From positions 434,001 to 498,000 of the forward strand of contig NZ_SOBW01000008.1 of NCBI RefSeq assembly GCF_004364975.1: a stretch of DNA of 64,000 nucleotides, written 5' to 3'. The notes below the pieces were generated by a model. The model saw nothing but the letters and a program-made list of their open reading frames with translations, was not told the DNA's origin and did no database searches. The stretch's first letter is position 1. The number at the start of each line of letters is the position of its first letter. Positions 1 to 64,000 of this stretch are shown one piece after another. The translations under genes and the position numbers were made by a program. The DNA is from Gelidibacter sediminis (GTDB taxonomy: Bacteria > Bacteroidota > Bacteroidia > Flavobacteriales > Flavobacteriaceae).

Positions 1-983
1 ATAAAGCTTTTATTGATAACATTACCAATAGAACTATTGAAGTCACCATGGGGCGCATTTATGATTATAAGGCAAATTATTCACATTATTTGCAATTGCG
101 TGAAGATAGGCGTGCCCATCAAATTAAAGCGTATCAAGAACAACAGAAGTTTATTGCCGATAATATGGCGTTTATTGAACGCTTTAAAGGCACATATTCT
201 AAAACCAATCAAGTGAATTCTCGTGAAAAAATGTTGGAGAAATTAGAAATTATTGAGGTTGATGATATTGATACCTCTGCCTTAAAATTAAGGTTTCCAC
301 CAGCACAACGCTCAGGTGATTATCCGGTAACGGTAAAAGATTTATCTAAATCTTATGGAGAACATGTGGTCTTTAAAGATGCAAATATGTCTATTTCTAG
401 AGGCGAAAAAGTGTCTTTTGTAGGTCGAAACGGCGAAGGGAAGTCTACTATGATTAAAGCCATAATGGGCGAAATAGATGTAGAAGGGACTTGTAACTTA
501 GGTCATAATGTAAAAGTGGGGTATTTTGCCCAAAATCAAGCCTCCTTATTGGATGAAAATTTGACTATTTTTCAAACTGTAGATGAAGTAGCATTTGGAG
601 ATATCAGAACTCAAATTAAGAACATATTGGGTCAGTTTATGTTTAAGGGTGATGATATTGACAAGAAGGTGAGTGTACTATCTGGCGGAGAAAAAACCCG
701 ACTAGCAATGGTCAAATTATTGTTGGAACCCGTTAATTTATTGATTTTGGATGAGCCCACCAACCATTTGGATTTGAAGTCAAAAGATGTGTTGAAAGAA
801 GCGCTTCTTAATTTTGACGGCACCTTAATTTTAGTGTCCCATGATCGTGATTTTCTAAAAGGACTTTCTCAAAAAGTGTTCGAATTTAAAGATCATCGTG
901 TCATTGAACATTTTGAAACCATTGATGATTTCCTGGTGAGAAACCGAATTGAAAATTTAAAGGAAATAGATCTAAAGAAATAG
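1..983 (+). CDS. ABC-F family ATPase, C-terminal half (partial)
   Basis: The reading frame is already open at base 3, so the start and the first ATPase domain lie upstream of the window. What is present is the end of the inter-domain linker (charged, helical, about bases 60-250) and the whole second ABC domain: Walker A GRNGEGKST near base 424, signature LSGGEKTRLA near 670, Walker B LLILDEPTNHLD near 740 and an H-loop SHDRDFL near 838. There are no membrane segments, and the DEPTNHLD box is typical of ABC-F proteins, which are soluble and act on the ribosome (translation factors or antibiotic protection). Which ABC-F subgroup it belongs to cannot be decided without the N-terminal half. A 120-bp gap separates it from the next gene on the same strand. 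Confidence 0.93.
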   Translation, partial: KAFIDNITNRTIEVTMGRIYDYKANYSHYLQLREDRRAHQIKAYQEQQKFIADNMAFIERFKGTYSKTNQVNSREKMLEKLEIIEVDDIDTSALKLRFPPAQRSGDYPVTVKDLSKSYGEHVVFKDANMSISRGEKVSFVGRNGEGKSTMIKAIMGEIDVEGTCNLGHNVKVGYFAQNQASLLDENLTIFQTVDEVAFGDIRTQIKNILGQFMFKGDDIDKKVSVLSGGEKTRLAMVKLLLEPVNLLILDEPTNHLDLKSKDVLKEALLNFDGTLILVSHDRDFLKGLSQKVFEFKDHRVIEHFETIDDFLVRNRIENLKEIDLKK

Positions 984-1103
984 GCTATTGATGGCATATG
1001 CGTGCATAATCTTTTAATTGGGCTCACATTTTTAAGATTTTTTCGTTAAACTTAAGGTTTGAAATTTTTATTAGAAACATTTCTTTTTTGAACATCAGTA
1101 ATT

Positions 1104-1841
1104 ATGAGAAAAACCGTAAAACTATTAATAGATAATTTAAGGGCATTTTTAAGAGAGAAATTTCATCAATATGATGTCACGCTGCCATATATTATTACTG
1201 TTGTAGTTGCGCTAATAGTTGTTGTTGTTGGTATCAACGTGTTTATTGAGCTTACGGAGACTTTAAAATCTGATATATTGGCAGATTATGACCATAACAT
1301 TACTGAATATGTTATTTCACATCGATCACCCGCACTTACTAAATATTTTGTATTTGTCACTCATGTTGGTGACGTCTATGGTTATGCTATTGTTTTGGTA
1401 GTATTTGCCGTATTATCTTACTTTGTCTTTAAACAGTGGAAGTTAATGCTGCAAGTGTTTTTTGTATTGGCATTATCAGCAATATCCAATTTAATTTTAA
1501 AGCGATTTGTGGATCGTGCCAGACCGGGAATAGAGCATATGGTATCTGTTGAAACCTTGAGTTATCCAAGCGGACATGCCATGAGTGCCATGGCCTTCTA
1601 TGGATTCTTAATGTATCTCGTTTATAGGTTTAACATCAATAAGTATCTTAAAATTGGTATTATCCTTCTTTTGGGCGCGTTAATTTTAAGTATCGGTCTG
1701 AGCCGTATTTATCTTGGCGTACACTTTCCATCTGATATTGCAGGAGGGTTTATTGCAGGTTTTATCTGGGTGGTATTTTGTGTCCTTATTTTTGATGTGA
1801 TAGAAGTGTTTAGGAGAGATCCACGAACACCTGCTGTTTAA
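1104..1841 (+). CDS. PAP2-family membrane phosphatase
   Basis: A 245-residue integral membrane protein of the PAP2 (type 2 phosphatidic acid phosphatase) superfamily. All three signature blocks are visible: K133 to RP140-141 (KRFVDRARP), YPSGH at 154-158, and SR200-201 with H207 and D211 (SRIYLGVHFPSD). About six hydrophobic segments surround them, so the active site should face the periplasm. Family members remove phosphate from lipid substrates such as undecaprenyl diphosphate, phosphatidylglycerol phosphate or lipid A; the sequence does not say which. The N-terminal ~25 residues are basic and cytoplasmic. It stands alone, convergent with the sirtuin gene (34 bp between stops). Confidence 0.9.
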   Translation: MRKTVKLLIDNLRAFLREKFHQYDVTLPYIITVVVALIVVVVGINVFIELTETLKSDILADYDHNITEYVISHRSPALTKYFVFVTHVGDVYGYAIVLVVFAVLSYFVFKQWKLMLQVFFVLALSAISNLILKRFVDRARPGIEHMVSVETLSYPSGHAMSAMAFYGFLMYLVYRFNINKYLKIGIILLLGALILSIGLSRIYLGVHFPSDIAGGFIAGFIWVVFCVLIFDVIEVFRRDPRTPAV

Positions 1842-1875
1842 ATTGCTTCTGGTATTTTCAGAAACTGTTGTATAA

Positions 1876-2559
1876 TTACTCTAAGGTATTCAATTTATCC
1901 AATAGGGTTTTAACACCCTGTGTTGCGGTTTCTGCGATCACGGTTAAATGACCACGGCTTTTCATAGCTGGTCTTGGATCGATAAAAAATGTGGGTGTGC
2001 CGTGAGGTACATAATGCATTAAACTTGCTGCAGGATAGACCTGCATTGAAGTTCCGATAATTACTAAAACATCAGCAGTAGCGCAAACCTCGATAGCCTT
2101 ATCAATCATTGGTACCGCCTCTCCAAACCATACAATATGTGGACGCAATTGGTGCCCCTTTGGGCATGTGTCTCCTAATTTAATATCACCGGTATGCGGA
2201 AAGTAATTTTTGTCATTGACAATATTACGAGACTTCAACAATTCACCGTGTAAATGAATAACGTTTGAACTCCCGGCACGTTCATGCAAATCGTCTACAT
2301 TTTGGGTGATAATTGACACTTGGTGGGTTGCTTCCAATTGTGCTAAATTATAATGAGCGCTATTGGGTTGCACCTCCAATAATTGGCGTCTTCGTTGATT
2401 GTAAAACTCCAAAACCAGTTCAGGGTTGTTTTTAAATCCTTCGGGTGTTGCCACGTCCATAACATTATGGCCTTCCCATAAGCCGTCAGCATCTCTAAAC
2501 GTTTTTAAGCCACTTTCAGCGCTTATTCCTGCTCCTGTAAGTATAACTATATGTTTCAT
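1876..2559 (-). CDS. cobB: Sirtuin, NAD-dependent protein deacylase (CobB type)
   Basis: A 227-residue Sir2 protein. It shows the NAD-binding GAGISAESGLKTFRD block, TQNVDDLHE, the catalytic-His box HLHG (H104) and RPHIVWFGE. Y53 and R56 in FYNQRRRQL match the Tyr/Arg pair that lets class III sirtuins (E. coli CobB, SIRT5) bind succinyl- or malonyl-lysine, so desuccinylation is likely alongside deacetylation. The small zinc-binding module between HLHG and RPHIVWF keeps only one Cys (DTCPKGHQL) instead of four, so zinc is probably absent. The start at 2559 is preferred over a possible one at 2619: protein homology begins with MKHIVILTGAG and the extra 20 residues look unstructured. Confidence 0.93.
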   Translation of the reverse strand: MKHIVILTGAGISAESGLKTFRDADGLWEGHNVMDVATPEGFKNNPELVLEFYNQRRRQLLEVQPNSAHYNLAQLEATHQVSIITQNVDDLHERAGSSNVIHLHGELLKSRNIVNDKNYFPHTGDIKLGDTCPKGHQLRPHIVWFGEAVPMIDKAIEVCATADVLVIIGTSMQVYPAASLMHYVPHGTPTFFIDPRPAMKSRGHLTVIAETATQGVKTLLDKLNTLE

Positions 2560-2660
2560 ATATACGCAATTTAAGTGTGATTTGCCAAATTTATATGCCA
2601 TTCTACAGCTTGTTGGCATTCAAGTTAAAGAAAATGAACCTAAAATTTAAGTTGAGGCCT

Positions 2661-2668
2661 TATCTTTG
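2661..2668 (+). promoter_or_regulatory. Possible -7 box for trmH
   Basis: TATCTTTG fits the Bacteroidota -7 consensus TAnnTTTG and lies 33 bp before the trmH start. No convincing -33 TTG is present at the usual distance, so this is only suggestive. Confidence 0.35.
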
Positions 2669-2701
2669 TAGTTGAAAATTCTCTAAATATAAACTTTTTC
2701 A

Positions 2702-3364
2702 ATGATTGACCTTCAGCTTCTCCAACATTTAGAAACCTACTTAACCCCAGAAAGAAAATTGCGATTTGATACCGTACTTCCAAATAGAACCAAGCATTTT
2801 ACGGTGGCTACTGAAGATGTTTACCAATTGCATAATACGAGCGCGGTAATACGTAGTTGCGATGTTTTTGGAATTCAGGAAGTGCATATTGTGGAAGAAC
2901 GTAATTCTAAACGCATTGATAGGGAAATTGCTATGGGATCTCAAAAATGGGTTGATTTGCAGCGCTATCATTCAGTGTCGGATTGCATTCAAAGTTTAAA
3001 GCAAAACGGCTATCAGATTGTGGCTACCACACCACATGAAAATGACCATGTTTTATCCGACTTTGACATTGCGAAAAAATCGTGTTTCTTTTTTGGAAGG
3101 GAAACGGAAGGATTATCTTCAGAAGTCTTAGAGGCGGCCGATAGCTTTTTGAAAATTCCTATGGTTGGGTTTACAGAAAGTTTAAATATTTCGGTTTCTG
3201 CGGCCATTATTTTGCAAGACGTAACCAATAAACTCAGACAATCAGATATAAACTGGCAATTGTCAGAACATGATCAATTGGAGAAGCGACTGGATTGGAT
3301 TTCCAAGACTTTAAAAAGTTATGATAAAATTGTGGAACGGTATTATGAAGCTGCTAGACGTTAG
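2702..3364 (+). CDS. trmH: tRNA (guanosine-18-2'-O)-methyltransferase TrmH
   Basis: A 220-residue SpoU/SPOUT methyltransferase that uses SAM to methylate the 2'-O of G18 in the D-loop of tRNA. The three SPOUT motifs are intact: HNTSAVIRSCDVFG with the catalytic Arg (about residue 50), FFGRETEGLS (about 130) and IPMVGFTESLNISVSAA (about 155). It has the extra TrmH N-terminal helix and the C-terminal tail rather than the L30e-like domain of RlmB/TsnR enzymes, which supports TrmH over a 23S rRNA methylase. Its stop overlaps the stop of the convergent gene at 3361 by four bases. Confidence 0.9.
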   Translation: MIDLQLLQHLETYLTPERKLRFDTVLPNRTKHFTVATEDVYQLHNTSAVIRSCDVFGIQEVHIVEERNSKRIDREIAMGSQKWVDLQRYHSVSDCIQSLKQNGYQIVATTPHENDHVLSDFDIAKKSCFFFGRETEGLSSEVLEAADSFLKIPMVGFTESLNISVSAAIILQDVTNKLRQSDINWQLSEHDQLEKRLDWISKTLKSYDKIVERYYEAARR

Positions 3365-4131
3365 TACCTTTTTTTACTTCGGCTTAAAATTTTGTATTCT
3401 TCGTAACACTCACTAATGGCATCTAGAATTTGGAGGTCATTTGCAGTTTGAATAAAATCTCTAGAATAATTACACTGGCTCACAATTTCATCTAAGTCCA
3501 CGCGGTCTAAATCCAGTAGGACCATCAACATTTCTCGATCAAAACGAGAGGCAAGCAAATTCCGAATTTCATCATCTTTCTTCATTTGCTTTAGCTTACT
3601 AAGTTCATTAGGTTTTTTACCGAACATATTGTATAAAAAATCGGCAGGATTAAATATGGCTCCTAAAACCTTATTTACGGCACCTGCATCACCTGCTTCA
3701 TAACCTGCGGTGGATAAGCCAGAAATACTGTAGCGATAATTTGTTCTAACAGGGACTTGGTTCATGTCTACCTCCAAAAAACCAGTAAGTCTCAGTTGGT
3801 TAACCACGACTTCTTCTAAAGCAAGAGCCAACTCGGTCAGTTCAATTTTCGTCTCTCCAAACTTTAACCAGTCATTCGTAACCCTGACTTTAATGGATTT
3901 ATATCCTAAGAACGAAAAGTGAAGGGTATCATTGGCGCTGGCTCTAATTTCAAAGGTGCCATCGCTATTGGTAGTTGTACCTACAACTTTATTTAAGTTG
4001 ACAATATTGACGCTTTCCATAGCCTCGTTGGTACTCGTGCTATAAACCACGCCTTTTACGGTGGTAGCCTCTTGTGCCACACTAAATGCTGAAATGAATA
4101 GAAAAGCAGTAAGTACTAGTAGGTGCTTCAT
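3361..4131 (-). CDS. Secreted CarboxypepD_reg-like protein
   Basis: A 256-residue exported protein with signal peptide MKHLLVLTAFLFISAFSVAQ. The domain after it (about residues 24-105) is a carboxypeptidase regulatory-like beta-sandwich, typified by VKGVVYSTSTNEAMESVNIV, GTTTNSDGTFEI and LHFSFLGYKS, as seen at the N-terminus of SusC/TonB receptors. No barrel follows; the rest is a basic helical tail with no recognised domain. Such short proteins are common in Bacteroidota and probably sit in the periplasm or on the inner face of the outer membrane; the function is unknown. The start at 4131 is chosen because the signal peptide begins there; a longer frame to 4299 adds 56 residues without support. 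Confidence 0.8.
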   Translation of the reverse strand: MKHLLVLTAFLFISAFSVAQEATTVKGVVYSTSTNEAMESVNIVNLNKVVGTTTNSDGTFEIRASANDTLHFSFLGYKSIKVRVTNDWLKFGETKIELTELALALEEVVVNQLRLTGFLEVDMNQVPVRTNYRYSISGLSTAGYEAGDAGAVNKVLGAIFNPADFLYNMFGKKPNELSKLKQMKKDDEIRNLLASRFDREMLMVLLDLDRVDLDEIVSQCNYSRDFIQTANDLQILDAISECYEEYKILSRSKKRY

Positions 4132-4334
4132 TGGTGAATTTAAGCGATAAAAGTAAGAAACAAAACTTAAAAACATATTGAAACCTTGTAAATTTGATAT
4201 AATATTAACTTTATTCAGTTCAGAGGATTGTGTAAATAGTTTAATATTTAGCGGACTTATTAGAATAAAAAAAACGAAGAGAAAAGTTAAACCCTCCACT
4301 TCGTCTTACAATTATGCTATAAGGTTTAAATTAA

Positions 4335-6227
4335 CTAATCCTTACGTCTTGAGCGTGTTGGTCTAGAAAAGCCAACGTCTGAAGTTGTTCTTTCGCTAGC
4401 ACCAGAACGTCTATCTCTTCGGTTTGGCCCAGCGCTATCTCCAGAACGTCTTGGTCTTGAGGCATCAGAAGACCTGCCGCCTCTACTTCCTGAAGACTTG
4501 AAGTCGCCACCAGAACGTCTATCGCTGCGTGACTTAAAATCGCCACCAGAACGTCTGCCACCGCCATCACCGCTACTAGAGCGTCTTTTGTTTCTGCTTG
4601 TACCTCTGCCTTTATCTTCACTAACTTCAACGTTTACAAAACGTCCATTATGCTTATAATCATTGAAGAATGCCAGTATTTTTTCTTGTAAGCCTTTGTC
4701 AGTATTAAAAAATGAGAAACTTTCTTTAACATCCACTTTAAAAACATCATCCCTTCCAAGATCTAAGATTTCCTTCAAGAAGTCTTTTAAGCTCATCCAA
4801 TCAAATCCGTCTTTCTTACCCACGTTGATAAAATAACGTGTAGAATCATTATTACCCCCATAACTCTTTCCAAAATCGCCATCTCTATCACTGCTTCGAG
4901 CGTCAGGTACTGAAAGGTTTTTAGATTTGTTATAATAATTAAAGAAACGTGTAAATTCTACAGAAAAGAATTTCTTGATGAGTTCATCTTTAGAAGTATC
5001 TTCAAATAACTCATTAATACTAGTCAAATATTTTTCAATTTCAGGATTGATTTCAGTAGTATGGATTTTATTTGCCAAAGACATTAACTGCACTTCACAA
5101 ATTTCCATTCCGTCAGGAATTTCTTTCTTGTCAAAATTCTTATTAATGATACGCTCAATACTTTTTATTTTACGCAACTCACTCTTAGAAACAATCACCA
5201 TTGAGACACCAGTTTTACCGGCGCGGCCTGTTCTACCCGAACGGTGTGTATAGGTTTCAATTTCATCAGGCAATTGGTAATTGATAACGTGTGTAATGTT
5301 ATCAACATCAATACCTCGGGCAGCAACATCAGTAGCCACCAACATTTGGATTTGATTTTTACGGAAAGAATTCATGACCATATCACGTTGGTTCTGGCTT
5401 AAGTCGCCATGTAAGGCACCAGCGCTATAACCATCTTCAATTAACTGTTCCGCTACTTTTTGGGTATCACGTTTGGTACGACAAAATATTACTGAAAAAA
5501 TATCAGGGTTTGCGTCGGCCAAACGTTTTAAAGCTTGGTAACGATCTCGAGCATTGACCAAATAATATTCGTGCGTAACTTGATTCGTGCTTTCATTTTT
5601 ATTTCCAACAGTGATTTCAACTGGCGAATTCATGAATTTTTTCGCAATGGTCGAAACTTCTTTTGGCATGGTTGCAGAAAACAACCAGGTATTTTTGTCT
5701 TTTGGAGAGTGGGAGAGAATATCAGTGATATCTTCATAAAATCCCATGTTAAGCATTTCATCGGCTTCATCTAGTACCGCATATTCAATTTTAGAAATGT
5801 CAACCATGTTACGGTTAATCATATCTTTCATACGACCAGGTGTAGCGACAATAATTTGTGCCCCTCTTTTTACTTCTCGTGCTTGGTCGCTTATGCTCGC
5901 TCCACCATAAATGGCAGCTACATTAAAACCTTTACAATATTTTCCGTAATTTTTTAACTCGTTGGTAATTTGCAAACATAGTTCGCGAGTAGGAGAAAGG
6001 ATTAAACCTTGTGTTGTTCTGCTATCAAAGTTAATTTTCTGTAACATCGGAAATCCGAAAGCAGCAGTCTTACCTGTTCCTGTTTGTGCTAAAGCCACTA
6101 AATCAGTGTCTTGGTCTAATAAAATTGGAATTGCTTTGGCTTGGACGTCACTAGGGGTTTCAAAACCCATGTCAGTAATAGCGCGTAATAGGTCATCATT
6201 AAGACCTAAATCTTGGAATGTGTTCAT
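4335..6227 (-). CDS. DEAD-box RNA helicase with DbpA-type RNA-binding domain
   Basis: A 630-residue ATP-dependent RNA helicase. Order: Q motif (1-30), AQTGTGKT (47-54), PTRELCLQ, TPGRMKD, DEAD (153-156), SAT (184-186), RGIDVDN and HRSGRTGRAG in the second RecA lobe, a DbpA/CsdA RRM-like domain with RYFINVGKKDG (about 465-540), and a basic low-complexity tail (about 550-630) rich in RRSGGD and SRGG units. The tail should bind RNA nonspecifically. Architecture matches DeaD/CsdA-type helicases, which help ribosome assembly and mRNA turnover, particularly in the cold. It is monocistronic, with a 5' leader of about 100 nt after a good -7 box at 6342-6349. Confidence 0.93.
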   Translation of the reverse strand: MNTFQDLGLNDDLLRAITDMGFETPSDVQAKAIPILLDQDTDLVALAQTGTGKTAAFGFPMLQKINFDSRTTQGLILSPTRELCLQITNELKNYGKYCKGFNVAAIYGGASISDQAREVKRGAQIIVATPGRMKDMINRNMVDISKIEYAVLDEADEMLNMGFYEDITDILSHSPKDKNTWLFSATMPKEVSTIAKKFMNSPVEITVGNKNESTNQVTHEYYLVNARDRYQALKRLADANPDIFSVIFCRTKRDTQKVAEQLIEDGYSAGALHGDLSQNQRDMVMNSFRKNQIQMLVATDVAARGIDVDNITHVINYQLPDEIETYTHRSGRTGRAGKTGVSMVIVSKSELRKIKSIERIINKNFDKKEIPDGMEICEVQLMSLANKIHTTEINPEIEKYLTSINELFEDTSKDELIKKFFSVEFTRFFNYYNKSKNLSVPDARSSDRDGDFGKSYGGNNDSTRYFINVGKKDGFDWMSLKDFLKEILDLGRDDVFKVDVKESFSFFNTDKGLQEKILAFFNDYKHNGRFVNVEVSEDKGRGTSRNKRRSSSGDGGGRRSGGDFKSRSDRRSGGDFKSSGSRGGRSSDASRPRRSGDSAGPNRRDRRSGASERTTSDVGFSRPTRSRRKD

Positions 6228-6341
6228 TCGATTTAATAAGTATTCGATTATGTTCTTTGGTGTTACAACAGAAGCGAATCGACATACTTAACCTAAACCT
6301 CTAGTAACACATCCTCACCTTGAGGAAATTTTTACAAGGTG

Positions 6342-6349
6342 CAAATGTA
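6342..6349 (-). promoter_or_regulatory. Promoter -7 box for the DEAD-box helicase
   Basis: Read on the minus strand this is TACATTTG, a perfect match to the Bacteroidota TAnnTTTG -7 box. It would give a transcript with an untranslated leader of roughly 105 nt before the helicase start at 6227. The -33 element is not clear. Confidence 0.55.
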
Positions 6350-6474
6350 GGGTTTTATTTTTTATTTAAAGTTATAAATTTACAATTTATTTAGAAGTGC
6401 TCTGGGCATGGTTTATTGAAGATGGTGATTGGATGTCAGGAAGTTATAGTTAATACGGATGCTTTTAATGTCAA

Positions 6475-7053
6475 TTAGGTTTGGGTGTTTAAAAAATGTA
6501 TTAGCTGTTTCACCGCTCTTCCACGATGACCAATCTCGTTTTTTTCTTCCAAAGAAATCTCTGCAAATGTTTTGTCATAACCTTCCGCTTTAAAAACCGG
6601 ATCATAGCCAAAACCATCGTTACCCCTTTTTCTTTTCGTAATTTCTCCCTTACAAATACCTGTAAAGGTATGCTGCTCTCCGTTCAATACTAATGCAATG
6701 ACTGTTTTAAATTGTGCGTGTCTATTGTTACGATCTTTTAGTTTGTTGAGAAGTTTTTGAATGTTGTCTTCTGAATTTCGCTGTATACCAGCATAACGCG
6801 CTGAAAGCACTCCAGGTTCACCATTTAAGGCGTCTACTTCTAAGCCGGTATCGTCTGCAAAACAATCATAACCGTACGTTGTCTTAATGTATTCCGCTTT
6901 TTGGATGGCATTACCATGTATGGTGGACTGTGTTTCAGGAACATCTTCAAAACAGCCGATATCTACTAAACTTAATAGTTCGATGTTATCCGGAACCATA
7001 CGCTGGACTTCCTTTAATTTGTTGATGTTATTGGTGGCGAATACGAGTTGCAT
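6475..7053 (-). CDS. rdgB: Non-canonical purine NTP pyrophosphatase (RdgB/HAM1)
   Basis: A 192-residue Ham1/RdgB enzyme, the house-cleaning pyrophosphatase that turns dITP, ITP and XTP into the monophosphates so they are not put into nucleic acid. Visible family blocks: the substrate-binding N-terminus VFATNNINKLKEVQ, FADDTGLEVDALNGEPGVLSARYAG with the metal-binding acidic residues, FGYDPVF, and EKNEIGHRGRA near the C-terminus. Length is normal. It is separated by 247 bp from the helicase downstream on the same strand, and that gap contains the helicase promoter, so the two are probably transcribed separately. Confidence 0.95.
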   Translation of the reverse strand: MQLVFATNNINKLKEVQRMVPDNIELLSLVDIGCFEDVPETQSTIHGNAIQKAEYIKTTYGYDCFADDTGLEVDALNGEPGVLSARYAGIQRNSEDNIQKLLNKLKDRNNRHAQFKTVIALVLNGEQHTFTGICKGEITKRKRGNDGFGYDPVFKAEGYDKTFAEISLEEKNEIGHRGRAVKQLIHFLNTQT

Positions 7054-7416
7054 AGTAAAATTAATGGACTAAAAAATGGATGCGTCCGAGAAGCATCAAA
7101 AGTAATAGAAATTATTATAATTATAAAATCAATGCTCATATAACCAATGCGTAAGCCATTTGGGAATCATTGGTGATAAAGAGAAAATAGCTCAATTTAC
7201 GGGAATGCGATCTGCAAATTATGCTTTAAAAGGGTCTTTTTCAATGTGCAACTTTTTACTTTACTGCAAATTCAGATAGATTCATTATCAAAAAATAGCC
7301 ATTCACTTCATTCTTTAAATTTAAGGGAGAACTTCTCTTAATTTAGTGGTGTACAATAATAATAACCAGTGGTTTAGTAATTAAAATTAATCATTAATCA
7401 TAAAATAGATAATATT
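7054..7416. other. Intergenic region between divergent genes
   Basis: 363 bp between the rdgB start and the next plus-strand gene; promoters for both should lie here, but no good TAnnTTTG box with a -33 partner stands out. The one structure seen is an imperfect hairpin at 7321-7341 (TTAAGGGAGAA / TTCTCTTAA) about 75 bp before the downstream start. No coding potential was recognised. Confidence 0.5.
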
Positions 7417-7968
7417 ATGAAAACTCTAATAGTTTTATTGCTGTTTGTAGTAGCTACAACAGTAGGTCAAGCACAAGAGCTGACACATTTGGAAGAAGTG
7501 AAAGTGGAAAAAGCCCCGGCAAAACGGAAATATGTAAAAATCAATGATCGTGTTGTGTTTAAAGTTGATAGGGCGCATGTACTTGAATTCACTAAAAACC
7601 CAATAGGGTTTATGAATGATCATTTTGACATTCAGAGATTGATAGCAACCTTCGGAAACTCGAGAATTAACGAATATGAGGTTACACTAAGTAGTCAAAA
7701 AGGATTTATGATTGCCAATTTTGATAAGAAAGGAAACTTATTGAAAACCTATCAAAACTTTAAAGATATGCTGTTGCCTCTTAATATAAGACGGGAAATC
7801 TATAATTCCCATAAAGGCTGGACCATGACAAAAAACAATTATAAAGCCATCACAAAAGGTGAGATGCTTACCAAAGAGCAGTACCGTATTACCATGCAAA
7901 ACGGGAACCGTAAGCAAACTGTAAAAATAAATGGTAATGCGGCAGGAGCTGTCGTAGCCAGTAATTAG
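7417..7968 (+). CDS. Small exported protein of unknown function (PepSY-like repeat pattern)
   Basis: A 183-residue exported protein with signal peptide MKTLIVLLLFVVATTVGQAQ. The mature part is basic. It has a stretch (about residues 85-160) reading YEVTLSSQKGFMIANFDKKGNLL, then a helix with LPLNIRREIY, then a second strand-rich part ending in YRITMQNGNRKQTVKING. That beta-helix-beta rhythm with 'GNLL' and 'GWTM' resembles the small PepSY-like (BLIP-fold) periplasmic proteins of Bacteroidota, but the match is by pattern only. It ends in a strong intrinsic terminator (7993-8033), so it is likely a single-gene transcript. No function can be given. Confidence 0.7.
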   Translation: MKTLIVLLLFVVATTVGQAQELTHLEEVKVEKAPAKRKYVKINDRVVFKVDRAHVLEFTKNPIGFMNDHFDIQRLIATFGNSRINEYEVTLSSQKGFMIANFDKKGNLLKTYQNFKDMLLPLNIRREIYNSHKGWTMTKNNYKAITKGEMLTKEQYRITMQNGNRKQTVKINGNAAGAVVASN

Positions 7969-7992
7969 CCTAAATATTTAGTTGGAAAGCAA

Positions 7993-8033
7993 GGCCGTCA
8001 AACAATACCAAATTGTTTTGATGGCCTCTTTTT
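7993..8033 (+). terminator. Intrinsic terminator after the PepSY-like gene
   Basis: A long stem pairs GGCCGTCAAA-CAAT (from 7993) with ATTGTTTTGATGGCC (ending 8025), with one bulge and one G-U-type mismatch, followed by TCTTTTT. Confidence 0.85.
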
Positions 8034-8142
8034 GGATGGACAATGTGATTTTTATTAATCAGAATAGTCTTAAAAAACACATTTTATTTCAATAACTTTA
8101 ACAACAAGTCGGTACTATCAATAAGAATTGGATATTTAACAT

Positions 8143-8910
8143 ATGAAAGCACTTGTAATAGATGATGAAGAGTTGGCCAGAAAACGGGTGGTTAAATTGT
8201 TGGAAGCCGTACCTGAAATTGAGTTGCGGGGCGAATGTACCAATGGTAAAATTGCCATAAAAAATATTAATGAACTGAGACCTGACCTCATATTTTTAGA
8301 TATAAATATGAAAGACATGAACGGTTTTGAAGTGCTTCAAAAAATAACTATTTCTCCTAAACCCATTGTAATCTTCGTGACGGCGTATGATAATTACGCT
8401 TTAAAGGCGTTTGATGTAGATGCCTTTGATTTTCTTCTTAAACCTTTCAAGGATCAGCGTTTTTTTAGGACAATAGACAAGGTGTTACGAATTTCAAAAA
8501 CGGAGGCAAATTTGAACTTTGAAGCCAGGTTTAAGGAATTGTTCAACTTATACAGTTCAAAACAGGGTTCTAATGAAATGTCTACTAAAATCTTGATAAA
8601 ACAGGGTAACAAAACAGTATTAATTGATCCGTCAGATATCATGTACATTATTGCCTCAGGATATTATGTTGAAATTTATAGCGAAGGTAAAAAGTTTGTC
8701 CTGCGAGAAACATTAAAAAAGCTTTGTAAAAAATTAGATCATAATAGCTTCTTAAGAATCCATAGGTCGAGTGTTATAAATTTAAATCATGTGAAGGAGA
8801 TTGTACATTCTGATTTTTCTGAAATCGATGCGAGAATGTCAGATAACAGACTTTTACATATCAGCAAATCGCATAAAACTGATTTTCTACAAAAAATAGG
8901 TATACAATGA
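8143..8910 (+). CDS. LytTR-family response regulator
   Basis: A 255-residue two-component regulator. Residues 1-120 form a CheY-like receiver with acidic pocket D7-D8, phospho-acceptor D53 (LIFLDINMKDMNG), conserved Thr (FVTAYDNYA) and Lys (LLKPFKD). Residues about 150-255 are a LytTR DNA-binding domain (SFLRIHRSSVINLNHV is the usual core). The TGA stop overlaps the start of the next gene in ATGA, so it is translationally coupled to the sensor kinase, its evident partner. LytTR regulators usually bind paired direct repeats upstream of targets; the target here is not evident. Confidence 0.93.
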   Translation: MKALVIDDEELARKRVVKLLEAVPEIELRGECTNGKIAIKNINELRPDLIFLDINMKDMNGFEVLQKITISPKPIVIFVTAYDNYALKAFDVDAFDFLLKPFKDQRFFRTIDKVLRISKTEANLNFEARFKELFNLYSSKQGSNEMSTKILIKQGNKTVLIDPSDIMYIIASGYYVEIYSEGKKFVLRETLKKLCKKLDHNSFLRIHRSSVINLNHVKEIVHSDFSEIDARMSDNRLLHISKSHKTDFLQKIGIQ

Positions 8911-10049
8911 GTTTCTTCAAAAACAAACGCAAATATATAGACCTTAAATTAGTTTTGGTTTTGGCTGGCTTTTATGCACTGTTTGATGTGGTGCTCATAG
9001 CCAAGGTACTATATATGCAGTATTTTGGCACTGAGAAAACATTATTCTCATGGAGGGAGTTTCTGATTTATAACTTGCTTATTGATTACATTATTGTGGT
9101 GAGTTTTATGATTTTAATTGCCATAAGTACCAAACGATTTCTTAATAAAAAATACTCTTGGACTAGAATCATTTCCACGCACATTGTCTATTCGTTGTTG
9201 ATAGGATTGGTAATTCGGATGATTATTGATTTTCATGCCTTATTGACCGGGCTTGTAACTTTTGAAAAATATGACATCCAAAAAAGTATCTATCGGTTTA
9301 TGTATGTTATCGATTTAAACTTTCTGATTTACTTCGCTATGGTGTCAATTATTTACACTTATTATTATCTAAAGCAAGTGAAAGAGGCGGAGAATAAACA
9401 TCGTGAATTGGAATTGCAATTGGTGAATACCAGATTAAAAATGTTGTCGTCACAGTTGCATCCCCACTTCTTATTTAATACCTTAAACTCCATTGCAGTA
9501 TTAACAGATATTGATGCCGAAAAAGCAAAGGACACTATTGCCGATTTGAGTAGCTTTTTAAGAGAAATACTTTATGATAACGATAGAAATACTATTAGTC
9601 TTGAAAAGGAACTCCGAGTATTAGAGTATTATCTCAACATTCTCTATGTGCGGTTTTCAGATCATTTACGGGTTACCAAAGAGGTTGATGATGGCTTACT
9701 GTCTTCCAAAGTTCCCGCATTATTGCTTCAACCTATTATTGAAAACTCCATAAAACATGGCTATTCTTATGATCATACAAATTTAGAGGTGCTGATCAGA
9801 ATTTATCAAAAGGATAATAGACTGGTCATTGTGGTAGAAAATAATGGGGCCCTATTACAAGTGAGTCATCAATCTTTATTGAAGCAAGGTATGGGCTTAT
9901 CAAATATTAATGACCGCTTGAATAACTTGTACGGGGAAGATTACTTTTTTGAGGTTAGAAATAAGCAGGATGGCAATGGTGTGGAAACAGTGGTAGAAAT
10001 TCCTCTTACGCTCAATTTACATAAGGAAGTGGTAGTCCAATTAAAATAA
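8907..10049 (+). CDS. LytS/YehU-type sensor histidine kinase
   Basis: A 380-residue membrane kinase. Four hydrophobic segments fill residues 13-155, then a coiled linker (155-178) leads to a His_kinase domain with SSQLHPHFLFNTLNSI (phospho-acceptor H187), N box LLQPIIENSIKHGY and a G box GMGLSNINDRL in a GHKL ATPase fold. There is no separate large periplasmic sensor domain, so the signal is presumably sensed by the membrane part. It follows the LytTR regulator with a four-base overlap (8907-8910), a standard LytTR/LytS pair. No terminator was seen after it. Confidence 0.93.
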   Translation: MSFFKNKRKYIDLKLVLVLAGFYALFDVVLIAKVLYMQYFGTEKTLFSWREFLIYNLLIDYIIVVSFMILIAISTKRFLNKKYSWTRIISTHIVYSLLIGLVIRMIIDFHALLTGLVTFEKYDIQKSIYRFMYVIDLNFLIYFAMVSIIYTYYYLKQVKEAENKHRELELQLVNTRLKMLSSQLHPHFLFNTLNSIAVLTDIDAEKAKDTIADLSSFLREILYDNDRNTISLEKELRVLEYYLNILYVRFSDHLRVTKEVDDGLLSSKVPALLLQPIIENSIKHGYSYDHTNLEVLIRIYQKDNRLVIVVENNGALLQVSHQSLLKQGMGLSNINDRLNNLYGEDYFFEVRNKQDGNGVETVVEIPLTLNLHKEVVVQLK

Positions 10050-10302
10050 TATTATAGTTTCAGGGGATTGTTTTATTTTATGTTCCTAAGCTATAAAATG
10101 GAAATGAAATAACTGCACCTTAAAATATGATATGGTGTAGATTTCGAATCTAAATCAGGTTAAATTTGTATGTACGCAAATGTGTAGTGTGTTTTAATCA
10201 GTCTCCTTGATCACCCAACTTTAAGCTTAATTTATGATTTTTGTCATCGGGCAATCGTTTTTAAACTCGTAATTTAGTCACATAACCAAAACAATACTAA
10301 TT

Positions 10303-10602
10303 ATGACAATAAACATTCAATTCGTCAATCTAGATTATAGCGATTCATTGGCAGCACATACCACTGAACGATTAAAGAAAATGGCAGAGAAATACGATTG
10401 GCTGATCAGTGCTGATGTGTTTTTTAAGGAAGAAGGCAATGAACCTGAAAAAGGTAAAATATGTAATATCAAATTAAGTGCGCCAGGGCCACAAATTTTT
10501 GCAACCTCTGACGAGAAAAACTATGAAATGGCAGTAAAAGAAACTATTAGCGACTTGGAAATTCAACTTAAAAAAAGAAAACAAACCTATAAAACGTATT
10601 AG
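10303..10602 (+). CDS. Ribosome hibernation-promoting factor (HPF/RaiA family, short form)
   Basis: A 99-residue protein of the S30AE family that binds the 30S decoding centre and silences ribosomes in starvation. Visible features: an N-terminal strand INIQFVNLDYSDSL, helix HTTERLKKMAEKY, strand ADVFFKEEGNEPEKGKICNIKLSAPGPQIFATSDEKNYEMAV, and a last amphipathic helix SDLEIQLKKRKQTYK. It is the short form and lacks the C-terminal dimerisation domain of long HPF. It is preceded by 253 bp without a gene and is convergent with rlmH. Confidence 0.92.
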   Translation: MTINIQFVNLDYSDSLAAHTTERLKKMAEKYDWLISADVFFKEEGNEPEKGKICNIKLSAPGPQIFATSDEKNYEMAVKETISDLEIQLKKRKQTYKTY

Positions 10603-10647
10603 GTATGAAGTGTGAGGTGTATCGGGAATTTTAAACCTTTTACTCAA

Positions 10648-11121
10648 CTATCTATGATGGTAAGGCTCATTCCTTAATATAGTAAATGCTCGATACAATT
10701 GTTCTATAATGAACAATCGAATCATCTGATGGGAAAATGTCATTTTTGATAATGATATTTTCCCATTTGCTTTATTATAAACGTCTTGCGAAAATCCGTA
10801 AGGGCCGCCAATTACGAAAACTACTTGTTTCACCCCGGAATTCATGTGTTTTTGGAGGTACTCTGAAAACCCTACGGAATCATGTTGTTTGCCATTTTCA
10901 TCTAACAAAATGAGAATATCGGTAGGGTTGAGTTTTGCTAAAATTAATTCGCCCTCTCTTTGCTTTTGCTGCTCTTCGCTTAGATTTTTGACTTTTTTTA
11001 GGTCAGGAATGATCTCAAACTCGAATTTAATGTAAAACCCCAATCGCTTTTGATAGTCGGTAATAAGCGATTGCAGTTGTTTGTCGTCTGTTTTGCCAAT
11101 GGCGAGAAGTTTTATATGCAT
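10648..11121 (-). CDS. rlmH: 23S rRNA (pseudouridine1915-N3)-methyltransferase RlmH
   Basis: A 157-residue SPOUT methyltransferase that methylates pseudouridine 1915 in helix 69 of 23S rRNA on the 70S ribosome. The family core is intact: MHIKLLAIGKT at the N-terminus, ILLDENGKQHDS, VFVIGGPYGFSQDV (SAM-binding knot) and the tail SKMTFSHQMIRLFIIEQLYRAFTI followed by NEPYHHR, which is nearly invariant in RlmH. Length is normal. It is divergent from nadC; the 99-bp gap between them contains the 16-bp palindrome at 11195-11210. Confidence 0.95.
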   Translation of the reverse strand: MHIKLLAIGKTDDKQLQSLITDYQKRLGFYIKFEFEIIPDLKKVKNLSEEQQKQREGELILAKLNPTDILILLDENGKQHDSVGFSEYLQKHMNSGVKQVVFVIGGPYGFSQDVYNKANGKISLSKMTFSHQMIRLFIIEQLYRAFTILRNEPYHHR

Positions 11122-11143
11122 GGGGTAAAATTACAAATTTGTT

Positions 11144-11171
11144 GGGATATGGAATTTGGGATTTGGAATTT
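11144..11171. repeat. 14-bp tandem repeat upstream of nadC
   Basis: Two adjacent copies, GGGATATGGAATTT and GGGATTTGGAATTT (13/14 identical), lie between the rlmH start and the palindrome before nadC. They may be slippage products or part of a control region. Confidence 0.6.
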
Positions 11172-11194
11172 GAGTATTTCAATTTTCAATTAGT

Positions 11195-11210
11195 ATTTTT
11201 ACGTAAAAAT
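11195..11210. promoter_or_regulatory. Perfect 16-bp palindrome before nadC (candidate operator)
   Basis: ATTTTTACGTAAAAAT is its own reverse complement and ends 10 bp before the nadC start codon. A palindrome of this size so close to a NAD-synthesis gene could be a repressor site, but no regulator gene is adjacent and AT-rich palindromes also occur by chance. Confidence 0.45.
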
Positions 11211-11220
11211 TACCTTAAGA

Positions 11221-12078
11221 ATGATATCACAAGAGCAATTCAATTCAGAAATAGACATAATCATTGCCAATGCCATCAGAGAAGATGTAGGTGATGGCGA
11301 CCATAGTTCTTTAGCATGCATCCCTGCATCAGCTCAAGGCAAGGCAAAACTATTGGTGAAAGATGAAGGTGTTATTGCAGGAATTGCGTTTGCGAAACAG
11401 GTGTTACAATATGTAGATAAAGATTTGAAGGTGGAAACACTGCTAGAGGATGGTGCAAAAGTGACCTATGGGGATATTGCATTTTATGTTGAAGGCGCAT
11501 CTCAATCTATTTTAAAGGCAGAACGTTTAGTGCTCAATGCAATGCAGCGTATGAGTGCCATTGCTACCAAAACGAAGACTTTTGTGGACTTATTGGAGGG
11601 TACAGGAACTAAAATATTAGATACTAGAAAAACCACCCCGGGGATTCGTGCACTTGAAAAATGGGCGGTCAAAATAGGTGGGGGTGAGAACCATAGATTT
11701 GCTTTATATGACATGGTGATGCTGAAGGATAATCATATCGATTTTGCTGGCGGAATTACAAAGGCAATTACCAAAACGAAAGCCTATTTAAAGGAAAACA
11801 ACTTAGATCTTAAAATCATTGTAGAGGCTAGAAATCTGGATGAAATAAAAGAAATTCTTAAAACGGATGGAGTTTATAGAATTTTAATTGATAATTTTAA
11901 CTATGCTGATACCAAAACCGCAGTCGCATTAATAGGCGACCAGTGTTTGACGGAATCTTCAGGCGGCATCAATGAGGACACTGCAAGGGAATATGCCTTG
12001 TGTGGTGTGGATTTTATTTCTTCTGGAGCGCTTACCCATTCAGTTTATAATATGGACTTAAGCTTAAAGGCTGTTTAA
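11221..12078 (+). CDS. nadC: Nicotinate-nucleotide pyrophosphorylase (carboxylating)
   Basis: A 285-residue quinolinate phosphoribosyltransferase that makes nicotinate mononucleotide from quinolinate and PRPP in de novo NAD synthesis. Clear family motifs: REDVGDGDHSS near the N-terminus, AERLVLNAMQRMSAIAT, ILDTRKTTPGIRALEKWAV, GGGENHRFALYDMVMLKDNHID, VEARNLDE and ESSGGINEDTAREYA and GVDFISSGALTHSV at the C-terminus. Length matches the family. Its TAA is followed immediately by the start of the yihY-like gene, and priA follows 7 bp later, so nadC leads a three-gene operon. No other NAD gene is in the window. Confidence 0.96.
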   Translation: MISQEQFNSEIDIIIANAIREDVGDGDHSSLACIPASAQGKAKLLVKDEGVIAGIAFAKQVLQYVDKDLKVETLLEDGAKVTYGDIAFYVEGASQSILKAERLVLNAMQRMSAIATKTKTFVDLLEGTGTKILDTRKTTPGIRALEKWAVKIGGGENHRFALYDMVMLKDNHIDFAGGITKAITKTKAYLKENNLDLKIIVEARNLDEIKEILKTDGVYRILIDNFNYADTKTAVALIGDQCLTESSGGINEDTAREYALCGVDFISSGALTHSVYNMDLSLKAV

Positions 12079-13074
12079 ATGTCTGATACACCAGATGCAA
12101 ATATTGAGGACGAAATCGAGGATAAACTCGAGCGGATTCCCGTTTTAAAACAACTCATTAGACTTCTTAAGAAAATTGAGCTGCCTGCTTTAGAAGGGCT
12201 GACACTCTATTATTTTTTAAGACTGTATGGTAAAGGCATTATAAAAGGTGCTGTAACAAGTAGGGCCAGTGCTATTGCATTCAGTTTCTTTACAGCTATA
12301 TTTCCGTTTTTATTGTTTATTATAATCCTTATCCCATATATTCCAGTAGCGGGGTTTGAATATGAATTTAAAGGATTCCTCAACTCTGTGTTGCCACCTC
12401 AAACTTCCGATTTCTTTTTTGAAAATATCTTTCAAAATATTTACAAGGGAGAAAATGGCGGATTAATGTCTACTGTGTTTTTATTGTCCATTTTTTTAAT
12501 GGCCAACGGTATTAGTGCGCTGTTTTCTGGATTTGAAAGTTCCTACCACCAACAACTGACCCGTAGCGTTGTGAAACAATATTTGTACTCATTGTTTGTG
12601 GCACTGATTTTAGTTTTTCTACTGATTATTACTATCGCGGTAATTGGATACTTCCAGATTTATGTTATTCAGAGATTGTTGTATTATATGGATAAACAAG
12701 GCTATGAGACCTATGAGGAAGGCTTGTTTATGGCGGCCATTGCAAAATATATATTTTTTGTTTTTATGGTCTATGTTGCCACAGCTACAATATATTATTT
12801 CGGAACCAAGGAAGGTAAGCATTCTAAGTTCTTTTCAGCAGGGGCCTTGCTGACCACTATATTAATCATTGTCTTTTCATATTTGTTTGGAATTTATGTA
12901 ACTTATTTTTCCACCTATAATGAACTGTATGGCTCCATTGGTGCCTTGTTAATTCTATTGTTTTATTTATGGCTTAATTCCAATATTCTGTTGTTGGGCT
13001 TTGAGCTTAATGCTACTATCAGACGTTTAAAGAAGTACAACGATTCTAAAAAACAGGATCAAATTCTATCTTAA
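12079..13074 (+). CDS. YihY/BrkB-family inner-membrane protein
   Basis: A 331-residue protein of the YihY/virulence factor BrkB family (often mislabelled ribonuclease BN). An acidic N-terminal tail of about 50 residues precedes six hydrophobic segments. The family core is visible: SRASAIAFSFFTAIFPFLLF near residue 75, LFSGFESSYHQ (about 155) and YGSIGALLILLFYLWLNSNILLLGFELNATI near the C-terminus. The molecular function is not established; transport has been suggested for the family. It begins on the base after the nadC stop and ends 7 bp before priA. Confidence 0.9.
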   Translation: MSDTPDANIEDEIEDKLERIPVLKQLIRLLKKIELPALEGLTLYYFLRLYGKGIIKGAVTSRASAIAFSFFTAIFPFLLFIIILIPYIPVAGFEYEFKGFLNSVLPPQTSDFFFENIFQNIYKGENGGLMSTVFLLSIFLMANGISALFSGFESSYHQQLTRSVVKQYLYSLFVALILVFLLIITIAVIGYFQIYVIQRLLYYMDKQGYETYEEGLFMAAIAKYIFFVFMVYVATATIYYFGTKEGKHSKFFSAGALLTTILIIVFSYLFGIYVTYFSTYNELYGSIGALLILLFYLWLNSNILLLGFELNATIRRLKKYNDSKKQDQILS

Positions 13075-13081
13075 TTATAAC

Positions 13082-15535
13082 ATGTTACACTATATTGATG
13101 TTATTCTTCCCATTCCTTTGGAAAAGCTGTTTACCTACAGCATTACTACTGCGGAATCTGAGTTTTTGAAACCGGGCATGCGTGTGGCGGTGCCATTTGG
13201 TAAAAGCAAGATTTATACAGGCCTAGTATTTAATATACATCAACAAAAACCAGTGGCTTATGATGCGAAGGAAATTCATCAAATACTAGATGAGGCACCA
13301 ATTACAACGGCCAATCAATTAAAGCATTGGCAATGGATTGCCCAGTATTATATGTGTACACTTGGGGATGTGCTTAGAGCTGCATTGCCTAATTCTTTTT
13401 TGCTTGAGAGTGAGACCATTATCACAAAAAATTTAGATAAAACGATTAATGATGAAGACCTAAAAGATGAGGAGTTTTTGGTTTATGAGGCTTTGCACCA
13501 TCAGTCGTCATTAAAAATTCAGGATTTGATCAGTATCTTGGATAAGAAAAATGTGTTCCCTGTCATCAATGCGTTGTTAGATAAAGATGCCATAGTGCTG
13601 CAGGAGGAAGTTTATGAGAAATACAAACCAAAATTAGTACGGTATGTAAAGCTGAATCCGCGCTATTCAGATCCGGCTAAATTGCAAAGTTTGTTGGAGG
13701 AATTAAGTCGAGCGCCAAAACAACGGGACGTAATCATGACCTTGTTTTCAATCTCTGCCCAAACAAAAAAGCCTGTAAAGGTGTCAGACTTGTCAGAAGC
13801 CAGTGAGGCGTCTTCAACCATCATAAAAACGCTCATCGACAAGGAGGTTTTTGAGGAATATTATATACAAGAGGACCGAGTAGGGTATTCAGGAGATGCC
13901 AATGAAGATTCCAAAACACTCAATAACCATCAGGAGAAAGCACTGACAGAAATAAAACACACCTTTGAACAGCATAATATTACTTTGCTTCACGGCGTGA
14001 CTTCTTCAGGGAAAACTGAAGTATATGTCAAACTTATAGAAGACGTGATAGCAACTGGTAAACAAGTGTTATACTTACTTCCGGAAATTGCACTGACCAC
14101 ACAGTTGGTTACACGTCTTGAGAATTATTTTGGAGGGAAAGTTTCTGTATACCATTCTAAATATTCGGCACACGAGCGTTTTGAATTGTGGCATAATGTC
14201 TTAGAAAATCAACCCAAAGCACAGATCATCTTAGGCGCACGCTCATCTATTTTTCTGCCTTATCACGATTTGGGGCTGGTAATTGTTGATGAAGAACATG
14301 AAACCTCTTTTAAGCAGTTTGATCCTGCACCAAGGTATCATGCGCGTGATGCAGCTATTGTTTTAGCGTCGCTATTTGATAGTAAAACCTTGCTGGGGTC
14401 AGCAACCCCGAGCTTGGAAAGTTACTATAATGTGCAACAAGGCAAATATGGGTTGGTTGAAATTACACAGCGTTTTAATGATGTGTTGATGCCGGATATC
14501 GAATTGGTTGATATTCAAGACAAGCACAAGCGCAAGCGGATGAATGGCCATTTTAGCGATCGGTTGATTGAAGAAATGACCGAGGCGTTAAAGGAAGGTC
14601 ATCAAATTATCCTATTTCAAAATCGGCGTGGTTTTTCGCCTATAGTAGAATGTACTACTTGCGGACATGCACCACAATGTTCCAATTGTGATGTGAGCTT
14701 AACCTACCATCAATATAAAAATGAATTGCGATGCCATTACTGCGGATATTATACCGCCATGCAAAAGACCTGTATGGCTTGTGGCAGCGTAGAACTAGAT
14801 AATAAAGGCTTCGGAACAGAACAAGTACAGGAAGAAGCCCAGGTTATTTTTCCAGAACATAAAGTGGCTCGGATGGATTTGGATACCACCCGGGGTAAAT
14901 TTGGTTATGAAAAGATTATTCGGGCGTTTGAGGAGAAGGAGATTGATATTTTAGTGGGCACCCAGATGCTGACCAAGGGTCTCGATTTTAGAAATGTGAA
15001 GTTAGTGGGCATCATGAATGCTGATAATATGCTCAATTTTCCAGATTTTAGGGCGCATGAGCGTAGCTTCCAGTTAATGCTGCAGGTATCTGGTAGGGCA
15101 GGGCGTACGGATGAACGCGGGAAGGTACTCATTCAAACCTACAATCCACACCATCGCATTTTGCAACAAGTGTCAACAAATAATTACGCTGAAATGTATG
15201 TTGAGCAAATTGATGAGCGCCACAATTTTAATTATCCACCCATCTACAGGTTGATTAAAATCACCCTAAAACATAGAGATTTTAATAAAGTCAATATTGG
15301 TGCGGAGTGGTATGCTACGGCATTACGTCAGGTATTTAAAAATTATATCTTAGGACCGGAATTTCCGCCAGTTTCTAGAATCAGAAATCAGTTCCATAAA
15401 AATATCCTTATTAAGATTCCGCCACAACAGTCATTAGGGAAAACGAAAAAGGCCATTGCAAAAGTTAACAATAGTTTTTTGAGTATTAAGGATTTTAGAT
15501 CCGTTAGGGTAATTCTAAATATTGATAATTATTAG
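13082..15535 (+). CDS. priA: Primosomal replication restart helicase PriA
   Basis: An 817-residue superfamily 2 DNA helicase that reloads the replisome at stalled forks. An N-terminal 3'-end-binding domain (1-105; YIDVILPIPLEKLFTYSI) and winged-helix region precede Walker A GVTSSGKTEVY (about 305), the DEEH box (about 403) and LLGSATPSLESY. Four Cys pairs between about 524 and 570 (CTTCGHAPQCSNC, CHYCGYYTAMQKTCMACG) make the two-zinc module, and GTQMLTKGLDF and SGRAGR finish the helicase lobes. All key residues look intact. Last gene of the nadC operon. Confidence 0.96.
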   Translation: MLHYIDVILPIPLEKLFTYSITTAESEFLKPGMRVAVPFGKSKIYTGLVFNIHQQKPVAYDAKEIHQILDEAPITTANQLKHWQWIAQYYMCTLGDVLRAALPNSFLLESETIITKNLDKTINDEDLKDEEFLVYEALHHQSSLKIQDLISILDKKNVFPVINALLDKDAIVLQEEVYEKYKPKLVRYVKLNPRYSDPAKLQSLLEELSRAPKQRDVIMTLFSISAQTKKPVKVSDLSEASEASSTIIKTLIDKEVFEEYYIQEDRVGYSGDANEDSKTLNNHQEKALTEIKHTFEQHNITLLHGVTSSGKTEVYVKLIEDVIATGKQVLYLLPEIALTTQLVTRLENYFGGKVSVYHSKYSAHERFELWHNVLENQPKAQIILGARSSIFLPYHDLGLVIVDEEHETSFKQFDPAPRYHARDAAIVLASLFDSKTLLGSATPSLESYYNVQQGKYGLVEITQRFNDVLMPDIELVDIQDKHKRKRMNGHFSDRLIEEMTEALKEGHQIILFQNRRGFSPIVECTTCGHAPQCSNCDVSLTYHQYKNELRCHYCGYYTAMQKTCMACGSVELDNKGFGTEQVQEEAQVIFPEHKVARMDLDTTRGKFGYEKIIRAFEEKEIDILVGTQMLTKGLDFRNVKLVGIMNADNMLNFPDFRAHERSFQLMLQVSGRAGRTDERGKVLIQTYNPHHRILQQVSTNNYAEMYVEQIDERHNFNYPPIYRLIKITLKHRDFNKVNIGAEWYATALRQVFKNYILGPEFPPVSRIRNQFHKNILIKIPPQQSLGKTKKAIAKVNNSFLSIKDFRSVRVILNIDNY

Positions 15536-15845
15536 TGAGATAGAAATTTGGTACAAATTTCGTAATCGAACTTATCTTAGATTTTAACGGAATTTCATCT
15601 GCTACGTGCTTTTAGTTTAGAATTTTGAAAACATTTCTAAAATAAAAAATCCCGCTGTATTGCGGGATTAAGAGTTTACTCGTCAGGGTTTGGATATAGA
15701 AAACTAGGGCAAATTTTCACAATCGCAATAACCCAAGCGTCAAGCGCTGATAGTTTTGTATTACAGAATTTAAAAGTTAAAACTCTAATCTATAAGTTGT
15801 AATAATTAAATTTATAGAACCTTAACAACTGCTATTGCCAATACA
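15536..15845. other. Intergenic region between convergent priA and LytTR genes
   Basis: 310 bp with no recognisable gene. It holds the hairpin terminator at 15641-15669; the rest is AT-rich DNA with nothing I could assign. Confidence 0.6.
15641..15669 (-). terminator. Hairpin terminator serving the orphan LytTR gene
   Basis: Perfect 8-bp stem AATCCCGC / GCGGGATT (15648-15655 with 15662-15669, six-base loop). On the minus strand it is followed by a T-rich run (complement of 15641-15649), so it ends the minus-strand LytTR transcript. The plus-strand side lacks a good T run but may still help stop the priA transcript. Confidence 0.75.
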
Positions 15846-16541
15846 TTAAATGTTATTCAACGCGTCTACAAGTTCTGATTTTTTATTTCTACTTAACGGG
15901 ATTTCATAAGCACCCACTTCAACATTTTTACTGTTAAAACGGTCAACTTTATCAAGATTGACAATGTACGACTTGTGAATTCTTAAAAATTTTCCTTCTG
16001 GAAGTTCTTGTTCAAAAGCTTTCATGGTAGAAAGCACCACTAAGCTGTTCTCTTCAGTCACTAATTTCACGTAATCACCAAGAGCTTCAATCCATTTGAT
16101 GTCCTTAATGTATACTTTACGTTTTTTAAGATTACTTTTTACAAAAATATGCTCTCCATCAGTTTCATTGAAATCGAGTTTCAATTTGTGTTGTTCTACG
16201 GCTTTTTCTACAGCAGTATTAAAACGCTCTCTGGTGATTGGCTTTTGTAAATAATCGGTGGCATCATAGTTAAACGCTTTAAACGCGTATTCCGTTTTGC
16301 CAGTGACAAATATGATTTGGGGTTTGTTGTTGAGAACATCAAGCAGCTCAAAGCCGTTGAGAACAGGCATTTCAATGTCCAAAAATATAAGGTCGACTTT
16401 ATGGGTATTTAAGCCGTTTTTGGTTTCTAATGCGCTGCTATATTCTGCAATAAGGTTAAGCGATGAATGATTTTCAATTAACTTTACAATCGATAACCGT
16501 TGTATCGCAGAGTCATCAACTACTACACAGTTTAAAGTCAT
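15846..16541 (-). CDS. Orphan LytTR-family response regulator
   Basis: A 231-residue regulator with receiver (1-115) and LytTR DNA-binding domain (about 135-231). Acidic pocket D9-D10, phospho-acceptor D55 (LIFLDIEMPVLNG), Thr in FVTGKTEYA and Lys in LQKPITRERF are present; FLRIHKSYIVNLDKVDRF marks the LytTR core. There is no kinase gene next to it, unlike the pair at 8143-10049, so it must be phosphorylated by a kinase encoded elsewhere or work without one. It is divergent from the ribosomal cluster at 16739, with 197 bp between. A short stem terminator lies downstream at 15641-15669. Confidence 0.92.
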   Translation of the reverse strand: MTLNCVVVDDSAIQRLSIVKLIENHSSLNLIAEYSSALETKNGLNTHKVDLIFLDIEMPVLNGFELLDVLNNKPQIIFVTGKTEYAFKAFNYDATDYLQKPITRERFNTAVEKAVEQHKLKLDFNETDGEHIFVKSNLKKRKVYIKDIKWIEALGDYVKLVTEENSLVVLSTMKAFEQELPEGKFLRIHKSYIVNLDKVDRFNSKNVEVGAYEIPLSRNKKSELVDALNNI

Positions 16542-16677
16542 AACATTTCATTTGTTTAGGTTAAGATATCGACAATAGTACAAAAAATTCGGATAAAAAC
16601 CAAAAAACATCGGTAAAGCGTTAAGTTTAACATTTTCTTTCTGGTGGAAATCTGAAGTAAAATTACTTTAAATTTAG

Positions 16678-16708
16678 TTGTCAATACAAGAAATATTGAT
16701 TATTTTTG
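16678..16708 (+). promoter_or_regulatory. Promoter of the rpsF-rpsR-rplI operon
   Basis: TTG at 16678-16680 and TATTTTTG at 16701-16708, 20 bp apart, match the -33 TTG and -7 TAnnTTTG elements of Bacteroidota housekeeping promoters. Start of translation is at 16739, giving a leader of about 25 nt. Confidence 0.75.
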
Positions 16709-16738
16709 CACTCATTTTTAATTAATAAATAGAATTAT

Positions 16739-17077
16739 ATGAATCATTATGAAACTGTTTTCATCTTAAATCCCGTTTTATCTGAGACCCAGATAAAGGA
16801 AACAGTAGAGAAATACGAAGATTTTCTTGTTTCTAGAGGAGCGAAGATGGTAGCCAAAGAAGATTGGGGCTTAAAAAAATTAGCTTATCCAATCCAGAAC
16901 AAAAAAAGTGGATTCTACCACTTATTTGAGTACACTGTAGATGGTGAAGTTATCAATCCGTTAGAAGTAGAGTTTAGACGTGATGAGCGTTTTATGCGTT
17001 ATTTAACTGTAAAGTTAGACAAACATGCTATTTCTTGGGCAGAAAGAAGAAGAACTAAACTTAAACAAAAAGCATAA
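16739..17077 (+). CDS. rpsF: 30S ribosomal protein bS6
   Basis: A 112-residue bS6 that packs on the 30S platform with bS18, whose gene follows after two bases. Typical sequence: [49 protein letters not shown] and a C-terminal [14 protein letters not shown]. The basic tail [11 protein letters not shown] is longer than a minimal bS6 and usual for the phylum. It heads rpsF-rpsR-rplI; the single-strand binding or priB gene found between rpsF and rpsR in many other bacteria is absent. Confidence 0.97.
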
Positions 17078-17079
17078 TT

Positions 17080-17376
17080 ATGTCATCAATAGAACAACAA
17101 GCTAAAGGAAAAAAAGATGGTGAGATCAGATATTTGACACCATTGAATATTGACACAAGCAAAACTAAGAAATACTGTCGTTTTAAGAAGTCAGGCATTA
17201 AATATGTTGATTATAAAGATGCAGATTGGTTATTAGGTTTTGTAAACGAGCAAGGTAAATTGTTACCAAGACGTTTAACAGGTACATCTTTAAAATACCA
17301 AAGAAAAGTTTCTGTTGCAGTAAAGAGAGCGCGTCACTTAGCGTTGATGCCTTATGTAGCAGATTTATTAAAATAA
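17080..17376 (+). CDS. rpsR: 30S ribosomal protein bS18
   Basis: A 98-residue bS18, partner of bS6 on the 30S platform. Family core: [47 protein letters not shown] and the basic helix [20 protein letters not shown]. It keeps a single Cys (C39 area) and has the N-terminal extension common in Bacteroidota. Starts two bases after rpsF and ends 13 bases before rplI. Confidence 0.97.
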
Positions 17377-17389
17377 TTAAAACATAACT

Positions 17390-17851
17390 ATGGAACTTAT
17401 ATTAAAACAAGACGTTGAAAATTTAGGATTTAAAGACGATATTGTAACGGTTAAGAACGGTTATGGTAGAAATTTTTTAATTCCTCAAGGACAAGCTATT
17501 ATGGCAACTGTTTCAGCTAAAAAAGTATTGGCTGAAAACTTAAAGCAACGCGCGTTCAAAGACAAACAAATTATTGCAGAAGCTCAAAAAGAAGCTGACG
17601 CGATTAAAGCATTAGATATCAAACTAACTTCTAAAGCAGCTGCTGGAGCAACTGCTGGAGACAAGATTTTTGGTTCTATAACCAATATCGATTTGGCAAA
17701 TGCATTGAACAACGAAGGCATTTCAATTGATAAAAAGTATATCGCTATTACAGGTGGTAACATCAAACGTTTAGGTCAGTATGATGCTGTTATCAGACTT
17801 CATAGAGATGTAACGGTAGATATGACTTTTGAAGTTATTGCAGAAGCATAA
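17390..17851 (+). CDS. rplI: 50S ribosomal protein bL9
   Basis: A 153-residue bL9. The N-terminal domain MELILKQDVENLGFKDDIV with VKNGYGRNFLIPQGQA binds 23S rRNA near the L1 stalk; a long helix (about 45-80) links it to the C-terminal domain with GKIFGSITN-like KIFGSITNIDLANAL and a final strand VTVDMTFEVIAEA. Full length. A strong intrinsic terminator follows at 17873-17906, closing the operon. Confidence 0.97.
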   Translation: MELILKQDVENLGFKDDIVTVKNGYGRNFLIPQGQAIMATVSAKKVLAENLKQRAFKDKQIIAEAQKEADAIKALDIKLTSKAAAGATAGDKIFGSITNIDLANALNNEGISIDKKYIAITGGNIKRLGQYDAVIRLHRDVTVDMTFEVIAEA

Positions 17852-17872
17852 TTTTTAAAGCTCATTTTTAAG

Positions 17873-17906
17873 AAGCCTCAATCCTTTACTGGAATGAGGC
17901 TTTTTT
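17873..17906 (+). terminator. Terminator of the rpsF-rpsR-rplI operon
   Basis: Stem AAGCCTCA (17873-17880) with TGAGGCTT (17895-17902), extended by ATCC/GGAA-side partial pairing, then TTTTTT. Confidence 0.9.
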
Positions 17907-17927
17907 CATAATTAAAACTTAATTGCA

Positions 17928-18401
17928 ATGAAATATACAAGACTCACTAAAGAACAATTTGAAGAATTACACCAAGAGTTTATCAACTTTTTAGCTACAC
18001 AATCCATCACAGCTGACGAATGGGCCGATATTAAGGCCAATAAACCTGAAGTTGCTGAAGAAGAATTGGATATTTTTAGTGATTTGGTCTGGGAAGGCGT
18101 TTTGTCTAAAGTAGCGTATTTAGAGCATATTTCGCCTCAGCAAATGCACCTGTTTCATTTAAAGGAAACAGACATGCAATTAATTGCAATTAAAATAAAT
18201 TCTGACACGGTAGATTTGACAACTACTGAAGGATTTGAGTGGTTTAGAAACAACTTATTATCTGATGATGTAGAATTTTTAACGGCCAATAAAGCCTATT
18301 CTGAAGACAAAGCCTTAGATAAATTTAAGCTCATCCAGCAAGGTGGAGTGATAACAAAAGGTGATTTATACAGGTATTTTGAAAAGTTAGTGGTGAAGTA
18401 G
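17928..18401 (+). CDS. Conserved DUF6495-like protein
   Basis: A 157-residue soluble acidic protein, no signal peptide or membrane segment. The opening KYTRLTKEQFEELHQEFINF with SITADEWADIK and FSDLVWEGVL matches my recollection of the flavobacterial family DUF6495, usually found next to rplI, but that name is from memory. It is helical with a central strand pair around MQLIAIKINSDTVDLT. Function unknown. It begins 22 bp after the rplI terminator and is probably expressed separately or by read-through. Confidence 0.8.
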   Translation: MKYTRLTKEQFEELHQEFINFLATQSITADEWADIKANKPEVAEEELDIFSDLVWEGVLSKVAYLEHISPQQMHLFHLKETDMQLIAIKINSDTVDLTTTEGFEWFRNNLLSDDVEFLTANKAYSEDKALDKFKLIQQGGVITKGDLYRYFEKLVVK

Positions 18402-18458
18402 CAGTCCAAACTTCTATGTTCTCTTCTCTCTAATCTCAGCTTTCTTTACCAAAAAAAA

Positions 18459-19700
18459 CTATTCATAACGCAAAGACTCTACAGGGTCCAATTTGGCCGC
18501 TTTGACCGCTGGAAGCAGCCCAGCAACCACAGCTACAATAAAAGCGATGGAAAAGGCGCTAAACATAGCTAACCACGGTGTAGAGAACTCGAAGTCGGCC
18601 GCAGCTGACACTGCATAACCAATTAGCACGCCCAATATAATTCCAATAATGCCGCCCAATTGGCCAATAATAATGGCTTCCATAAAGAATTGGGTGGCTA
18701 TGGTTTTCTTTTTTGCACCTAATGCTTTTCGAACGCCAATTTCACGCGTACGCTCGGTTACTGATACAAACAGGATATTCATGAGCGCAATGGACGACCC
18801 TAAAATAGTCACCATGCTTATTACCCAGGCAGCAATATAAAGATAGTCTGTAATTGAACCAATTCGGTTAATCAAATCATCACTGCGTTCCAAGCCAAAA
18901 TTATTTTCCTCTATAGGGTTGAGTGCCCTGATATTTCTAAATGTTAAAATGGCATCATCCTGAGCGCCCTCCAACATATCTTTATTATCAGTCTTAACAC
19001 TTAAGCTGTAATTGATATTCGGACTTGTAAACAATGTTCTCGCTTTTTGTATGGGTATCATGACCCGTAAATCTTGATTATTGCCAAACGTAGACCCCTT
19101 TGTTTTTAATACACCAATCACTTTAAACTTGGCACCTCTTACGCTAATTGTTTGTCCAATAGGGTTAACATCATCTAAAATGGCTTTCACCAAATCACTT
19201 CCTATGACACATAAGTTGGAACTATTGTCAATATCGAACACATTAAACTCACGACCCTCAGCCACTTCCAGTCCGGAATTTTGAATAAAATTTTCATTGA
19301 TACCCAATACCGTAACTTCTGGATCGGTTTTTCTATTTTCAAATTTTACTTCGGCAGTCTGTGTGCCTATAAAAGAGACAGACACTTTGGTAAAAGGAAA
19401 CTGGTATTTTTCTTCAAAGGCTTTAACATCGCGATAACTGATAATCGGATTTATTTTTTGGACTTCCTTGCCACTTTGACGTTGCGTTGTAAATTCGTAG
19501 CGTTGAATATTAAAAGTGTTGGCGCCCATGGAGGAAAAGTCGCTAGAAATAGTGTTCTCTAACGCCGACACTGCACTCAAAATACCCACCAAAGCTGTTA
19601 TGCCAATGGCAATAATCAAAACGGTCAGAATGGTGCGTAGCAATTGGGTGCGGATGGAGTTTAAGGCAATTCTAATATTCTCTCTGAATAATGAAAACAT
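18459..19700 (-). CDS. MacB-type ABC transporter permease (FtsX family)
   Basis: A 413-residue permease. Membrane segment at about 20-42 (LLRTILTVLIIAIGITALVG), a large periplasmic MacB_PCD domain (about 45-260), then three C-terminal segments with the FtsX core ERTREIGVRKALGAKK between the first and second. MacB-like permeases do not pass substrate through themselves; they couple cytoplasmic ATP hydrolysis to movement of the periplasmic domain (mechanotransmission), usually with an adaptor and TolC-like pore. No ATPase or adaptor gene is adjacent, so its partners are encoded elsewhere. It is divergent from hisS. Confidence 0.93.
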   Translation of the reverse strand: MFSLFRENIRIALNSIRTQLLRTILTVLIIAIGITALVGILSAVSALENTISSDFSSMGANTFNIQRYEFTTQRQSGKEVQKINPIISYRDVKAFEEKYQFPFTKVSVSFIGTQTAEVKFENRKTDPEVTVLGINENFIQNSGLEVAEGREFNVFDIDNSSNLCVIGSDLVKAILDDVNPIGQTISVRGAKFKVIGVLKTKGSTFGNNQDLRVMIPIQKARTLFTSPNINYSLSVKTDNKDMLEGAQDDAILTFRNIRALNPIEENNFGLERSDDLINRIGSITDYLYIAAWVISMVTILGSSIALMNILFVSVTERTREIGVRKALGAKKKTIATQFFMEAIIIGQLGGIIGIILGVLIGYAVSAAADFEFSTPWLAMFSAFSIAFIVAVVAGLLPAVKAAKLDPVESLRYE

Positions 19701-19889
19701 AAATGTATAGTGTTCTTTTGACGGTTGATAGCTATAAGACTACAAACGGTCAATAAAGTTACTATAAATTTGAAATAACCGCTTTATTATTTATGATTCC
19801 GGCAAAAAATATCAATGATTTTGTACTGGCGAAGTAAAGGTGTTAATAATTTTCAATAGAATCCATCCAGAATAGTATTTGCTCATTGT

Positions 19890-19924
19890 TTTGGTTCTAT
19901 ATTCTCCAAATTGTAATATTTTTG
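19890..19924 (+). promoter_or_regulatory. Promoter of hisS
   Basis: TTTG at 19890-19893 and TATTTTTG at 19917-19924 (23 bp between) fit the Bacteroidota -33 and -7 elements. The transcript would begin near 19931 and carry a leader of about 70 nt that contains both hairpins at 19948-19994. Confidence 0.6.
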
Positions 19925-19947
19925 CAGCAGTAATTTATTAACTGAGA

Positions 19948-19994
19948 TTCCTGCCCGTGCAGGAAGATAAAAGAAATTCCCGTTTTTGCGGGAA
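19948..19994 (+). repeat. Two adjacent palindromes in the hisS leader
   Basis: Palindrome 1: TTCCTGC (19948-19954), loop CCGT, GCAGGAA (19959-19965). Palindrome 2: TTCCCG (19977-19982), loop TTTTTG, CGGGAA (19989-19994). The second ends 6 bases before the hisS ATG. Paired short GC-rich palindromes of this form resemble REP-like elements scattered in flavobacterial genomes, but here they lie inside the expected leader and could affect translation or mRNA stability. Confidence 0.7.
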
Positions 19995-20000
19995 ATAAAC

Positions 20001-21377
20001 ATGGCAAAAAAACCAAGCATCCCAAAAGGCACGAGAGATTTTAATCCGGAAGAAGTTGCAAAACGCAATTATATTTTTAATACGATACGTCAAAACTTTG
20101 AACGTTTCGGATTTCAACCTATTGAAACCCCGAGTTTTGAAAATTCAGAGACGTTGATGGGGAAATATGGTGAGGAAGGTGATCGATTGATTTTTAAGAT
20201 ATTGAATTCTGGCGACTTTTTAAGTAAAGCAGACCAACAGGCTTTAAATGCGAAAGATTTCACAAAAATAACAAGTTCCATCTCAGAAAAGGCGCTGCGA
20301 TATGATTTGACGGTACCATTTGCAAGATACGTAGTGCAACACCAAAACGAGATTGAATTTCCATTTAAACGTTACCAAATTCAGCCGGTATGGAGAGCAG
20401 ATAGACCTCAAAAAGGCCGTTTTAGAGAGTTTTTTCAATGTGATGCCGATGTGGTGGGTTCACAATCCTTATGGCAGGAAGTGGAATTCGTACAGTTGTA
20501 CGATGCCGTTTTTACAGCCCTTAAGTTGGAAGGGGTCACCATAAAAATTAACAATCGTAAAATTTTATCTGGAATAGCTGAAGTTATTGGAGCACAAGAT
20601 AAATTGATAGATTTTACGGTTGCTTTAGATAAATTAGATAAGATAGGTGAGGAGAAGGTTAAGGAAGAAATGCTAGGTAAAGGCATTCCGCAATCTGGCA
20701 TTGATAAATTGCAGCCTTTGTTTAGTTTGTCAGGATCATTTGAATCGCAAATTGAACAACTAAAATCCATTTTATCCACTTCGGAAGAAGGTAAAATGGG
20801 GATCGAAGAGTTGGAATTCATTGATAAAGCCATTTCTGAATTACAGTTACAAACAGCAAATTTACAATTGGATGTGACTTTAGCTCGCGGCCTCAACTAT
20901 TATACTGGTGCAATTTTTGAAGTTTCTGCACCAAAGGGTGTGGAGATGGGTTCTATTGGCGGCGGCGGGCGTTACGATGATCTTACCGGAATTTTTGGGT
21001 TGAAGGATGTGAGTGGTGTGGGTATTAGTTTTGGATTGGACCGTATTTATTTAGTGCTGGAAGCCTTGAATTTATTCCCAGAAACAATTACCAATACCGT
21101 TAAAGCCTTGTTTATCAATTTTGGTGAAGCGGAAGCTATGGCCAGTATGAAAGCTGTGAAAGAATTGCGATCAAACGGTATCAATGCTGAATTGTTTCCG
21201 GACCATAAAAAGACTATTAAACAGTTTAATTATGCCAACAAGCGCAACATTCCAAATGTTGTATTGGTGGGTGAATCTGAATTGCAATCACAAACCTTTA
21301 CACTTAAAAATATGGCTTCGGGAGAACAGCAGTCTGTTAATTTACAAACCTTGGTGCGTTTGTTGGGAGACGCTTAG
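20001..21377 (+). CDS. hisS: Histidyl-tRNA synthetase
   Basis: A 458-residue class II synthetase that charges tRNA-His. Motif 1 region PKGTRDFNPEE near the start, motif 2 WRADRPQKGRFREFFQCD (about 125-142), the histidine-binding ARGLNYYTG, motif 3 GGGGRYDDL and GISFGLDR, and the C-terminal anticodon-binding domain (about 365-458). The start at 20001 is chosen because homology begins MAKKPSIPKGTRD; an upstream in-frame ATG at 19986 would place the start inside the second leader hairpin. It is monocistronic. No T-box or attenuator with His codons was found. Confidence 0.95.
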   Translation: MAKKPSIPKGTRDFNPEEVAKRNYIFNTIRQNFERFGFQPIETPSFENSETLMGKYGEEGDRLIFKILNSGDFLSKADQQALNAKDFTKITSSISEKALRYDLTVPFARYVVQHQNEIEFPFKRYQIQPVWRADRPQKGRFREFFQCDADVVGSQSLWQEVEFVQLYDAVFTALKLEGVTIKINNRKILSGIAEVIGAQDKLIDFTVALDKLDKIGEEKVKEEMLGKGIPQSGIDKLQPLFSLSGSFESQIEQLKSILSTSEEGKMGIEELEFIDKAISELQLQTANLQLDVTLARGLNYYTGAIFEVSAPKGVEMGSIGGGGRYDDLTGIFGLKDVSGVGISFGLDRIYLVLEALNLFPETITNTVKALFINFGEAEAMASMKAVKELRSNGINAELFPDHKKTIKQFNYANKRNIPNVVLVGESELQSQTFTLKNMASGEQQSVNLQTLVRLLGDA

Positions 21378-21521
21378 TAATGTCTCATGTTATGAGGTAG
21401 GGCTGCTCAGAGTGTCACAGGGATTCACAGAGGGGTTTGAAATCGTGAAAATAAGGTTTTAGTCTAATTTCTTTTTTATTTAAAATTGCCAAAACAAAAC
21501 ATTCAAAGTGGCTTCGTGCGT

Positions 21522-21547
21522 AGTAAAGCGCTCTAAGACGGAAGGGT
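21522..21547 (+). repeat. REP-like 26-bp repeat, copy 1
   Basis: Begins AGTAAAGCGC and ends GACGGAAGGGT; 24 of 26 bases match copy 2 at 21708. This copy lacks the neighbouring palindrome that precedes copy 2, so it looks decayed. Confidence 0.7.
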
Positions 21548-21670
21548 CAACTTATTTTGTAAACCAAATTTCTCAGGTTTTTAAGCCTTGTGAGTTTTTT
21601 GTTTTTTCTACAACCTAGCCGAACTTCCAATAAATTAAAGCGTGAGTCCCCATTCATCGCGTTGAATAAA

Positions 21671-21733
21671 TCCTTCCCTTATTTCAAGGGAAGGTGGATT
21701 AAAGCGCAGTAAAGCGCTTTATGACGGAAGGGT
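21671..21733 (+). repeat. REP-like element: palindrome plus 26-bp repeat, copy 2
   Basis: CCTTCCCTT-loop-AAGGGAAGG (about 21672-21694) is followed by GTGGATTAAAGCGC and then the 26-bp repeat at 21708-21733. Intergenic elements with TTCCCTT...AAGGGAAGG and GACGGAAGGGT ends are, from memory, frequent in Bacteroidota genomes. Confidence 0.6.
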
Positions 21734-21770
21734 TATTAAATTAGCTATACCAAACATCTATTGTCCTTAA

Positions 21771-21813
21771 TAAAATAAAAAAATCGCCTACTCTAATTAA
21801 AGAATAGACGATT
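21771..21813 (-). terminator. Terminator of the T9SS surface operon
   Basis: On the minus strand a 13-bp stem (AATCGTCTATTCT paired with AGAGTAGGCGATT, two G-U pairs; 21782-21813) is followed by a long T run (complement of the A-rich 21771-21781). It sits 76 bp after the OmpA-family stop. Confidence 0.85.
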
Positions 21814-21888
21814 ACAGTGATTGGTTGGTTAAATTTAGAATTTAAGAATCACTTTTCTTGTTGTTGCTATTGGTATGTAATATAAGAA

Positions 21889-23778
21889 TTATTTCAGAAT
21901 TATAAATTCGCAACGTCTGTTGATGGAATGTTCTTCATCACTACACTTATCACCACAATCTACCAACGGCACACGTTCACCATAGCCTTTAGATTTTAAT
22001 CGTTTACGATCTATGCCATTTTCTACTAAATATTCAAGCGTTGCCGCTGCTCTTTGGTGCGATAGGTGCAAATTGTAAAGGTCAGATGCTCTATTATCTG
22101 TATGGGCGCCTAATTCAATTTCCATTCGTGGGTATTTATTCAGCAATCCTACCAAAACGTCCAATGTTTTTGCAGCTTGTGGTTTGATGTCCCATTTATT
22201 AAAATCAAAATAGATATTTTCTAATTCAATATAGATATACCCGTCATCTTTGGTCACCACAATTTCTTCAGCATCATCATAAGATTCAATGGTAAGCTCA
22301 ATATTAAAAGTAATATTGCCATCATCATTGGTGGTAAATGTTTCTGTAGTAGGAATGTAAAATGCCTGATGGCCTTCAATGGTATAGGTTTTATTTGGCT
22401 CTGTATTAAATACATATTGGGCATCATCACCTACTACCATTTGTCCCAATATTGTGCCATCTTCATCAAATAAAGTTACAGTGGTGCCCGGGAGTAGATT
22501 TTTAGAATTCTTATCTCTTACATCTCCCACGACCGTAAATTGACGCTCGTTTTCTTTACGGGTAAACGCATATAAATTATCAGATCCTATGCGGTTAGAG
22601 GCAAAGTATCCTGTATCATCATCTTCATTAACAATATAGCCAAAGTCATCTAATTCTGAATTGATTGTCTCGCCCAAATTTAAAGGTTTAGCATAGACGT
22701 CATCAAACACTTTGCTCATAAAAATATCCAATCCGCCCATGCCCTGATGGCCGTCTGAAGCAAAATAGAGCGTATTTTCAGAATCGATAAATGGAAATTG
22801 TTCTCTATGGATTGTATTAATAGTATTGCCCATATGCACTGGATTACCGTATTCAGTTTTAATATATCCTTCAGGGTGTTTTGTAATATCAACATAAAAA
22901 ATGTCAAAAGAGCCTAAACTTCCTGGCATATCACTAGAAAAGTATAATCTTGTATTGTCTTTATTAAGCACAGGATGTTGCGTAGAGTAGAGGTCACTAC
23001 TAAAGGGTAGTACTTCAACATTAGTCCATAGGGTATCTATAAGTTCAGCTTTATACAATTTTACCGTGGCTACCAATTCTGCACCTACAAGTACACGCTC
23101 ATCATTGGTTCGTGAAAAGTACATGGTTTTACCATCAGAGGTAAAGGTGGCATTACTCTCATGTGTATTGGTGTTGATCTCCTCTGAGAAAGGTTTAATG
23201 TTTATCAGTCTACTGTCTTTTGAAACTTCAGCCTTATAAAGGTCTAAATAGGGCTTGTTATTCCATGAATATATGGGATTTTTGCTATTTCTTAAGGATG
23301 CAAACACCACTTTATCACCAAAATAGGATATACCGAAGTCGCCAGTTCTCGCGCTTTGGCTCATCACTTTAATTTCGTAGGTATATGGGACTAATTTTTT
23401 GAGATTCTCTATAAACTTTCTGGAGTTTACCGCATAACCCAGATATTCGCCCATAATTTTATCGGCATTTTCATAATCTTTGACACCCTTTAAAGCTTGG
23501 GCATATCTAAAATACAGTTCTGGCTGTAAACTATCTTTATATTTGGTAAACAACCCAGTATAAGGCGTTCTTGCCAATTTCATTTCTCCATTAAAATAAT
23601 AGGAGTCACCTAATTTCTGCAGTACTTCCTGACTTGGGTCAAGACCTTGATACATTTGTGCCGCCTCAGCATACGCTTTTTGCTCAAATAAGGCATTTGC
23701 CCTTTTTAAGCTCGGCCTTTGCGCATGGACTGTCCATTGCGATGCGAGTAGACAGAAGAGTATGCAAACGTGTTTCAT
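21889..23778 (-). CDS. OmpA-family protein with PD40 propeller (T9SS/gliding-associated)
   Basis: A 629-residue exported protein: signal peptide MKHVCILFCLLASQWTVHAQ, TPR-like repeats (about 25-130), a beta-propeller of WD40-like PD40 units (about 145-410; TFTSDGKTMYFSR, ENTLYFASDGHQGMGGLDIF, DDTGYFASNR), a CarboxypepD_reg-like sandwich (about 415-500), and a C-terminal OmpA domain (about 520-629; YFDFNKWDIKP, ELGAHTDNRAS, HQRAAATLEYLV) that grips peptidoglycan. The same architecture as PorE/SprE-neighbour proteins in type IX systems. It starts 10 bp after the SprF-like stop; a longer start at 23814 would overlap that gene and extend past the signal peptide. Last gene of the operon. Confidence 0.92.
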   Translation of the reverse strand: MKHVCILFCLLASQWTVHAQRPSLKRANALFEQKAYAEAAQMYQGLDPSQEVLQKLGDSYYFNGEMKLARTPYTGLFTKYKDSLQPELYFRYAQALKGVKDYENADKIMGEYLGYAVNSRKFIENLKKLVPYTYEIKVMSQSARTGDFGISYFGDKVVFASLRNSKNPIYSWNNKPYLDLYKAEVSKDSRLINIKPFSEEINTNTHESNATFTSDGKTMYFSRTNDERVLVGAELVATVKLYKAELIDTLWTNVEVLPFSSDLYSTQHPVLNKDNTRLYFSSDMPGSLGSFDIFYVDITKHPEGYIKTEYGNPVHMGNTINTIHREQFPFIDSENTLYFASDGHQGMGGLDIFMSKVFDDVYAKPLNLGETINSELDDFGYIVNEDDDTGYFASNRIGSDNLYAFTRKENERQFTVVGDVRDKNSKNLLPGTTVTLFDEDGTILGQMVVGDDAQYVFNTEPNKTYTIEGHQAFYIPTTETFTTNDDGNITFNIELTIESYDDAEEIVVTKDDGYIYIELENIYFDFNKWDIKPQAAKTLDVLVGLLNKYPRMEIELGAHTDNRASDLYNLHLSHQRAAATLEYLVENGIDRKRLKSKGYGERVPLVDCGDKCSDEEHSINRRCEFIILK

Positions 23779-23788
23779 GAGTCTTATT

Positions 23789-24730
23789 TTAGAAAAATCT
23801 TGGCGATTTATCATATCCTTTTTGTTTTCCTAATTTATCAATATCAAATAAAATCATGATTTCATGAGATCCTGAGTTGAACTTTCCAAGATTGGATAGC
23901 GTATGATCGTAGGCATACCCAATGCGCATAGACGGGCTAATATTGAAGTTAACAAGTCCTGAAAGTGCATCCTCCAAACGATATCCTGCCCCAATTTCAA
24001 TTTTATTATTTATAAGCATATTTGCTGTAACGTCAATAGATAAAGGAGCTCCTGACACCGCTTTGGTCATAAATGCGGGCTTTAATTTTAAATTGTCGTT
24101 AAGATCAAAAACATAGCCTCCCGTCAAAAAGAAATGCAATTCTTCAGCGCCATTTGTTACTATACCACTATCGTTTTCAAGATGCTTTGAATGTAATAAG
24201 TTGGGTACTGAGAAACCAACATAGTAATTATCACCATACACATAAGCGCCAGTTCCAATGTTTGGAAAAGTTCTACTTAAATTATTAGCGAAAGCTGGAT
24301 CTGGTAATTCATCAGAATAGACAAATCCATCAAAATTAGTACTATAGAAAGTGGCGCCCGCCTTCAGGCCTAACGACAATTTAGTACGTTCTCCAAGATT
24401 TAGTATATAAGCAAAATCAGCATATACATTGGTTTCATTGACCACATTGCCAATTTGATCGTTAATGATTGAAACGCCAACTTGAATTTTTTCTTTCAAA
24501 GGGACATGAACAAATAAAGAGCCCGTTGTTGGGGCGCCTTCCATACCAATCCATTGAGATCGGTATAACACGCCCACATTGATGTCTTCACCTTCTGTAG
24601 CATAAGCAGGGTTAATGACACTCATATTGTACATGTATTGGGTGTATTGTGGATCTTGTTGCGCCACACTGATCACCCCTATACAAAACAGGAATGAACT
24701 AAGCGTATATTTTAAAGTTTTAATGTTCAT
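23789..24730 (-). CDS. PorP/SprF-family type IX secretion membrane protein
   Basis: A 313-residue outer-membrane beta-barrel of the PorP/SprF family. Signal peptide MNIKTLKYTLSSFLFCIGVISVAQ, then the family hallmark QDPQYTQYMYNMSVINPAYA, SQWIGMEGAPTTGSL and alternating barrel strands to the end. PorP/SprF proteins anchor or help export a T9SS substrate encoded next door, here the type B repeat protein 16 bp upstream. The start at 24730 is preferred over a GTG at 24745 that would overlap the upstream stop. Confidence 0.93.
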   Translation of the reverse strand: MNIKTLKYTLSSFLFCIGVISVAQQDPQYTQYMYNMSVINPAYATEGEDINVGVLYRSQWIGMEGAPTTGSLFVHVPLKEKIQVGVSIINDQIGNVVNETNVYADFAYILNLGERTKLSLGLKAGATFYSTNFDGFVYSDELPDPAFANNLSRTFPNIGTGAYVYGDNYYVGFSVPNLLHSKHLENDSGIVTNGAEELHFFLTGGYVFDLNDNLKLKPAFMTKAVSGAPLSIDVTANMLINNKIEIGAGYRLEDALSGLVNFNISPSMRIGYAYDHTLSNLGKFNSGSHEIMILFDIDKLGKQKGYDKSPRFF

Positions 24731-24746
24731 GATACATCTTTTCACT

Positions 24747-27700
24747 TTACCTGCTAAGGTAGACTCTACCTTGTATCGATTTTGTGGTTTGGTCGTTAAA
24801 TTCTAATATATAAAAATATACACCTACAGGTAGTGCTCCGTTTCCAACCTCGCGACCTTGATTTGATCTACCATCCCAATTTGGAGTGCTACTATCACCC
24901 TTATAAAGAATATTACCATACCTGTTATAAATTTGTAATCTGAAATTAGGATAGAGTTCCGTAAGATTTTTAATTACAAACTCATCGTTGATATTGTCTC
25001 CATTAGGGCTGAATCCATCAGGAATAATAAGAACTAAAGGTTCACAGCGCTCAATACTAACCGTTACTTCCAATCGGGTATCGGAACTGCAGCCACTAGC
25101 AGTGCGGCCCTCAGCATAATAAGTTGTTCCATCTATAAGTGCATTATTTAAGTCGTAAGCATTGCCGTTTTCTGAGGCATCATACCATATGACTGTATTT
25201 GTACCAATTATGTTATTGCTTAAATCAGCAATAGTTGGTTCATCTTCAAGACAGAAAGCATTACCATCACTTACTAATTGTGGTGTTTGAGATTTTTCTA
25301 TAGTAAATTGAACGTTAGGATTAGTTTCAGAACTCGTACCACAATTAGTTGTAGAATTAATAAGATTGGTAATAGTTAATGTGGTAATGCCTGCATTAGC
25401 CAGTTGTGATGCGGGAAGTGTAAATGTTGCAGAGCCATTGGTAACGGTAACCTCTATAGAGCCATTAAATAAATTGGAACCTGTAATACTATATTCAATT
25501 TGGTATATGCCATCTAGAAGTTGGGTGGCTCCAGAAAGATTGATGGTTGCCGCATCATTAAGACAAATTATGTCAGATGTGAGTACAAGTCCTATACTGT
25601 TTGGAGGTGTGACAATTTTTACGGTTACCGTTGCAGTATCAATGCCACAAGATGTTTCAACGGTATATGTGTAAATGCCATCACTATCTTTTGTTGGATC
25701 AAAAATACCCGTACCACTAGATAATGCTGGCGACCAAGTGCCTCCAATGTCTGGAGTACCACTAAGCGATTCAAACAAATCAACTGGTAGGTCATTAGTG
25801 CAAATGTCTAGAGCGCCGTTGGTTCCTGCACTTGGAACTTTATCTATGCTTACTGAAACAGTAGCGCTCGAAGGTTCACAGGAACCGTTTCCACTAACAG
25901 TATATGTGTAAACACCTTCAGCATCTTTAGTAGGATCAAAAATACCAGTGCCACTAGATAACGCAGGAGACCAAATTCCTCCTGATTGTGGCGAGCCGCC
26001 CAAACTATTGAATAGATCTTCAGGGGCGCTCTCCATACAAATAATAAGATTGCCATAGGTACCGGGTTGTGGTGCTGGAGTAATAGATACTGATACACTT
26101 GCAGATACCGGTCCGCACGGGGCATCACCGGTTACGGTATAGGTATAGTTGCCGGGCGCATCTTGCGATGGATCGAACATTCCGGAACCGCTGGCCAATG
26201 CTGGCGACCAAGTGCCCCCTGGCTCAGGTGTTCCTTCTAAACTGTCAAACAAATCAACTGGTGCATCATTACTACAGATGACCAGACTGCCATTTTCACC
26301 AGCGTTAGGGAGCGGATTTACGGTAACTGTAACAAATGCTGTTGCATCACCACAAGGAGTGATCCCGGAGACATTATAGATATAGGTGCCGGCAGCATCT
26401 TTTGAAGGATCAAAAACGCCAGTGCCGCTGGTCAATGCCGGCGACCAAGTGCCCCCGGGCTGTGGTGTGCCACCCAGACTGTTAAATAGATCTTCAGGAC
26501 TGCTATCTATGCATACAACCAACGCACCATTGGTGCCCGGTTGGGCCTCAGGATTGACGGTCACGTTTACTGAGGCGGATGCCGGTCCGCACGGGGCATC
26601 ACCGGTTACGGTATAGGTATAGTTGCCGGGCGCATCTTGCGATGGATCGAACATTCCGGAACCGCTGGCCAATGCTGGCGACCAAATGCCCCCTGGCTCA
26701 GGTGATCCTTCTAAACTGTCAAACAAATCAACTGGAGCATCATTGCTACAGATGACCAGACTGCCATTTTCACCAGGGTTAGGGAGCGGATTGACGGTAA
26801 CTGTAACAGAGGCTGTTGCATCACCACAAGGGGTGATCCCGGAGACATTATAGGTATAGGTGCCGGCAGCATCTTTTGAAGGATCGAAAACGCCAGTGCC
26901 ACTGGCCAATGCCGGCGACCAAGTGCCCCCGGGCTGTGGTGTGCCACCCAGACTGTTAAATAGGTCTACAGGACTGCTGTCTATGCATACAACCAACGCA
27001 CCATTGGTGCCCGGTTGGGCCTCAGGATTGACGGTCACGTTTACCGAGGCGGATGCCGGTCCGCACGGGGCATCACCGGTTACGGTATAGGTATAGTTGC
27101 CGGGTGCATCTTGCGATGGATCGAACATTCCGGAACCGCTGGCCAATGCTGGCGACCAAGTGCCCCCTGGCTCAGGTGTCCCTTCTAAACTGTCAAACAA
27201 ATCAACTGGTGCATCATTGCTACATAACACCAAATTGCCATTTGTTCCAGGATTTGGAGGCGCAATAATGGTTATGGTAACGGTAGAGGTGCTTGTAGGA
27301 CAAGAATCTGAAGTGACATCATAAGAAAAAACATAAGGACTTCCCTCTGCCGTCATATCTGAAACAACCACTGTACCTTGACTGCCATTAGTTGTAGCGT
27401 ACGGCCCTCTCCAGGTGCCGTTCGTAGCTGGACTTCCTCCCAATGCATCAAATAAATTAATAGGCCCTGTACTTGAAACGTCAGTAGAGCATATGTCAAT
27501 ACTGCCGTTAGTTCCCGAATCATTTGGAGCCACAAATTGAACAGTAACTTCAAGGCGTTCCTCACTTTCACAAATGTCGTCATACGTAGTTGCATAGTAA
27601 GTTTGCCCATCAACCAATAAGGTGTCATCTGGGAGTGGAGAACCTGAAGAGATGGTGCTGTACCAATGGTTGGTACCACTAGCTACTAAGTTGGCAATTG

Positions 27701-28307
27701 TAGGTTGGGTGCCTGAACAAAATTCTTGAAGGGCATCGCCAGTAGGTACTGGTGTTACACCTACATTAACATAAACAGAACGTCTTGAAGATCTGCAGCC
27801 TGTATCCGGATTGCCTTGATCTACATAATATATTGTATCGTCATTTAAAACAGTAGTTGATGCAAGTGGTGTACCACCATTAGCCCTATCGTACCATTGT
27901 ATGTCATTGCCTCCAGCAAATAAATTTGCAATAGTCGCTTCATTGGCAGAGTCTACACAAACCCCTTGAAAACTCAGTCCAGATGGCGGTCCGTATATCT
28001 TAACCTCTACGCGTTGTCTCGTACCACAGGAACCAGTAGCATTGTCAGCAAAATAATCTTCTCCATTAATAAGTCCTGTAGAGTTGGAAAGCCTTGTGGT
28101 AGAAGTTGCTGTAGCATACCAAAACACACCACCGCCATTGTTGGTGGCGTCCAAGTCGCTAATCATGGGGGCCTCGAGGTCGCAAAAGCTTTGAAATTGG
28201 TTGGTCACGGTGGGACATTGAGAATACCCAGAGGTGACACTGCCCAATAGGAATAACGTCACAACAAAAAGTTGATAATAGAGCTGGTTGGGTATCTTTT
28301 TTCTCAT
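24747..28307 (-). CDS. T9SS type B sorting-domain repeat protein (putative adhesin)
   Basis: A 1186-residue surface protein. Signal peptide (MRKKIPNQLYYQLFVVTLFL...YSQ), Ig-like/CHU-type modules with paired Cys (about 30-350), seven tandem repeats of 79 residues (about 353-905), two further modules, and a C-terminal gliding-motility/type B T9SS domain (about 1090-1186) with IPDGFSPNGDNINDEF, LQIYNRYGNILYKG and GVYFYILEF. The C-terminal domain directs export through the type IX system; fixation depends on a SprF-like partner, which follows. The repeats are rich in Gly, Pro, Thr and contain a conserved TWSPAL and a Cys pair each. Likely an adhesin or filament protein of gliding or biofilm; ligand unknown. 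Confidence 0.93.
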   Translation of the reverse strand: MRKKIPNQLYYQLFVVTLFLLGSVTSGYSQCPTVTNQFQSFCDLEAPMISDLDATNNGGGVFWYATATSTTRLSNSTGLINGEDYFADNATGSCGTRQRVEVKIYGPPSGLSFQGVCVDSANEATIANLFAGGNDIQWYDRANGGTPLASTTVLNDDTIYYVDQGNPDTGCRSSRRSVYVNVGVTPVPTGDALQEFCSGTQPTIANLVASGTNHWYSTISSGSPLPDDTLLVDGQTYYATTYDDICESEERLEVTVQFVAPNDSGTNGSIDICSTDVSSTGPINLFDALGGSPATNGTWRGPYATTNGSQGTVVVSDMTAEGSPYVFSYDVTSDSCPTSTSTVTITIIAPPNPGTNGNLVLCSNDAPVDLFDSLEGTPEPGGTWSPALASGSGMFDPSQDAPGNYTYTVTGDAPCGPASASVNVTVNPEAQPGTNGALVVCIDSSPVDLFNSLGGTPQPGGTWSPALASGTGVFDPSKDAAGTYTYNVSGITPCGDATASVTVTVNPLPNPGENGSLVICSNDAPVDLFDSLEGSPEPGGIWSPALASGSGMFDPSQDAPGNYTYTVTGDAPCGPASASVNVTVNPEAQPGTNGALVVCIDSSPEDLFNSLGGTPQPGGTWSPALTSGTGVFDPSKDAAGTYIYNVSGITPCGDATAFVTVTVNPLPNAGENGSLVICSNDAPVDLFDSLEGTPEPGGTWSPALASGSGMFDPSQDAPGNYTYTVTGDAPCGPVSASVSVSITPAPQPGTYGNLIICMESAPEDLFNSLGGSPQSGGIWSPALSSGTGIFDPTKDAEGVYTYTVSGNGSCEPSSATVSVSIDKVPSAGTNGALDICTNDLPVDLFESLSGTPDIGGTWSPALSSGTGIFDPTKDSDGIYTYTVETSCGIDTATVTVKIVTPPNSIGLVLTSDIICLNDAATINLSGATQLLDGIYQIEYSITGSNLFNGSIEVTVTNGSATFTLPASQLANAGITTLTITNLINSTTNCGTSSETNPNVQFTIEKSQTPQLVSDGNAFCLEDEPTIADLSNNIIGTNTVIWYDASENGNAYDLNNALIDGTTYYAEGRTASGCSSDTRLEVTVSIERCEPLVLIIPDGFSPNGDNINDEFVIKNLTELYPNFRLQIYNRYGNILYKGDSSTPNWDGRSNQGREVGNGALPVGVYFYILEFNDQTTKSIQGRVYLSR
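25594..27251 (-). repeat. Seven 237-bp (79-residue) tandem repeats within the T9SS protein
   Basis: Period exactly 237 bp, visible from the recurring GGATCGAACATTCC-type block. Units alternate: A (SNDAPVDLFDSLEGTPEPGG, three copies) and B (IDSSPVDLFNSLGGTPQPGG, two copies), then two more diverged units at the downstream end. A and B together form a 474-bp superunit whose copies are almost identical at DNA level, so it was duplicated recently or is kept alike by gene conversion. Confidence 0.9.
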
Positions 28308-28355
28308 AAATAATTAAGACGGCACATTGTATGCAGCCATTCAAAGGTATTCTGG

Positions 28356-30719
28356 TTAGTTAGCTTCCTTTAGGTTCGCTTCAGAATCATACTGCAATAT
28401 ATAAATCCCTTCATTGCTAAATCCACCTAAAGTGTTTTTCTCATAATCAAATTTCAACTGCGTATATTCCGTGGTGTCATTCTCAGCAGAGTGTTGAAAA
28501 CTTTCCTGTTGGAGCATTCTGAGCAAACTGTCAAATGTAATATCAAATCCTAACATCACATTTGATGTAGGAAGCAAGTTATAATTTTTTTGATAGGTTT
28601 TAATAAATTGTTTTGAATTTTCTGTAGGCGCTGCAGGTGTTAAGGATGGATATATCATTTTTAGAATTCGGAATCTCAGTGTAGATACATCATCACCATC
28701 TGGTATTAATCCGCTTTCCAAAACTGCCAATTGAAGTTTGTAATTTGATAATTCGGTTAACATAGTAGTGGTAGCACTTAAAAATACACTGTTTCTTTCG
28801 CTGTCTATTACCACAACGTTGAGTTGATTCTTTCTAAATTTCGAAATTAATTCTTCTTCATTAAAAGTCCCATTCTTCCGAATGTTTACAAAATCAGTGG
28901 CTGGAACATGATTTTCAATAAACGCTTTACTTTCTGAACGGTTAACATCACTAAGAACGATAATGTGGGCTTGGTTCTGCTTTATATAATTCAACACTTT
29001 TAAACGCTGTTGATTGATGGATGGCAGTGCACTATATAAGTTATTAGTATTGCTCTGATGTGCAATAGTCGAGGCTGTAATAACCGGGATGTTCCGTTCT
29101 ACTGTGTAGTCCGCAATGTCTTCTTCTACAGAATCATAAAAAGGCACAACAATGGCATCATATTTATTGATATTATGTGCTTCGGCTAAATCCATTATCT
29201 TGGAATTCCGTTGATTTGTTAGTGTTTCAACTATTTCAACGTTCAGCCTCAGCTTTAGGGCTCTAAGTGAGTCTATTGCTATGGTTGCTCCTTTATAAAA
29301 TTCGAGGTGACGTTTTTTAAAGTCTTCAGAAACAATATCAAAATTATACCCATTAACGGCATAATTTTGAAATTCAGTTTGAGAAAAAGGTAGAAAGAAT
29401 ATAATATTTTTAAGCTCGCTTGACTTGGCTGTACTTCTTAAATCTTTATAGCGGGAAGTGGACCTTAGGGCAGTACTAGGTGTTGTTTCATCTGATAAGG
29501 TTACAGCACCATTGACAGGCATTTTAATAATAGTTCCTATTTGTACAGATTCCTTTAATTGCGGATTTAACTCCAAAAATTCTGGCATGGTCATCCCTGC
29601 CCGTTTTGCCAAACCAAATAAGGTTTCTTTAGGTTTTACCTCATAGTTGATGTACTGCTTATCAGAAACAGAATCGCTATTGGTAATTGTTGGAGCATTA
29701 GTTTGTTCATCTGTTTGAGGCCGTTGAGGTGTCTCCGCTACGTTATCAATGGTTGGTGTTTCTTTTTCATTCACTGGTTCGTCAAGGTCTCTCTCAACTT
29801 CTGTTTCAGCAATTTCTTCTTCAGCTAGTGGTTTAGATGCTGGGGCATTTTCTGGTACTGTAGTAATTAGGTCAGAAGTGTCATCTGCAGTCGCAGCTTC
29901 AGGCTTTGGAATTTTTATAGTATGTCCTGCCATCAACATGGTTCTGATGTGAGGATTTTCACGTTCCAATTCAGCAATTGTTACGCCGTATTTTTTAGAG
30001 AGTCCATATTTAGAATCGCCTTTTTGAACCAAATAGGTGCTGAAATTGGTATTTGATGCAGATTGTCCACTTGACGGAATTCGTAAACGTTGTCCTTCTT
30101 TTAATACACCAGAGAGTAAATCCGTATTAGCATTGGTCAACTCATTTACTGTTAAACCATTGGCTTGGGAAAGGCCCCATAGCGTTTCTCCTTTTTTTAC
30201 AATGTAAAACTGTTCTGTAGAAGATGACGTGCGGGTTGGTGTAGCCGATGTTGGAAGGTTTGAATTGCTGGTGCTCGGTGCTGGTACATTAGGATTTGAG
30301 TTGGCGTAAATTTCAAGAACTTGTTCAGTCTGTAACCCAGAGACAATTTGCGGATTTTGGGATTCGAGTTCAGGGATGGTGAGGCCAAATCGTTTTGATA
30401 AGCCATATTTAGTGTCCCCCTTTTTAACCGTATAACTCACAGAAGTTTGCTTAACAGTGGCCCTTATGGAATCTGAAATACTTTTGATGACTGGGGCTTT
30501 AATTTTACTGGCTGGAATGGTAAGTGTGTCGCCTTCGTTAAGATTCGCGATGACACCTGGGTTTGCAATTTGCAACTCATATGGCGTCACGTTGTACTTT
30601 TTGGCAATGGAACTCAAGGTTTCACCACTGCTTATGGTGTGTTTTTTAAGATTCTCTTGTGCTATGACATTGGTAAGGCTCAAACATAAGAGCGTAAAAA
30701 ACACAAAAAGTCGCTTCAT
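28356..30719 (-). CDS. LysM-repeat protein with periplasmic-binding-like C-terminal domain
   Basis: A 787-residue exported protein. Signal peptide MKRLFVFFTLLCLSLTNVIAQ, then five LysM peptidoglycan-binding modules (about 25-70, 93-136, 168-212, 226-269, 354-398; e.g. YTVKKGDTKYGLSKRFGLT and YIVKKGETLWGLSQANGLT) separated by Ser/Thr/Pro- and acidic-rich linkers. Residues about 425-785 look like a type I periplasmic-binding fold (ABC amino-acid receptor type; DLAEAHNINKYDAIVVPFYD, VITASTIAHQSN, LNVVVIDSERNSVF). It would sit in the periplasm bound to the wall and sense or hold a ligand. First gene of the operon; the T9SS protein begins 48 bp later. The GTG at 30728 is a less likely start. Confidence 0.88.
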   Translation of the reverse strand: MKRLFVFFTLLCLSLTNVIAQENLKKHTISSGETLSSIAKKYNVTPYELQIANPGVIANLNEGDTLTIPASKIKAPVIKSISDSIRATVKQTSVSYTVKKGDTKYGLSKRFGLTIPELESQNPQIVSGLQTEQVLEIYANSNPNVPAPSTSNSNLPTSATPTRTSSSTEQFYIVKKGETLWGLSQANGLTVNELTNANTDLLSGVLKEGQRLRIPSSGQSASNTNFSTYLVQKGDSKYGLSKKYGVTIAELERENPHIRTMLMAGHTIKIPKPEAATADDTSDLITTVPENAPASKPLAEEEIAETEVERDLDEPVNEKETPTIDNVAETPQRPQTDEQTNAPTITNSDSVSDKQYINYEVKPKETLFGLAKRAGMTMPEFLELNPQLKESVQIGTIIKMPVNGAVTLSDETTPSTALRSTSRYKDLRSTAKSSELKNIIFFLPFSQTEFQNYAVNGYNFDIVSEDFKKRHLEFYKGATIAIDSLRALKLRLNVEIVETLTNQRNSKIMDLAEAHNINKYDAIVVPFYDSVEEDIADYTVERNIPVITASTIAHQSNTNNLYSALPSINQQRLKVLNYIKQNQAHIIVLSDVNRSESKAFIENHVPATDFVNIRKNGTFNEEELISKFRKNQLNVVVIDSERNSVFLSATTTMLTELSNYKLQLAVLESGLIPDGDDVSTLRFRILKMIYPSLTPAAPTENSKQFIKTYQKNYNLLPTSNVMLGFDITFDSLLRMLQQESFQHSAENDTTEYTQLKFDYEKNTLGGFSNEGIYILQYDSEANLKEAN

Positions 30720-31182
30720 TTTAATCACAGACTATCGAGGGTTAGTTATTTGGATTGTAATAATCTGATAAAAATACCAAAAAAATCCTTTAAGAGTGCC
30801 GACTTAGATGAATTTAATTTGGATCATGGACGTACATTTGTCAAAATTTTCGCTCCAAAATAGTAAATAGTATTTTAAAAGTCTACTATTTCAAATTTTA
30901 TAAGGCGTGTTAATTGCCTAAATTGTGTTGTATCAGTACTGTACCTTCTCGTATTATAGCACATATATTAGGTGTGTAAACTAAAACGTAATTGATGGCA
31001 TGGCTTCTATCTCATATTAAAAGCTACCTCTAAAAAGATTTAATTCAGATGCGGGTAATTCAGCTGAAGTTTCTATTTTTAACCACTCCTAGAACGCAAT
31101 TGAACTAATGCATCTCAGTAGGAAATTCCTAATTAGATTCAGCACATACAAAGCTTAACACTATTTTAAATCCAGATCACCT
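30720..31182. other. Intergenic region between the divergent LysM operon and sbcD
   Basis: 463 bp with no recognised gene. It should contain the promoters of both the surface operon and sbcDC, but no full -7/-33 pair could be singled out. A short imperfect palindrome occurs around 30857-30892 (AAATAGT...ACTATTT). Confidence 0.5.
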
Positions 31183-32382
31183 ATGAAAATTCTCCATACA
31201 TCAGACTGGCACATTGGAAAACAATTGCATAAAATTGATTTGGCGCCAGATTTAAACCTGTTTTTTGATTGGTTGTTAGACACAATTGTTACAGAGCATA
31301 TAGATGTCTTGTTGGTTTCTGGTGATGTATTTGATCAGGCAAACCCTTCTCAAGCTTCATTAAAGCAGTATTACGGTTTTTTAAAACGGATGATTGGTAC
31401 CAACTGTAGAATTATCATCACGGGCGGCAATCACGATTCGGCATCGGTGTTGAACGCCCCCAAAGAAATTCTCGGATTTTTGAATATTGATGTGATAGGT
31501 GGCGCACCGGAGACAGTTGAGGAGCTTTTCTTTCGGTTCGATAAAGGCGACGAGCAGGTGGTAATTGCAGGGGTTCCGTTTTTACGGGATAAGGACATTC
31601 GTAAATCGGTAGCAGGAGAGTCCTACAGTGACAAAATTGTCCAAATTAAAGCAGGAATTCAAACGTATTTTTCAACTATAAATGCGCATTATAGCCAGCA
31701 CTATGCGGGCTGTTGTTTTATAGTTATGGGACATTTATATGTGCAGGGCGCTCAAGTTTCGGAAAGTATGAGGGATATCCAAATTGGGAATCAAGCGGGC
31801 GTTCTTGGCACCGTGTTTGGAGAGGCCCCAGATTATGTTGCATTGGGCCATATTCATAAACCTTATGCTGTCTCCGTTACTAAAAACGTGCATTATTCAG
31901 GATCGCCAATATGTTTAAGTTTTAGCGAAAAGGATGAAATTAAGCAAGTCAATATTGTTACAGTTCAGGATAAAAATGTGTCCGTTGAAATTGTACCCAT
32001 ACCAAGGTTCAGAAATTTGGTAGCTTTTAATGGGTCTTTGGAGACAGTTAAAAAACAGTTGGACGATTATAAGCTGGACACACCATTGGTGTCTTTGGCG
32101 GAAATTGTTATAAATGAACCCAATGAAAATGTACAAATCAGGCGCGATTTGGATACGCTCCTAGAAACTTATAACAATCCACACTTGATGATTGTCAAAT
32201 CAAAATTAAATTTTACCCATAAAATTAGAGGTGCCTCTGAAGCGTTTATTCCAGGTGTTAGCGTTGCTGATGTCAGCCCTATGGAAATGTTTGAAAAACG
32301 ATTGGAACTGGACGGACACCATGAGGATGTGGAGGAGTTGAAACATGCATTTCGTCAAATTTTAGAGGAACTTAACCTGTAA
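31183..32382 (+). CDS. sbcD: SbcCD nuclease subunit D
   Basis: A 399-residue Mre11-like phosphoesterase. Metal-binding motifs: HTSDWHIGKQLH, VSGDVFDQANPS, ITGGNHDSASVL, VMGHLYVQ and ALGHIHKPY (two-metal site). The C-terminal third is the capping domain. With SbcC it cuts DNA hairpins, palindromes and blocked ends. Starts a two-gene operon; sbcC begins three bases after its stop. Confidence 0.95.
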   Translation: MKILHTSDWHIGKQLHKIDLAPDLNLFFDWLLDTIVTEHIDVLLVSGDVFDQANPSQASLKQYYGFLKRMIGTNCRIIITGGNHDSASVLNAPKEILGFLNIDVIGGAPETVEELFFRFDKGDEQVVIAGVPFLRDKDIRKSVAGESYSDKIVQIKAGIQTYFSTINAHYSQHYAGCCFIVMGHLYVQGAQVSESMRDIQIGNQAGVLGTVFGEAPDYVALGHIHKPYAVSVTKNVHYSGSPICLSFSEKDEIKQVNIVTVQDKNVSVEIVPIPRFRNLVAFNGSLETVKKQLDDYKLDTPLVSLAEIVINEPNENVQIRRDLDTLLETYNNPHLMIVKSKLNFTHKIRGASEAFIPGVSVADVSPMEMFEKRLELDGHHEDVEELKHAFRQILEELNL

Positions 32383-32385
32383 GTT

Positions 32386-35300
32386 ATGAAGATCAGTAAA
32401 ATTAGTTTTAAGAATATACATTCATTGCGCGGCGAACACCATATCGATTTCCTTTCGGGGCCACTCGCTGAAAGCGGGCTGTTTGCTATAACCGGAGCTA
32501 CGGGCTCAGGAAAATCGACGTTGTTAGACGTCATTACTTTGGCCTTGTACAATAGAGTGCCCCGGATTGGGGCCATCAGCAAATCTGTTATTGATGGAGA
32601 AGGAGGAATCATGACCCGAAACACCCAAGACTGTTATGCCGAAGTAGAGTATATTGTAAATGGCAAAATTTTCCGTTCCCACTGGTCTATAGAACGAAAT
32701 AGGAATGACAATCTCAACGACCGCAAGCAGGAAATAATTGATGTTTTAACAGGTATGATTATTGAAAGTGGCAAAGCCTCGGTACCACTTAAAAATGAAG
32801 AATTAATTGGGCTTAGTTATGACCAATTTGTAAAGGCTATGGTGCTGTCTCAAGGACAGTTTAGTAAGTTGTTACAGGCCAGAAGAGATGAGCGCAACAA
32901 GTTGTTGGAAGACATTACAGGTGCAAAAGATTATAGAGCCATCGGGGCCGCGGTCTTTAATAAGTATAAAGTAGCAGTTGCTGCATGTAAAGCGCAGGAC
33001 ATCAAGCTTGGCGAAATAGAATTGCTCCCAGAAAAAGAACGTCAATCTTTAGAGAAACAAGCATCGGATCTGATTAAAGGCAAGGAAGGTCAACGCAAAA
33101 ATCTAGAGGCTTTAAAGATTGAAATTGAACACCGAAAAGGAATGCTGAAGCAAGAGTCCATACTAACTATTAATGAAAAACAGCAACAGGAGCTGGCGCT
33201 TGCTTTAGAAACGTTTAAACATGAGGAGCGTTTGTTGGAGCAGCATGCCAAGTACGTGGGACATAATGTGCTTATTGCAAATTTTGAGCAAAAAGTGAAT
33301 AGTTTACAGGAGCTAACAGAGACATTAAAACTTCAAACTACATCTTATAATGCCGTTGTAAAAGAGAAAGAGGCATTATTGGACACCGCAACTGTGCTTG
33401 TGGGCAAAAAAATTGAGGAGGAACACTTTGTGGAGTCCTTAACCCAACTCCGTAATACGGTAAACGCTTTAAAAGTACAAGAAAATATTGCCAGTTCACA
33501 GGCTCAGATACATGAGGCACAGATTAAAAAGATTCTTGAAGATATTAATGCTGATAGTTTAAGGGTGCCGTTCAACACTCATCCTGTTAAATTTAAAACG
33601 TCCATTCTCCCTGTAAAGGAAAAGGTACAACAGTTTTTGAAATCGGTTCAAATTGATAGAGAAGAAGATTTGGTTGCTAGGGAATCTCGGGCTAAGGAAA
33701 AATCTGTTTTGCTCAATGACTTAAAATTGGCGGTGACGCAGTATGCTTCCGAGGTAAAAAATTTGGAATCGAAAGATGCAGAATTGAAGGGGAGCACTAA
33801 ATTGGCAGAGAGCTATCAGGTGCAGCTCAAAAATTTGGAGAAAACGTTAAAACCTTTAGAACAGGAAGTCGATACCTTAACCAGGGCAGAAGAGATGCGA
33901 AAACAGCATCAAAGCTTGGAGACCCACCGCTCTAGTTTGGTAAAAGGTGAGCCCTGTCCGTTATGTGGCGCTTTAGAGCATCCGTTTGCACAGCAACAAC
34001 CTCGTTTTGATGTGCAGGCAGATGTCCTTAAATCGAAACAGGAATTATTGACAACCAAACGTGAGTTGAAAATTGCAACACAAGCCCATATAAAAAATGA
34101 GTTGGAAAAGAGCCACACCATACAGAGCAACATTCAAGAACTGACACAAGCTCTTAAACCAAGGAGACAGACGATTGAAAAGTTGAGTAATGCATTTGGA
34201 GTAGCATGTGTCGAAAGCATGGCTGCGCTAAAAGATCTGGAATTGACAGTTACGACCGATCTAAAACTTGTAGAGCGGGTAAAAAGGGCCTTTGGTTTAC
34301 AAAAAGCATTCCATAATTTAACACATACCACGGCACAGTGGATTGAAAGTTCTGAACAGAAAACTATTAAAGAGACGGAGCGGAAGAAACTTTATGCTGC
34401 TGATGATATTGATACTAAAGTGCAGGTGCTATTGAGCAAATGGACACAAACATTGGAAAAAATAAATCATACCAGCAAGCAGATTTCAGAGAGTAACCGT
34501 AAGCTGAAGTCCGTTTCAGAAGAAAAACTGGATCTTGAGCAACAGCTCCAACGTATTTTAAAGACTGAAGGGATTGAAAGCATTGCGCAACTAAAACAGT
34601 ACATCCTCTCTGAGTCAAAGGCTGAAGACATCCGAAAGAAGAAACAAAGTTTTCAATTGCAGCAAGAGCGTTTAAAAACTGAAAAACAAAATGCATTAAA
34701 GGAAATTGAAGCCTTCAAAATTAATGTTACGTCTACGTTGCCAATTGCCGATCTACAATCCAACTACCTGAAGTTGGAAGAGGATTTTAGTCGTTTAAAT
34801 GAGCATATAGGTGCGCTTAAAACGACATTGGAAGCAGATAAAAAGGCGAAAGAAAAACAAGCAATCTTGTTGGCACAATTAAAGGACCTTAAAAAGGAAG
34901 AGGTCTTGTGGAAAACGATGAACAGTTTGATAGGGGACGCCAATGGAAAACGCTTTTCAAATTTTGTGCAAGACCTTACCTTGGAGCAGTTGATAGGCTA
35001 TACCAATCTACGCTTAAAAGATTTAAGTGATCGTTACCGAGTAGATATCCCAACAGCGGATGAGGCCGATAAAAACGATTCGTTAAAAGTTTTCGATAGT
35101 CATCAGGGTGATGCAAGACGTTCAATAAACACCTTATCTGGAGGCGAAACGTTTATGGTGAGTTTGGCTATGGCTTTTGCATTGTCTGATCTGGCGGCTA
35201 AAAATGTAAAGATTGAATCCATTTTTATTGATGAAGGTTTTGGAACGTTAGATCCGGACACTTTAAATCAGGCCATAACCATCTTGGAGAAAATGCAGAA

Positions 35301-35418
35301 TGAAGGCGACAAGTCTATAGGGGTTATTTCCCATGTAGAAGCGTTAAAAGAACGTATTACCACACAAATCCGATTGGAAAAAACAGGTTCAGGCTATAGT
35401 ACCATTCAAATTGTTTAA
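32386..35418 (+). CDS. sbcC: SbcCD nuclease subunit C (Rad50-like ATPase)
   Basis: A 1010-residue SMC-type ATPase. Walker A GATGSGKST (37-45) and LSYDQFVKAMVLSQGQF in the N-lobe; long coiled coils from about 180 to 850; zinc-hook CPLC at 524-527 in the apex; signature LSGGETF (about 917) and Walker B IFIDEGFGTLD (about 945) in the C-lobe. It opens the path for SbcD to cut DNA, with dimerisation through the hook. All key residues are intact. Followed by about 100 bp without a terminator. Confidence 0.95.
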   Translation: MKISKISFKNIHSLRGEHHIDFLSGPLAESGLFAITGATGSGKSTLLDVITLALYNRVPRIGAISKSVIDGEGGIMTRNTQDCYAEVEYIVNGKIFRSHWSIERNRNDNLNDRKQEIIDVLTGMIIESGKASVPLKNEELIGLSYDQFVKAMVLSQGQFSKLLQARRDERNKLLEDITGAKDYRAIGAAVFNKYKVAVAACKAQDIKLGEIELLPEKERQSLEKQASDLIKGKEGQRKNLEALKIEIEHRKGMLKQESILTINEKQQQELALALETFKHEERLLEQHAKYVGHNVLIANFEQKVNSLQELTETLKLQTTSYNAVVKEKEALLDTATVLVGKKIEEEHFVESLTQLRNTVNALKVQENIASSQAQIHEAQIKKILEDINADSLRVPFNTHPVKFKTSILPVKEKVQQFLKSVQIDREEDLVARESRAKEKSVLLNDLKLAVTQYASEVKNLESKDAELKGSTKLAESYQVQLKNLEKTLKPLEQEVDTLTRAEEMRKQHQSLETHRSSLVKGEPCPLCGALEHPFAQQQPRFDVQADVLKSKQELLTTKRELKIATQAHIKNELEKSHTIQSNIQELTQALKPRRQTIEKLSNAFGVACVESMAALKDLELTVTTDLKLVERVKRAFGLQKAFHNLTHTTAQWIESSEQKTIKETERKKLYAADDIDTKVQVLLSKWTQTLEKINHTSKQISESNRKLKSVSEEKLDLEQQLQRILKTEGIESIAQLKQYILSESKAEDIRKKKQSFQLQQERLKTEKQNALKEIEAFKINVTSTLPIADLQSNYLKLEEDFSRLNEHIGALKTTLEADKKAKEKQAILLAQLKDLKKEEVLWKTMNSLIGDANGKRFSNFVQDLTLEQLIGYTNLRLKDLSDRYRVDIPTADEADKNDSLKVFDSHQGDARRSINTLSGGETFMVSLAMAFALSDLAAKNVKIESIFIDEGFGTLDPDTLNQAITILEKMQNEGDKSIGVISHVEALKERITTQIRLEKTGSGYSTIQIV

Positions 35419-35522
35419 AAATGATATGTTGAAATTATACGGGCTCGAAATTGGTTAAAAAAGTCTAAAAGCCTCTAGTTTACAAGGTGCCATCGTATAA
35501 AATTTGTATTCTTGCAAGTTGA

Positions 35523-35807
35523 ATGTCTTTGACTATGATACCACCTAAAAACACACAATCCACAGCGCCTAAAAAGAGTTCATTAAATCTAAAAACTACA
35601 GATTTGCCGTCAGACTCTGATGCTATAATTCCTACTCAGGATGCAACCCCGGAGCCTATAGCGAAAGACCGTTCATTTGGCGAGCGTTGGAAAACACACC
35701 GGTTTTGGTTAGTGCGTGTTTCATATCATGTGCTATTTTCAGTTTGGGCTATTGTTATGGCTATTGGTGGCATTATAGCCTGGATTATTGCCATGCTATT
35801 TATATGA
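35523..35807 (+). CDS. Small single-pass membrane protein
   Basis: A 94-residue protein: about 55 polar residues rich in Ser, Thr, Pro and Asp, then ERWKTHRFWLVRVSYH and one strong transmembrane segment (FSVWAIVMAIGGIIAWIIAMLFI) at the very C-terminus. It resembles no family known to me. The last base pair of codons overlaps the next gene in ATGA (35804-35807), so the two are translated together, and they stand just ahead of the polysaccharide cluster. Could be an accessory subunit, but that is inferred from position only. Confidence 0.65.
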   Translation: MSLTMIPPKNTQSTAPKKSSLNLKTTDLPSDSDAIIPTQDATPEPIAKDRSFGERWKTHRFWLVRVSYHVLFSVWAIVMAIGGIIAWIIAMLFI

Positions 35808-36169
35808 TTTCACAATTACCATTAAGACTATTGCGTGGGTATGTGGGCTGTTCAATTGTGGTCTTTATTGCGGTGCAGACTCTCAAACACTTTGGAGTTG
35901 CATCTCCTAAATGGGTTTTTAGCCATCTTAATGATTTTATAGTATTGCCCTTGGTGGCTACTTTAGGATTACACGCCGTTTGGTTTCTTAAAAGAGATAC
36001 CACCATCCGTCTCTCTATTGTAACAATCTTAAGTTTAGTCCTACTTTTTTCTATAGTCTTCGAATATTATTTACCGCAACAGTCACACCGTTATACTGCT
36101 GATATTCTGGATGTGGTAGCCTACAGTTTAGGAGGCGTAGTGTTTTATCTTCTTCAAAAGTTCAAATAG
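35804..36169 (+). CDS. Small multi-span membrane protein (VanZ-like pattern)
   Basis: A 121-residue protein with four predicted hydrophobic segments: about 10-25, 40-57, 65-85 and 100-117. It has a basic loop (LKRDTTIR) and a last helix DILDVVAYSLGGVVFYLLQ that recalls the D-x-x-x-N/D-x-x-G pattern of VanZ-like proteins, but the match is weak. ATG at 35804 overlaps the previous gene by four bases, which fixes the start; a longer frame to 35687 lacks support. Function unknown; likely a partner of the protein before it. Confidence 0.7.
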   Translation: MISQLPLRLLRGYVGCSIVVFIAVQTLKHFGVASPKWVFSHLNDFIVLPLVATLGLHAVWFLKRDTTIRLSIVTILSLVLLFSIVFEYYLPQQSHRYTADILDVVAYSLGGVVFYLLQKFK

Positions 36170-36307
36170 GATCTGAAAATTTATACGGTTTGCTTTTTCT
36201 CAATAGATTTTACAAGAGTAAGGTGTATCCCGTATTTTTTTAAGAATTAATCTATAGTTCTTTAAAGATATTATTAATTTCATTAGATTTAGTTCAAATT
36301 TAATAGG

Positions 36308-37636
36308 GTGTTGAAGCGAAGCGTAACAGGATCATTATTAGTGGGTTTGAGTCTCGTGATGTTGCTTTTTGTAGTGTTCAGAACTACTTATGCCACCACT
36401 AAAATTGTAGACAAAACACGGAAGGTTTTTATCATAAAAGACAAGGGTAAATTTCAACTCTACAGAAACGGCGTTCCGTTTAAAATTAGAGGAGCTACGG
36501 GCCATAGCTATTTAAAGGATTTAGCAGACATTGGGGCCAATACCGTAAGGGTATATGATTTTAAGAATATAGGTACCCTGTTGGACGAAGCCCATCGGCT
36601 GAACCTAGCCGTTATTGTAGATATCCCATTATCTAAATATACTGACGGCGACGAATTTTATTCTGATCTTAATCAAATCCGTCAGTTTAAGGATACCATC
36701 AAAAATTTAGTAAACTCTTATAAACATCATCCGGCCCTGTTATTCTGGAGTTTGGGTAATGAACTCGACTATCCTTTAGTTTTACGAAAAAATGATTTTA
36801 TCAATACCTATAATGAGCTTATAGATCTGATTCAAACAGAAGACCCTGACCATCCTGTAGGGACGAGCATTGTGCCCTCAAGACCGCAGACACTGAGCAT
36901 TCACTTACATTCGCCACAATTGGATTTTATCGGGTTTAATGCCTTTGGAAATCTGCAGATGATCAAACCCCTAATGCGTAAAATTAATTTGCTCACTAAC
37001 GCCATGCCCTATTATATTAGCGAGTACGGCAATAATGGACCATGGGAGGAGGAAGGCACTCTATGGTCAGTGCCTATTGAACAGACTAGTACTAAAAAAG
37101 CGGAACAATACAGTAATTATTATAAGTCCTATATTCAACCAAACACAGCATCTATGGGAGATTTGGTGTTTTATTGGGGTCATAAACAAGAACATACGCA
37201 CACTTGGTTCAGTATATTTGATGATCAGGGTAGGAAATCGGAGGTATTCTATACATTAAAAACACAATGGGGGCAGCCTGAAAATAAAGCGGAATGGCCG
37301 CCACAGATTAACTATATGCGCATTGATAATCAGGGTTCAAAAGACACCCTAATTTATAATGCTAAGACAATCAAAACAGCGGAGATTTTAATGGTAAAAG
37401 AACCAATAGAAGACTACCAATACGAATGGGAAATCTATAAGGAAGGCTGGAATTACCAGCAGACTAAAAAAGAAGCGCGCCCGGAAAACATCCCGTTTAC
37501 TACCATCGCAAAAAATGCAAATTCCCTAACGTTTAAAGTGCCTGAAAAAGAGGGGCCCTATCGAATGTTTGTTTATGTATATGATCAGAAAGGCAATTTT
37601 GCAACCACTAATGTCCCCTTCTATGTGCTGAACTAA
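36308..37636 (+). CDS. Membrane-anchored TIM-barrel glycosidase (GH2/GH5-like)
   Basis: A 442-residue protein with an N-terminal anchor (residues 8-30) and a TIM-barrel catalytic domain (about 45-335). FKIRGATGHSY, LADIGANTVRVYDF, LLFWSLGNELDY (acid/base E152) and PYYISEYGNNGP (nucleophile E239) match the GH2-C/GH5 clan A layout, which also includes glucanosyltransferase-like enzymes. A beta-sandwich follows (about 340-442). It faces the periplasm. The start is a GTG (36308) or TTG (36311); no ATG is nearby. The TAA overlaps the GT2 start by one base, implying coupled expression with the synthase. A role in trimming or rearranging the polymer made by the GT2 is inferred. Confidence 0.85.
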   Translation: MLKRSVTGSLLVGLSLVMLLFVVFRTTYATTKIVDKTRKVFIIKDKGKFQLYRNGVPFKIRGATGHSYLKDLADIGANTVRVYDFKNIGTLLDEAHRLNLAVIVDIPLSKYTDGDEFYSDLNQIRQFKDTIKNLVNSYKHHPALLFWSLGNELDYPLVLRKNDFINTYNELIDLIQTEDPDHPVGTSIVPSRPQTLSIHLHSPQLDFIGFNAFGNLQMIKPLMRKINLLTNAMPYYISEYGNNGPWEEEGTLWSVPIEQTSTKKAEQYSNYYKSYIQPNTASMGDLVFYWGHKQEHTHTWFSIFDDQGRKSEVFYTLKTQWGQPENKAEWPPQINYMRIDNQGSKDTLIYNAKTIKTAEILMVKEPIEDYQYEWEIYKEGWNYQQTKKEARPENIPFTTIAKNANSLTFKVPEKEGPYRMFVYVYDQKGNFATTNVPFYVLN

Positions 37637-38793
37637 TGACTGATCAAAACATTATAACCCAACCCAAACGACAGGAACTGCTCGTTCTTCGTACGCTTAT
37701 TGTAATAGCGCTGCTATGTGTTGGTAATTTTTTTTATTGGTTTCTGCAACCTGAGCTTATTGAGACACCGGTGTTATTTATATTGTTAACCTTAGTAATG
37801 GTATTTGACACTTTACGGGTCGTGTATATTTGGTATCACTATTGGACAATCAGTGTCCCTGCGCCCCCTGTTTCTAACACACCTTTTACTGTAGATGTGT
37901 TTACAACATATTTTCCTGGTGAACCTTATGAAATGACTACCCAAACGCTTTTGGCGATAAAACAAATGGGGTATCCTCACACCACTTATTTGTGCGATGA
38001 AGCTGATGATGCTTTTTTAAAATCTTTTTGTCAAACTCATAATATTGTTCATGTAACCCGATCAAATAGGATCAATGCCAAAGCAGGAAACATCAATAAC
38101 GCATTGCAGCAAGCTACTGGGGATTTGTGCCTCATTTTAGATCCCGATCATATCCCTAAACCTAACTTCTTAGAAGACATTGTACCTTATTTTGAAGATG
38201 ATGCTATAGGTTATGTGCAAACGGTCCAGGCCTATTACAATATTGATGAATCTTATGTGGCTGAAGGCGCAGCACAGCAAACCTTCCATTTTTATGGTCC
38301 AATGATGATGTCTATGAATGCCTATGGTACAGTAAATGCCATTGGAGCTAATTGTCTGTTTAGACGAAAAGCGTTGCTCAGTATTGGTGGGCACGCTCCA
38401 GGCTTATCTGAAGATATGCATACGGCCATGCAACTACATGCTAAAGGTTGGCGCTCTATATACGTGCCCAAGGTGTTTACTAAAGGGTTGGTGCCGGCAT
38501 CATTAACAGCGTATTATAAGCAACAGTTAAAGTGGTCTAGAGGTACTCTCGAATTGTTAGTATCAGTATATCCAAAACTTTTCAAATCATTCAATTGGCG
38601 ACAAAAACTGCATTATGGGATGTTGCCTTTGCACTATCTGTCTGGAATCATCTTTTTTATAGGATTTTTAATCCCCATTATCTCACTATTTAACGCCTCA
38701 TTACCTTGGCGCGGAAATGTCATCCGGTTTGGTCTCATATACCTTCCTGTGGTCATGTCCATTATCTGTATACGCATTTATGTACAAAAGTGA
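37636..38793 (+). CDS. GT2 cellulose-synthase-like glycosyltransferase, C-terminally short
   Basis: A 385-residue processive beta-glycosyltransferase core. Two N-terminal membrane helices (about 18-38, 42-66), then GT2 motifs: CDEADD (D121), DPDH as the DxD at 169-173, SED (258-260) and QQLKW as the QxxRW box (296-300), and two or three C-terminal helices (about 330-350, 362-383). It should polymerise a beta-linked glycan from a UDP-sugar and push it through the membrane. The protein stops at 'IYVQK', earlier than such synthases usually end: the expected 'ERGxxxxGG' turn, two more helices and 'PTPKD' lie on the next ORF, in the same frame, after a single TGA. See findings. Confidence 0.88.
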   Translation: MTDQNIITQPKRQELLVLRTLIVIALLCVGNFFYWFLQPELIETPVLFILLTLVMVFDTLRVVYIWYHYWTISVPAPPVSNTPFTVDVFTTYFPGEPYEMTTQTLLAIKQMGYPHTTYLCDEADDAFLKSFCQTHNIVHVTRSNRINAKAGNINNALQQATGDLCLILDPDHIPKPNFLEDIVPYFEDDAIGYVQTVQAYYNIDESYVAEGAAQQTFHFYGPMMMSMNAYGTVNAIGANCLFRRKALLSIGGHAPGLSEDMHTAMQLHAKGWRSIYVPKVFTKGLVPASLTAYYKQQLKWSRGTLELLVSVYPKLFKSFNWRQKLHYGMLPLHYLSGIIFFIGFLIPIISLFNASLPWRGNVIRFGLIYLPVVMSIICIRIYVQK

Positions 38794-38814
38794 GTCATGC
38801 ACAAAAGTGAGCGC
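38781..38814 (+). repeat. 17-nt imperfect tandem duplication at the GT2/GH26 junction
   Basis: TGTACAAAAGTGAGTCA (38781-38797) is followed by TGCACAAAAGTGAGCGC (38798-38814); the first 14 bases differ at one position. It contains the TGA that ends the GT2 and the ATG that begins the next gene. Confidence 0.8.
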
Positions 38815-41397
38815 GGTATTCATGTGCAAGGCGGACTGCTGCTCATGTGTACCTGGTGGGTGTTTACATTGGGGGCGTTTTATACGGTTATTAGAAAAAA
38901 TGTGCCTTACTTACCAACACCTAAGGATGATAAAGAGGTGACCAATTTTAAGATTGTAGTTCCCAATATTGTGGTGGGAATGCTTTCTATTGCCGCCATT
39001 ATCTATGGTTTGTCTATAGATTTTACGCCGTTTTCAATAGTCATGTCTGGATTTGCTTTACTTAACGCCTTGATTATGTTTTATACCTTGGTGTTTGCGT
39101 ACCAAAAAATGAACCCTATTTGTTTTCCCAGTCATGAGAACTCCATTATTTATAAAAAGACTACTAGAAATAAGGTATTCAAATTTTTTAGTTCGTCAGC
39201 TTTGTTTTTAGTTGTGTTGACCGTTATTGGTAGTGCAGGACTTCAATACTATGGCGATTATGTAAAGTGGGAAGGCGTGACGCCGGCAAAAATAGAACAA
39301 CATACAATTAATTATATCGGGATTTTTGCACCAAAAGAGGACAATGGACTAACCAATCTGGTGGAGGCTAAGAGAATTTCAAATATGGTGGAAAACGAGT
39401 TTAATTTAATCTCTCTTTATTTGGCATGGAATAAGGACATTGCAAATAGTTTTTCTTCACAATTGATTGACGCTATGTATAAACAAAATTCCATTCCTAT
39501 TATCACTTGGGAACCATGGATCAATACATTTGATGAAAATATTCAAGAACAGCACGTTTTTGATTTGATTTCTTTAGGGTATTTTGACGATTATCTGAAG
39601 CAATTTGCCTATAAACTTAAAGATTTGAACAGACCTGTATTTTTAAGATTTGCGCATGAATTTGATAACCCGTTTTATCCTTGGTATTATGAAGGTAATC
39701 AGGCGCCAGCCAAATTTAAAATGGCGTGGGTGCATGTTTACGAAATTTTCAAAAATGAAGGGGCTGAGAATGTCATTTGGATATGGAATCCGTGGAAATC
39801 AGAACATATTGCCGATTACTATCCGGGGAAAGCCTATGTGGATTGGATGGGGGTTAATGCTCTTAATTATGGCAATTTAAATGGTGATGGCCAATGGCAT
39901 GAGTTTGAAGAACTTTATGAACCTTATCACGATGCCTTCAAAAAACTACCACCAACTCCTGTGGTCATTTCTGAATTTGGATCCTTAAAAAACAATCCTC
40001 AGGAAAATTCCTCAGATTGGATCAATAATGCGGTTACCGCTATAGAGAACAATTTTAAAGAAATTAAATCCATTATCTATTTCAATAGTAAAGTAGATAA
40101 CAACTGGCCATCAGGGGAACGTGTGGATGCGTATTTGGATTGGTCCCTACCATCGTCACAAACCAAAATTCACATCTTTGCCAACAAGGTAGTGCCCAAC
40201 TACATCCCTGGACCTTTGCCGGCAATCAGTACTGAGATGATAGAAGTGGATGAAAGTGTCCATCCCTTGACACATATAAAAGGAATCAATTTAAAACAAG
40301 GGCAAAGTTGGGAGAATGACTATCACGTGTTGAATCGGAAAAAATTAATATCCAATTTTAAGGATTTGAAGACTATAGGTATCAATACCCTGAAATATCA
40401 AGGCAACTCCATCTATGATTACAATGTGTTAAACATCAGCAAAAAGACAGGCCTCAACTTGGCGTATACATTTTGGATTCCTGAGCATCTTGATTTTATG
40501 AAGGATACAATGCAACTGACTGAATTAAAAGCAGAGATCTTGGAACGGGTGCGTCATCAGAAATATACCGCGCATATTGTGTCGTGGCACATTGAAAATG
40601 ATGTGCAGTATAGGCAGAACAATTTTTATCATAAGCCATCGCTACTGTACCAAAATAGAGCGTATGTGTTGTGGTTAAAAGCCTTGGCTGAAGAAATTAA
40701 AAATATTGATGCCACTCGGCCGTTGATAGTAGATGTTGAAGTAAATCCGCTAGCCATTTTCCATATCAATCGATTGCTGGCTAACAGTATGGATATAGAT
40801 GCTATTGGGTTGGTGGTTAAAGAGACCGATTATTTAAATGTAGTGACCGCGTATCTTAAGGATATTAATAAACACTATATCATTAGTGATATTAAGACAG
40901 ACGATTTTGCAGCGCATCCTATTGTCGCTACTGAAAACACTTTTTTTATAAATTCTTGGCAAGATAAACATGAAAGCAATGCGCTAGATTTTAATGGCAT
41001 TGTGGATAGAAAGGGGAGGTATAAGCCTGACTATGTCACACTTGCTTCATTATTACAGGAGCATCAGGAAACCGTAGTCCTTCCAAAAATTAAAATTCTT
41101 AGACCGGCAAGGTTAATCTATGATGAGAGCTCTTACACATTTCATGCTATGGTCTATCACCCCCAAGACGGTTGGCAAGTGGCTTCTAAACAAAAAGATT
41201 TAAAAATTGAATGGTCCTTGATTAAATGTGATGCCTACGGTAATTACCTCGCTCTAAAAGCGGTGGGAACGAAAGCGAAACTCAGCTTAAAAATACCTAA
41301 AAACTACACCTATTATAAGTTGCATCTCAGCATTGTTAAGGGCGATTATGTTACAAGCACGCTCACCACTTTAAATACACCGTTACACGTCGATTGA
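38797..41397 (+). CDS. Membrane-bound GH26-type hydrolase fused to a degenerate barrel
   Basis: An 866-residue protein. Residues 1-45 carry the end of a GT2 fold (SERGIHVQGG, a helix at 12-33, then PYLPTPKDD), followed by membrane helices at about 52-73, 80-103 and 128-150. The GH26-type domain (about 165-455) has acid/base E288 (RFAHEFDNPFYPW) and nucleophile E393 (VVISEFGS). A second TIM-barrel-like domain (about 490-750) parallels the glycosidase at 36308 (IKGINLKQG, IVSWHIENDV) but the nucleophile position reads HYIISDIK, with Asp698 instead of Glu, so it is probably non-catalytic and glycan-binding. A C-terminal sandwich ends the protein. The start is the ATG at 38797. Confidence 0.82.
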   Translation: MHKSERGIHVQGGLLLMCTWWVFTLGAFYTVIRKNVPYLPTPKDDKEVTNFKIVVPNIVVGMLSIAAIIYGLSIDFTPFSIVMSGFALLNALIMFYTLVFAYQKMNPICFPSHENSIIYKKTTRNKVFKFFSSSALFLVVLTVIGSAGLQYYGDYVKWEGVTPAKIEQHTINYIGIFAPKEDNGLTNLVEAKRISNMVENEFNLISLYLAWNKDIANSFSSQLIDAMYKQNSIPIITWEPWINTFDENIQEQHVFDLISLGYFDDYLKQFAYKLKDLNRPVFLRFAHEFDNPFYPWYYEGNQAPAKFKMAWVHVYEIFKNEGAENVIWIWNPWKSEHIADYYPGKAYVDWMGVNALNYGNLNGDGQWHEFEELYEPYHDAFKKLPPTPVVISEFGSLKNNPQENSSDWINNAVTAIENNFKEIKSIIYFNSKVDNNWPSGERVDAYLDWSLPSSQTKIHIFANKVVPNYIPGPLPAISTEMIEVDESVHPLTHIKGINLKQGQSWENDYHVLNRKKLISNFKDLKTIGINTLKYQGNSIYDYNVLNISKKTGLNLAYTFWIPEHLDFMKDTMQLTELKAEILERVRHQKYTAHIVSWHIENDVQYRQNNFYHKPSLLYQNRAYVLWLKALAEEIKNIDATRPLIVDVEVNPLAIFHINRLLANSMDIDAIGLVVKETDYLNVVTAYLKDINKHYIISDIKTDDFAAHPIVATENTFFINSWQDKHESNALDFNGIVDRKGRYKPDYVTLASLLQEHQETVVLPKIKILRPARLIYDESSYTFHAMVYHPQDGWQVASKQKDLKIEWSLIKCDAYGNYLALKAVGTKAKLSLKIPKNYTYYKLHLSIVKGDYVTSTLTTLNTPLHVD

Positions 41398-41424
41398 TGC
41401 ATATAGTCGATTGATGCATATAAT
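41391..41424 (+). repeat. 17-nt tandem duplication at the end of the GH26-type gene
   Basis: CGATTGATGCATATAGT (41391-41407) and CGATTGATGCATATAAT (41408-41424) match at 16 of 17 bases. The first copy holds the TGA stop of the hydrolase gene. Confidence 0.85.
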
Positions 41425-41595
41425 TGTAAACGGAAAATACATCTGCGTTCATAAAAAACAAATCGTACCTCCATTTATTTTGATAGATTTAACAATGCTA
41501 ATTAGGATTCGCTCTAATGTATCAGTTTTGACACATAGGTATTAGTTCAAATTACAATACGATTCATTGATTATAACATTCAAATTTTATTAGTT

Positions 41596-43134
41596 ATGCG
41601 CACCTTAAAAAAGTATTCTCAAATTTTAGCTTATGGTATCGCAGTCATTCTTGCGGTTGGTTGTTCAACTTCAAAAAGTGTCGTGCAACAGCAAGCTGTG
41701 CCAGCACCTGTGGCCATTATTCCGCAACCTCAAGTATTGACCCTGCAACAGGGCGTATATCAAGTGCCTAAAAAGATTACTATTTCCTATGAGGCCGCTT
41801 CTCAGGCTGCCGCCACCTTACTCAACAACATATTGCAATCCGCGCGATTGAATAGTGAGATGATTGAGGGATCAGCACGAGCGAATTTTAAACTTATTCA
41901 TAACCAAGGTTTATTGACACAACTTGGTGATGAAGGTTATCTGCTGGATATTACATCTGATGGGGTGAGCATTCAAGCGGCGGGAGAGGCCGGTTTATTT
42001 TACGGCATCCAAAGTTTGAGTCAATTGTTGCCAGTCAGTTTAGCGAATGGCATTCCAGCACCTGAAAACATTCTGTTGCCACAACTTCATGTCAAGGATG
42101 TGCCAAAATACAGTTGGCGTGGGAATATGATTGATTTAGCCCGCAGTTTTTTTGGCGTGGACTATTTAAAGCGGCATATGGACCGAATGGCCCTTTATAA
42201 ACTAAACAGGCTTCATCTACATTTAACTGATGATCAAGGCTGGCGCTTGGAATTGAAAAGCAAGCCTTTACTCTCCCAAATTGGGGGTCAGGGTGCCGTT
42301 AAAAATGGCAGAGCAGGATTTTTAACTACAGAAGACTATATAGAGTTACAGGCCTATGCCAAAGAGCGACATATCATCATCATACCTGAAATCGATTTGC
42401 CAGGCCATATTTATGCCGCTTTGGTGGCTTATCCTGAGCTAAATTGTGATGGACTTACCAATCTCACTCCTAAAATGGCCACACCACCAGCACATTATGA
42501 TGGTTATGAAGTGGGATGGAGCAAGTTGTGCTTAACGAATCCTGAAATTTATGATTTTGTTGCTGAGGTGTTGAAAGAGGTTTCAGAAATGACTGAAGGC
42601 CCATGGGTGCATATTGGAGGCGATGAGATTGATGATGAGCTTTATGAAACTTTTGTGGTTAAAGCAGATGCCATGGTGCGAAGTTATGGAAAAATCCCTA
42701 TTGGTTGGGAGGAGATGTCTAAAGCTGATGTGAGCAAGGAGTTTATCAGTCAACGCTGGAATGGTAAAACCGCTCCAAAGTACCCTTCAAAAGTCATCGA
42801 GTCTATTTGTACAAGTTTTTATTTTGATCATGCCAACGTGGCGGGACAGGAGCAAACCAATAATTGGTGCCAAAAATCAGGCGTGTCTTTAGAGGATGTG
42901 TATCACTTTAATGATCAATACGACGAAATCATAGGGGTGGAAGCACCAGTATGGACTGAATTGGTGGTAACTGATACGATGATGGATAACAGACTTTGGC
43001 CACGCTTAATGGCGGTGGCAGAAATTGGATGGTCTGCGACACATAACGATTTTAATGATTTTATCAGCCGTTTAAAAGCCCACGAGTCGCGGTTAGAGGC
43101 TCTAAATATTGCCTATTACCCTTTCCCGGAATAA
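41596..43134 (+). CDS. GH20 beta-N-acetylhexosaminidase lipoprotein
   Basis: A 512-residue GH20 enzyme that removes terminal beta-N-acetylglucosamine or -galactosamine. Lipoprotein signal with lipobox LAVGC (Cys 24), an N-terminal GH20b-like domain (about 40-155), then the TIM barrel (about 160-490) with MIDLARSFFG, RLHLHLTDDQGWRLELKSKP, IIIPEIDLPGH and the catalytic pair D343-E344 in HIGGDEID. Conserved Trp residues (WNGKT, VWTELV) line the sugar pocket. It lies 198 bp after the GH26-type gene on the same strand and may belong to the same locus or be independent. It is likely on the cell surface or the periplasmic face. Confidence 0.93.
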   Translation: MRTLKKYSQILAYGIAVILAVGCSTSKSVVQQQAVPAPVAIIPQPQVLTLQQGVYQVPKKITISYEAASQAAATLLNNILQSARLNSEMIEGSARANFKLIHNQGLLTQLGDEGYLLDITSDGVSIQAAGEAGLFYGIQSLSQLLPVSLANGIPAPENILLPQLHVKDVPKYSWRGNMIDLARSFFGVDYLKRHMDRMALYKLNRLHLHLTDDQGWRLELKSKPLLSQIGGQGAVKNGRAGFLTTEDYIELQAYAKERHIIIIPEIDLPGHIYAALVAYPELNCDGLTNLTPKMATPPAHYDGYEVGWSKLCLTNPEIYDFVAEVLKEVSEMTEGPWVHIGGDEIDDELYETFVVKADAMVRSYGKIPIGWEEMSKADVSKEFISQRWNGKTAPKYPSKVIESICTSFYFDHANVAGQEQTNNWCQKSGVSLEDVYHFNDQYDEIIGVEAPVWTELVVTDTMMDNRLWPRLMAVAEIGWSATHNDFNDFISRLKAHESRLEALNIAYYPFPE

Positions 43135-43886
43135 TTAAGGGACAACCTAGTAATTATAAACAATTTTTTGCAGTTATGTAAGCTCCAGTAATTATGAAGT
43201 TTTTTACGACTAATATGTTGTACACCTCAGTTGTAACCAATTAAATTACCGCTAAAGAGCTAGTATTAATACTTAAAATTTAGATTTCGCTACAGTGAAA
43301 TATTTTGATATAAAGCGATATTATATTAAAAAAATTGATCGGTCAGTACCCGGTAGTAAAGTTTATAAAAACGTCTGTACATAGTAAGCAGTAATGGGTC
43401 TTAACCATGACAATATTGCCGCAACCCAGTCAACTTTGTATGGTAAAGTTTTCATTTTAGCCCCTAAAACCCACACCAAAAAAAGAGGATGGAACTTGCC
43501 CCAACCATTCCCCCTCTATACTCATGCTTCGCAAGTGTTTTCATGAGTGTGTCTTCAGCTTCTACAGCGGTTGGATTGTTGGTTTTATGGATGCGTGACC
43601 AAAACTTCCAAATGCAATGGTGTGCCGTAACTGTGTCAAGAGTTTGATAGGGTCTTCTTGTGGGAGTCTATCATCCGAAACAATTAAAACCGGTCTGATT
43701 CTAGTTTGCAGATGTTCAATTTTCTTCGTCAGATCTGCTCTTAGCAATAATCTTCAGCGAGCTTCATGGTTTTTGACAAAAGGTCTTGAGATTTTTGTAT
43801 TGACTTGCTTTCATTCATTTTTAATTTGTGAGTATCTTATGGTAGTATTAGCGGTGAGGTTTACTATTCAATGCGCAAGCAAGGTA
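43135..43886. other. Gene-poor region with a possible degraded ORF
   Basis: 752 bp. AT-rich, no intact gene. A decayed minus-strand reading frame at 43562-43818 is listed separately. No terminator for the GH20 gene or mobile-element end was recognised. Confidence 0.5.
43562..43818 (-). pseudogene. Possible frameshifted remnant of an unknown gene
   Basis: From an ATG at 43818 a frame reads MNESKSIQKSQDLLSKTMKL...EDYC and stops at 43741. In the next frame, starting in the same place, it continues RADLTKKIEHLQTRIRPVLI...SDDRLPQEDPIKLLTQLRHTIAFG and ends at 43562. Both halves look protein-like (helical, then a strand RPVLIVS) and would join with one base change near 43745. I do not recognise the family; it may be chance. 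Confidence 0.3.
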
Positions 43887-44594
43887 TTAGTTTCTCAAAC
43901 TCCAAATTTCGTGTAGTGGATCGCCTTTGCTCGATAAACCTTGATGATGCCAATGGCCGTCTTTGAGTTCATAATCAAATTGCAGACTGTTGCCAACGCG
44001 GGAGTTGTCTCGAGAAAAGAATTGGATCCTCTCGGTGTACTTACCGTCTACAGTGGTATAGGTGCCACCACCGGTACCCATAAACTGTTTGGTGTCGGTG
44101 TTATAGGCAATCCACTGAAAGCGGGTGCCCGATAGAATTTTCATGGTTTTCCGTGGACCGCTGGTGTCGCGCTCTTGCATGTTGCCGTCCCTAACCCGAC
44201 CAGACATGAGCCAAGCGCCCTGCAAAGCACCTGGGGCGCCATCATCTATTCTTGTTAGCTGGAGGCCATCGGACATGCTGAGTTTTGTGTCGCTGAGCTT
44301 CACTTCCTGACGCATCGTTGTTCCCACATGCTCCGGATTTTGAGTGTCAAACTCCAAGGTTTGGGTAAGATTGTGGCCATCTAAAGTGTAGGAGCCGCCA
44401 CTGGTCATCAGAAATGCACCCGTCTCTGGAGTGTAAGTCGTTGCGGCATAATAACCGTCAGCAAAAATGAGCACCTGCTTAAGGGTTTCGCCAGTATCAG
44501 ATACGGATGTGCTTTCCCAAGCACCATTAATAGATTGTGCTGACAACGGAACACTTAATATACTACAAACAATTAGGAGAAGCATCTGTTTCAT
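43887..44594 (-). CDS. Exported protein with two lipocalin-like repeats
   Basis: A 235-residue secreted protein. Signal peptide MKQMLLLIVCSILSVPLSAQ, then two similar halves of about 100 residues: the first has GAWESTS, YTPETGAFLMTSGGSYTLDG and VGTTMRQEVKL; the second GAWLMSG, YNTDTKQFMGTGGGTYTTVDG and VGNSLQFDYEL. The rhythm of GxW and T-G-G-x-Y strands fits a small lipocalin-like barrel repeated twice, as in several Bacteroidota secreted proteins of unknown role. It is flanked by gene-poor DNA upstream and by a DUF1232 gene. Confidence 0.78.
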   Translation of the reverse strand: MKQMLLLIVCSILSVPLSAQSINGAWESTSVSDTGETLKQVLIFADGYYAATTYTPETGAFLMTSGGSYTLDGHNLTQTLEFDTQNPEHVGTTMRQEVKLSDTKLSMSDGLQLTRIDDGAPGALQGAWLMSGRVRDGNMQERDTSGPRKTMKILSGTRFQWIAYNTDTKQFMGTGGGTYTTVDGKYTERIQFFSRDNSRVGNSLQFDYELKDGHWHHQGLSSKGDPLHEIWSLRN

Positions 44595-44787
44595 AATCTT
44601 AGGTATTGATGTATTTAAAAATAGCGAAAAGTCTTTAAAGTGGTGAATTGAGACGGTACTTCTCCGTTCTCTTAAATTATTGCGCTTTATCTACGGATTT
44701 TGAGCCTTATTATATTTCCTATGAGATAAAATCATAGAGGCAAAACCAGTGTAAATTATTTAAGTGCTATAAAGTAGAGCTGAAATA

Positions 44788-45177
44788 TTATAACTGACTT
44801 TCCTTCCAATTTTTATAATCTTCAATATCCTTAGACAGCAAGCGGATGCAAAATGCGAACACCGCGGCATCATCTATAAGTCCTACTACAGGTAAAAAAT
44901 CTGGGATAGCGTCTATTGGTGATAGTACATAAGCCAAAGCGGCACCTATGGAGACAATGCTAAGCCACGGAATTTGCGTATATACACCCCTGGAGTAATC
45001 TTTAATCAAGGAAAATAAGAGCTTAAAATCTTCCCAATATTCTAGAAGGTTATTGTTGTTTTTAAATTTTTTATTCAGCTCATCATCTTTCTTCAAAATG
45101 GTATTCAAATCTTCTTTTGAGAATTTTTTTGATGCTTTTATATGTTCTTGTTGTGCTTGTTGCTTAGTAAATTTCAT
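44788..45177 (-). CDS. YkvA/DUF1232-family membrane protein
   Basis: A 129-residue protein with a basic N-terminal half (coiled, KFSKEDLNTILKKDDELNKK) and the DUF1232 core at about 75-118: IPWLSIVSIGAALAYVLSPIDAIPDFLP followed by VGLIDDAAVFAFCIRLL. The SPIDAIPDFLPVVGLIDD string is diagnostic. The core is a hydrophobic helical hairpin; function is unknown in the family. It is divergent from the GHL10 gene across 422 bp. Confidence 0.88.
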   Translation of the reverse strand: MKFTKQQAQQEHIKASKKFSKEDLNTILKKDDELNKKFKNNNNLLEYWEDFKLLFSLIKDYSRGVYTQIPWLSIVSIGAALAYVLSPIDAIPDFLPVVGLIDDAAVFAFCIRLLSKDIEDYKNWKESQL

Positions 45178-45599
45178 CCTTTAGACAATCTTTTAATGAT
45201 ATATAAAACTTATGACATTGCTGTCATTGCCCATTGTTAAATTATTTTGATTGCAATAATTTAAAACAACTAGGTAATTTAAAGATTAAAATTACACTAT
45301 AAAAAGTTTTTGAATGTAAATTAGATTGCATAGTCGTTACAATTCTTGCGGGAGTCACTTTGTTAACTCTCGAAGGGTTTAAATATACTATTTTTATTAA
45401 ATAATATACGATTTTACCTACAGAATTGATACTTTTAAATTAGCAATATGAGTTGGAATTGTTATCAAAATGATTTTCACAAAATAGATTGATGTGGACT
45501 TATAATCCACTAATTTTGTCACCACAGCGAACAAATGTTAAATCATTTTTTCCATTCAATTTAAATTTTAACTTTTGCCAAATCTTATCTGCTAAACTT
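45178..45599. other. Intergenic region between divergent genes
   Basis: 422 bp with no gene. Long A/T runs; promoters for the DUF1232 gene and the GHL10 gene are expected but not identified with confidence. No other structure seen. Confidence 0.4.
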
Positions 45600-47285
45600 A
45601 TGCCGCTTAAACTTAAGTTTGTACTACTTATCGTACTCTATCTCGTTACCACGTTTACTATACATGCGCAAATCGACTCCAAACCGACACCTAATGATGC
45701 CGAATTGCTAGAGAGCTTTATAAAAAAAGAGCCTACAGCTCCTCACAGTGAGACGGAGGTTAGAGTTGGTTATGGAGAAGACCGTGCAGCCAATGCTGCC
45801 AAAGTAAAAGATGCAGCAGCCCTAGATGAGGCACCCGTATTTAAGCAGAGCCCTTATGTGATGCGCGAATTTAGAGCAGCCTGGGTGGCTACCGTAGCCA
45901 ATATTAATTGGCCGAGTAGGAACGGTCTGTCTACAAGACAACAGCAGGAGGAGGCTATCCAATTATTGGATTTTTTAAAAGCACACCATTACAATGCAGT
46001 TATTTTTCAGGCACGTCCGCAGGCAGACGCCTTATACCACAGTTATTTAGAGCCTTGGTCGTTCTTTTTGTCGGGTGAAGTTGGGAAAGAGCCCTCGCCG
46101 TGGTATGATCCGTTGCAATTTTGGATTGACGCCGCCCACGAAAGGGGAATGGAATTGCATGTGTGGTTAAATCCGTATCGCGCACATCATGGTACCGGTG
46201 GGGCTGTAGTACCAAAATCCTTAGTTAAAACCAACCCTGATATCATGGTGCCTTTGCGCAATGGCATGTGGTGGATGGATCCTTCCAAGCAGGCCACACA
46301 AGACCATTCGTCTGCCGTGGTAATGGACATCGTAAGACGCTATAATATTGACGGAATTCATTTTGATGATTATTTTTATCCATATGCTTCTTATAATGGT
46401 GGACAGGACTTTCCTGACGCCGTAAGTTATCAGGCCTATATAAAGTCTGGTGGGAAGCTTAGCAAAGCCGACTGGCGTCGTGCAGCTGTCAACACTTTTG
46501 TGAAACGCATCTATCAGGAAATTAAGGCAGAAAAACCTGAAGTGAAATTTGGTATTAGTCCGTTCGGAATTTGGAGACCTGGTTTTCCGAAATCAATCAG
46601 AGGTTTGGATCAGTATAACGAATTGTATGCCGATGCTAAGTTATGGTTAAATGAAGGGTGGATTGATTACTTTACCCCACAATTGTATTGGAAGATTGAT
46701 AAATCTGGGCAAAGCTTTCCATTGTTATTGGAATGGTGGGAACAAGAAAATACCCAGAAACGCCATTTATGGCCGGGCATTCGTATTGATTACGGTAGAG
46801 ATGCCGCCAATGTGGATGAGACCATCAACCAAATTAAGTTGACGCGCAGCCTGACAGCTGAAAGTGTGGGTACGGCGCACTGGAGTATCAGTTCCTTATT
46901 AAATGACCGCAAATTAGCCAAAGCCTTGTTGGACGGACCGTATAAAAAGCAGGCCTTGGTACCCGCGAGTCCGTGGTTAAATGCCACACCGCCTGCAACT
47001 CCGCAAGTGGACACTAAGATGGATGGGCATACCTTAACAATTTCTTGGAACCATACTGCAACAGAAGGTATTTCCAATTGGGTGGTCTTCTATAAATATG
47101 GCGAGACTTGGGACTATATAATTTTGGATAAAACAAAAGACAGCATCACGTTGGCACTTTTTTCGGGTGGTTTGGAGGATAGGGAATCTCTAACGGCCAT
47201 TGGTGTTACCGCCGTAGATAAAACGGGCAATCAGAGTAGTTTTAATGCGGTAGAGCTGAATGAAATGGTATTGGGAACGTCATAG
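45600..47285 (+). CDS. GHL10-family glycosyl hydrolase (DUF187, DigH/YngK-like)
   Basis: A 561-residue exported enzyme. Signal peptide from ATG 45600 (MPLKLKFVLLIVLYLVTTFTIHAQ), a variable region, then the GHL10 TIM barrel (about 80-430) with MREFRAAWVATVANINWPS, GMELHVWLNPYRAH, IDGIHFDDYFYPY and YFTPQLYW, and an FnIII-like C-terminal domain. E. coli DigH (YddW) of this family cuts denuded peptidoglycan glycans, which is a plausible role. The upstream in-frame ATG at 45489 adds residues with no signal and was rejected. Ends with a bidirectional terminator. Confidence 0.88.
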   Translation: MPLKLKFVLLIVLYLVTTFTIHAQIDSKPTPNDAELLESFIKKEPTAPHSETEVRVGYGEDRAANAAKVKDAAALDEAPVFKQSPYVMREFRAAWVATVANINWPSRNGLSTRQQQEEAIQLLDFLKAHHYNAVIFQARPQADALYHSYLEPWSFFLSGEVGKEPSPWYDPLQFWIDAAHERGMELHVWLNPYRAHHGTGGAVVPKSLVKTNPDIMVPLRNGMWWMDPSKQATQDHSSAVVMDIVRRYNIDGIHFDDYFYPYASYNGGQDFPDAVSYQAYIKSGGKLSKADWRRAAVNTFVKRIYQEIKAEKPEVKFGISPFGIWRPGFPKSIRGLDQYNELYADAKLWLNEGWIDYFTPQLYWKIDKSGQSFPLLLEWWEQENTQKRHLWPGIRIDYGRDAANVDETINQIKLTRSLTAESVGTAHWSISSLLNDRKLAKALLDGPYKKQALVPASPWLNATPPATPQVDTKMDGHTLTISWNHTATEGISNWVVFYKYGETWDYIILDKTKDSITLALFSGGLEDRESLTAIGVTAVDKTGNQSSFNAVELNEMVLGTS

Positions 47286-47308
47286 CGGGGCAACAACAGA
47301 CACTATAT

Positions 47309-47345
47309 AAAAAAAGACATCTTGTAATTAAGATGTCTTTTTTTT
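47309..47345. terminator. Bidirectional intrinsic terminator
   Basis: Perfect stem AAAAAGACATCTT / AAGATGTCTTTTT with loop GTAATT, flanked by A run before and T run after. It sits between the GHL10 gene (plus) and an outer-membrane protein gene (minus) and can serve both. Confidence 0.92.
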
Positions 47346-47362
47346 ATTTTAATGGCGTGTTC

Positions 47363-47920
47363 TTAAAACATGTAGCCTAGAGAAAATTGCACCACACTAT
47401 TTTTAATATCCGGGTTTTCAACAACGGTGGTTACGCCATAGCTATAGCGCGCTTGTGCAAATAAATTGTCATTAATGGAGTAGCCGAAACCAATATTCAG
47501 TCCGAAATCAAAGCCTTCGGCATCAGTTTCAGCATCAGGGATGGCACTGTCTTCAAACTCGGCTTTATCATTCAGTAAAAAAGAGAATTGCGGACCTGCT
47601 TCTATGCTGAAATGATCTGATACATAGTATTTTGCCATTAAAGGAATCGCAAGGTAATCGATCTTCACTTTAACGATATCCTGAGCTTCTGCGCCTTGTC
47701 GTGAATACAGCACTTCTGGTTGCAAAGAAAAAGTATCACTAAATCCTATTTCCGCAAGACCACCAATATGATAACTGAACAAATTGTTTCGGTCGGCATC
47801 GCCTCCTGAGAGTGTCGTGATATTAAGTCCTGTCTTTACTCCAAAATCGACATTTTGAGCTGTCAATGAAGTTGCTAGTCCAAAAAGGGCAAAGCTTAAT
47901 AATAAGTAGATTTTTTTCAT
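47363..47920 (-). CDS. Outer-membrane beta-barrel protein (PorT-like)
   Basis: A 185-residue exported beta-barrel: signal peptide MKKIYLLLSFALFGLATSLTAQ followed by FGVKTGLNITTLSG, SLQPEVLYSRQGA, LAIPLMAKYYV, SIEAGPQFSFLL and a C-terminal F (SLGYMF). Eight-strand porin-family barrels with the 'VGVKAGLN' opening are common in Bacteroidota and lack known ligands. The start at 47920 is chosen for its signal peptide; a start at 47959 adds a second hydrophobic stretch. Confidence 0.85.
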   Translation of the reverse strand: MKKIYLLLSFALFGLATSLTAQNVDFGVKTGLNITTLSGGDADRNNLFSYHIGGLAEIGFSDTFSLQPEVLYSRQGAEAQDIVKVKIDYLAIPLMAKYYVSDHFSIEAGPQFSFLLNDKAEFEDSAIPDAETDAEGFDFGLNIGFGYSINDNLFAQARYSYGVTTVVENPDIKNSVVQFSLGYMF

Positions 47921-48094
47921 GATAAATATGGTTTTTATGATTAAAAAATACAATTTCAAAGCCTTCGTACACTAAAAAAAAACGTGAAGATTTAGGACCT
48001 AAGGCGATATCAAATCTACTAAAAGTTAGAGACACTATCAAATACTAGCTATTCTTATCTCACGTGTGTATAGCCTGATCAAATGGTATACAGA

Positions 48095-48739
48095 TTAGAG
48101 TCCCAAATTATATCCTAAAATTAATTTTAGGGTGTTAGTTTTGGCGCTCCCGCCCACATGTTTTGGAACGTCGCCTGTATCGATGACCCCAAAATCATCA
48201 CGTATTTCTAAGGTGAGGTCATGTTTGTCATTGAGCGCTATAGAGGCGCCAAAGCCTATAGAGAACCCAAAATCGAGGTCCTTCTGCGCTGTAATGGTAC
48301 CATTTGTATCTTGGTGGTATTCTGGTTTGGTTTTGCTGCTTAATAGATAATTGAGGAATGGACCGGCATTGGCGAAAAATGGAGAGCTACCAAATTTATA
48401 TTTTAATAAAATGGGCACGTTTATATAACTGTAGATTTTTTTGAAATCTTCCTTTCCAGATTCTTCGGCATCGTAATCGAAATAAATGATACGAAACTTT
48501 TTTAGCTTTTGTTCGTAATTTACAGAGGCTTTTACGGACAACTGCTCTTGTAAAATGTAATCTAAGGTCACGCCAAAAAGTTGGCCGACTTTATAATTTT
48601 GGTATTTGGCATACTCATGACCTCTAAGATCAGGATAATTTAAACCTACATTGACGCCTATTTTGTAATTGGTTTGGGCACTTGCGTGTACTGCACCAAT
48701 TAAGGCGATGCCGATAAATAAAACTTTTAAATGCTTCAT
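48095..48739 (-). CDS. Outer-membrane beta-barrel protein (PorT family)
   Basis: A 214-residue exported barrel. Signal peptide MKHLKVLFIGIALIGAVHASAQ, KIGVNVGLNYPDLRG, LSVKASVNYEQKLKKF, YINVPILLKYKFG, FFANAGPFLNYLLSSK and an end in ILGYNLGL. It is similar in plan to the barrel at 47363-47920, separated by about 170 bp, and may be a diverged duplicate. It lies 45 bp downstream of a small secreted protein, so these two are probably one transcript. Confidence 0.85.
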   Translation of the reverse strand: MKHLKVLFIGIALIGAVHASAQTNYKIGVNVGLNYPDLRGHEYAKYQNYKVGQLFGVTLDYILQEQLSVKASVNYEQKLKKFRIIYFDYDAEESGKEDFKKIYSYINVPILLKYKFGSSPFFANAGPFLNYLLSSKTKPEYHQDTNGTITAQKDLDFGFSIGFGASIALNDKHDLTLEIRDDFGVIDTGDVPKHVGGSAKTNTLKLILGYNLGL

Positions 48740-48784
48740 GGGTGTAGGTGGTTTTTTAAAGGAAGAGATGTGGTGCGCCAAATG

Positions 48785-49372
48785 CTACTCGTTCAATTTA
48801 ATGGGTTTTTTATTCTCAAACCGATATTCATCTAAGTTGGCCAGTTCATTAGCTATTTTAATTTTCCATATGTTAAGCTGCTCTTTATCGCGACCGCTAT
48901 CAGTGGCTTGTATCAGTTCCAACCGCAACTCCGAAAATTGGGCCATGATCTCATTATTAATTTGGTTGACAATGTCAAAACCTTTAGCAATCTTGCCTTT
49001 GTCTTTGAGGATTTGTTTTCTGAATTTTCGGGATTGGATTTCGGCAAGGTCAAATTGCAACTGCTGAAATTCCAATTGCTGTTGCAGGTGCGCCACTTTA
49101 GTTGTGTCTATCCAAGAGGCTTTTCCTAAAAAGATATTGTCGATTTTCTGATTCAGATTTCGTTTCATGAAATCGAACCCAGAAAGGGCATGGCTAATCA
49201 TAAATTGACTAAATACGGCTTCATTCTGATCAGTACTAATCTTAATCTTAAAATCGTCCAAATTGAGTTTATGATCTTCACTCCACCTAAGTTGTCCCTC
49301 TTGTAATTCTTGCCCAAAATTGATTTGAACACATGCCATACTTAGCACTAGAACGAATATAATTCTGATCAT
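48785..49372 (-). CDS. Exported protein of unknown function
   Basis: A 195-residue secreted protein. Signal peptide MIRIIFVLVLSMACVQINFGQ, then LRWSEDHKLNLDDFKIKIST, a pattern seen at the start of DUF922-like secreted proteins of Bacteroidota, and a mostly helical, charged remainder (LQQQLEFQQLQFDLAEIQSR) suggesting a coiled coil. No catalytic motif. Upstream partner of the PorT-family barrel gene at 48095-48739. Confidence 0.72.
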   Translation of the reverse strand: MIRIIFVLVLSMACVQINFGQELQEGQLRWSEDHKLNLDDFKIKISTDQNEAVFSQFMISHALSGFDFMKRNLNQKIDNIFLGKASWIDTTKVAHLQQQLEFQQLQFDLAEIQSRKFRKQILKDKGKIAKGFDIVNQINNEIMAQFSELRLELIQATDSGRDKEQLNIWKIKIANELANLDEYRFENKKPIKLNE

Positions 49373-49615
49373 CTGATGTTTCGATTTGAGATTGTAAATT
49401 TTAACTCTCGCATAGCTGCCATCCGAGTGTTAAGGAGGCTAATTTATAAAATTTCGGTATAGGTAGCTACAGATTGTCTTAATAAACTATTACAAATAAT
49501 CAGGCATGCACATTGTGACTCTTTTTTGTTTGAAGGCTTGAGGTATTGAGTCCATTGGGCTGTTTAAGCTGGTTAACCAAAGTGGGTTGCTAAGTTTAAG
49601 AGATGTCTCTTGCGG

Positions 49616-50869
49616 TTATTTTTTTTTCTTTAGGGCGTCTAGGCGCTCTTTATAAGCAGAGTCACCGCTAAGGTCAAAAGCCTTGGTCAACATCAGTAGC
49701 GCCTTGTTGGTATTGTTGGTGTTTTCATAATAATCTGCCATCGCTGCATGGGCATTGGCACTCTGTGGATAATATTTTAGCGCGAACTCCAAATACATTT
49801 TTGCTTTTTCGGGCTGACCTATATCCATGTTCATATAGCCGGACATGGTCAAAAGTTCTTCAGGATATGGAGGTTGCGCGTAACCAAAATGGGCCTTAAG
49901 TTTTTGCTGTCTGTATTTTACAATTTCCATCAGCCGTTCTTTTGGGGTGTCAAAATTGTTGATTTCATCCGTATGTTCCATTTGAAACCATTCAAAAACA
50001 GAAATTAATCCATCCCTAATGGATGGCAAGGCCACCGTACCATGCAAATCCTTTGGGTAAAACTTCCAATTAAAATCCAAGCCATTTTGCGCGTTAGTGG
50101 TCATCAAATTCGCAAAGGCCATATTAGAGCGCGAAAAAAGGGTAAAGTCGGTAGTGTCTTGCATCACATTCTCTAAGGTTATCGTGGCGTCCTGCATGTG
50201 CAATTGGCCGCTTAAAGACATAAACACGGACTTATTTTTAAAGGTTTGTGAGGGTATTAGGGCTTGGGCGGCTTTTAACAAGTGTTGATCATCCCAATCT
50301 AAACTAGGATCTATGGCGATATAGTTTGAAAATACTGCAGGATGGTAAAGCAGGCTGTACATAGTAAACAATCCACCGTATGAATGCCCTATTAAGGTCC
50401 TGAAATTGGTAACAGGGTAAGTGTCTTCAATGTAGGGAATGAGTTCCGAAGCTATAAATTTATGAAAATTGACTGCCTCGCCGTTGTCCTGTTCAAATGG
50501 ACGTCCGTACATTTGGGTTACTTTTGAGGTGGTGAAGTCTCGCATTCTGTGGCTCTCGTTGGCAATACCAACCAGAATCATTTCAGGGAAAAAGCCACCA
50601 CTGTAAAACCTGTGGATATTGGTGAGCGTAGGCAAAAACACTTCGCCATCCAAAATAAAAACTACGGGGTACTTTTCGTTTTGGGCAGGGTTGTAATTCT
50701 CGGGGAGTTCCACGTATATTTTCCGGTACTCTTGTAAAGTTTCCGAATAGAGGCTGTCCAAAGTGCCCACCTGTTGTAAATACTGCTGTTGTGGTTTGGG
50801 TTGCCCGTAAGCAGCGCCTTGATAGCAGATACTTAAACCAATTGCTATGATGAATTTGATCGGCGACAT
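49616..50869 (-). CDS. Exported alpha/beta-hydrolase (putative esterase, Fes/IroE type)
   Basis: A 417-residue secreted hydrolase. Signal peptide MSPIKFIIAIGLSICYQGAAYG, then a PF00756-type esterase domain (about 45-300): VELPENYNPAQNEKYPVVFILDG, PEMILVGIANESH, nucleophile Ser in GHSYGG, and IDPSLDWDD after it; His in LHGTVALPS. The last about 100 residues are TPR-like (AKMYLEFALKYYPQSANAHAAMADYY). Family members cleave siderophore or acyl esters. It is monocistronic. Confidence 0.88.
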   Translation of the reverse strand: MSPIKFIIAIGLSICYQGAAYGQPKPQQQYLQQVGTLDSLYSETLQEYRKIYVELPENYNPAQNEKYPVVFILDGEVFLPTLTNIHRFYSGGFFPEMILVGIANESHRMRDFTTSKVTQMYGRPFEQDNGEAVNFHKFIASELIPYIEDTYPVTNFRTLIGHSYGGLFTMYSLLYHPAVFSNYIAIDPSLDWDDQHLLKAAQALIPSQTFKNKSVFMSLSGQLHMQDATITLENVMQDTTDFTLFSRSNMAFANLMTTNAQNGLDFNWKFYPKDLHGTVALPSIRDGLISVFEWFQMEHTDEINNFDTPKERLMEIVKYRQQKLKAHFGYAQPPYPEELLTMSGYMNMDIGQPEKAKMYLEFALKYYPQSANAHAAMADYYENTNNTNKALLMLTKAFDLSGDSAYKERLDALKKKK

Positions 50870-50944
50870 GCGGTGTTAAAAGTGGTTTAGTGCGGGATGT
50901 TGCGAATAATCATTACCAATTTAACACTTTTGGCCGACTTATGA

Positions 50945-51077
50945 AAAAGATGGCCTTATTTTGATCGTGTATGTATTCATGCCTATGGTGGTGATGAAAA
51001 AATTTCGGGATCAAAATTTCCTACTGTAGATGGACCAATTGATAGCTTACTTGAAGCAGCTGACTTTATTTCCTGAC
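50945..51077 (+). pseudogene. Possible 3' remnant of an unknown coding gene
   Basis: On the plus strand, after a TGA at 50942, an open frame reads KRWPYFDRVCIHAYGGDEK then ISGSKFPTVDGPIDSLLEAADF and stops at 51075-51077. The residue composition (Gly, Asp, no long Lys/Asn/Ile runs) looks like a real protein tail, yet it has no start and no family I know. It lies between two minus-strand genes. Could be chance. Confidence 0.25.
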
Positions 51078-52495
51078 TATTAATTTTCTTAACTGTTCTT
51101 TTGCCCCTTTTCCTGGTCGGTCTGCAAAGCCATTTACTAATTCTCCATTTGGATTATAAATTAAATGATGAGGAATCGTTTTAATTCCTAAATGCTCCAT
51201 AACCATAGAGACATTTCCATTTTCAGCAAAATAATTTTGGCTATTCCAAATACCTTCAGATTCTATCGCTTTTTTCCAATTTTCTTTTTGGTCATTTAAA
51301 CTGATATAAATAAACTCAATGTTATCTTCTTTAAATTCTTTTATAAGCTTTTTGGATTCAGGCATTGTTTCTCGACAAGGCTGACACCAACTTGCCCAAA
51401 AATCAATATAGAGCCATTTCCCTTAGTAGTGTTTAGCTGTAGTTTTTTGAAGTATTTTTCTTTGTCTTTCATTCTAAAATTTTGACCAATTCCATTATAA
51501 GCATCGAACAGTAAATAATTTTTAGCAGATTGATTAAATCGCTGATCATTTAAAATAGAGTCAAAACGAATTCTTGAATCGATATAGAACCCACCAGAAT
51601 TCACATTGTTTTCTTTTATAAATTCCAAATTATATTGAGAGATATTCTTTAAATAGTCACGGAAAAATGAGAATGTCATTAAAGAGTCTGTTTTTGCCAA
51701 ATCGAAACCGAACTTTTGCTCAATAATTTCTTTACCCCTTAGGGTGTTATTTTGTTTCAACCATTTTGTAATCGTTTTGAGCTTCTTATGTTTTTCCATT
51801 AACATATTTAAAGCATCTTTTCGATAGTTGTAGTTGGTCTCCGTAATTGTATTAGAATTGAATAAGGAATCTAATAGTATAACTTCTCTGTTATAATCAA
51901 TTTGCGCCTTGTTGTAGTAATCAATGGAATTTTGTTCATGGTTTTTAAGATTGTTATCTATAAAAACACTTGTAAAAATCAGGTGATGGCTTGTGTATTT
52001 ATTATTAAATAATTTTTTAAGTCTGTAACTGTTATAATTTAGTTCATCATCATTTACATTTCTATTGGTTATCTTCGCTTTAGGGATGTTGTCAGTATAA
52101 TTAAAAACAACTGTATCTCCATTTTTCACTAAAAAGGTATCGGGCATGGAAGTAAAAAAGTTGTTTGTAGTGAATTCAAGATATTCAGAATAGCACTCAA
52201 TAACAATAGTGTCACGAACATTTGGTTTGGGCAGCCAAGTTTGTTCGTTATTCATATAATCTAAATAGGTAAAACCATTTTTAGCGTAAAAAGCTTTTGG
52301 ACCTAAACTATCCTTTAGTGTTTTTCCTATACTGTCTTGTTTTATTAAATGAGAATATTTTTTTGGTGCATTTATTGAAATCAAAACAATTGTATTTGAT
52401 TTTTCTACTTTGGGTTCTATATTACTATGCTCATCCTTGCAGGAAAACATTAATGTTATGATTAGGAAAAAGTAGATTGTTAGATCTGATTTCAT
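51066..52495 (-). pseudogene. TlpA/ResA-like thioredoxin lipoprotein, single-base frameshift
   Basis: From MKSDLTIYFFLIITLMFSCKDE (lipobox LMFSC, start 52495) a frame runs through a 340-residue region typical of Bacteroidota TlpA/ResA proteins and stops reading sensibly at 'NTTKGNGS'. In the next frame the thioredoxin domain begins WLYIDFWASWCQPCRETMPES, containing the WCQPC redox site, and continues to the stop at 51066. One added base near 51419-51425 would restore one protein of about 475 residues. Either a real pseudogene or a base-calling error. Expected role, if intact: periplasmic or surface thiol-disulfide exchange. It overlaps no other gene; the next gene upstream ends 41 bp away. 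Confidence 0.85.
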
Positions 52496-52536
52496 TTTCA
52501 AATAGGATTGTATTCCGAAGCCTGTCGGAGATAGTG

Positions 52537-52974
52537 TCATTCAGATTTATACAAATCAGGAGTGACAGCAATATCTAAGGCGAACGTACCATTTTTATCA
52601 TAATACTTGTAATCCATGGTAATGTTGTTGTCTCTGTACACCTTTAAATCAGGGCTGGATTTGATGTTTTCAATGATACTGGGCCTGATATATTTGTTGA
52701 CCGTGTCTAAATTTACCTCCGATTTCTCCAAATCGATAAGCGTATAATAATATATAAAGTTGGTTTTTCCTTTACTCGCCACACTATCTAATCTGGTGTA
52801 GGCATCAATGCTCATTGGCGTCTGCTTGTTAATTTCGACTACGGCTTTTTTTAGTTCGGATTCAATATCCTGCTTAAAAAATTGTTGCACGATAAAATAA
52901 GAGGAGACTGCCGCAATTACACCAACAACGATGCCTACCGTTTTGCCTTTTGATTGTTTTTTTTCTGGTTCCAT
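52537..52974 (-). CDS. Membrane-anchored protein of unknown function
   Basis: A 145-residue protein with a basic, short cytoplasmic N-terminus (MEPEKKQSKGK), one transmembrane helix (TVGIVVGVIAAVSSYFIVQ, about 12-30) and a periplasmic domain of about 110 residues with alternating strands (NFIYYYTLIDLEKSEVNLD, NITMDYKYYDKNGTFALDI). No family recognised. It ends 41 bp before the broken TlpA-like gene and may have been transcribed with it. Confidence 0.7.
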   Translation of the reverse strand: MEPEKKQSKGKTVGIVVGVIAAVSSYFIVQQFFKQDIESELKKAVVEINKQTPMSIDAYTRLDSVASKGKTNFIYYYTLIDLEKSEVNLDTVNKYIRPSIIENIKSSPDLKVYRDNNITMDYKYYDKNGTFALDIAVTPDLYKSE

Positions 52975-53066
52975 GTGTGGTAAGTTTTTAGGGTTGATAA
53001 TGTGTTTGTTAAGGGGGTTTTACGCATTATGGCCTGTCGTTATAAACAAAACCTACTATGCACCTA

Positions 53067-54362
53067 TTAATCTAATTGCGGTGCTAGGTCTATTTGAAGC
53101 CAAGTTTCCAAAATCTGAATCAATCGCTGTTTTTCTGCTGGAGTCATAAATTTGATCCTTGCGTTTCCGTGATGCTTTCCTGGGAGTATAAACCATTCCG
53201 AATCAACATCAGGATTTGGTGGGACTGCACTAGCTGACCAGGTATCAATTTCACCATAAATATAGAGCATCTTATGGGCGTCAGTCTGCAACCATTTATT
53301 CACATCAGTTAACAGTTGTCCATCAAAAGTGTCTGTCATTTCAAAAGGGAAAAATAGTGCCATTGGGTTGGTATCAGTGGGCAGTTCCTTGAGATAATTT
53401 TTAAACTTTTTGGTGTCGTATCCATAATACCCCATTTCAGTTGCCGATTGGTAGTAATGTGAACTGTAGGTTTCAATGGTAGCATCACTAAAAAAGGTCA
53501 AGTTAGACACCGTTAAGAAATATTCGGTAAGGTCTTCTATGCTGGCAGATTTAGAAGGAATGGTTTCACAATCATAACCGTATTGCCAAAACGAAAACGG
53601 GAATTCCATAACGGCATATTCAAATGCTTCGTCCAAAGACAGGTACGAATAGTTTGCTTGTGCCCCTAGGCTATAAAACTTTAATAAAGGAATGATCTGC
53701 GCTCTGTTTTTTAATATCTGGAGCTGAAAGTTTTCGATGTTGGTCCTACAGTCTTTAGTGCCTACAGTCTCTAGAAAGCTGTAGATCCGTTGTTCTTCGT
53801 AAGCGGTGTTGATGGGTGCAACGTACGGCACGCTAACATCTATATCATTGGGATAAAAATAGCGATAATAAATGGTTGTGGCACCGCCCTTGCTAATTCC
53901 TGTGCTCAACCACTTTTTTGGGTACACCTTAGCAAACAGCTGTTTGATATGGTGAAGGTCTGCCGTTGCTTGTTTTAAATTTAAATAGCGGTAGTTTAAT
54001 GAGTCGGGCATGCTTTCTCCAAAATAGCGGTGCTCCACCTGTAGTTGGTTGGCATCCAATAAGGTGGTCAACTCGTAAGTTCTGAGTTGATTCGCGCTAT
54101 AGCCTTCCGTCACCATCACCGTTGGCTGATCAAAACCCTTGTGCGAGAGATAGACCTTTTGATGAAAAAAGCCTTTGCTGGCATCTTCATGGTCTATGGG
54201 TTGTTTTATGTGCAGGGTATAGTTGCTAGAGCCATTGGCGGCCTCTAATTTTTCAAACGATACATCTGGGAGTTGAGAGAGTACGGACGCGATATCGGTA
54301 TGTTGCGCATAACTGTACAAGGACATCGCAACCAGTAGAAATAAACATAAAGTTCTTTTCAT
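53067..54362 (-). CDS. Exported S37/PS-10-type serine peptidase
   Basis: A 431-residue secreted serine peptidase of alpha/beta-hydrolase fold (S37/PS-10, tripeptidyl aminopeptidase-like). Signal peptide MKRTLCLFLLVAMSLYSYAQ, then QPIDHEDASKGFFHQKVYL, LQVEHRYFGESMP, nucleophile Ser in STGISKGGAT, acid Asp in IYGEIDTWSAS and His in LPGKHHGNAR. All triad positions look intact. It probably trims peptides outside the cell. The start at 54362 begins the signal peptide. Confidence 0.87.
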   Translation of the reverse strand: MKRTLCLFLLVAMSLYSYAQHTDIASVLSQLPDVSFEKLEAANGSSNYTLHIKQPIDHEDASKGFFHQKVYLSHKGFDQPTVMVTEGYSANQLRTYELTTLLDANQLQVEHRYFGESMPDSLNYRYLNLKQATADLHHIKQLFAKVYPKKWLSTGISKGGATTIYYRYFYPNDIDVSVPYVAPINTAYEEQRIYSFLETVGTKDCRTNIENFQLQILKNRAQIIPLLKFYSLGAQANYSYLSLDEAFEYAVMEFPFSFWQYGYDCETIPSKSASIEDLTEYFLTVSNLTFFSDATIETYSSHYYQSATEMGYYGYDTKKFKNYLKELPTDTNPMALFFPFEMTDTFDGQLLTDVNKWLQTDAHKMLYIYGEIDTWSASAVPPNPDVDSEWFILPGKHHGNARIKFMTPAEKQRLIQILETWLQIDLAPQLD

Positions 54363-54457
54363 AATAATCATTTATTTTACCACATGGTGTCGTGGCCATG
54401 TTTCAGTGTTGCTTATTGATAAATTTTGGGCAACACAGACTATTTTAATTTTTAAAT

Positions 54458-54883
54458 TTATTCTTTACACAGTTTCCCATTTATCACCTGTTTGATGTCT
54501 TGATCATTAAGTGTGGACTTAAAATAGAAACAATTACCTTCAATTTTTATGAGTTCTACAAGTAGGCCGTTAGCGTCATTTATATACTTTTGATAATCGC
54601 TCAGTTCCATTTTTGAGGCGTCAGAGGTAAGGCGGTAGCTGCAATCATCAATCCACTCTATAATTTGGTATGCGGTTTTGTTAAAGTCGGCACCTAATAG
54701 TTGATCAGGATCCTCTACCGTTTCAATTTGTTGTGTGCCATTTCTGTGAATTTTGTAGGACAAGAGTGTTTCTTTATCTGCAGGCACATAAAAATGTCCT
54801 TCCTTAAAATCGGCGCAGGTTAAGTCTTGCGCATTTGTAGCTAGAGTGATCAGTAAAGCCGAATAAATTATTGTTTTTTTCAT
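54458..54883 (-). CDS. Small exported protein with paired cysteines
   Basis: A 141-residue secreted protein. Signal peptide MKKTIIYSALLITLATNAQ, then LTCADFKEGHFYVPADKETL, a strand IEWIDDCSYRLTSD and CFYFKSTL and a C-terminal GKLCKE. Four Cys in the mature part suggest two disulfides. Small exported proteins with 'CADFKxGxF' openings are common in Flavobacteriia; no function is known to me. Confidence 0.72.
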   Translation of the reverse strand: MKKTIIYSALLITLATNAQDLTCADFKEGHFYVPADKETLLSYKIHRNGTQQIETVEDPDQLLGADFNKTAYQIIEWIDDCSYRLTSDASKMELSDYQKYINDANGLLVELIKIEGNCFYFKSTLNDQDIKQVINGKLCKE

Positions 54884-55088
54884 AACATATACCACCAATT
54901 TTGATAGTACAAGTTGGTATTTATACCCATGCGGACTTGCTATTTGAGGTCTGGTTGGTGGTGGAAAGTTAGTTATTTTTATTCAGAATACGAGGACTTA
55001 TTTAGGGAGCGCTCACCTTTGCTTATAATTTTATATGGAAGTATTCCAATATTTTTCAAGGTAAATAATTGGTTTATTTGTTGTTAAA

Positions 55089-55547
55089 TTATTGATCTAG
55101 AAGCGTTTTAAACAATTTGATTAAACGCTGATCTTCCTTTCTTATATAATATGCCACTAAACCAAAAGCAATTGGGAAAATGAGAATAAACGGAAAAGGA
55201 ATTCCTGTCAGTATTGTTAATTTTAGAACGGTCATCACTAATGATGGAATGAGCATCAACATCAACCAATATTTGCTTTTGGTTTCTAATATAATTTTTG
55301 TTTTTGAATCTGTCAACGCATGTAATCGCCCTAAAACTATAATGTCGCTTTTGGTATTATGATAATTTGTGTCGAACAAGAGATTGGAACCGAAAGAAAA
55401 ATTTAAGCTTAGTACAAATTCGTGTTCTGATACTCAATTGCAATGGAAATGTTTAACATTTTGGTTCAGTTCCGTCTTTATATGAGCCGTGGAAAGGTTT
55501 ATGACAAAAGATTCATAGTGTGCATCAAGTAGTTTTACTATTTTCAT
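55089..55547 (-). pseudogene. Small membrane protein gene with an in-frame TGA
   Basis: From an ATG at 55547 the frame reads MKIVKLLDAHYESFVINL... for 37 codons, meets TGA at 55434-55436, then stays open in the same frame to 55089. The distal part encodes two membrane helices (WLMLMLIPSLVMTVLKLTI and PFPFILIFPIAFGLVAYYI) and a basic tail. After the TGA the only plausible start is TTG at 55377. The whole looks like a single 152-residue protein broken by a nonsense mutation, but a short gene starting at the TTG cannot be excluded. Confidence 0.5.
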
Positions 55548-55618
55548 TTTAGTTTGGGGCTTGTTTACTTAGCCAGACAAATTTAAAAAAAATACGCGGG
55601 CATCATATACCTTAGCAC

Positions 55619-55783
55619 ATAATACGTTTTATGTATTAGCGGTGGCGAGGGCTGTTACAGACAACTGCAAACAGGAACTTGTCATTATAAAATTCGCAGG
55701 ATTTTATAGGTAGGCGAGAACAAGCCACGCCAGAACATTTCTTTCGGGATGGTTGCTTATACACACTGCTTTAATACGTTATT
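55619..55783. repeat. Long imperfect palindrome beside an orphan antitoxin gene
   Basis: Nested inverted repeats: outer AATACGTT...TTAATACGTTA ends; middle TGGCGAGGGCTGTT (55643-55656) with AACAAGCCACGCCA (55719-55732); inner TATAAAAT (55686-55693) with ATTTTATA (55701-55708). Transcribed or single-stranded, it would fold into one long hairpin. Its size and nesting resemble integron attC sites or a miniature element, but no integrase is near. Confidence 0.6.
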
Positions 55784-55816
55784 TTTTCAGACGGAAGTTG
55801 GATGAACTTGAATTTG

Positions 55817-56050
55817 TCATCCAATTACTTTCAATACTTTCATTATTGTCTCAAATTGAGGGTTAATCCCATCCGATATTGCTTTGTATAAACTTGGTCT
55901 GCTCATTCCAGTTTCGTCCGCAATTTTTGGCATTCCTATTGCCTTTGCGATGTGTCCGCTTGCATTTATCACATCAGCATTGTTGGCTTGTTCCAAAACA
56001 GTGGGGAGATATGGGTTTTGCAGTAGAGTGAGTTTAATGCACCACAACAT
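55817..56050 (-). CDS. Orphan HigA-like antitoxin HTH, shortened N-terminus
   Basis: A 77-residue protein whose last 45 residues (ASGHIAKAIGMPKIADETGMSRPSLYKAI...NPQFETIMKVLKVIG) match the helix-turn-helix of addiction-module antidote (HigA2-type) proteins. These are normally about 95-100 residues; here the start codon ATG 56050 gives an N-terminus (MLWCIKLTLLQNPYL) unlike the family's. No HigB toxin gene is next to it. It may be a decayed antitoxin or a solo regulator. Confidence 0.6.
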   Translation of the reverse strand: MLWCIKLTLLQNPYLPTVLEQANNADVINASGHIAKAIGMPKIADETGMSRPSLYKAISDGINPQFETIMKVLKVIG

Positions 56051-56117
56051 GATAATTTACACAACCAAAGAATGTTGTGTAATACACTACTTCAATACTT
56101 TAGTATGAAATTTTTAC

Positions 56118-56663
56118 CTAAATAAAACGAATGCCGTGTTCAGCACAAATAGCAGTCACCTTTTCAAAATCGGGTGGACCGGCAGGTAATTGAGCTAGTT
56201 TTGTAAACATGTGTTCAATGCCGGCAGGAAACGCAGAAGTCATCATTTTAGCTTTTTTGGTACCCACCACTTTCCATGAATGAGGGATGTCTTTAGGTGC
56301 AAACGCCATGTCTCCTTCATTTAATGTTTGCGTTTTGCCATCAATGGTGATGTCAATTTGACCTTTGACAACCCTAAATATTTCATCTTCTTTAGTGTGG
56401 ATATGCGGTGGAATTTCAACCCCTGGCGCCACGTTGTCCACCCATTCGACAATTTGATTATTGGTATCACTACCTACCAGCTTATGAGTTTGAATATCTC
56501 CTAAAACGTTCAAGACATCGCCTTCAGCGTCCTTAACAATTTTAGCTTTAAACTTAGTTAAAGATAAGGATTTTGAGCTGCTCGTTTGTGCCTGAAAAAT
56601 TTCCGGAATAAACGTTAAACCTAATCCAAGTCCTGTGGTCTGTAAGAATTTTTTTCTGTCCAT
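56118..56663 (-). CDS. Exported cupin-domain protein
   Basis: A 181-residue protein. The N-terminus MDRKKFLQTTGLGLGLTFIPEIFQAQ looks like a signal peptide with a weak Tat-like feel, followed by a single cupin (about 75-150): motif 1 PPHIHTKEDEIFRVVKG (His, His, Glu) and motif 2 GDMAFAPKDIPHSW (His), so a metal site is likely. Cupins of this kind range from sugar or flavonoid dioxygenases to ligand-binding proteins. It is next to an AraC-type regulator on the same strand. Confidence 0.85.
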   Translation of the reverse strand: MDRKKFLQTTGLGLGLTFIPEIFQAQTSSSKSLSLTKFKAKIVKDAEGDVLNVLGDIQTHKLVGSDTNNQIVEWVDNVAPGVEIPPHIHTKEDEIFRVVKGQIDITIDGKTQTLNEGDMAFAPKDIPHSWKVVGTKKAKMMTSAFPAGIEHMFTKLAQLPAGPPDFEKVTAICAEHGIRFI

Positions 56664-56747
56664 GATTAAAGTTTTTTAGCAAGTTACATGCCTGACTAAG
56701 GCGATGCAATGTGAAAATCACAGTTAATCCTTAGATTTTGGGAGCGC

Positions 56748-57551
56748 TTAATACATTCTAAGCTTGGAAGGCACTATTCCGGCATGATTTTTAAAGAAAT
56801 AACTGAAATAATCAGGAGATGAAAAGCCGAGCTCAAAACTAATTTCTTTAATTGTTTTGTTCGAAAATTTTAAAGCATGTCTGGACCGCATAAGTAATTG
56901 TTCAATGATGATGCTTTTGCTGCTTGTTCCTAACACCTCCTGCACACATTCATTTAAATACTTAGGAGATATATGAAGTTGCTCGGCATAGAAAACAACA
57001 TCATGATGGTTGAGTATATGTTGATCAACCAATCCTTTAAAAGAAAATACAATATGGTTTTTAGTATTGTTATTGGATACAACGGATTTGATATTACACT
57101 GTCCATCACAATAGATAAAAAATGTATTCAAGAGCGAAAGTATGGCGTCATCTTTATGATTTAAATGAGATCCTAATAATTCATCAATCATTTCAAGTAT
57201 GGCTTGTGTTCTTTTTTCTATTCCTGGACTCAGTTTAAATAGTGGAATTTCACCAGAATTAAACAACACAACTTTATTAATGTGCAGCTGACTTAACACT
57301 GGATGGTTTAAAATGTCTCTAGACAGATACAAAATATACCCTGAATAGGTGAAACCATCATTTTTATGAATTTTCCAATCGTATTTAGGCTCAAGAAAAA
57401 CAATGGAGTTGGAGACATTGCTGTATAAAACTTGATCTATTTCAATACCCTTTATCTCATTTTTAATCCAACATACGGCATAATAATCGCTATAATTTTT
57501 TACCGTTGTTTTTTTTATAATTTGCGTTATGTCTAAAGCGTCAGCTGTCAT
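56748..57551 (-). CDS. AraC-family transcriptional regulator
   Basis: A 267-residue regulator with an N-terminal cupin-like sensing domain (about 15-140; GIEIDQVLYSNVSNSIVFLEP) and a C-terminal AraC DNA-binding domain with two HTHs (about 168-267; FYAEQLHISPKYLNECVQEVLG, then TIKEISFELGFSSPDYFSYFFK). It is upstream of the cupin gene by 84 bp and may control it. The inducer is unknown. Confidence 0.92.
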   Translation of the reverse strand: MTADALDITQIIKKTTVKNYSDYYAVCWIKNEIKGIEIDQVLYSNVSNSIVFLEPKYDWKIHKNDGFTYSGYILYLSRDILNHPVLSQLHINKVVLFNSGEIPLFKLSPGIEKRTQAILEMIDELLGSHLNHKDDAILSLLNTFFIYCDGQCNIKSVVSNNNTKNHIVFSFKGLVDQHILNHHDVVFYAEQLHISPKYLNECVQEVLGTSSKSIIIEQLLMRSRHALKFSNKTIKEISFELGFSSPDYFSYFFKNHAGIVPSKLRMY

Positions 57552-57752
57552 TAATTACTGGTATCACGTGTAGTTTGTTGATTTAGTGTGTGTTAAATAT
57601 AATAAACTTTCAATACATGCTGAGAGAATTTAAATTACTGTTTATTCACAAACTCATATGGCTGTTGGTTGTATTCGGTTAAACCACCATAAGTAAGGAT
57701 TGTAAGTTTAATGGTTGTAGGGGCCGTTCTCCAATTATAGATGATCTACAAT

Positions 57753-58337
57753 TTATATAGGCGACGATTCAATTTTAAATTGAATGCTTCTGATTCTCTC
57801 AATTTTTATTCTATGAACGCGCTGCAAGATTACAGGGTAGAGATTAACAATAACATTCAACAATACCGTTACTATGGTAATAAGGAAATGTTTTTGGAGT
57901 ATCAGCGGGATTATGGCCACAAGAATACATATAAATGCACCAAGATGGCCAAATTCCGACTGTCGCGTTTGAAAATCGAGATTTTCTAAGCCCTGTTGTG
58001 TACCGTCAAAATAGCGTTTTCTGTATTTATCTTTCCCCCAAATCAGTACCAATAGAAATTTTCTGAAGAGTTCTATGTTTAATAGCTGTGCAAATTTATT
58101 GAGAAATTTAGGGTTCTTAATGTGGTAGTAACGCTTGGTTAAGAGCCGATTGGTTTTATAGGCAAAGCCCACAAACGCGAAAACCCCTGTAATAAAAAGA
58201 TTTATGAGGATGGCTGATATAATTTTGACCGACCAATGCAGCGCATCAGGTTCTAAAAACCATAAGGTTTTCAGGAGTTCATAAGACCTATAGGCAAGGA
58301 AGATAGCAATTAATGGAAACAGAATTTTTTTAACCAT
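57753..58337 (-). CDS. Membrane protein, CrtO-like acyltransferase pattern
   Basis: A 194-residue protein with four or five hydrophobic segments (about 5-20, 35-60, 132-150, 155-172). The distal part, SEFGHLGAFICILV and LNVIVNLYPVILQRVHRIKIER, recalls the E-x-x-H and N-x-x-P-x-x-x-Q-R-x-x-R layout of glycosyl-4,4'-diaponeurosporenoate acyltransferase (CrtO) proteins, here by pattern only. No carotenoid gene is nearby. Treat as an unassigned membrane protein. Confidence 0.65.
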   Translation of the reverse strand: MVKKILFPLIAIFLAYRSYELLKTLWFLEPDALHWSVKIISAILINLFITGVFAFVGFAYKTNRLLTKRYYHIKNPKFLNKFAQLLNIELFRKFLLVLIWGKDKYRKRYFDGTQQGLENLDFQTRQSEFGHLGAFICILVAIIPLILQKHFLITIVTVLLNVIVNLYPVILQRVHRIKIERIRSIQFKIESSPI

Positions 58338-58461
58338 CCTTGTTTAAGCTCAAAAATTCACGTTCTGTAATAGATTTAAAAGTATTTTGCATTTTAGTCA
58401 TCATCTAGGGTTTACCACACAGAAGGTGTACTAACACACCCATTTATTAATAAGGGGGGCT

Positions 58462-58971
58462 TTATTGTTCCATCTGTTGCGATTCTTCGTATGTAGGGCC
58501 GTATAACGACGGGATTTTATTTCCTGTGGCTCTTAAATGCGAGATCAGCTCGCCCCGATGATGATATAAATGGTTAAATAAAAAACTTCTGATAACCTGT
58601 ATCTTAGGCATGGGAGGAAAGGCGGGTTGACCGTTCATGGTCATGGACCACACGTTCATGTATCCCGATTCGTCAGAATCTTCAATGGCTTTTTGCGCTG
58701 TTTTCAGGTTATTTTCCAGTTTTTCCAAGATGTTTGATGCTTTGCTGATATCGCCTTTGTCATAGGTATAAGAATTCATTTCAAAATTGTCTTTATTAAA
58801 CGTCACATCGTACCAACTGTATACTTCTGCAATATGCGATGCCAGTTCAGCAACTGACCAAAGGTGAGGTTGTGGCCGGTAGTCTAAGGCACTGTCAGGT
58901 ACCATGGCTAATAATTTTCGGGTGCCTTCGGCTTCGTGTTGAAATTCGCTGAGTAATGCTTTTTTTATCAT
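58462..58971 (-). CDS. DinB-family protein
   Basis: A 169-residue four-helix-bundle protein of the DinB/YfiT superfamily. It starts MIKKALLSEFQHEAEGTRK; metal-ligand His positions are visible in SVAELASHIAEVYSWYD and FNHLYHHRGEL. Family members are thiol-S-transferases or stress-linked hydrolases; the substrate is unknown. The upstream start at 59100 was rejected because 43 added residues are AT-rich and unlike the family. Confidence 0.87.
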   Translation of the reverse strand: MIKKALLSEFQHEAEGTRKLLAMVPDSALDYRPQPHLWSVAELASHIAEVYSWYDVTFNKDNFEMNSYTYDKGDISKASNILEKLENNLKTAQKAIEDSDESGYMNVWSMTMNGQPAFPPMPKIQVIRSFLFNHLYHHRGELISHLRATGNKIPSLYGPTYEESQQMEQ

Positions 58972-59188
58972 GTTTAGGCGTATTAATGGTGATATTATTT
59001 TGTAGAGGTTAAACTTTGTAATAGACGAGAGGGTGGGGTGGTTGATGTGATAATATTTCGTTAAGTTAGTAAAATTCAGCCATATATTTAAGGTGTTCAA
59101 ACAGTTTTTTGAAGGCTTTGATATTGATCAACCACTATTTGGACGCTCTGTTATTAACCAATTTTACCAAGTGTGGCGTCCAATATTT

Positions 59189-59833
59189 TTATGTGAGTTC
59201 CAACTGTTTATGGGAACCATCGCAATTGGGTGGTCGTTGGGATAGGCCGCAAGTACAATCATTAAAACCATAACCATCCATAATGCGCATTTTGTTTTTT
59301 TTAATTCTGGACTGTTTGGTTTTTGATTGTTTCGGGGCGTTAAAATGCAATAGGTAGCCGCGTTGTCTGCCCGGAGTTAAAGCATAAAATGCATTTTTAA
59401 AGTTCGCGTCGCTTTCAAATTCCTGTTGTAATTCTAAGGGCAAGTCATGATCAGAAATTTTTATTTTAGTGACGCGCAGGCCAGATTTTTCTATGCTTAT
59501 GGCTTCATTGATATACTGCTTTAGGATGGGCTTAAGGTCCTTGATTTCTGATAGGTGAGTAAACCGTATCTGTCGGCCAGATTGGACATTTTTTGTTTGT
59601 TGTACTAGCAGCTGTTCAGTATCTTTTAATAAAGCACCTTTAGGAAACAGGAGAGCGCAATAGGCTTTAAAACCGTGGATTAAAACGATGTTTTTACCAT
59701 GGTTTGTATAGCAAGGATGCATCCATTTAAACTCCGCTTCCAGTCCGCATTCCAAAATTATCTCGTGGAGTGTATGTAATTCGTCTTTCCAAGTTTTGAG
59801 AGTGTTTAGGAATCTGCTGACGTCTTGGTTCAT
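59189..59833 (-). CDS. YdeI/DUF1801-type protein with C-terminal CDGSH iron-sulfur motif
   Basis: A 214-residue protein. Residues 1-115 match DUF1801 (FKWMHPCYTNHGKNIVLIHGFKAYCALLFPKG), followed by the OmdA-like YdeI tail (LPLELQQEFESDANFKNAFYALTPGRQRGYL). A basic linker leads to CTCGLSQRPPNCDGSH at the end, with the C-x-C-x8-C-x3-H spacing that binds a [2Fe-2S] cluster in CDGSH proteins. The fusion suggests a redox or iron-sulfur sensing role added to a YdeI core. Isolated on the minus strand. Confidence 0.83.
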   Translation of the reverse strand: MNQDVSRFLNTLKTWKDELHTLHEIILECGLEAEFKWMHPCYTNHGKNIVLIHGFKAYCALLFPKGALLKDTEQLLVQQTKNVQSGRQIRFTHLSEIKDLKPILKQYINEAISIEKSGLRVTKIKISDHDLPLELQQEFESDANFKNAFYALTPGRQRGYLLHFNAPKQSKTKQSRIKKNKMRIMDGYGFNDCTCGLSQRPPNCDGSHKQLELT

Positions 59834-59981
59834 TGCTTGTAAAGTATTGCACGTATCGTTTATGACTCTAATTTAAAACAAACACGAGAAACATGTCAAC
59901 TTACGGAATGAAAATTTTCAGGATTATCAATGGTTATATCATAATAGCATCATATTTATCAATAATTGACGCTCCTCGGAT

Positions 59982-60533
59982 TTATTCTTCCAAAATATCA
60001 TAGCCATAAATCCCATTCTTGTTTTCAGGATGAAGTCTTTTCATGGTGAGATAGTAATCTTGCAGAAAACGGTTTAAGTCCGCAAGGCCATCAGTATAAA
60101 AATTAAGTGTATCGCTGTGGTGGGTAATGGACAAAATTCTTCGATGTTGAGATGTCGAGTTCTGACGGTGATTGTTTCGCGCAATAAACATATGTAAAGG
60201 CCATACCGTGTCATTTTCCGAGATTGATTTCTCGTACATTATTTGCCATTCCGGATCATTATGATCCTTAAAAGTTAATTCTTTAAACAGAGACCGTACT
60301 TTTAGGGAGTCTGATTTTTTAGTAATTTCAATGCGCTCTAATCCTTCGTAGGTACAAACGGAGTGGTCAAAAAACAACTTAATCGTATCCACATCAGTCA
60401 TCTTATTTTTAAATTCACCGAGATCTGAATGTAAATCGAAATCAGATCTTAGAATTGCCGTATGGCGTGCTGTTTTTTTCTTACAGGACACCACTGCAAG
60501 GCTTATAATTAGCATTTTAATAATGTGGTTCAA
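59982..60533 (-). CDS. Putative lipoprotein of unknown function
   Basis: A 183-residue protein with a short lipoprotein signal, MNHIIKMLIISLAVVSC, then a charged, His-rich mature region with strands (DTIKLFFDHSVCTYEGLERIEI) and helices (DLNRFLQDYYLTMKRLHPE). No family recognised. It is separated by about 190 bp from the HTTM-like pair downstream. Confidence 0.65.
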   Translation of the reverse strand: MNHIIKMLIISLAVVSCKKKTARHTAILRSDFDLHSDLGEFKNKMTDVDTIKLFFDHSVCTYEGLERIEITKKSDSLKVRSLFKELTFKDHNDPEWQIMYEKSISENDTVWPLHMFIARNNHRQNSTSQHRRILSITHHSDTLNFYTDGLADLNRFLQDYYLTMKRLHPENKNGIYGYDILEE

Positions 60534-60721
60534 TTTAAGCGTATAATCAGGTTAAGTGTTATTGTGTATACAAAGCTGTATTGAAGACAATTTTATGGAA
60601 TCAAAATTCCACATATTATATCACATACGGGAAGTCTAAGGTATAATTTAAAATCTAATGATGGTATGGCATTGTTCCTTAGTTACAATCAATTCAATTG
60701 GTCATCTACAATCCACAACAC

Positions 60722-61576
60722 CTAATGTAGTCCAATTCGCGTCGCCACAAGTAGGATACATGCTGAAATAATTGTCACATATATCCATTTTAAATAGCGG
60801 TTCTTGCTTAACATCAGTCCGCATATGGCCAACAAGCCCATGAATCCGGTCTCAATTCTGGTGCAAAGAATCCCAAATATCATCAGTCCTAACATCAGAT
60901 GTGTCCAGTTGCTTTTTGGTTTTAAGAGTAGGGCAGTGGCCACTAATAATTCCATAGCAATTGTAGTCCAGGCAAATACATGACTCACTAGCCCAAGATT
61001 GGGAATAATATCTTTGAATATAACAGTTTGCCCTAGGTTAGGATCGGAGGTTTTTAATGAGGAGAGCATTTCCGCATTAGCGTTGCTGATTTCTGTGCTT
61101 TGAGGAAGAATATCCATAAAATATTTAAATAAAAACCCCCTATTCATCATGTAGTAATAAAAATCGCCAGAAATAAACTGCGGCGATATGAGTTTTTGCA
61201 CAACTGATGTGACAATAACCACAACTAAAAGCAATTGGATGTTTTTAATGAGGATAGCACTGCGTTGGTGATAGTTGTAACTAATTACAGCAATGACCAC
61301 TAGCACTAACATAAAATGATGATTGGCAACCCTGAAATAATTGTAATAGAGATCAATAATAAGAAGTGTCAATAGCGTAAGCCAAATGATGGGATGCTTT
61401 ATGCTATTTCTAAAAACAAACCAACTAAAAATACCAATACAAATAACGGGTAATTTCCATTGCCAATGGGCCTCAGCCATTATTACACAATAACTTATAA
61501 CCATTGTAAGCAGTAATAAGCTGCTGATAGCAATAGGGTTTGCCAATTTATCCTTTATAAAGATGAAATAGTTCAA
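60722..61576 (-). CDS. Polytopic membrane protein (HTTM-like)
   Basis: A 284-residue protein with about eight hydrophobic segments and few polar loops. The best opening is TTG 61576, whose TTGA overlap with the TGA of the gene before it (61573-61576) supports coupling; no ATG is near. Features such as AWTTIAMELLVATALLL and ETGFMGLLAICGLM resemble HTTM (vitamin K-dependent carboxylase-type) membrane proteins without a recognisable catalytic site. It follows a short protein with WKGGGYGMYT, a usual neighbour of such genes. Function unknown. Confidence 0.68.
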   Translation of the reverse strand: MNYFIFIKDKLANPIAISSLLLLTMVISYCVIMAEAHWQWKLPVICIGIFSWFVFRNSIKHPIIWLTLLTLLIIDLYYNYFRVANHHFMLVLVVIAVISYNYHQRSAILIKNIQLLLVVVIVTSVVQKLISPQFISGDFYYYMMNRGFLFKYFMDILPQSTEISNANAEMLSSLKTSDPNLGQTVIFKDIIPNLGLVSHVFAWTTIAMELLVATALLLKPKSNWTHLMLGLMIFGILCTRIETGFMGLLAICGLMLSKNRYLKWIYVTIISACILLVATRIGLH

Positions 61577-61980
61577 AAGTCAGTATTTTTAAGATAAAGT
61601 TCGTCCGCCAATACTCTCGTATAACTTTGCTGCTTGGAAGAGACGGATGGTTTCCATAGTTGGATGTGGATGCTGTCTTTTTTTGTGATTTTTAAAATGT
61701 GTTCGCCTGCCTTCTGAAGATTTCTACGGTTAGGCATAAGCAAGACTTTGCTCAAGGCTTTTTTAATACTTGGGCTGCTCTTTTTTAATGAATCAACTGA
61801 CATGCCTGTTATATGGATATGATTATAGACGTAATGTAGTTCTGTATACATACCATAGCCGCCACCCTTCCATTTACTGAGATTTTGGGTATGTGCCATA
61901 AAAAAATGAATGGCGATGATTATGACAGCAAGGCTTGGAACACCAAATTTTAATATCAGTTCTTTAAATGGGTTGGGCAT
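61573..61980 (-). CDS. Small membrane-anchored protein, partner of the HTTM-like protein
   Basis: A 135-residue protein with one N-terminal transmembrane helix (FGVPSLAVIIIAIHFFMAHTQN) and a periplasmic domain containing SKWKGGGYGMYTELHYV. That WKGGG-GM string occurs, as I recall, in small proteins encoded next to HTTM membrane proteins. It overlaps its neighbour by four bases in TTGA. Confidence 0.68.
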   Translation of the reverse strand: MPNPFKELILKFGVPSLAVIIIAIHFFMAHTQNLSKWKGGGYGMYTELHYVYNHIHITGMSVDSLKKSSPSIKKALSKVLLMPNRRNLQKAGEHILKITKKDSIHIQLWKPSVSSKQQSYTRVLADELYLKNTDF

Positions 61981-62194
61981 AAGCGCTACTCTATATTCAT
62001 AATTCTTAATAAAAGATATCCACTAATTTATAAGTACTTAGCGGGTTATAATGTATGGCTTTATAGGAGGTTCTGTATGTTAACTTAAAACTCAATTGAG
62101 AATTAAAAGGGCGATTATGAAACTCATAAAATGGTTGTGCGGGCCATAAGTTAGGCTGCCTAAAGAATGGTAAGCCTTCTTTTTGCGCTATCCA

Positions 62195-62713
62195 TTATGA
62201 AGATTTTTTTTGTAGGTCTCTAATCATCAACCTGGCTTTCAATTTTACCTCAAAGTGGTCCATAGTAATTTTTGAAAGTTGTCTTAACATTAAAGATTCC
62301 TTGGCACTCATTACTCGAGGTTTTTGATCGATGATACAAAAAGTACCGAGATTAAAGCCACAAGAGGACCTTAATGGTGCTGCGGCATAAAATTGTAGCA
62401 CCAAGACCCCAACAACTAAAGGGTTGGCTAAAGTTCTTGGGTCAATTCTCGCGTTTTCAACAATATAAACATCATCAGATATAATTGCAGAACTACATAG
62501 ACCGGGGTTACGCGGTATTTCTTCAGCGTCAATGCCAAAAGAAGATTTAAACCAAATACGATCAGTATCCACAAGTGATATAATAGCAATTGGCACGTCA
62601 AAAATTTTGGAAGCTAAAGACGTCATATCATCATAACAGCCGTCAGGAGGCGTGTCGAGAATTTCATACTGATACAAATTCTCGATTCTAGCAACTTCAT
62701 GTGAATTTTCCAT
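62195..62713 (-). CDS. GAF-domain protein
   Basis: A 172-residue protein made of one GAF domain: ENLYQYEILDTPPDGCYDDM, ISLVDTDRIWFKSSFGI, LCSSAIISDDVYIVENARIDP and FYAAAPLRSSCGFNLGTFCIID are typical. It lacks an attached kinase or cyclase, so it probably senses a small ligand or redox state and acts through a partner. No operon partner is evident. Confidence 0.88.
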   Translation of the reverse strand: MENSHEVARIENLYQYEILDTPPDGCYDDMTSLASKIFDVPIAIISLVDTDRIWFKSSFGIDAEEIPRNPGLCSSAIISDDVYIVENARIDPRTLANPLVVGVLVLQFYAAAPLRSSCGFNLGTFCIIDQKPRVMSAKESLMLRQLSKITMDHFEVKLKARLMIRDLQKKSS

Positions 62714-63042
62714 TAATTAACGATTATATAAAATAGTTTAATGCGCAAACAGTTATTTGTTACCAAATAGACAACCCTTTATGCAGAATTAAAAATACAA
62801 TACTCGCCCTGAATTTCCGATAAAATCTCTAATAATTTAACATTATCCCATTTTATCTGTAATATAAAACTTGAGCGGATAGGCCAAAGGGTTAATTGCG
62901 CGGTCGCTTTAGCATCACATATTTAGGTAATGAATAACGCACCAAGTGCTGTAGAGCACGTTAGTTTGGCAAATTGCATTGTCAAAACTATAAGAACCGC
63001 GTATGATGTAGACACAGATTAGGAGGTGTGCATCGCCGTATG
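62714..63042. other. Intergenic region before the GAF gene
   Basis: 329 bp with no gene; nothing structural recognised beyond AT-rich DNA. It would hold the GAF-gene promoter and the end of the regulator-propeller transcript. Confidence 0.4.
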
Positions 63043-64000
63043 TTACCAAGGACCATTCTGGGTTATATTAACAAATTTGCCATTCTCCAATCGGAATGCC
63101 CCTCCAAACCCAACAAACCAAAGCCTGTCTTTCTGATCTTTGTAGATTTGGAAAATTACGGGTCCTTTATGGTCATCTGATTTTTGATATTCTGAAATGG
63201 TATTACCATCATATCTATATAAATAATGCTGATTGGAGGTAAACCACAACGTTCCATTTTTATCCTCAGCAATACTGCCGATGCCCTTACCAACTTCAAT
63301 TTTATCTTTTGTGATATTGGTGAATCCCTTTGCGCTGAGACGGAACAAATCCTGTTTTGTAGAAATCCACAAGGTTCCTTTTTCATCTTCAAACACCTCA
63401 TTTACAAAATTGGTTTTGATGTCAATATTATCAGACACGTTAATGAGTTGATTATTTGCGTATGAAAACAATCCGGCATTGGTACTGAACCACATGGTGC
63501 CTTTACGATCTTCCATAATATGATGAACCATTTTGGCGCTAGAAACGCCACGAGTGGCATCTGCTTTACCTTCAGGCAATTTAAAATTCGAGAATTCGAG
63601 TCCATTAAAAGTACAAACCCCGTCTATGGTACCAATCCAAATAGTACCAGTTCTGTCTGCCGTTATACACCATACGTCATTGTTCAATAAACCATCAGTT
63701 TCATAGTAGTTTGTCACTATGGTGCCGTCTATGCTACTGATACCATCGGTATGTCCAAGCCATATTTTACCCTCTTTGTCTTCAGTAATGTCTTTAATGG
63801 TGACCCCTTTTCCTGAGTCCCCTTTAATGTCATCAATGTGCGTTAACACCTGTCCATCATATTTAAATGCGCCGTTTTGGGTACCAAACCATAGGTGTCC
63901 TTTGCTGTCTTGGAAAACCGTTCTTACAACATCACTTATCTGCTTGTCAAAATTTTCAAGTTGAAACATACGCTCACCATTCAATTGTGGAATTTGAGGT
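63043..64000 (-). CDS. Regulator-propeller protein, C-terminal part (partial)
   Basis: The frame is open at the window edge (PQIPQLNGERMF...), so the start lies beyond base 64000. About 318 residues are seen, ending at 63043. They hold seven two-component regulator propeller (Reg_prop) blades, each with D-x-x-G-x-x-W-x-G-T: DSKGHLWFGTQNGAF, DKEGKIWLGHTDGISS, DRTGTIWIGTIDGVCT, DRKGTMWFSTNAGLF, DEKGTLWISTKQDLF, DKNGTLWFTSNQHYL and DQKDRLWFVGFGGAF. No kinase follows, so it is a solo exported propeller rather than a hybrid sensor. Confidence 0.87.
   Translation of the reverse strand, partial: PQIPQLNGERMFQLENFDKQISDVVRTVFQDSKGHLWFGTQNGAFKYDGQVLTHIDDIKGDSGKGVTIKDITEDKEGKIWLGHTDGISSIDGTIVTNYYETDGLLNNDVWCITADRTGTIWIGTIDGVCTFNGLEFSNFKLPEGKADATRGVSSAKMVHHIMEDRKGTMWFSTNAGLFSYANNQLINVSDNIDIKTNFVNEVFEDEKGTLWISTKQDLFRLSAKGFTNITKDKIEVGKGIGSIAEDKNGTLWFTSNQHYLYRYDGNTISEYQKSDDHKGPVIFQIYKDQKDRLWFVGFGGAFRLENGKFVNITQNGPW

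Follow-up and report, generated by a model that had tools for sequence, protein, structure and literature searches.

Processive GT2 synthases are defined by the motifs D, D, D and Q-x-x-(R/K)-W placed between membrane helices. One of the closest comparisons for the locus analysed here is BcsA (PDB 4HG6, 4P00 and 5EJ1; 9FMZ, 9FNN and 9B8V for the E. coli protein), with which it shares a processive GT2 fold with flanking membrane helices. The same GT2 class includes the mixed-linkage glucan synthases, for example barley CslF6 and Sinorhizobium BgsA, the latter reportedly making this product. For the hydrolase part, the closest solved sequence match is the GH26 endoglucanase H (PDB 2BV9, 2V3G and others), whose entries we take to be lichenase Lic26A of Clostridium thermocellum. 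Finally, RiGT2 of Romboutsia is also a mixed-linkage glucan synthase of this GT2 class (PMC10374906), and the main text of that paper does not contain the word GH26. No description of a GT2-GH26 architecture was found among the literature matches listed, and one may be in print.

Layout of the split gene

The window, a stretch of 64,000 nucleotides from Gelidibacter sediminis, holds what appears to be a GT2 gene followed by a GH26 gene. The two represent one gene, coding for a one-piece BcsA-like processive GT2 synthase with a GH26 domain and a C-terminal TIM-barrel-like domain, which is cut in this strain. The relevant features are as follows.

36308-37636, + strand: GH2/GH5-like TIM-barrel gene, 442 aa (Pfam Glyco_hydro_2_C, 26.6 bits against a cut-off of 21)
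37636-38793, + strand: ORF1, 385 aa, N-terminal synthase part with the GT2 catalytic domain
38780-38811, + strand: 15-nt near-repeat (14/15) around the stop
38791-38793, + strand: in-frame TGA at joined-frame residue 386, a tryptophan codon (TGG) in homologues
38797-41397, + strand: ORF2, 866 aa, C-terminal part of the same protein, with its ATG start at 38797
38914-38925, + strand: PTPK (joined-frame residues 427-430), matched by profile alignment to the BcsA gating-loop VTAK
39319-40218 (approximate), + strand: GH26 region, with Glu675 (RFAHEF) and Glu780 (VISEFG) conserved
40219-41394 (approximate), + strand: C-terminal domain, with weak similarity to the upstream gene product

As the preliminary description had reported, ORF1 and ORF2 share one frame (37636-41397) and are parted by the TGA and one codon, ORF1 closing with RIYVQK-TGA, followed by GTC and the ATG. 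Based on Pfam GT2 families, PDB matches to BcsA and a model of an intact homologue, ORF1 contains two putative membrane helices, the GT2 catalytic domain and two more putative membrane helices. ORF2 continues with interface-type helices, the gating-loop-like PTPK, further putative membrane helices, the GH26 domain and the C-terminal TIM-barrel-like domain, and it carries the segments SERGIHVQGG and PYLPTPKDD where they had been described. The cut lies near the end of the putative fourth membrane helix, with the catalytic domain on one side and PTPK, the remaining channel and GH26 on the other.

ORF1 harbors the motifs DPDH, SED and QQLKW, with D171, D260 and W300 conserved in 15/15 aligned homologues, and by these motifs it is assigned to the BcsA-like processive GT2 fold class. 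P427, T428 and K430 are invariant in all 38 homologues of the alignment used for folding. The membership of ORF2 in GH26 is based on a Pfam Glyco_hydro_26 (PF02156) score of 38.5 bits against a cut-off of 20.2 and on Glu675 and Glu780, presumably the two catalytic glutamates of the family, both conserved in 15/15 homologues. At E 0.01, PF02156 has no match in the homologues L081, L141 and L112, and it scores 43 bits in L083. The C-terminal domain of the window protein has no Pfam match; it is similar to the protein encoded at 36308-37633 (BLASTP E 3e-05), and Glyco_hydro_2_C matches the homologue L141 at the corresponding position. The TAA of this upstream gene and the GT2 start codon share one base (TAATG, 37634-37638), and a relative of the upstream gene lies directly 5' of the GT2 gene in 84/107 fetched loci and in 63/67 full-length loci.

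A nonsense codon at a conserved tryptophan

Intact GT2-GH26 homologues were identified in Gelidibacter, Algibacter, Prolixibacteraceae, Balneolaceae, Chitinophaga, one Mucilaginibacter and others, and have the same architecture as the window gene, but on one chain and with a tryptophan at the stop position. In the relatives G006 and G001 (86% and 83% identity over the GT2 part, respectively), the two parts are joined by QKWVMHKSERG, and the alignments of these intact orthologues to the window run from 37636 to 41394 (G006) and from 37636 to 41391 (G001), enclosing one stop. The window stop is a G-to-A difference at their tryptophan 386 codon, and the split gene is the sole real gene with an internal stop among the window genes matched in the syntenic stretches of these two genomes.

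This picture holds in a larger set of loci (contig scan limited to the best 80 of 176 relatives). None of the 106 homologous loci that reach the junction, out of 107 fetched, has a stop there; the junction codon is TGG in 104 of them and codes for phenylalanine in the other two (the residues of L112, L148 and L079, taken from their individual junctions, are W, W and F). Tryptophan 386 is present in all 67 distinct full-length homologues, i.e. proteins of 1200-1340 aa after duplicates, shorter subfamilies and loci cut by contig ends were left out of the 107, and also in the 38 homologues of the folding alignment. Moreover, three genome surveys (E limits of 1e-60 in one and 1e-90 in two, with at most four candidates scored per genome) listed no further match whose open frame comes close to the 393 codons of the window frame, and a search of plasmid records gave no match.

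The preliminary description had offered a naturally two-chained polymerase, a synthase-hydrolase fusion of about 1250 residues split by a small duplication, or recoding by readthrough, and had proposed a homologue search across the junction. That search yields continuous chains and points to the break of a single protein: the one-chain form is the rule, and none of the homologues examined is cut here. A two-chain organisation as a family trait is not supported, given the 106 unsplit loci and the lack of a split match in the three surveys; a GT2 family regularly ending at this position, which would have spoken for it, was sought in the same material and not found. The fusion is therefore retained, and the duplication is not: close relatives are equally long at the junction, the near-repeat is degenerate in G006 and G001 with no change in length, and the stop lies instead at a near-constant tryptophan codon.

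The gene is unbroken in relatives and interrupted here by one in-frame stop at a conserved codon, as a nonsense mutation would leave it, and we consider it probable that the one-piece synthase recently acquired one, a second copy in the genome making the loss tolerable. This paralogue (G000:C2:1434298-1435443) is intact, shows 66% identity over the GT2 part and has its own upstream GH2/GH5-like gene. The tryptophan 386 codon would recently have turned into TGA in this strain by a G-to-A change, ribosomes would terminate where the fourth membrane helix reaches the cytoplasm, and a fraction of them may resume at the ATG 3 nt further on and make the second half. Because the catalytic domain is severed from the gating-loop-like segment and from half of the channel, polymer synthesis from the split copy would be lost or strongly reduced, and this loss would be tolerated because of the intact copy elsewhere in the genome. 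In annotation, what looks like a GT2 gene next to a GH26 gene should be entered as a single broken gene and not as a two-subunit polymerase; unless both chains work, it is a case of routine breakage with a paralogue as backup.

State of the gene

Apart from the stop, the split gene shows no sign of decay, in tests that are weak. There is no second stop in the 866 codons of ORF2, for which about 1.0-1.3 stops are expected per 0.01 neutral substitutions per site. The window protein keeps 86/86 and 22/22 invariant sites in the two parts, a test of little power as the other 67 homologues lose a median of 0 (mean 0.2 per part). At a 97% threshold it loses 0/107 and 0/52 sites, the other 67 losing medians of 1 and 0 and means of 0.9 and 1.1. 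Synonymous sites are near or at saturation with respect to the nearest relatives, so that dN/dS is unable to date the stop. With no second stop and no invariant residue lost, an old, decayed pseudogene is not supported, as far as such weak tests go; the stop is therefore either young, or both chains are still used, for which the same lack of decay is equally expected.

Amino-acid changes are in excess in the window lineage by relative-rate comparison with G006, using G001 (118 vs 76, chi2 9.1) or L083 (105 vs 62, chi2 11.1) as outgroup, as well as by comparison with L080 (107 vs 75) and G001 (101 vs 80). The same tendency is seen in thirteen other genes of the region (297 vs 237, chi2 6.7), and the ratio of the split gene (118 vs 76) does not clearly differ from theirs (Fisher p 0.24), so that the excess is not read as decay, although it could mean that constraint had already loosened somewhat at an earlier stage.

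Alternative explanations

The nonsense mutation has to be weighed against an error of sequencing or assembly, in which case position 38791 carries no stop in the actual genome and one continuous protein is encoded. We regard this as unlikely: the site is located within a 1.45-Mb contig of a genome in 15 contigs that is 99.95% complete. However, the sequence is known from one genome of the species, no other internal stop occurs in the window genes matched in G006 or G001, and an error would likewise appear as one differing base in a gene with no other damage, at a position that does not vary among 67/67 full-length homologues.

Somewhat less likely still is a functional two-chain synthase-hydrolase, where the stop is tolerated or selected, translation restarts at the ATG and the chains assemble in the membrane. 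The TGA GTC ATG spacing is compatible with this, in an operon that already has the TAATG stop-start overlap. According to the review PMC5972666, more than 75% of the gaps between E. coli cistrons measure less than 30 nt, which is regarded as too little room for de novo initiation, and prokaryotes often reinitiate; both points favour a restart. In the homologue model the cut coincides with the end of helix 362-387, on what is probably the cytoplasmic side, so that each chain could insert in the correct topology; the loss is limited to residues 386-387, and neither half has a further stop or a lost invariant site. Against two working chains, no examined homologue is split here, W386 is gone, and the ATG was not gained as a start, being a methionine inherited from the one-chain form (QKWVMHK in G006, G001 and L080). 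If true, the locus would be a snapshot of a one-chain processive synthase turning into a two-subunit enzyme and, if both chains work, a natural test of whether a BcsA-like enzyme tolerates a cut between the catalytic half and the half with the gating loop and channel.

Readthrough of the TGA, for example by tRNA-Trp, with some full-length enzyme being made, is very improbable. Misreading would restore the ancestral tryptophan of the relatives, and TGA is a rare terminator in the window (4/47 long open frames, two of the four being the halves of the split gene; 1/26 window genes matched in G006 or G001; 3/51 long frames taken elsewhere in this genome). However, it is similarly rare in G006 (3/53) and G001 (4/56), which both have TGG at the junction, and the relatives examined have no stop here, hence the recoding is not conserved. 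In addition, the RF2 gene is present, the tRNA-Trp stretch is 98% identical to those of G006 and G001 over a 91-nt query, and a UCA anticodon occurs in none of the 34 tRNAs found, all of them typed, in a search that scored 150 of 261 first-look candidates in a draft that may lack some tRNA genes. The proposed recoding is thus not borne out, and a change of the genetic code was rejected on RF2, on these 34 anticodons and on TGA being equally rare in relatives.

Comparison with known systems

The model of the intact homologue matches BcsA with Z 26.6-30.8, rmsd 2.6-3.1 Å and 19-22% identity over 476-490 residues in the best six rows (Foldseek E 1.9e-24), and barley CslF6 (8DQK) is also among its fold matches (Z 20.5). 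The QQLKW of the window protein is a QxxRW-type motif as in BcsA, and the position of the gating loop aligns as well. Unlike BcsA, it carries the GH26 and C-terminal TIM-barrel-like domains. PilZ has no Pfam match at E 0.01 in the window ORFs or in the homologue stretches L081, L083, L141 and L112, and scores for TIGR03030 (cellulose synthase BcsA) are far below the cut-off of 699.1 bits, both in ORF1 (156.6) and in the full-length intact L081 (147.4). The match to endoglucanase H (E 7.8e-22) spans ORF2 residues 199-441 and differs in that the window GH26 is fused to a membrane synthase; by analogy, a mixed-linkage glucan product would be consistent with such a lichenase-like partner. The gating loop and the C-terminal half of the channel, present on the catalytic chain in the 38 aligned homologues, are absent from it in the window, where PTPK lies in ORF2, past the stop. 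Compared with these systems, the locus represents the ordinary breakage of a known kind of synthase and not a new type of system.

The junction and its state in homologues

ORF1 and ORF2 lie in one frame with only TGA GTC between them, as the preliminary description had it, and an ATG follows the internal TGA after 3 nt. The end of the upstream gene is joined to the GT2 start by TAATG.

Features of the synthase locus
36308-37636: upstream GH2/GH5-like gene (Pfam Glyco_hydro_2_C)
37636-38793: ORF1, GT2 protein of 385 residues (Pfam GT2 and Cellulose_synt families)
38797-41397: ORF2, GH26-bearing protein of 866 residues (Pfam Glyco_hydro_26)

The nearest matches to the synthase are from Gelidibacter in a named scan of the best 80 of 176 relatives, a scope in which rarer breaks elsewhere in the family may have been missed. 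Two of them, G006 (GT2 part 86% identical, open frame of 1270 codons) and G001 (83%, 1253 codons), read QKWVMHKSERG across the junction, with TGG at the place of the TGA. Tryptophan (TGG) is found at this codon in 104 of 107 fetched loci, a set that includes the same gene fetched twice (95 are distinct among the 105 with an automatically found motif), and in 67/67 distinct full-length homologues. L078 and L079, from a shorter, 42%-identical subfamily, have phenylalanine, and the sequence of L111 stops short of the junction. Three overlapping surveys (397 family genomes at E 1e-60, 395 phylum and 395 order genomes at E 1e-90, up to 4 candidates scored per genome) gave no second match with an open frame of about 393 codons among the matches listed, where the shortest open frames (536-565 codons) belong to the 41-42%-identical subfamily. 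The long frames of the relatives and the conserved tryptophan bear out the proposed synthase-hydrolase fusion; the small duplication invoked for its split is not right. A single gene broken recently in this strain by a nonsense change is the probable explanation.

The genome containing the window (G000; 15 contigs, 3.56 Mb) harbors a second, intact copy (C2:1434298-1435443; GT2 part 66% identical, 1253-codon frame), preceded by its own GH2/GH5-like gene, and G006 also has two copies. This paralogue may make up for the loss of the broken one.

Age of the probable break and alternative explanations

Among window genes matched in the syntenic stretches of G006 and G001, to which this comparison applies, no real gene but the synthase contains an internal stop; from their coordinates, the remaining stop-bearing matches were judged to be antisense frames or gene frames extended upstream. 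ORF2 has 0 further stops, for an expectation of 1.0-1.3 per 0.01 neutral substitutions per site, and under neutrality the break would therefore be very recent relative to the near-saturated synonymous distance between the window and G006. Invariant sites are unchanged (0/86 in ORF1, 0/22 in ORF2), a weak test because the median loss in other homologues is also 0. In relative-rate counts the window lineage shows an excess of amino-acid changes, 118 versus 76 in the synthase (chi2 9.1) and 297 versus 237 in 13 other genes of the region (chi2 6.7), with no clear difference between these ratios (Fisher p 0.24).

That the TGA is a sequencing error is unlikely. It is likewise rather improbable that the synthase is still in use as two chains. 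Reinitiation is possible given the TAATG at the GT2 start and the ATG 3 nt past the internal stop. A review (PMC5972666) states that reinitiation is common in prokaryotes and that a short gap between cistrons leaves too little room for de novo initiation. G006, G001 and the homologous locus L080 have WVM here, which makes the methionine an ancestral one, so this ATG is no evidence of a selected new start. Readthrough, suggested earlier as recoding, is very improbable and finds no support, since no UCA anticodon occurs among the 34 tRNAs found and typed, RF2 is present, and TGA is equally rare in relatives carrying TGG here. The prfB (RF2) match (G000:C2:671152-672192) itself contains an internal TGA and TAG, which may be the programmed frameshift usual in RF2 genes.

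Other breaks and architectures in the family

In the sister genome G006 a frameshift (L033, ~4330-4345), at a site orthologous to window 36985-37004, splits the upstream GH2/GH5-like gene into one frame of 228 aa and another of 212 aa; in the window, G001 and L080 this gene is matched in one piece. The GT2 homologue of Pontibacter qinzhouensis (L145) has an in-frame TAA after NDP, within the catalytic domain and elsewhere than the window's stop; this is an independent nonsense break, or an error, in the same family.

The synthase is modular across loci L062-L159. Most encode a protein of ~1250 aa that includes a GH26 and a C-terminal domain; six Mucilaginibacter loci and one from genome G143 encode ~970-1010 aa without GH26 in place, the Mucilaginibacter short forms having weak GH26-like matches further downstream, 3.2-4.6 kb from where the GT2 starts; Pontibacter has the synthase only (~600-625 aa) and lacks the upstream gene. 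Pfam GH26 was matched by ORF2 of the window and by L083, and not by L081, L141 or L112. The C-terminal domain of ORF2 (window 40219-41394) is weakly similar to the upstream gene's protein (BLASTP E 3e-05), and L141, which has no such upstream gene, shows a Glyco_hydro_2_C match at the position of this domain. These sequence likenesses suggest that a hydrolase-like module was duplicated.

Position of the stop and comparison with known systems

Among solved structures, endoglucanase H is closest by sequence to the hydrolase part, making a beta-glucan a plausible product. Residues 1-560 of the intact homologue from G006 were modelled with AlphaFold2 (mean pLDDT 86.7, pTM 0.86). In this model W386, the tryptophan at the position of the TGA, sits in helix 362-387; after that helix come interface-type helices, a PTPK-bearing loop and more long helices. 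On this model ORF1 would thus retain the catalytic domain and four helices read as membrane helices, and ORF2 would carry a gating-loop-like segment, the other helices and the hydrolase part. The model resembles BcsA structures (Foldseek E 1.9e-24; for the six best rows Z 26.6-30.8, with 476-490 residues aligned at an rmsd of 2.6-3.1 A), a likeness from which the membrane crossing and direction of the helices are predicted. In a profile alignment, PTPK of the synthase is aligned with VTAK of the BcsA gating loop, whose signature is given as FxVTxK in the accessible text of PMC10374906.
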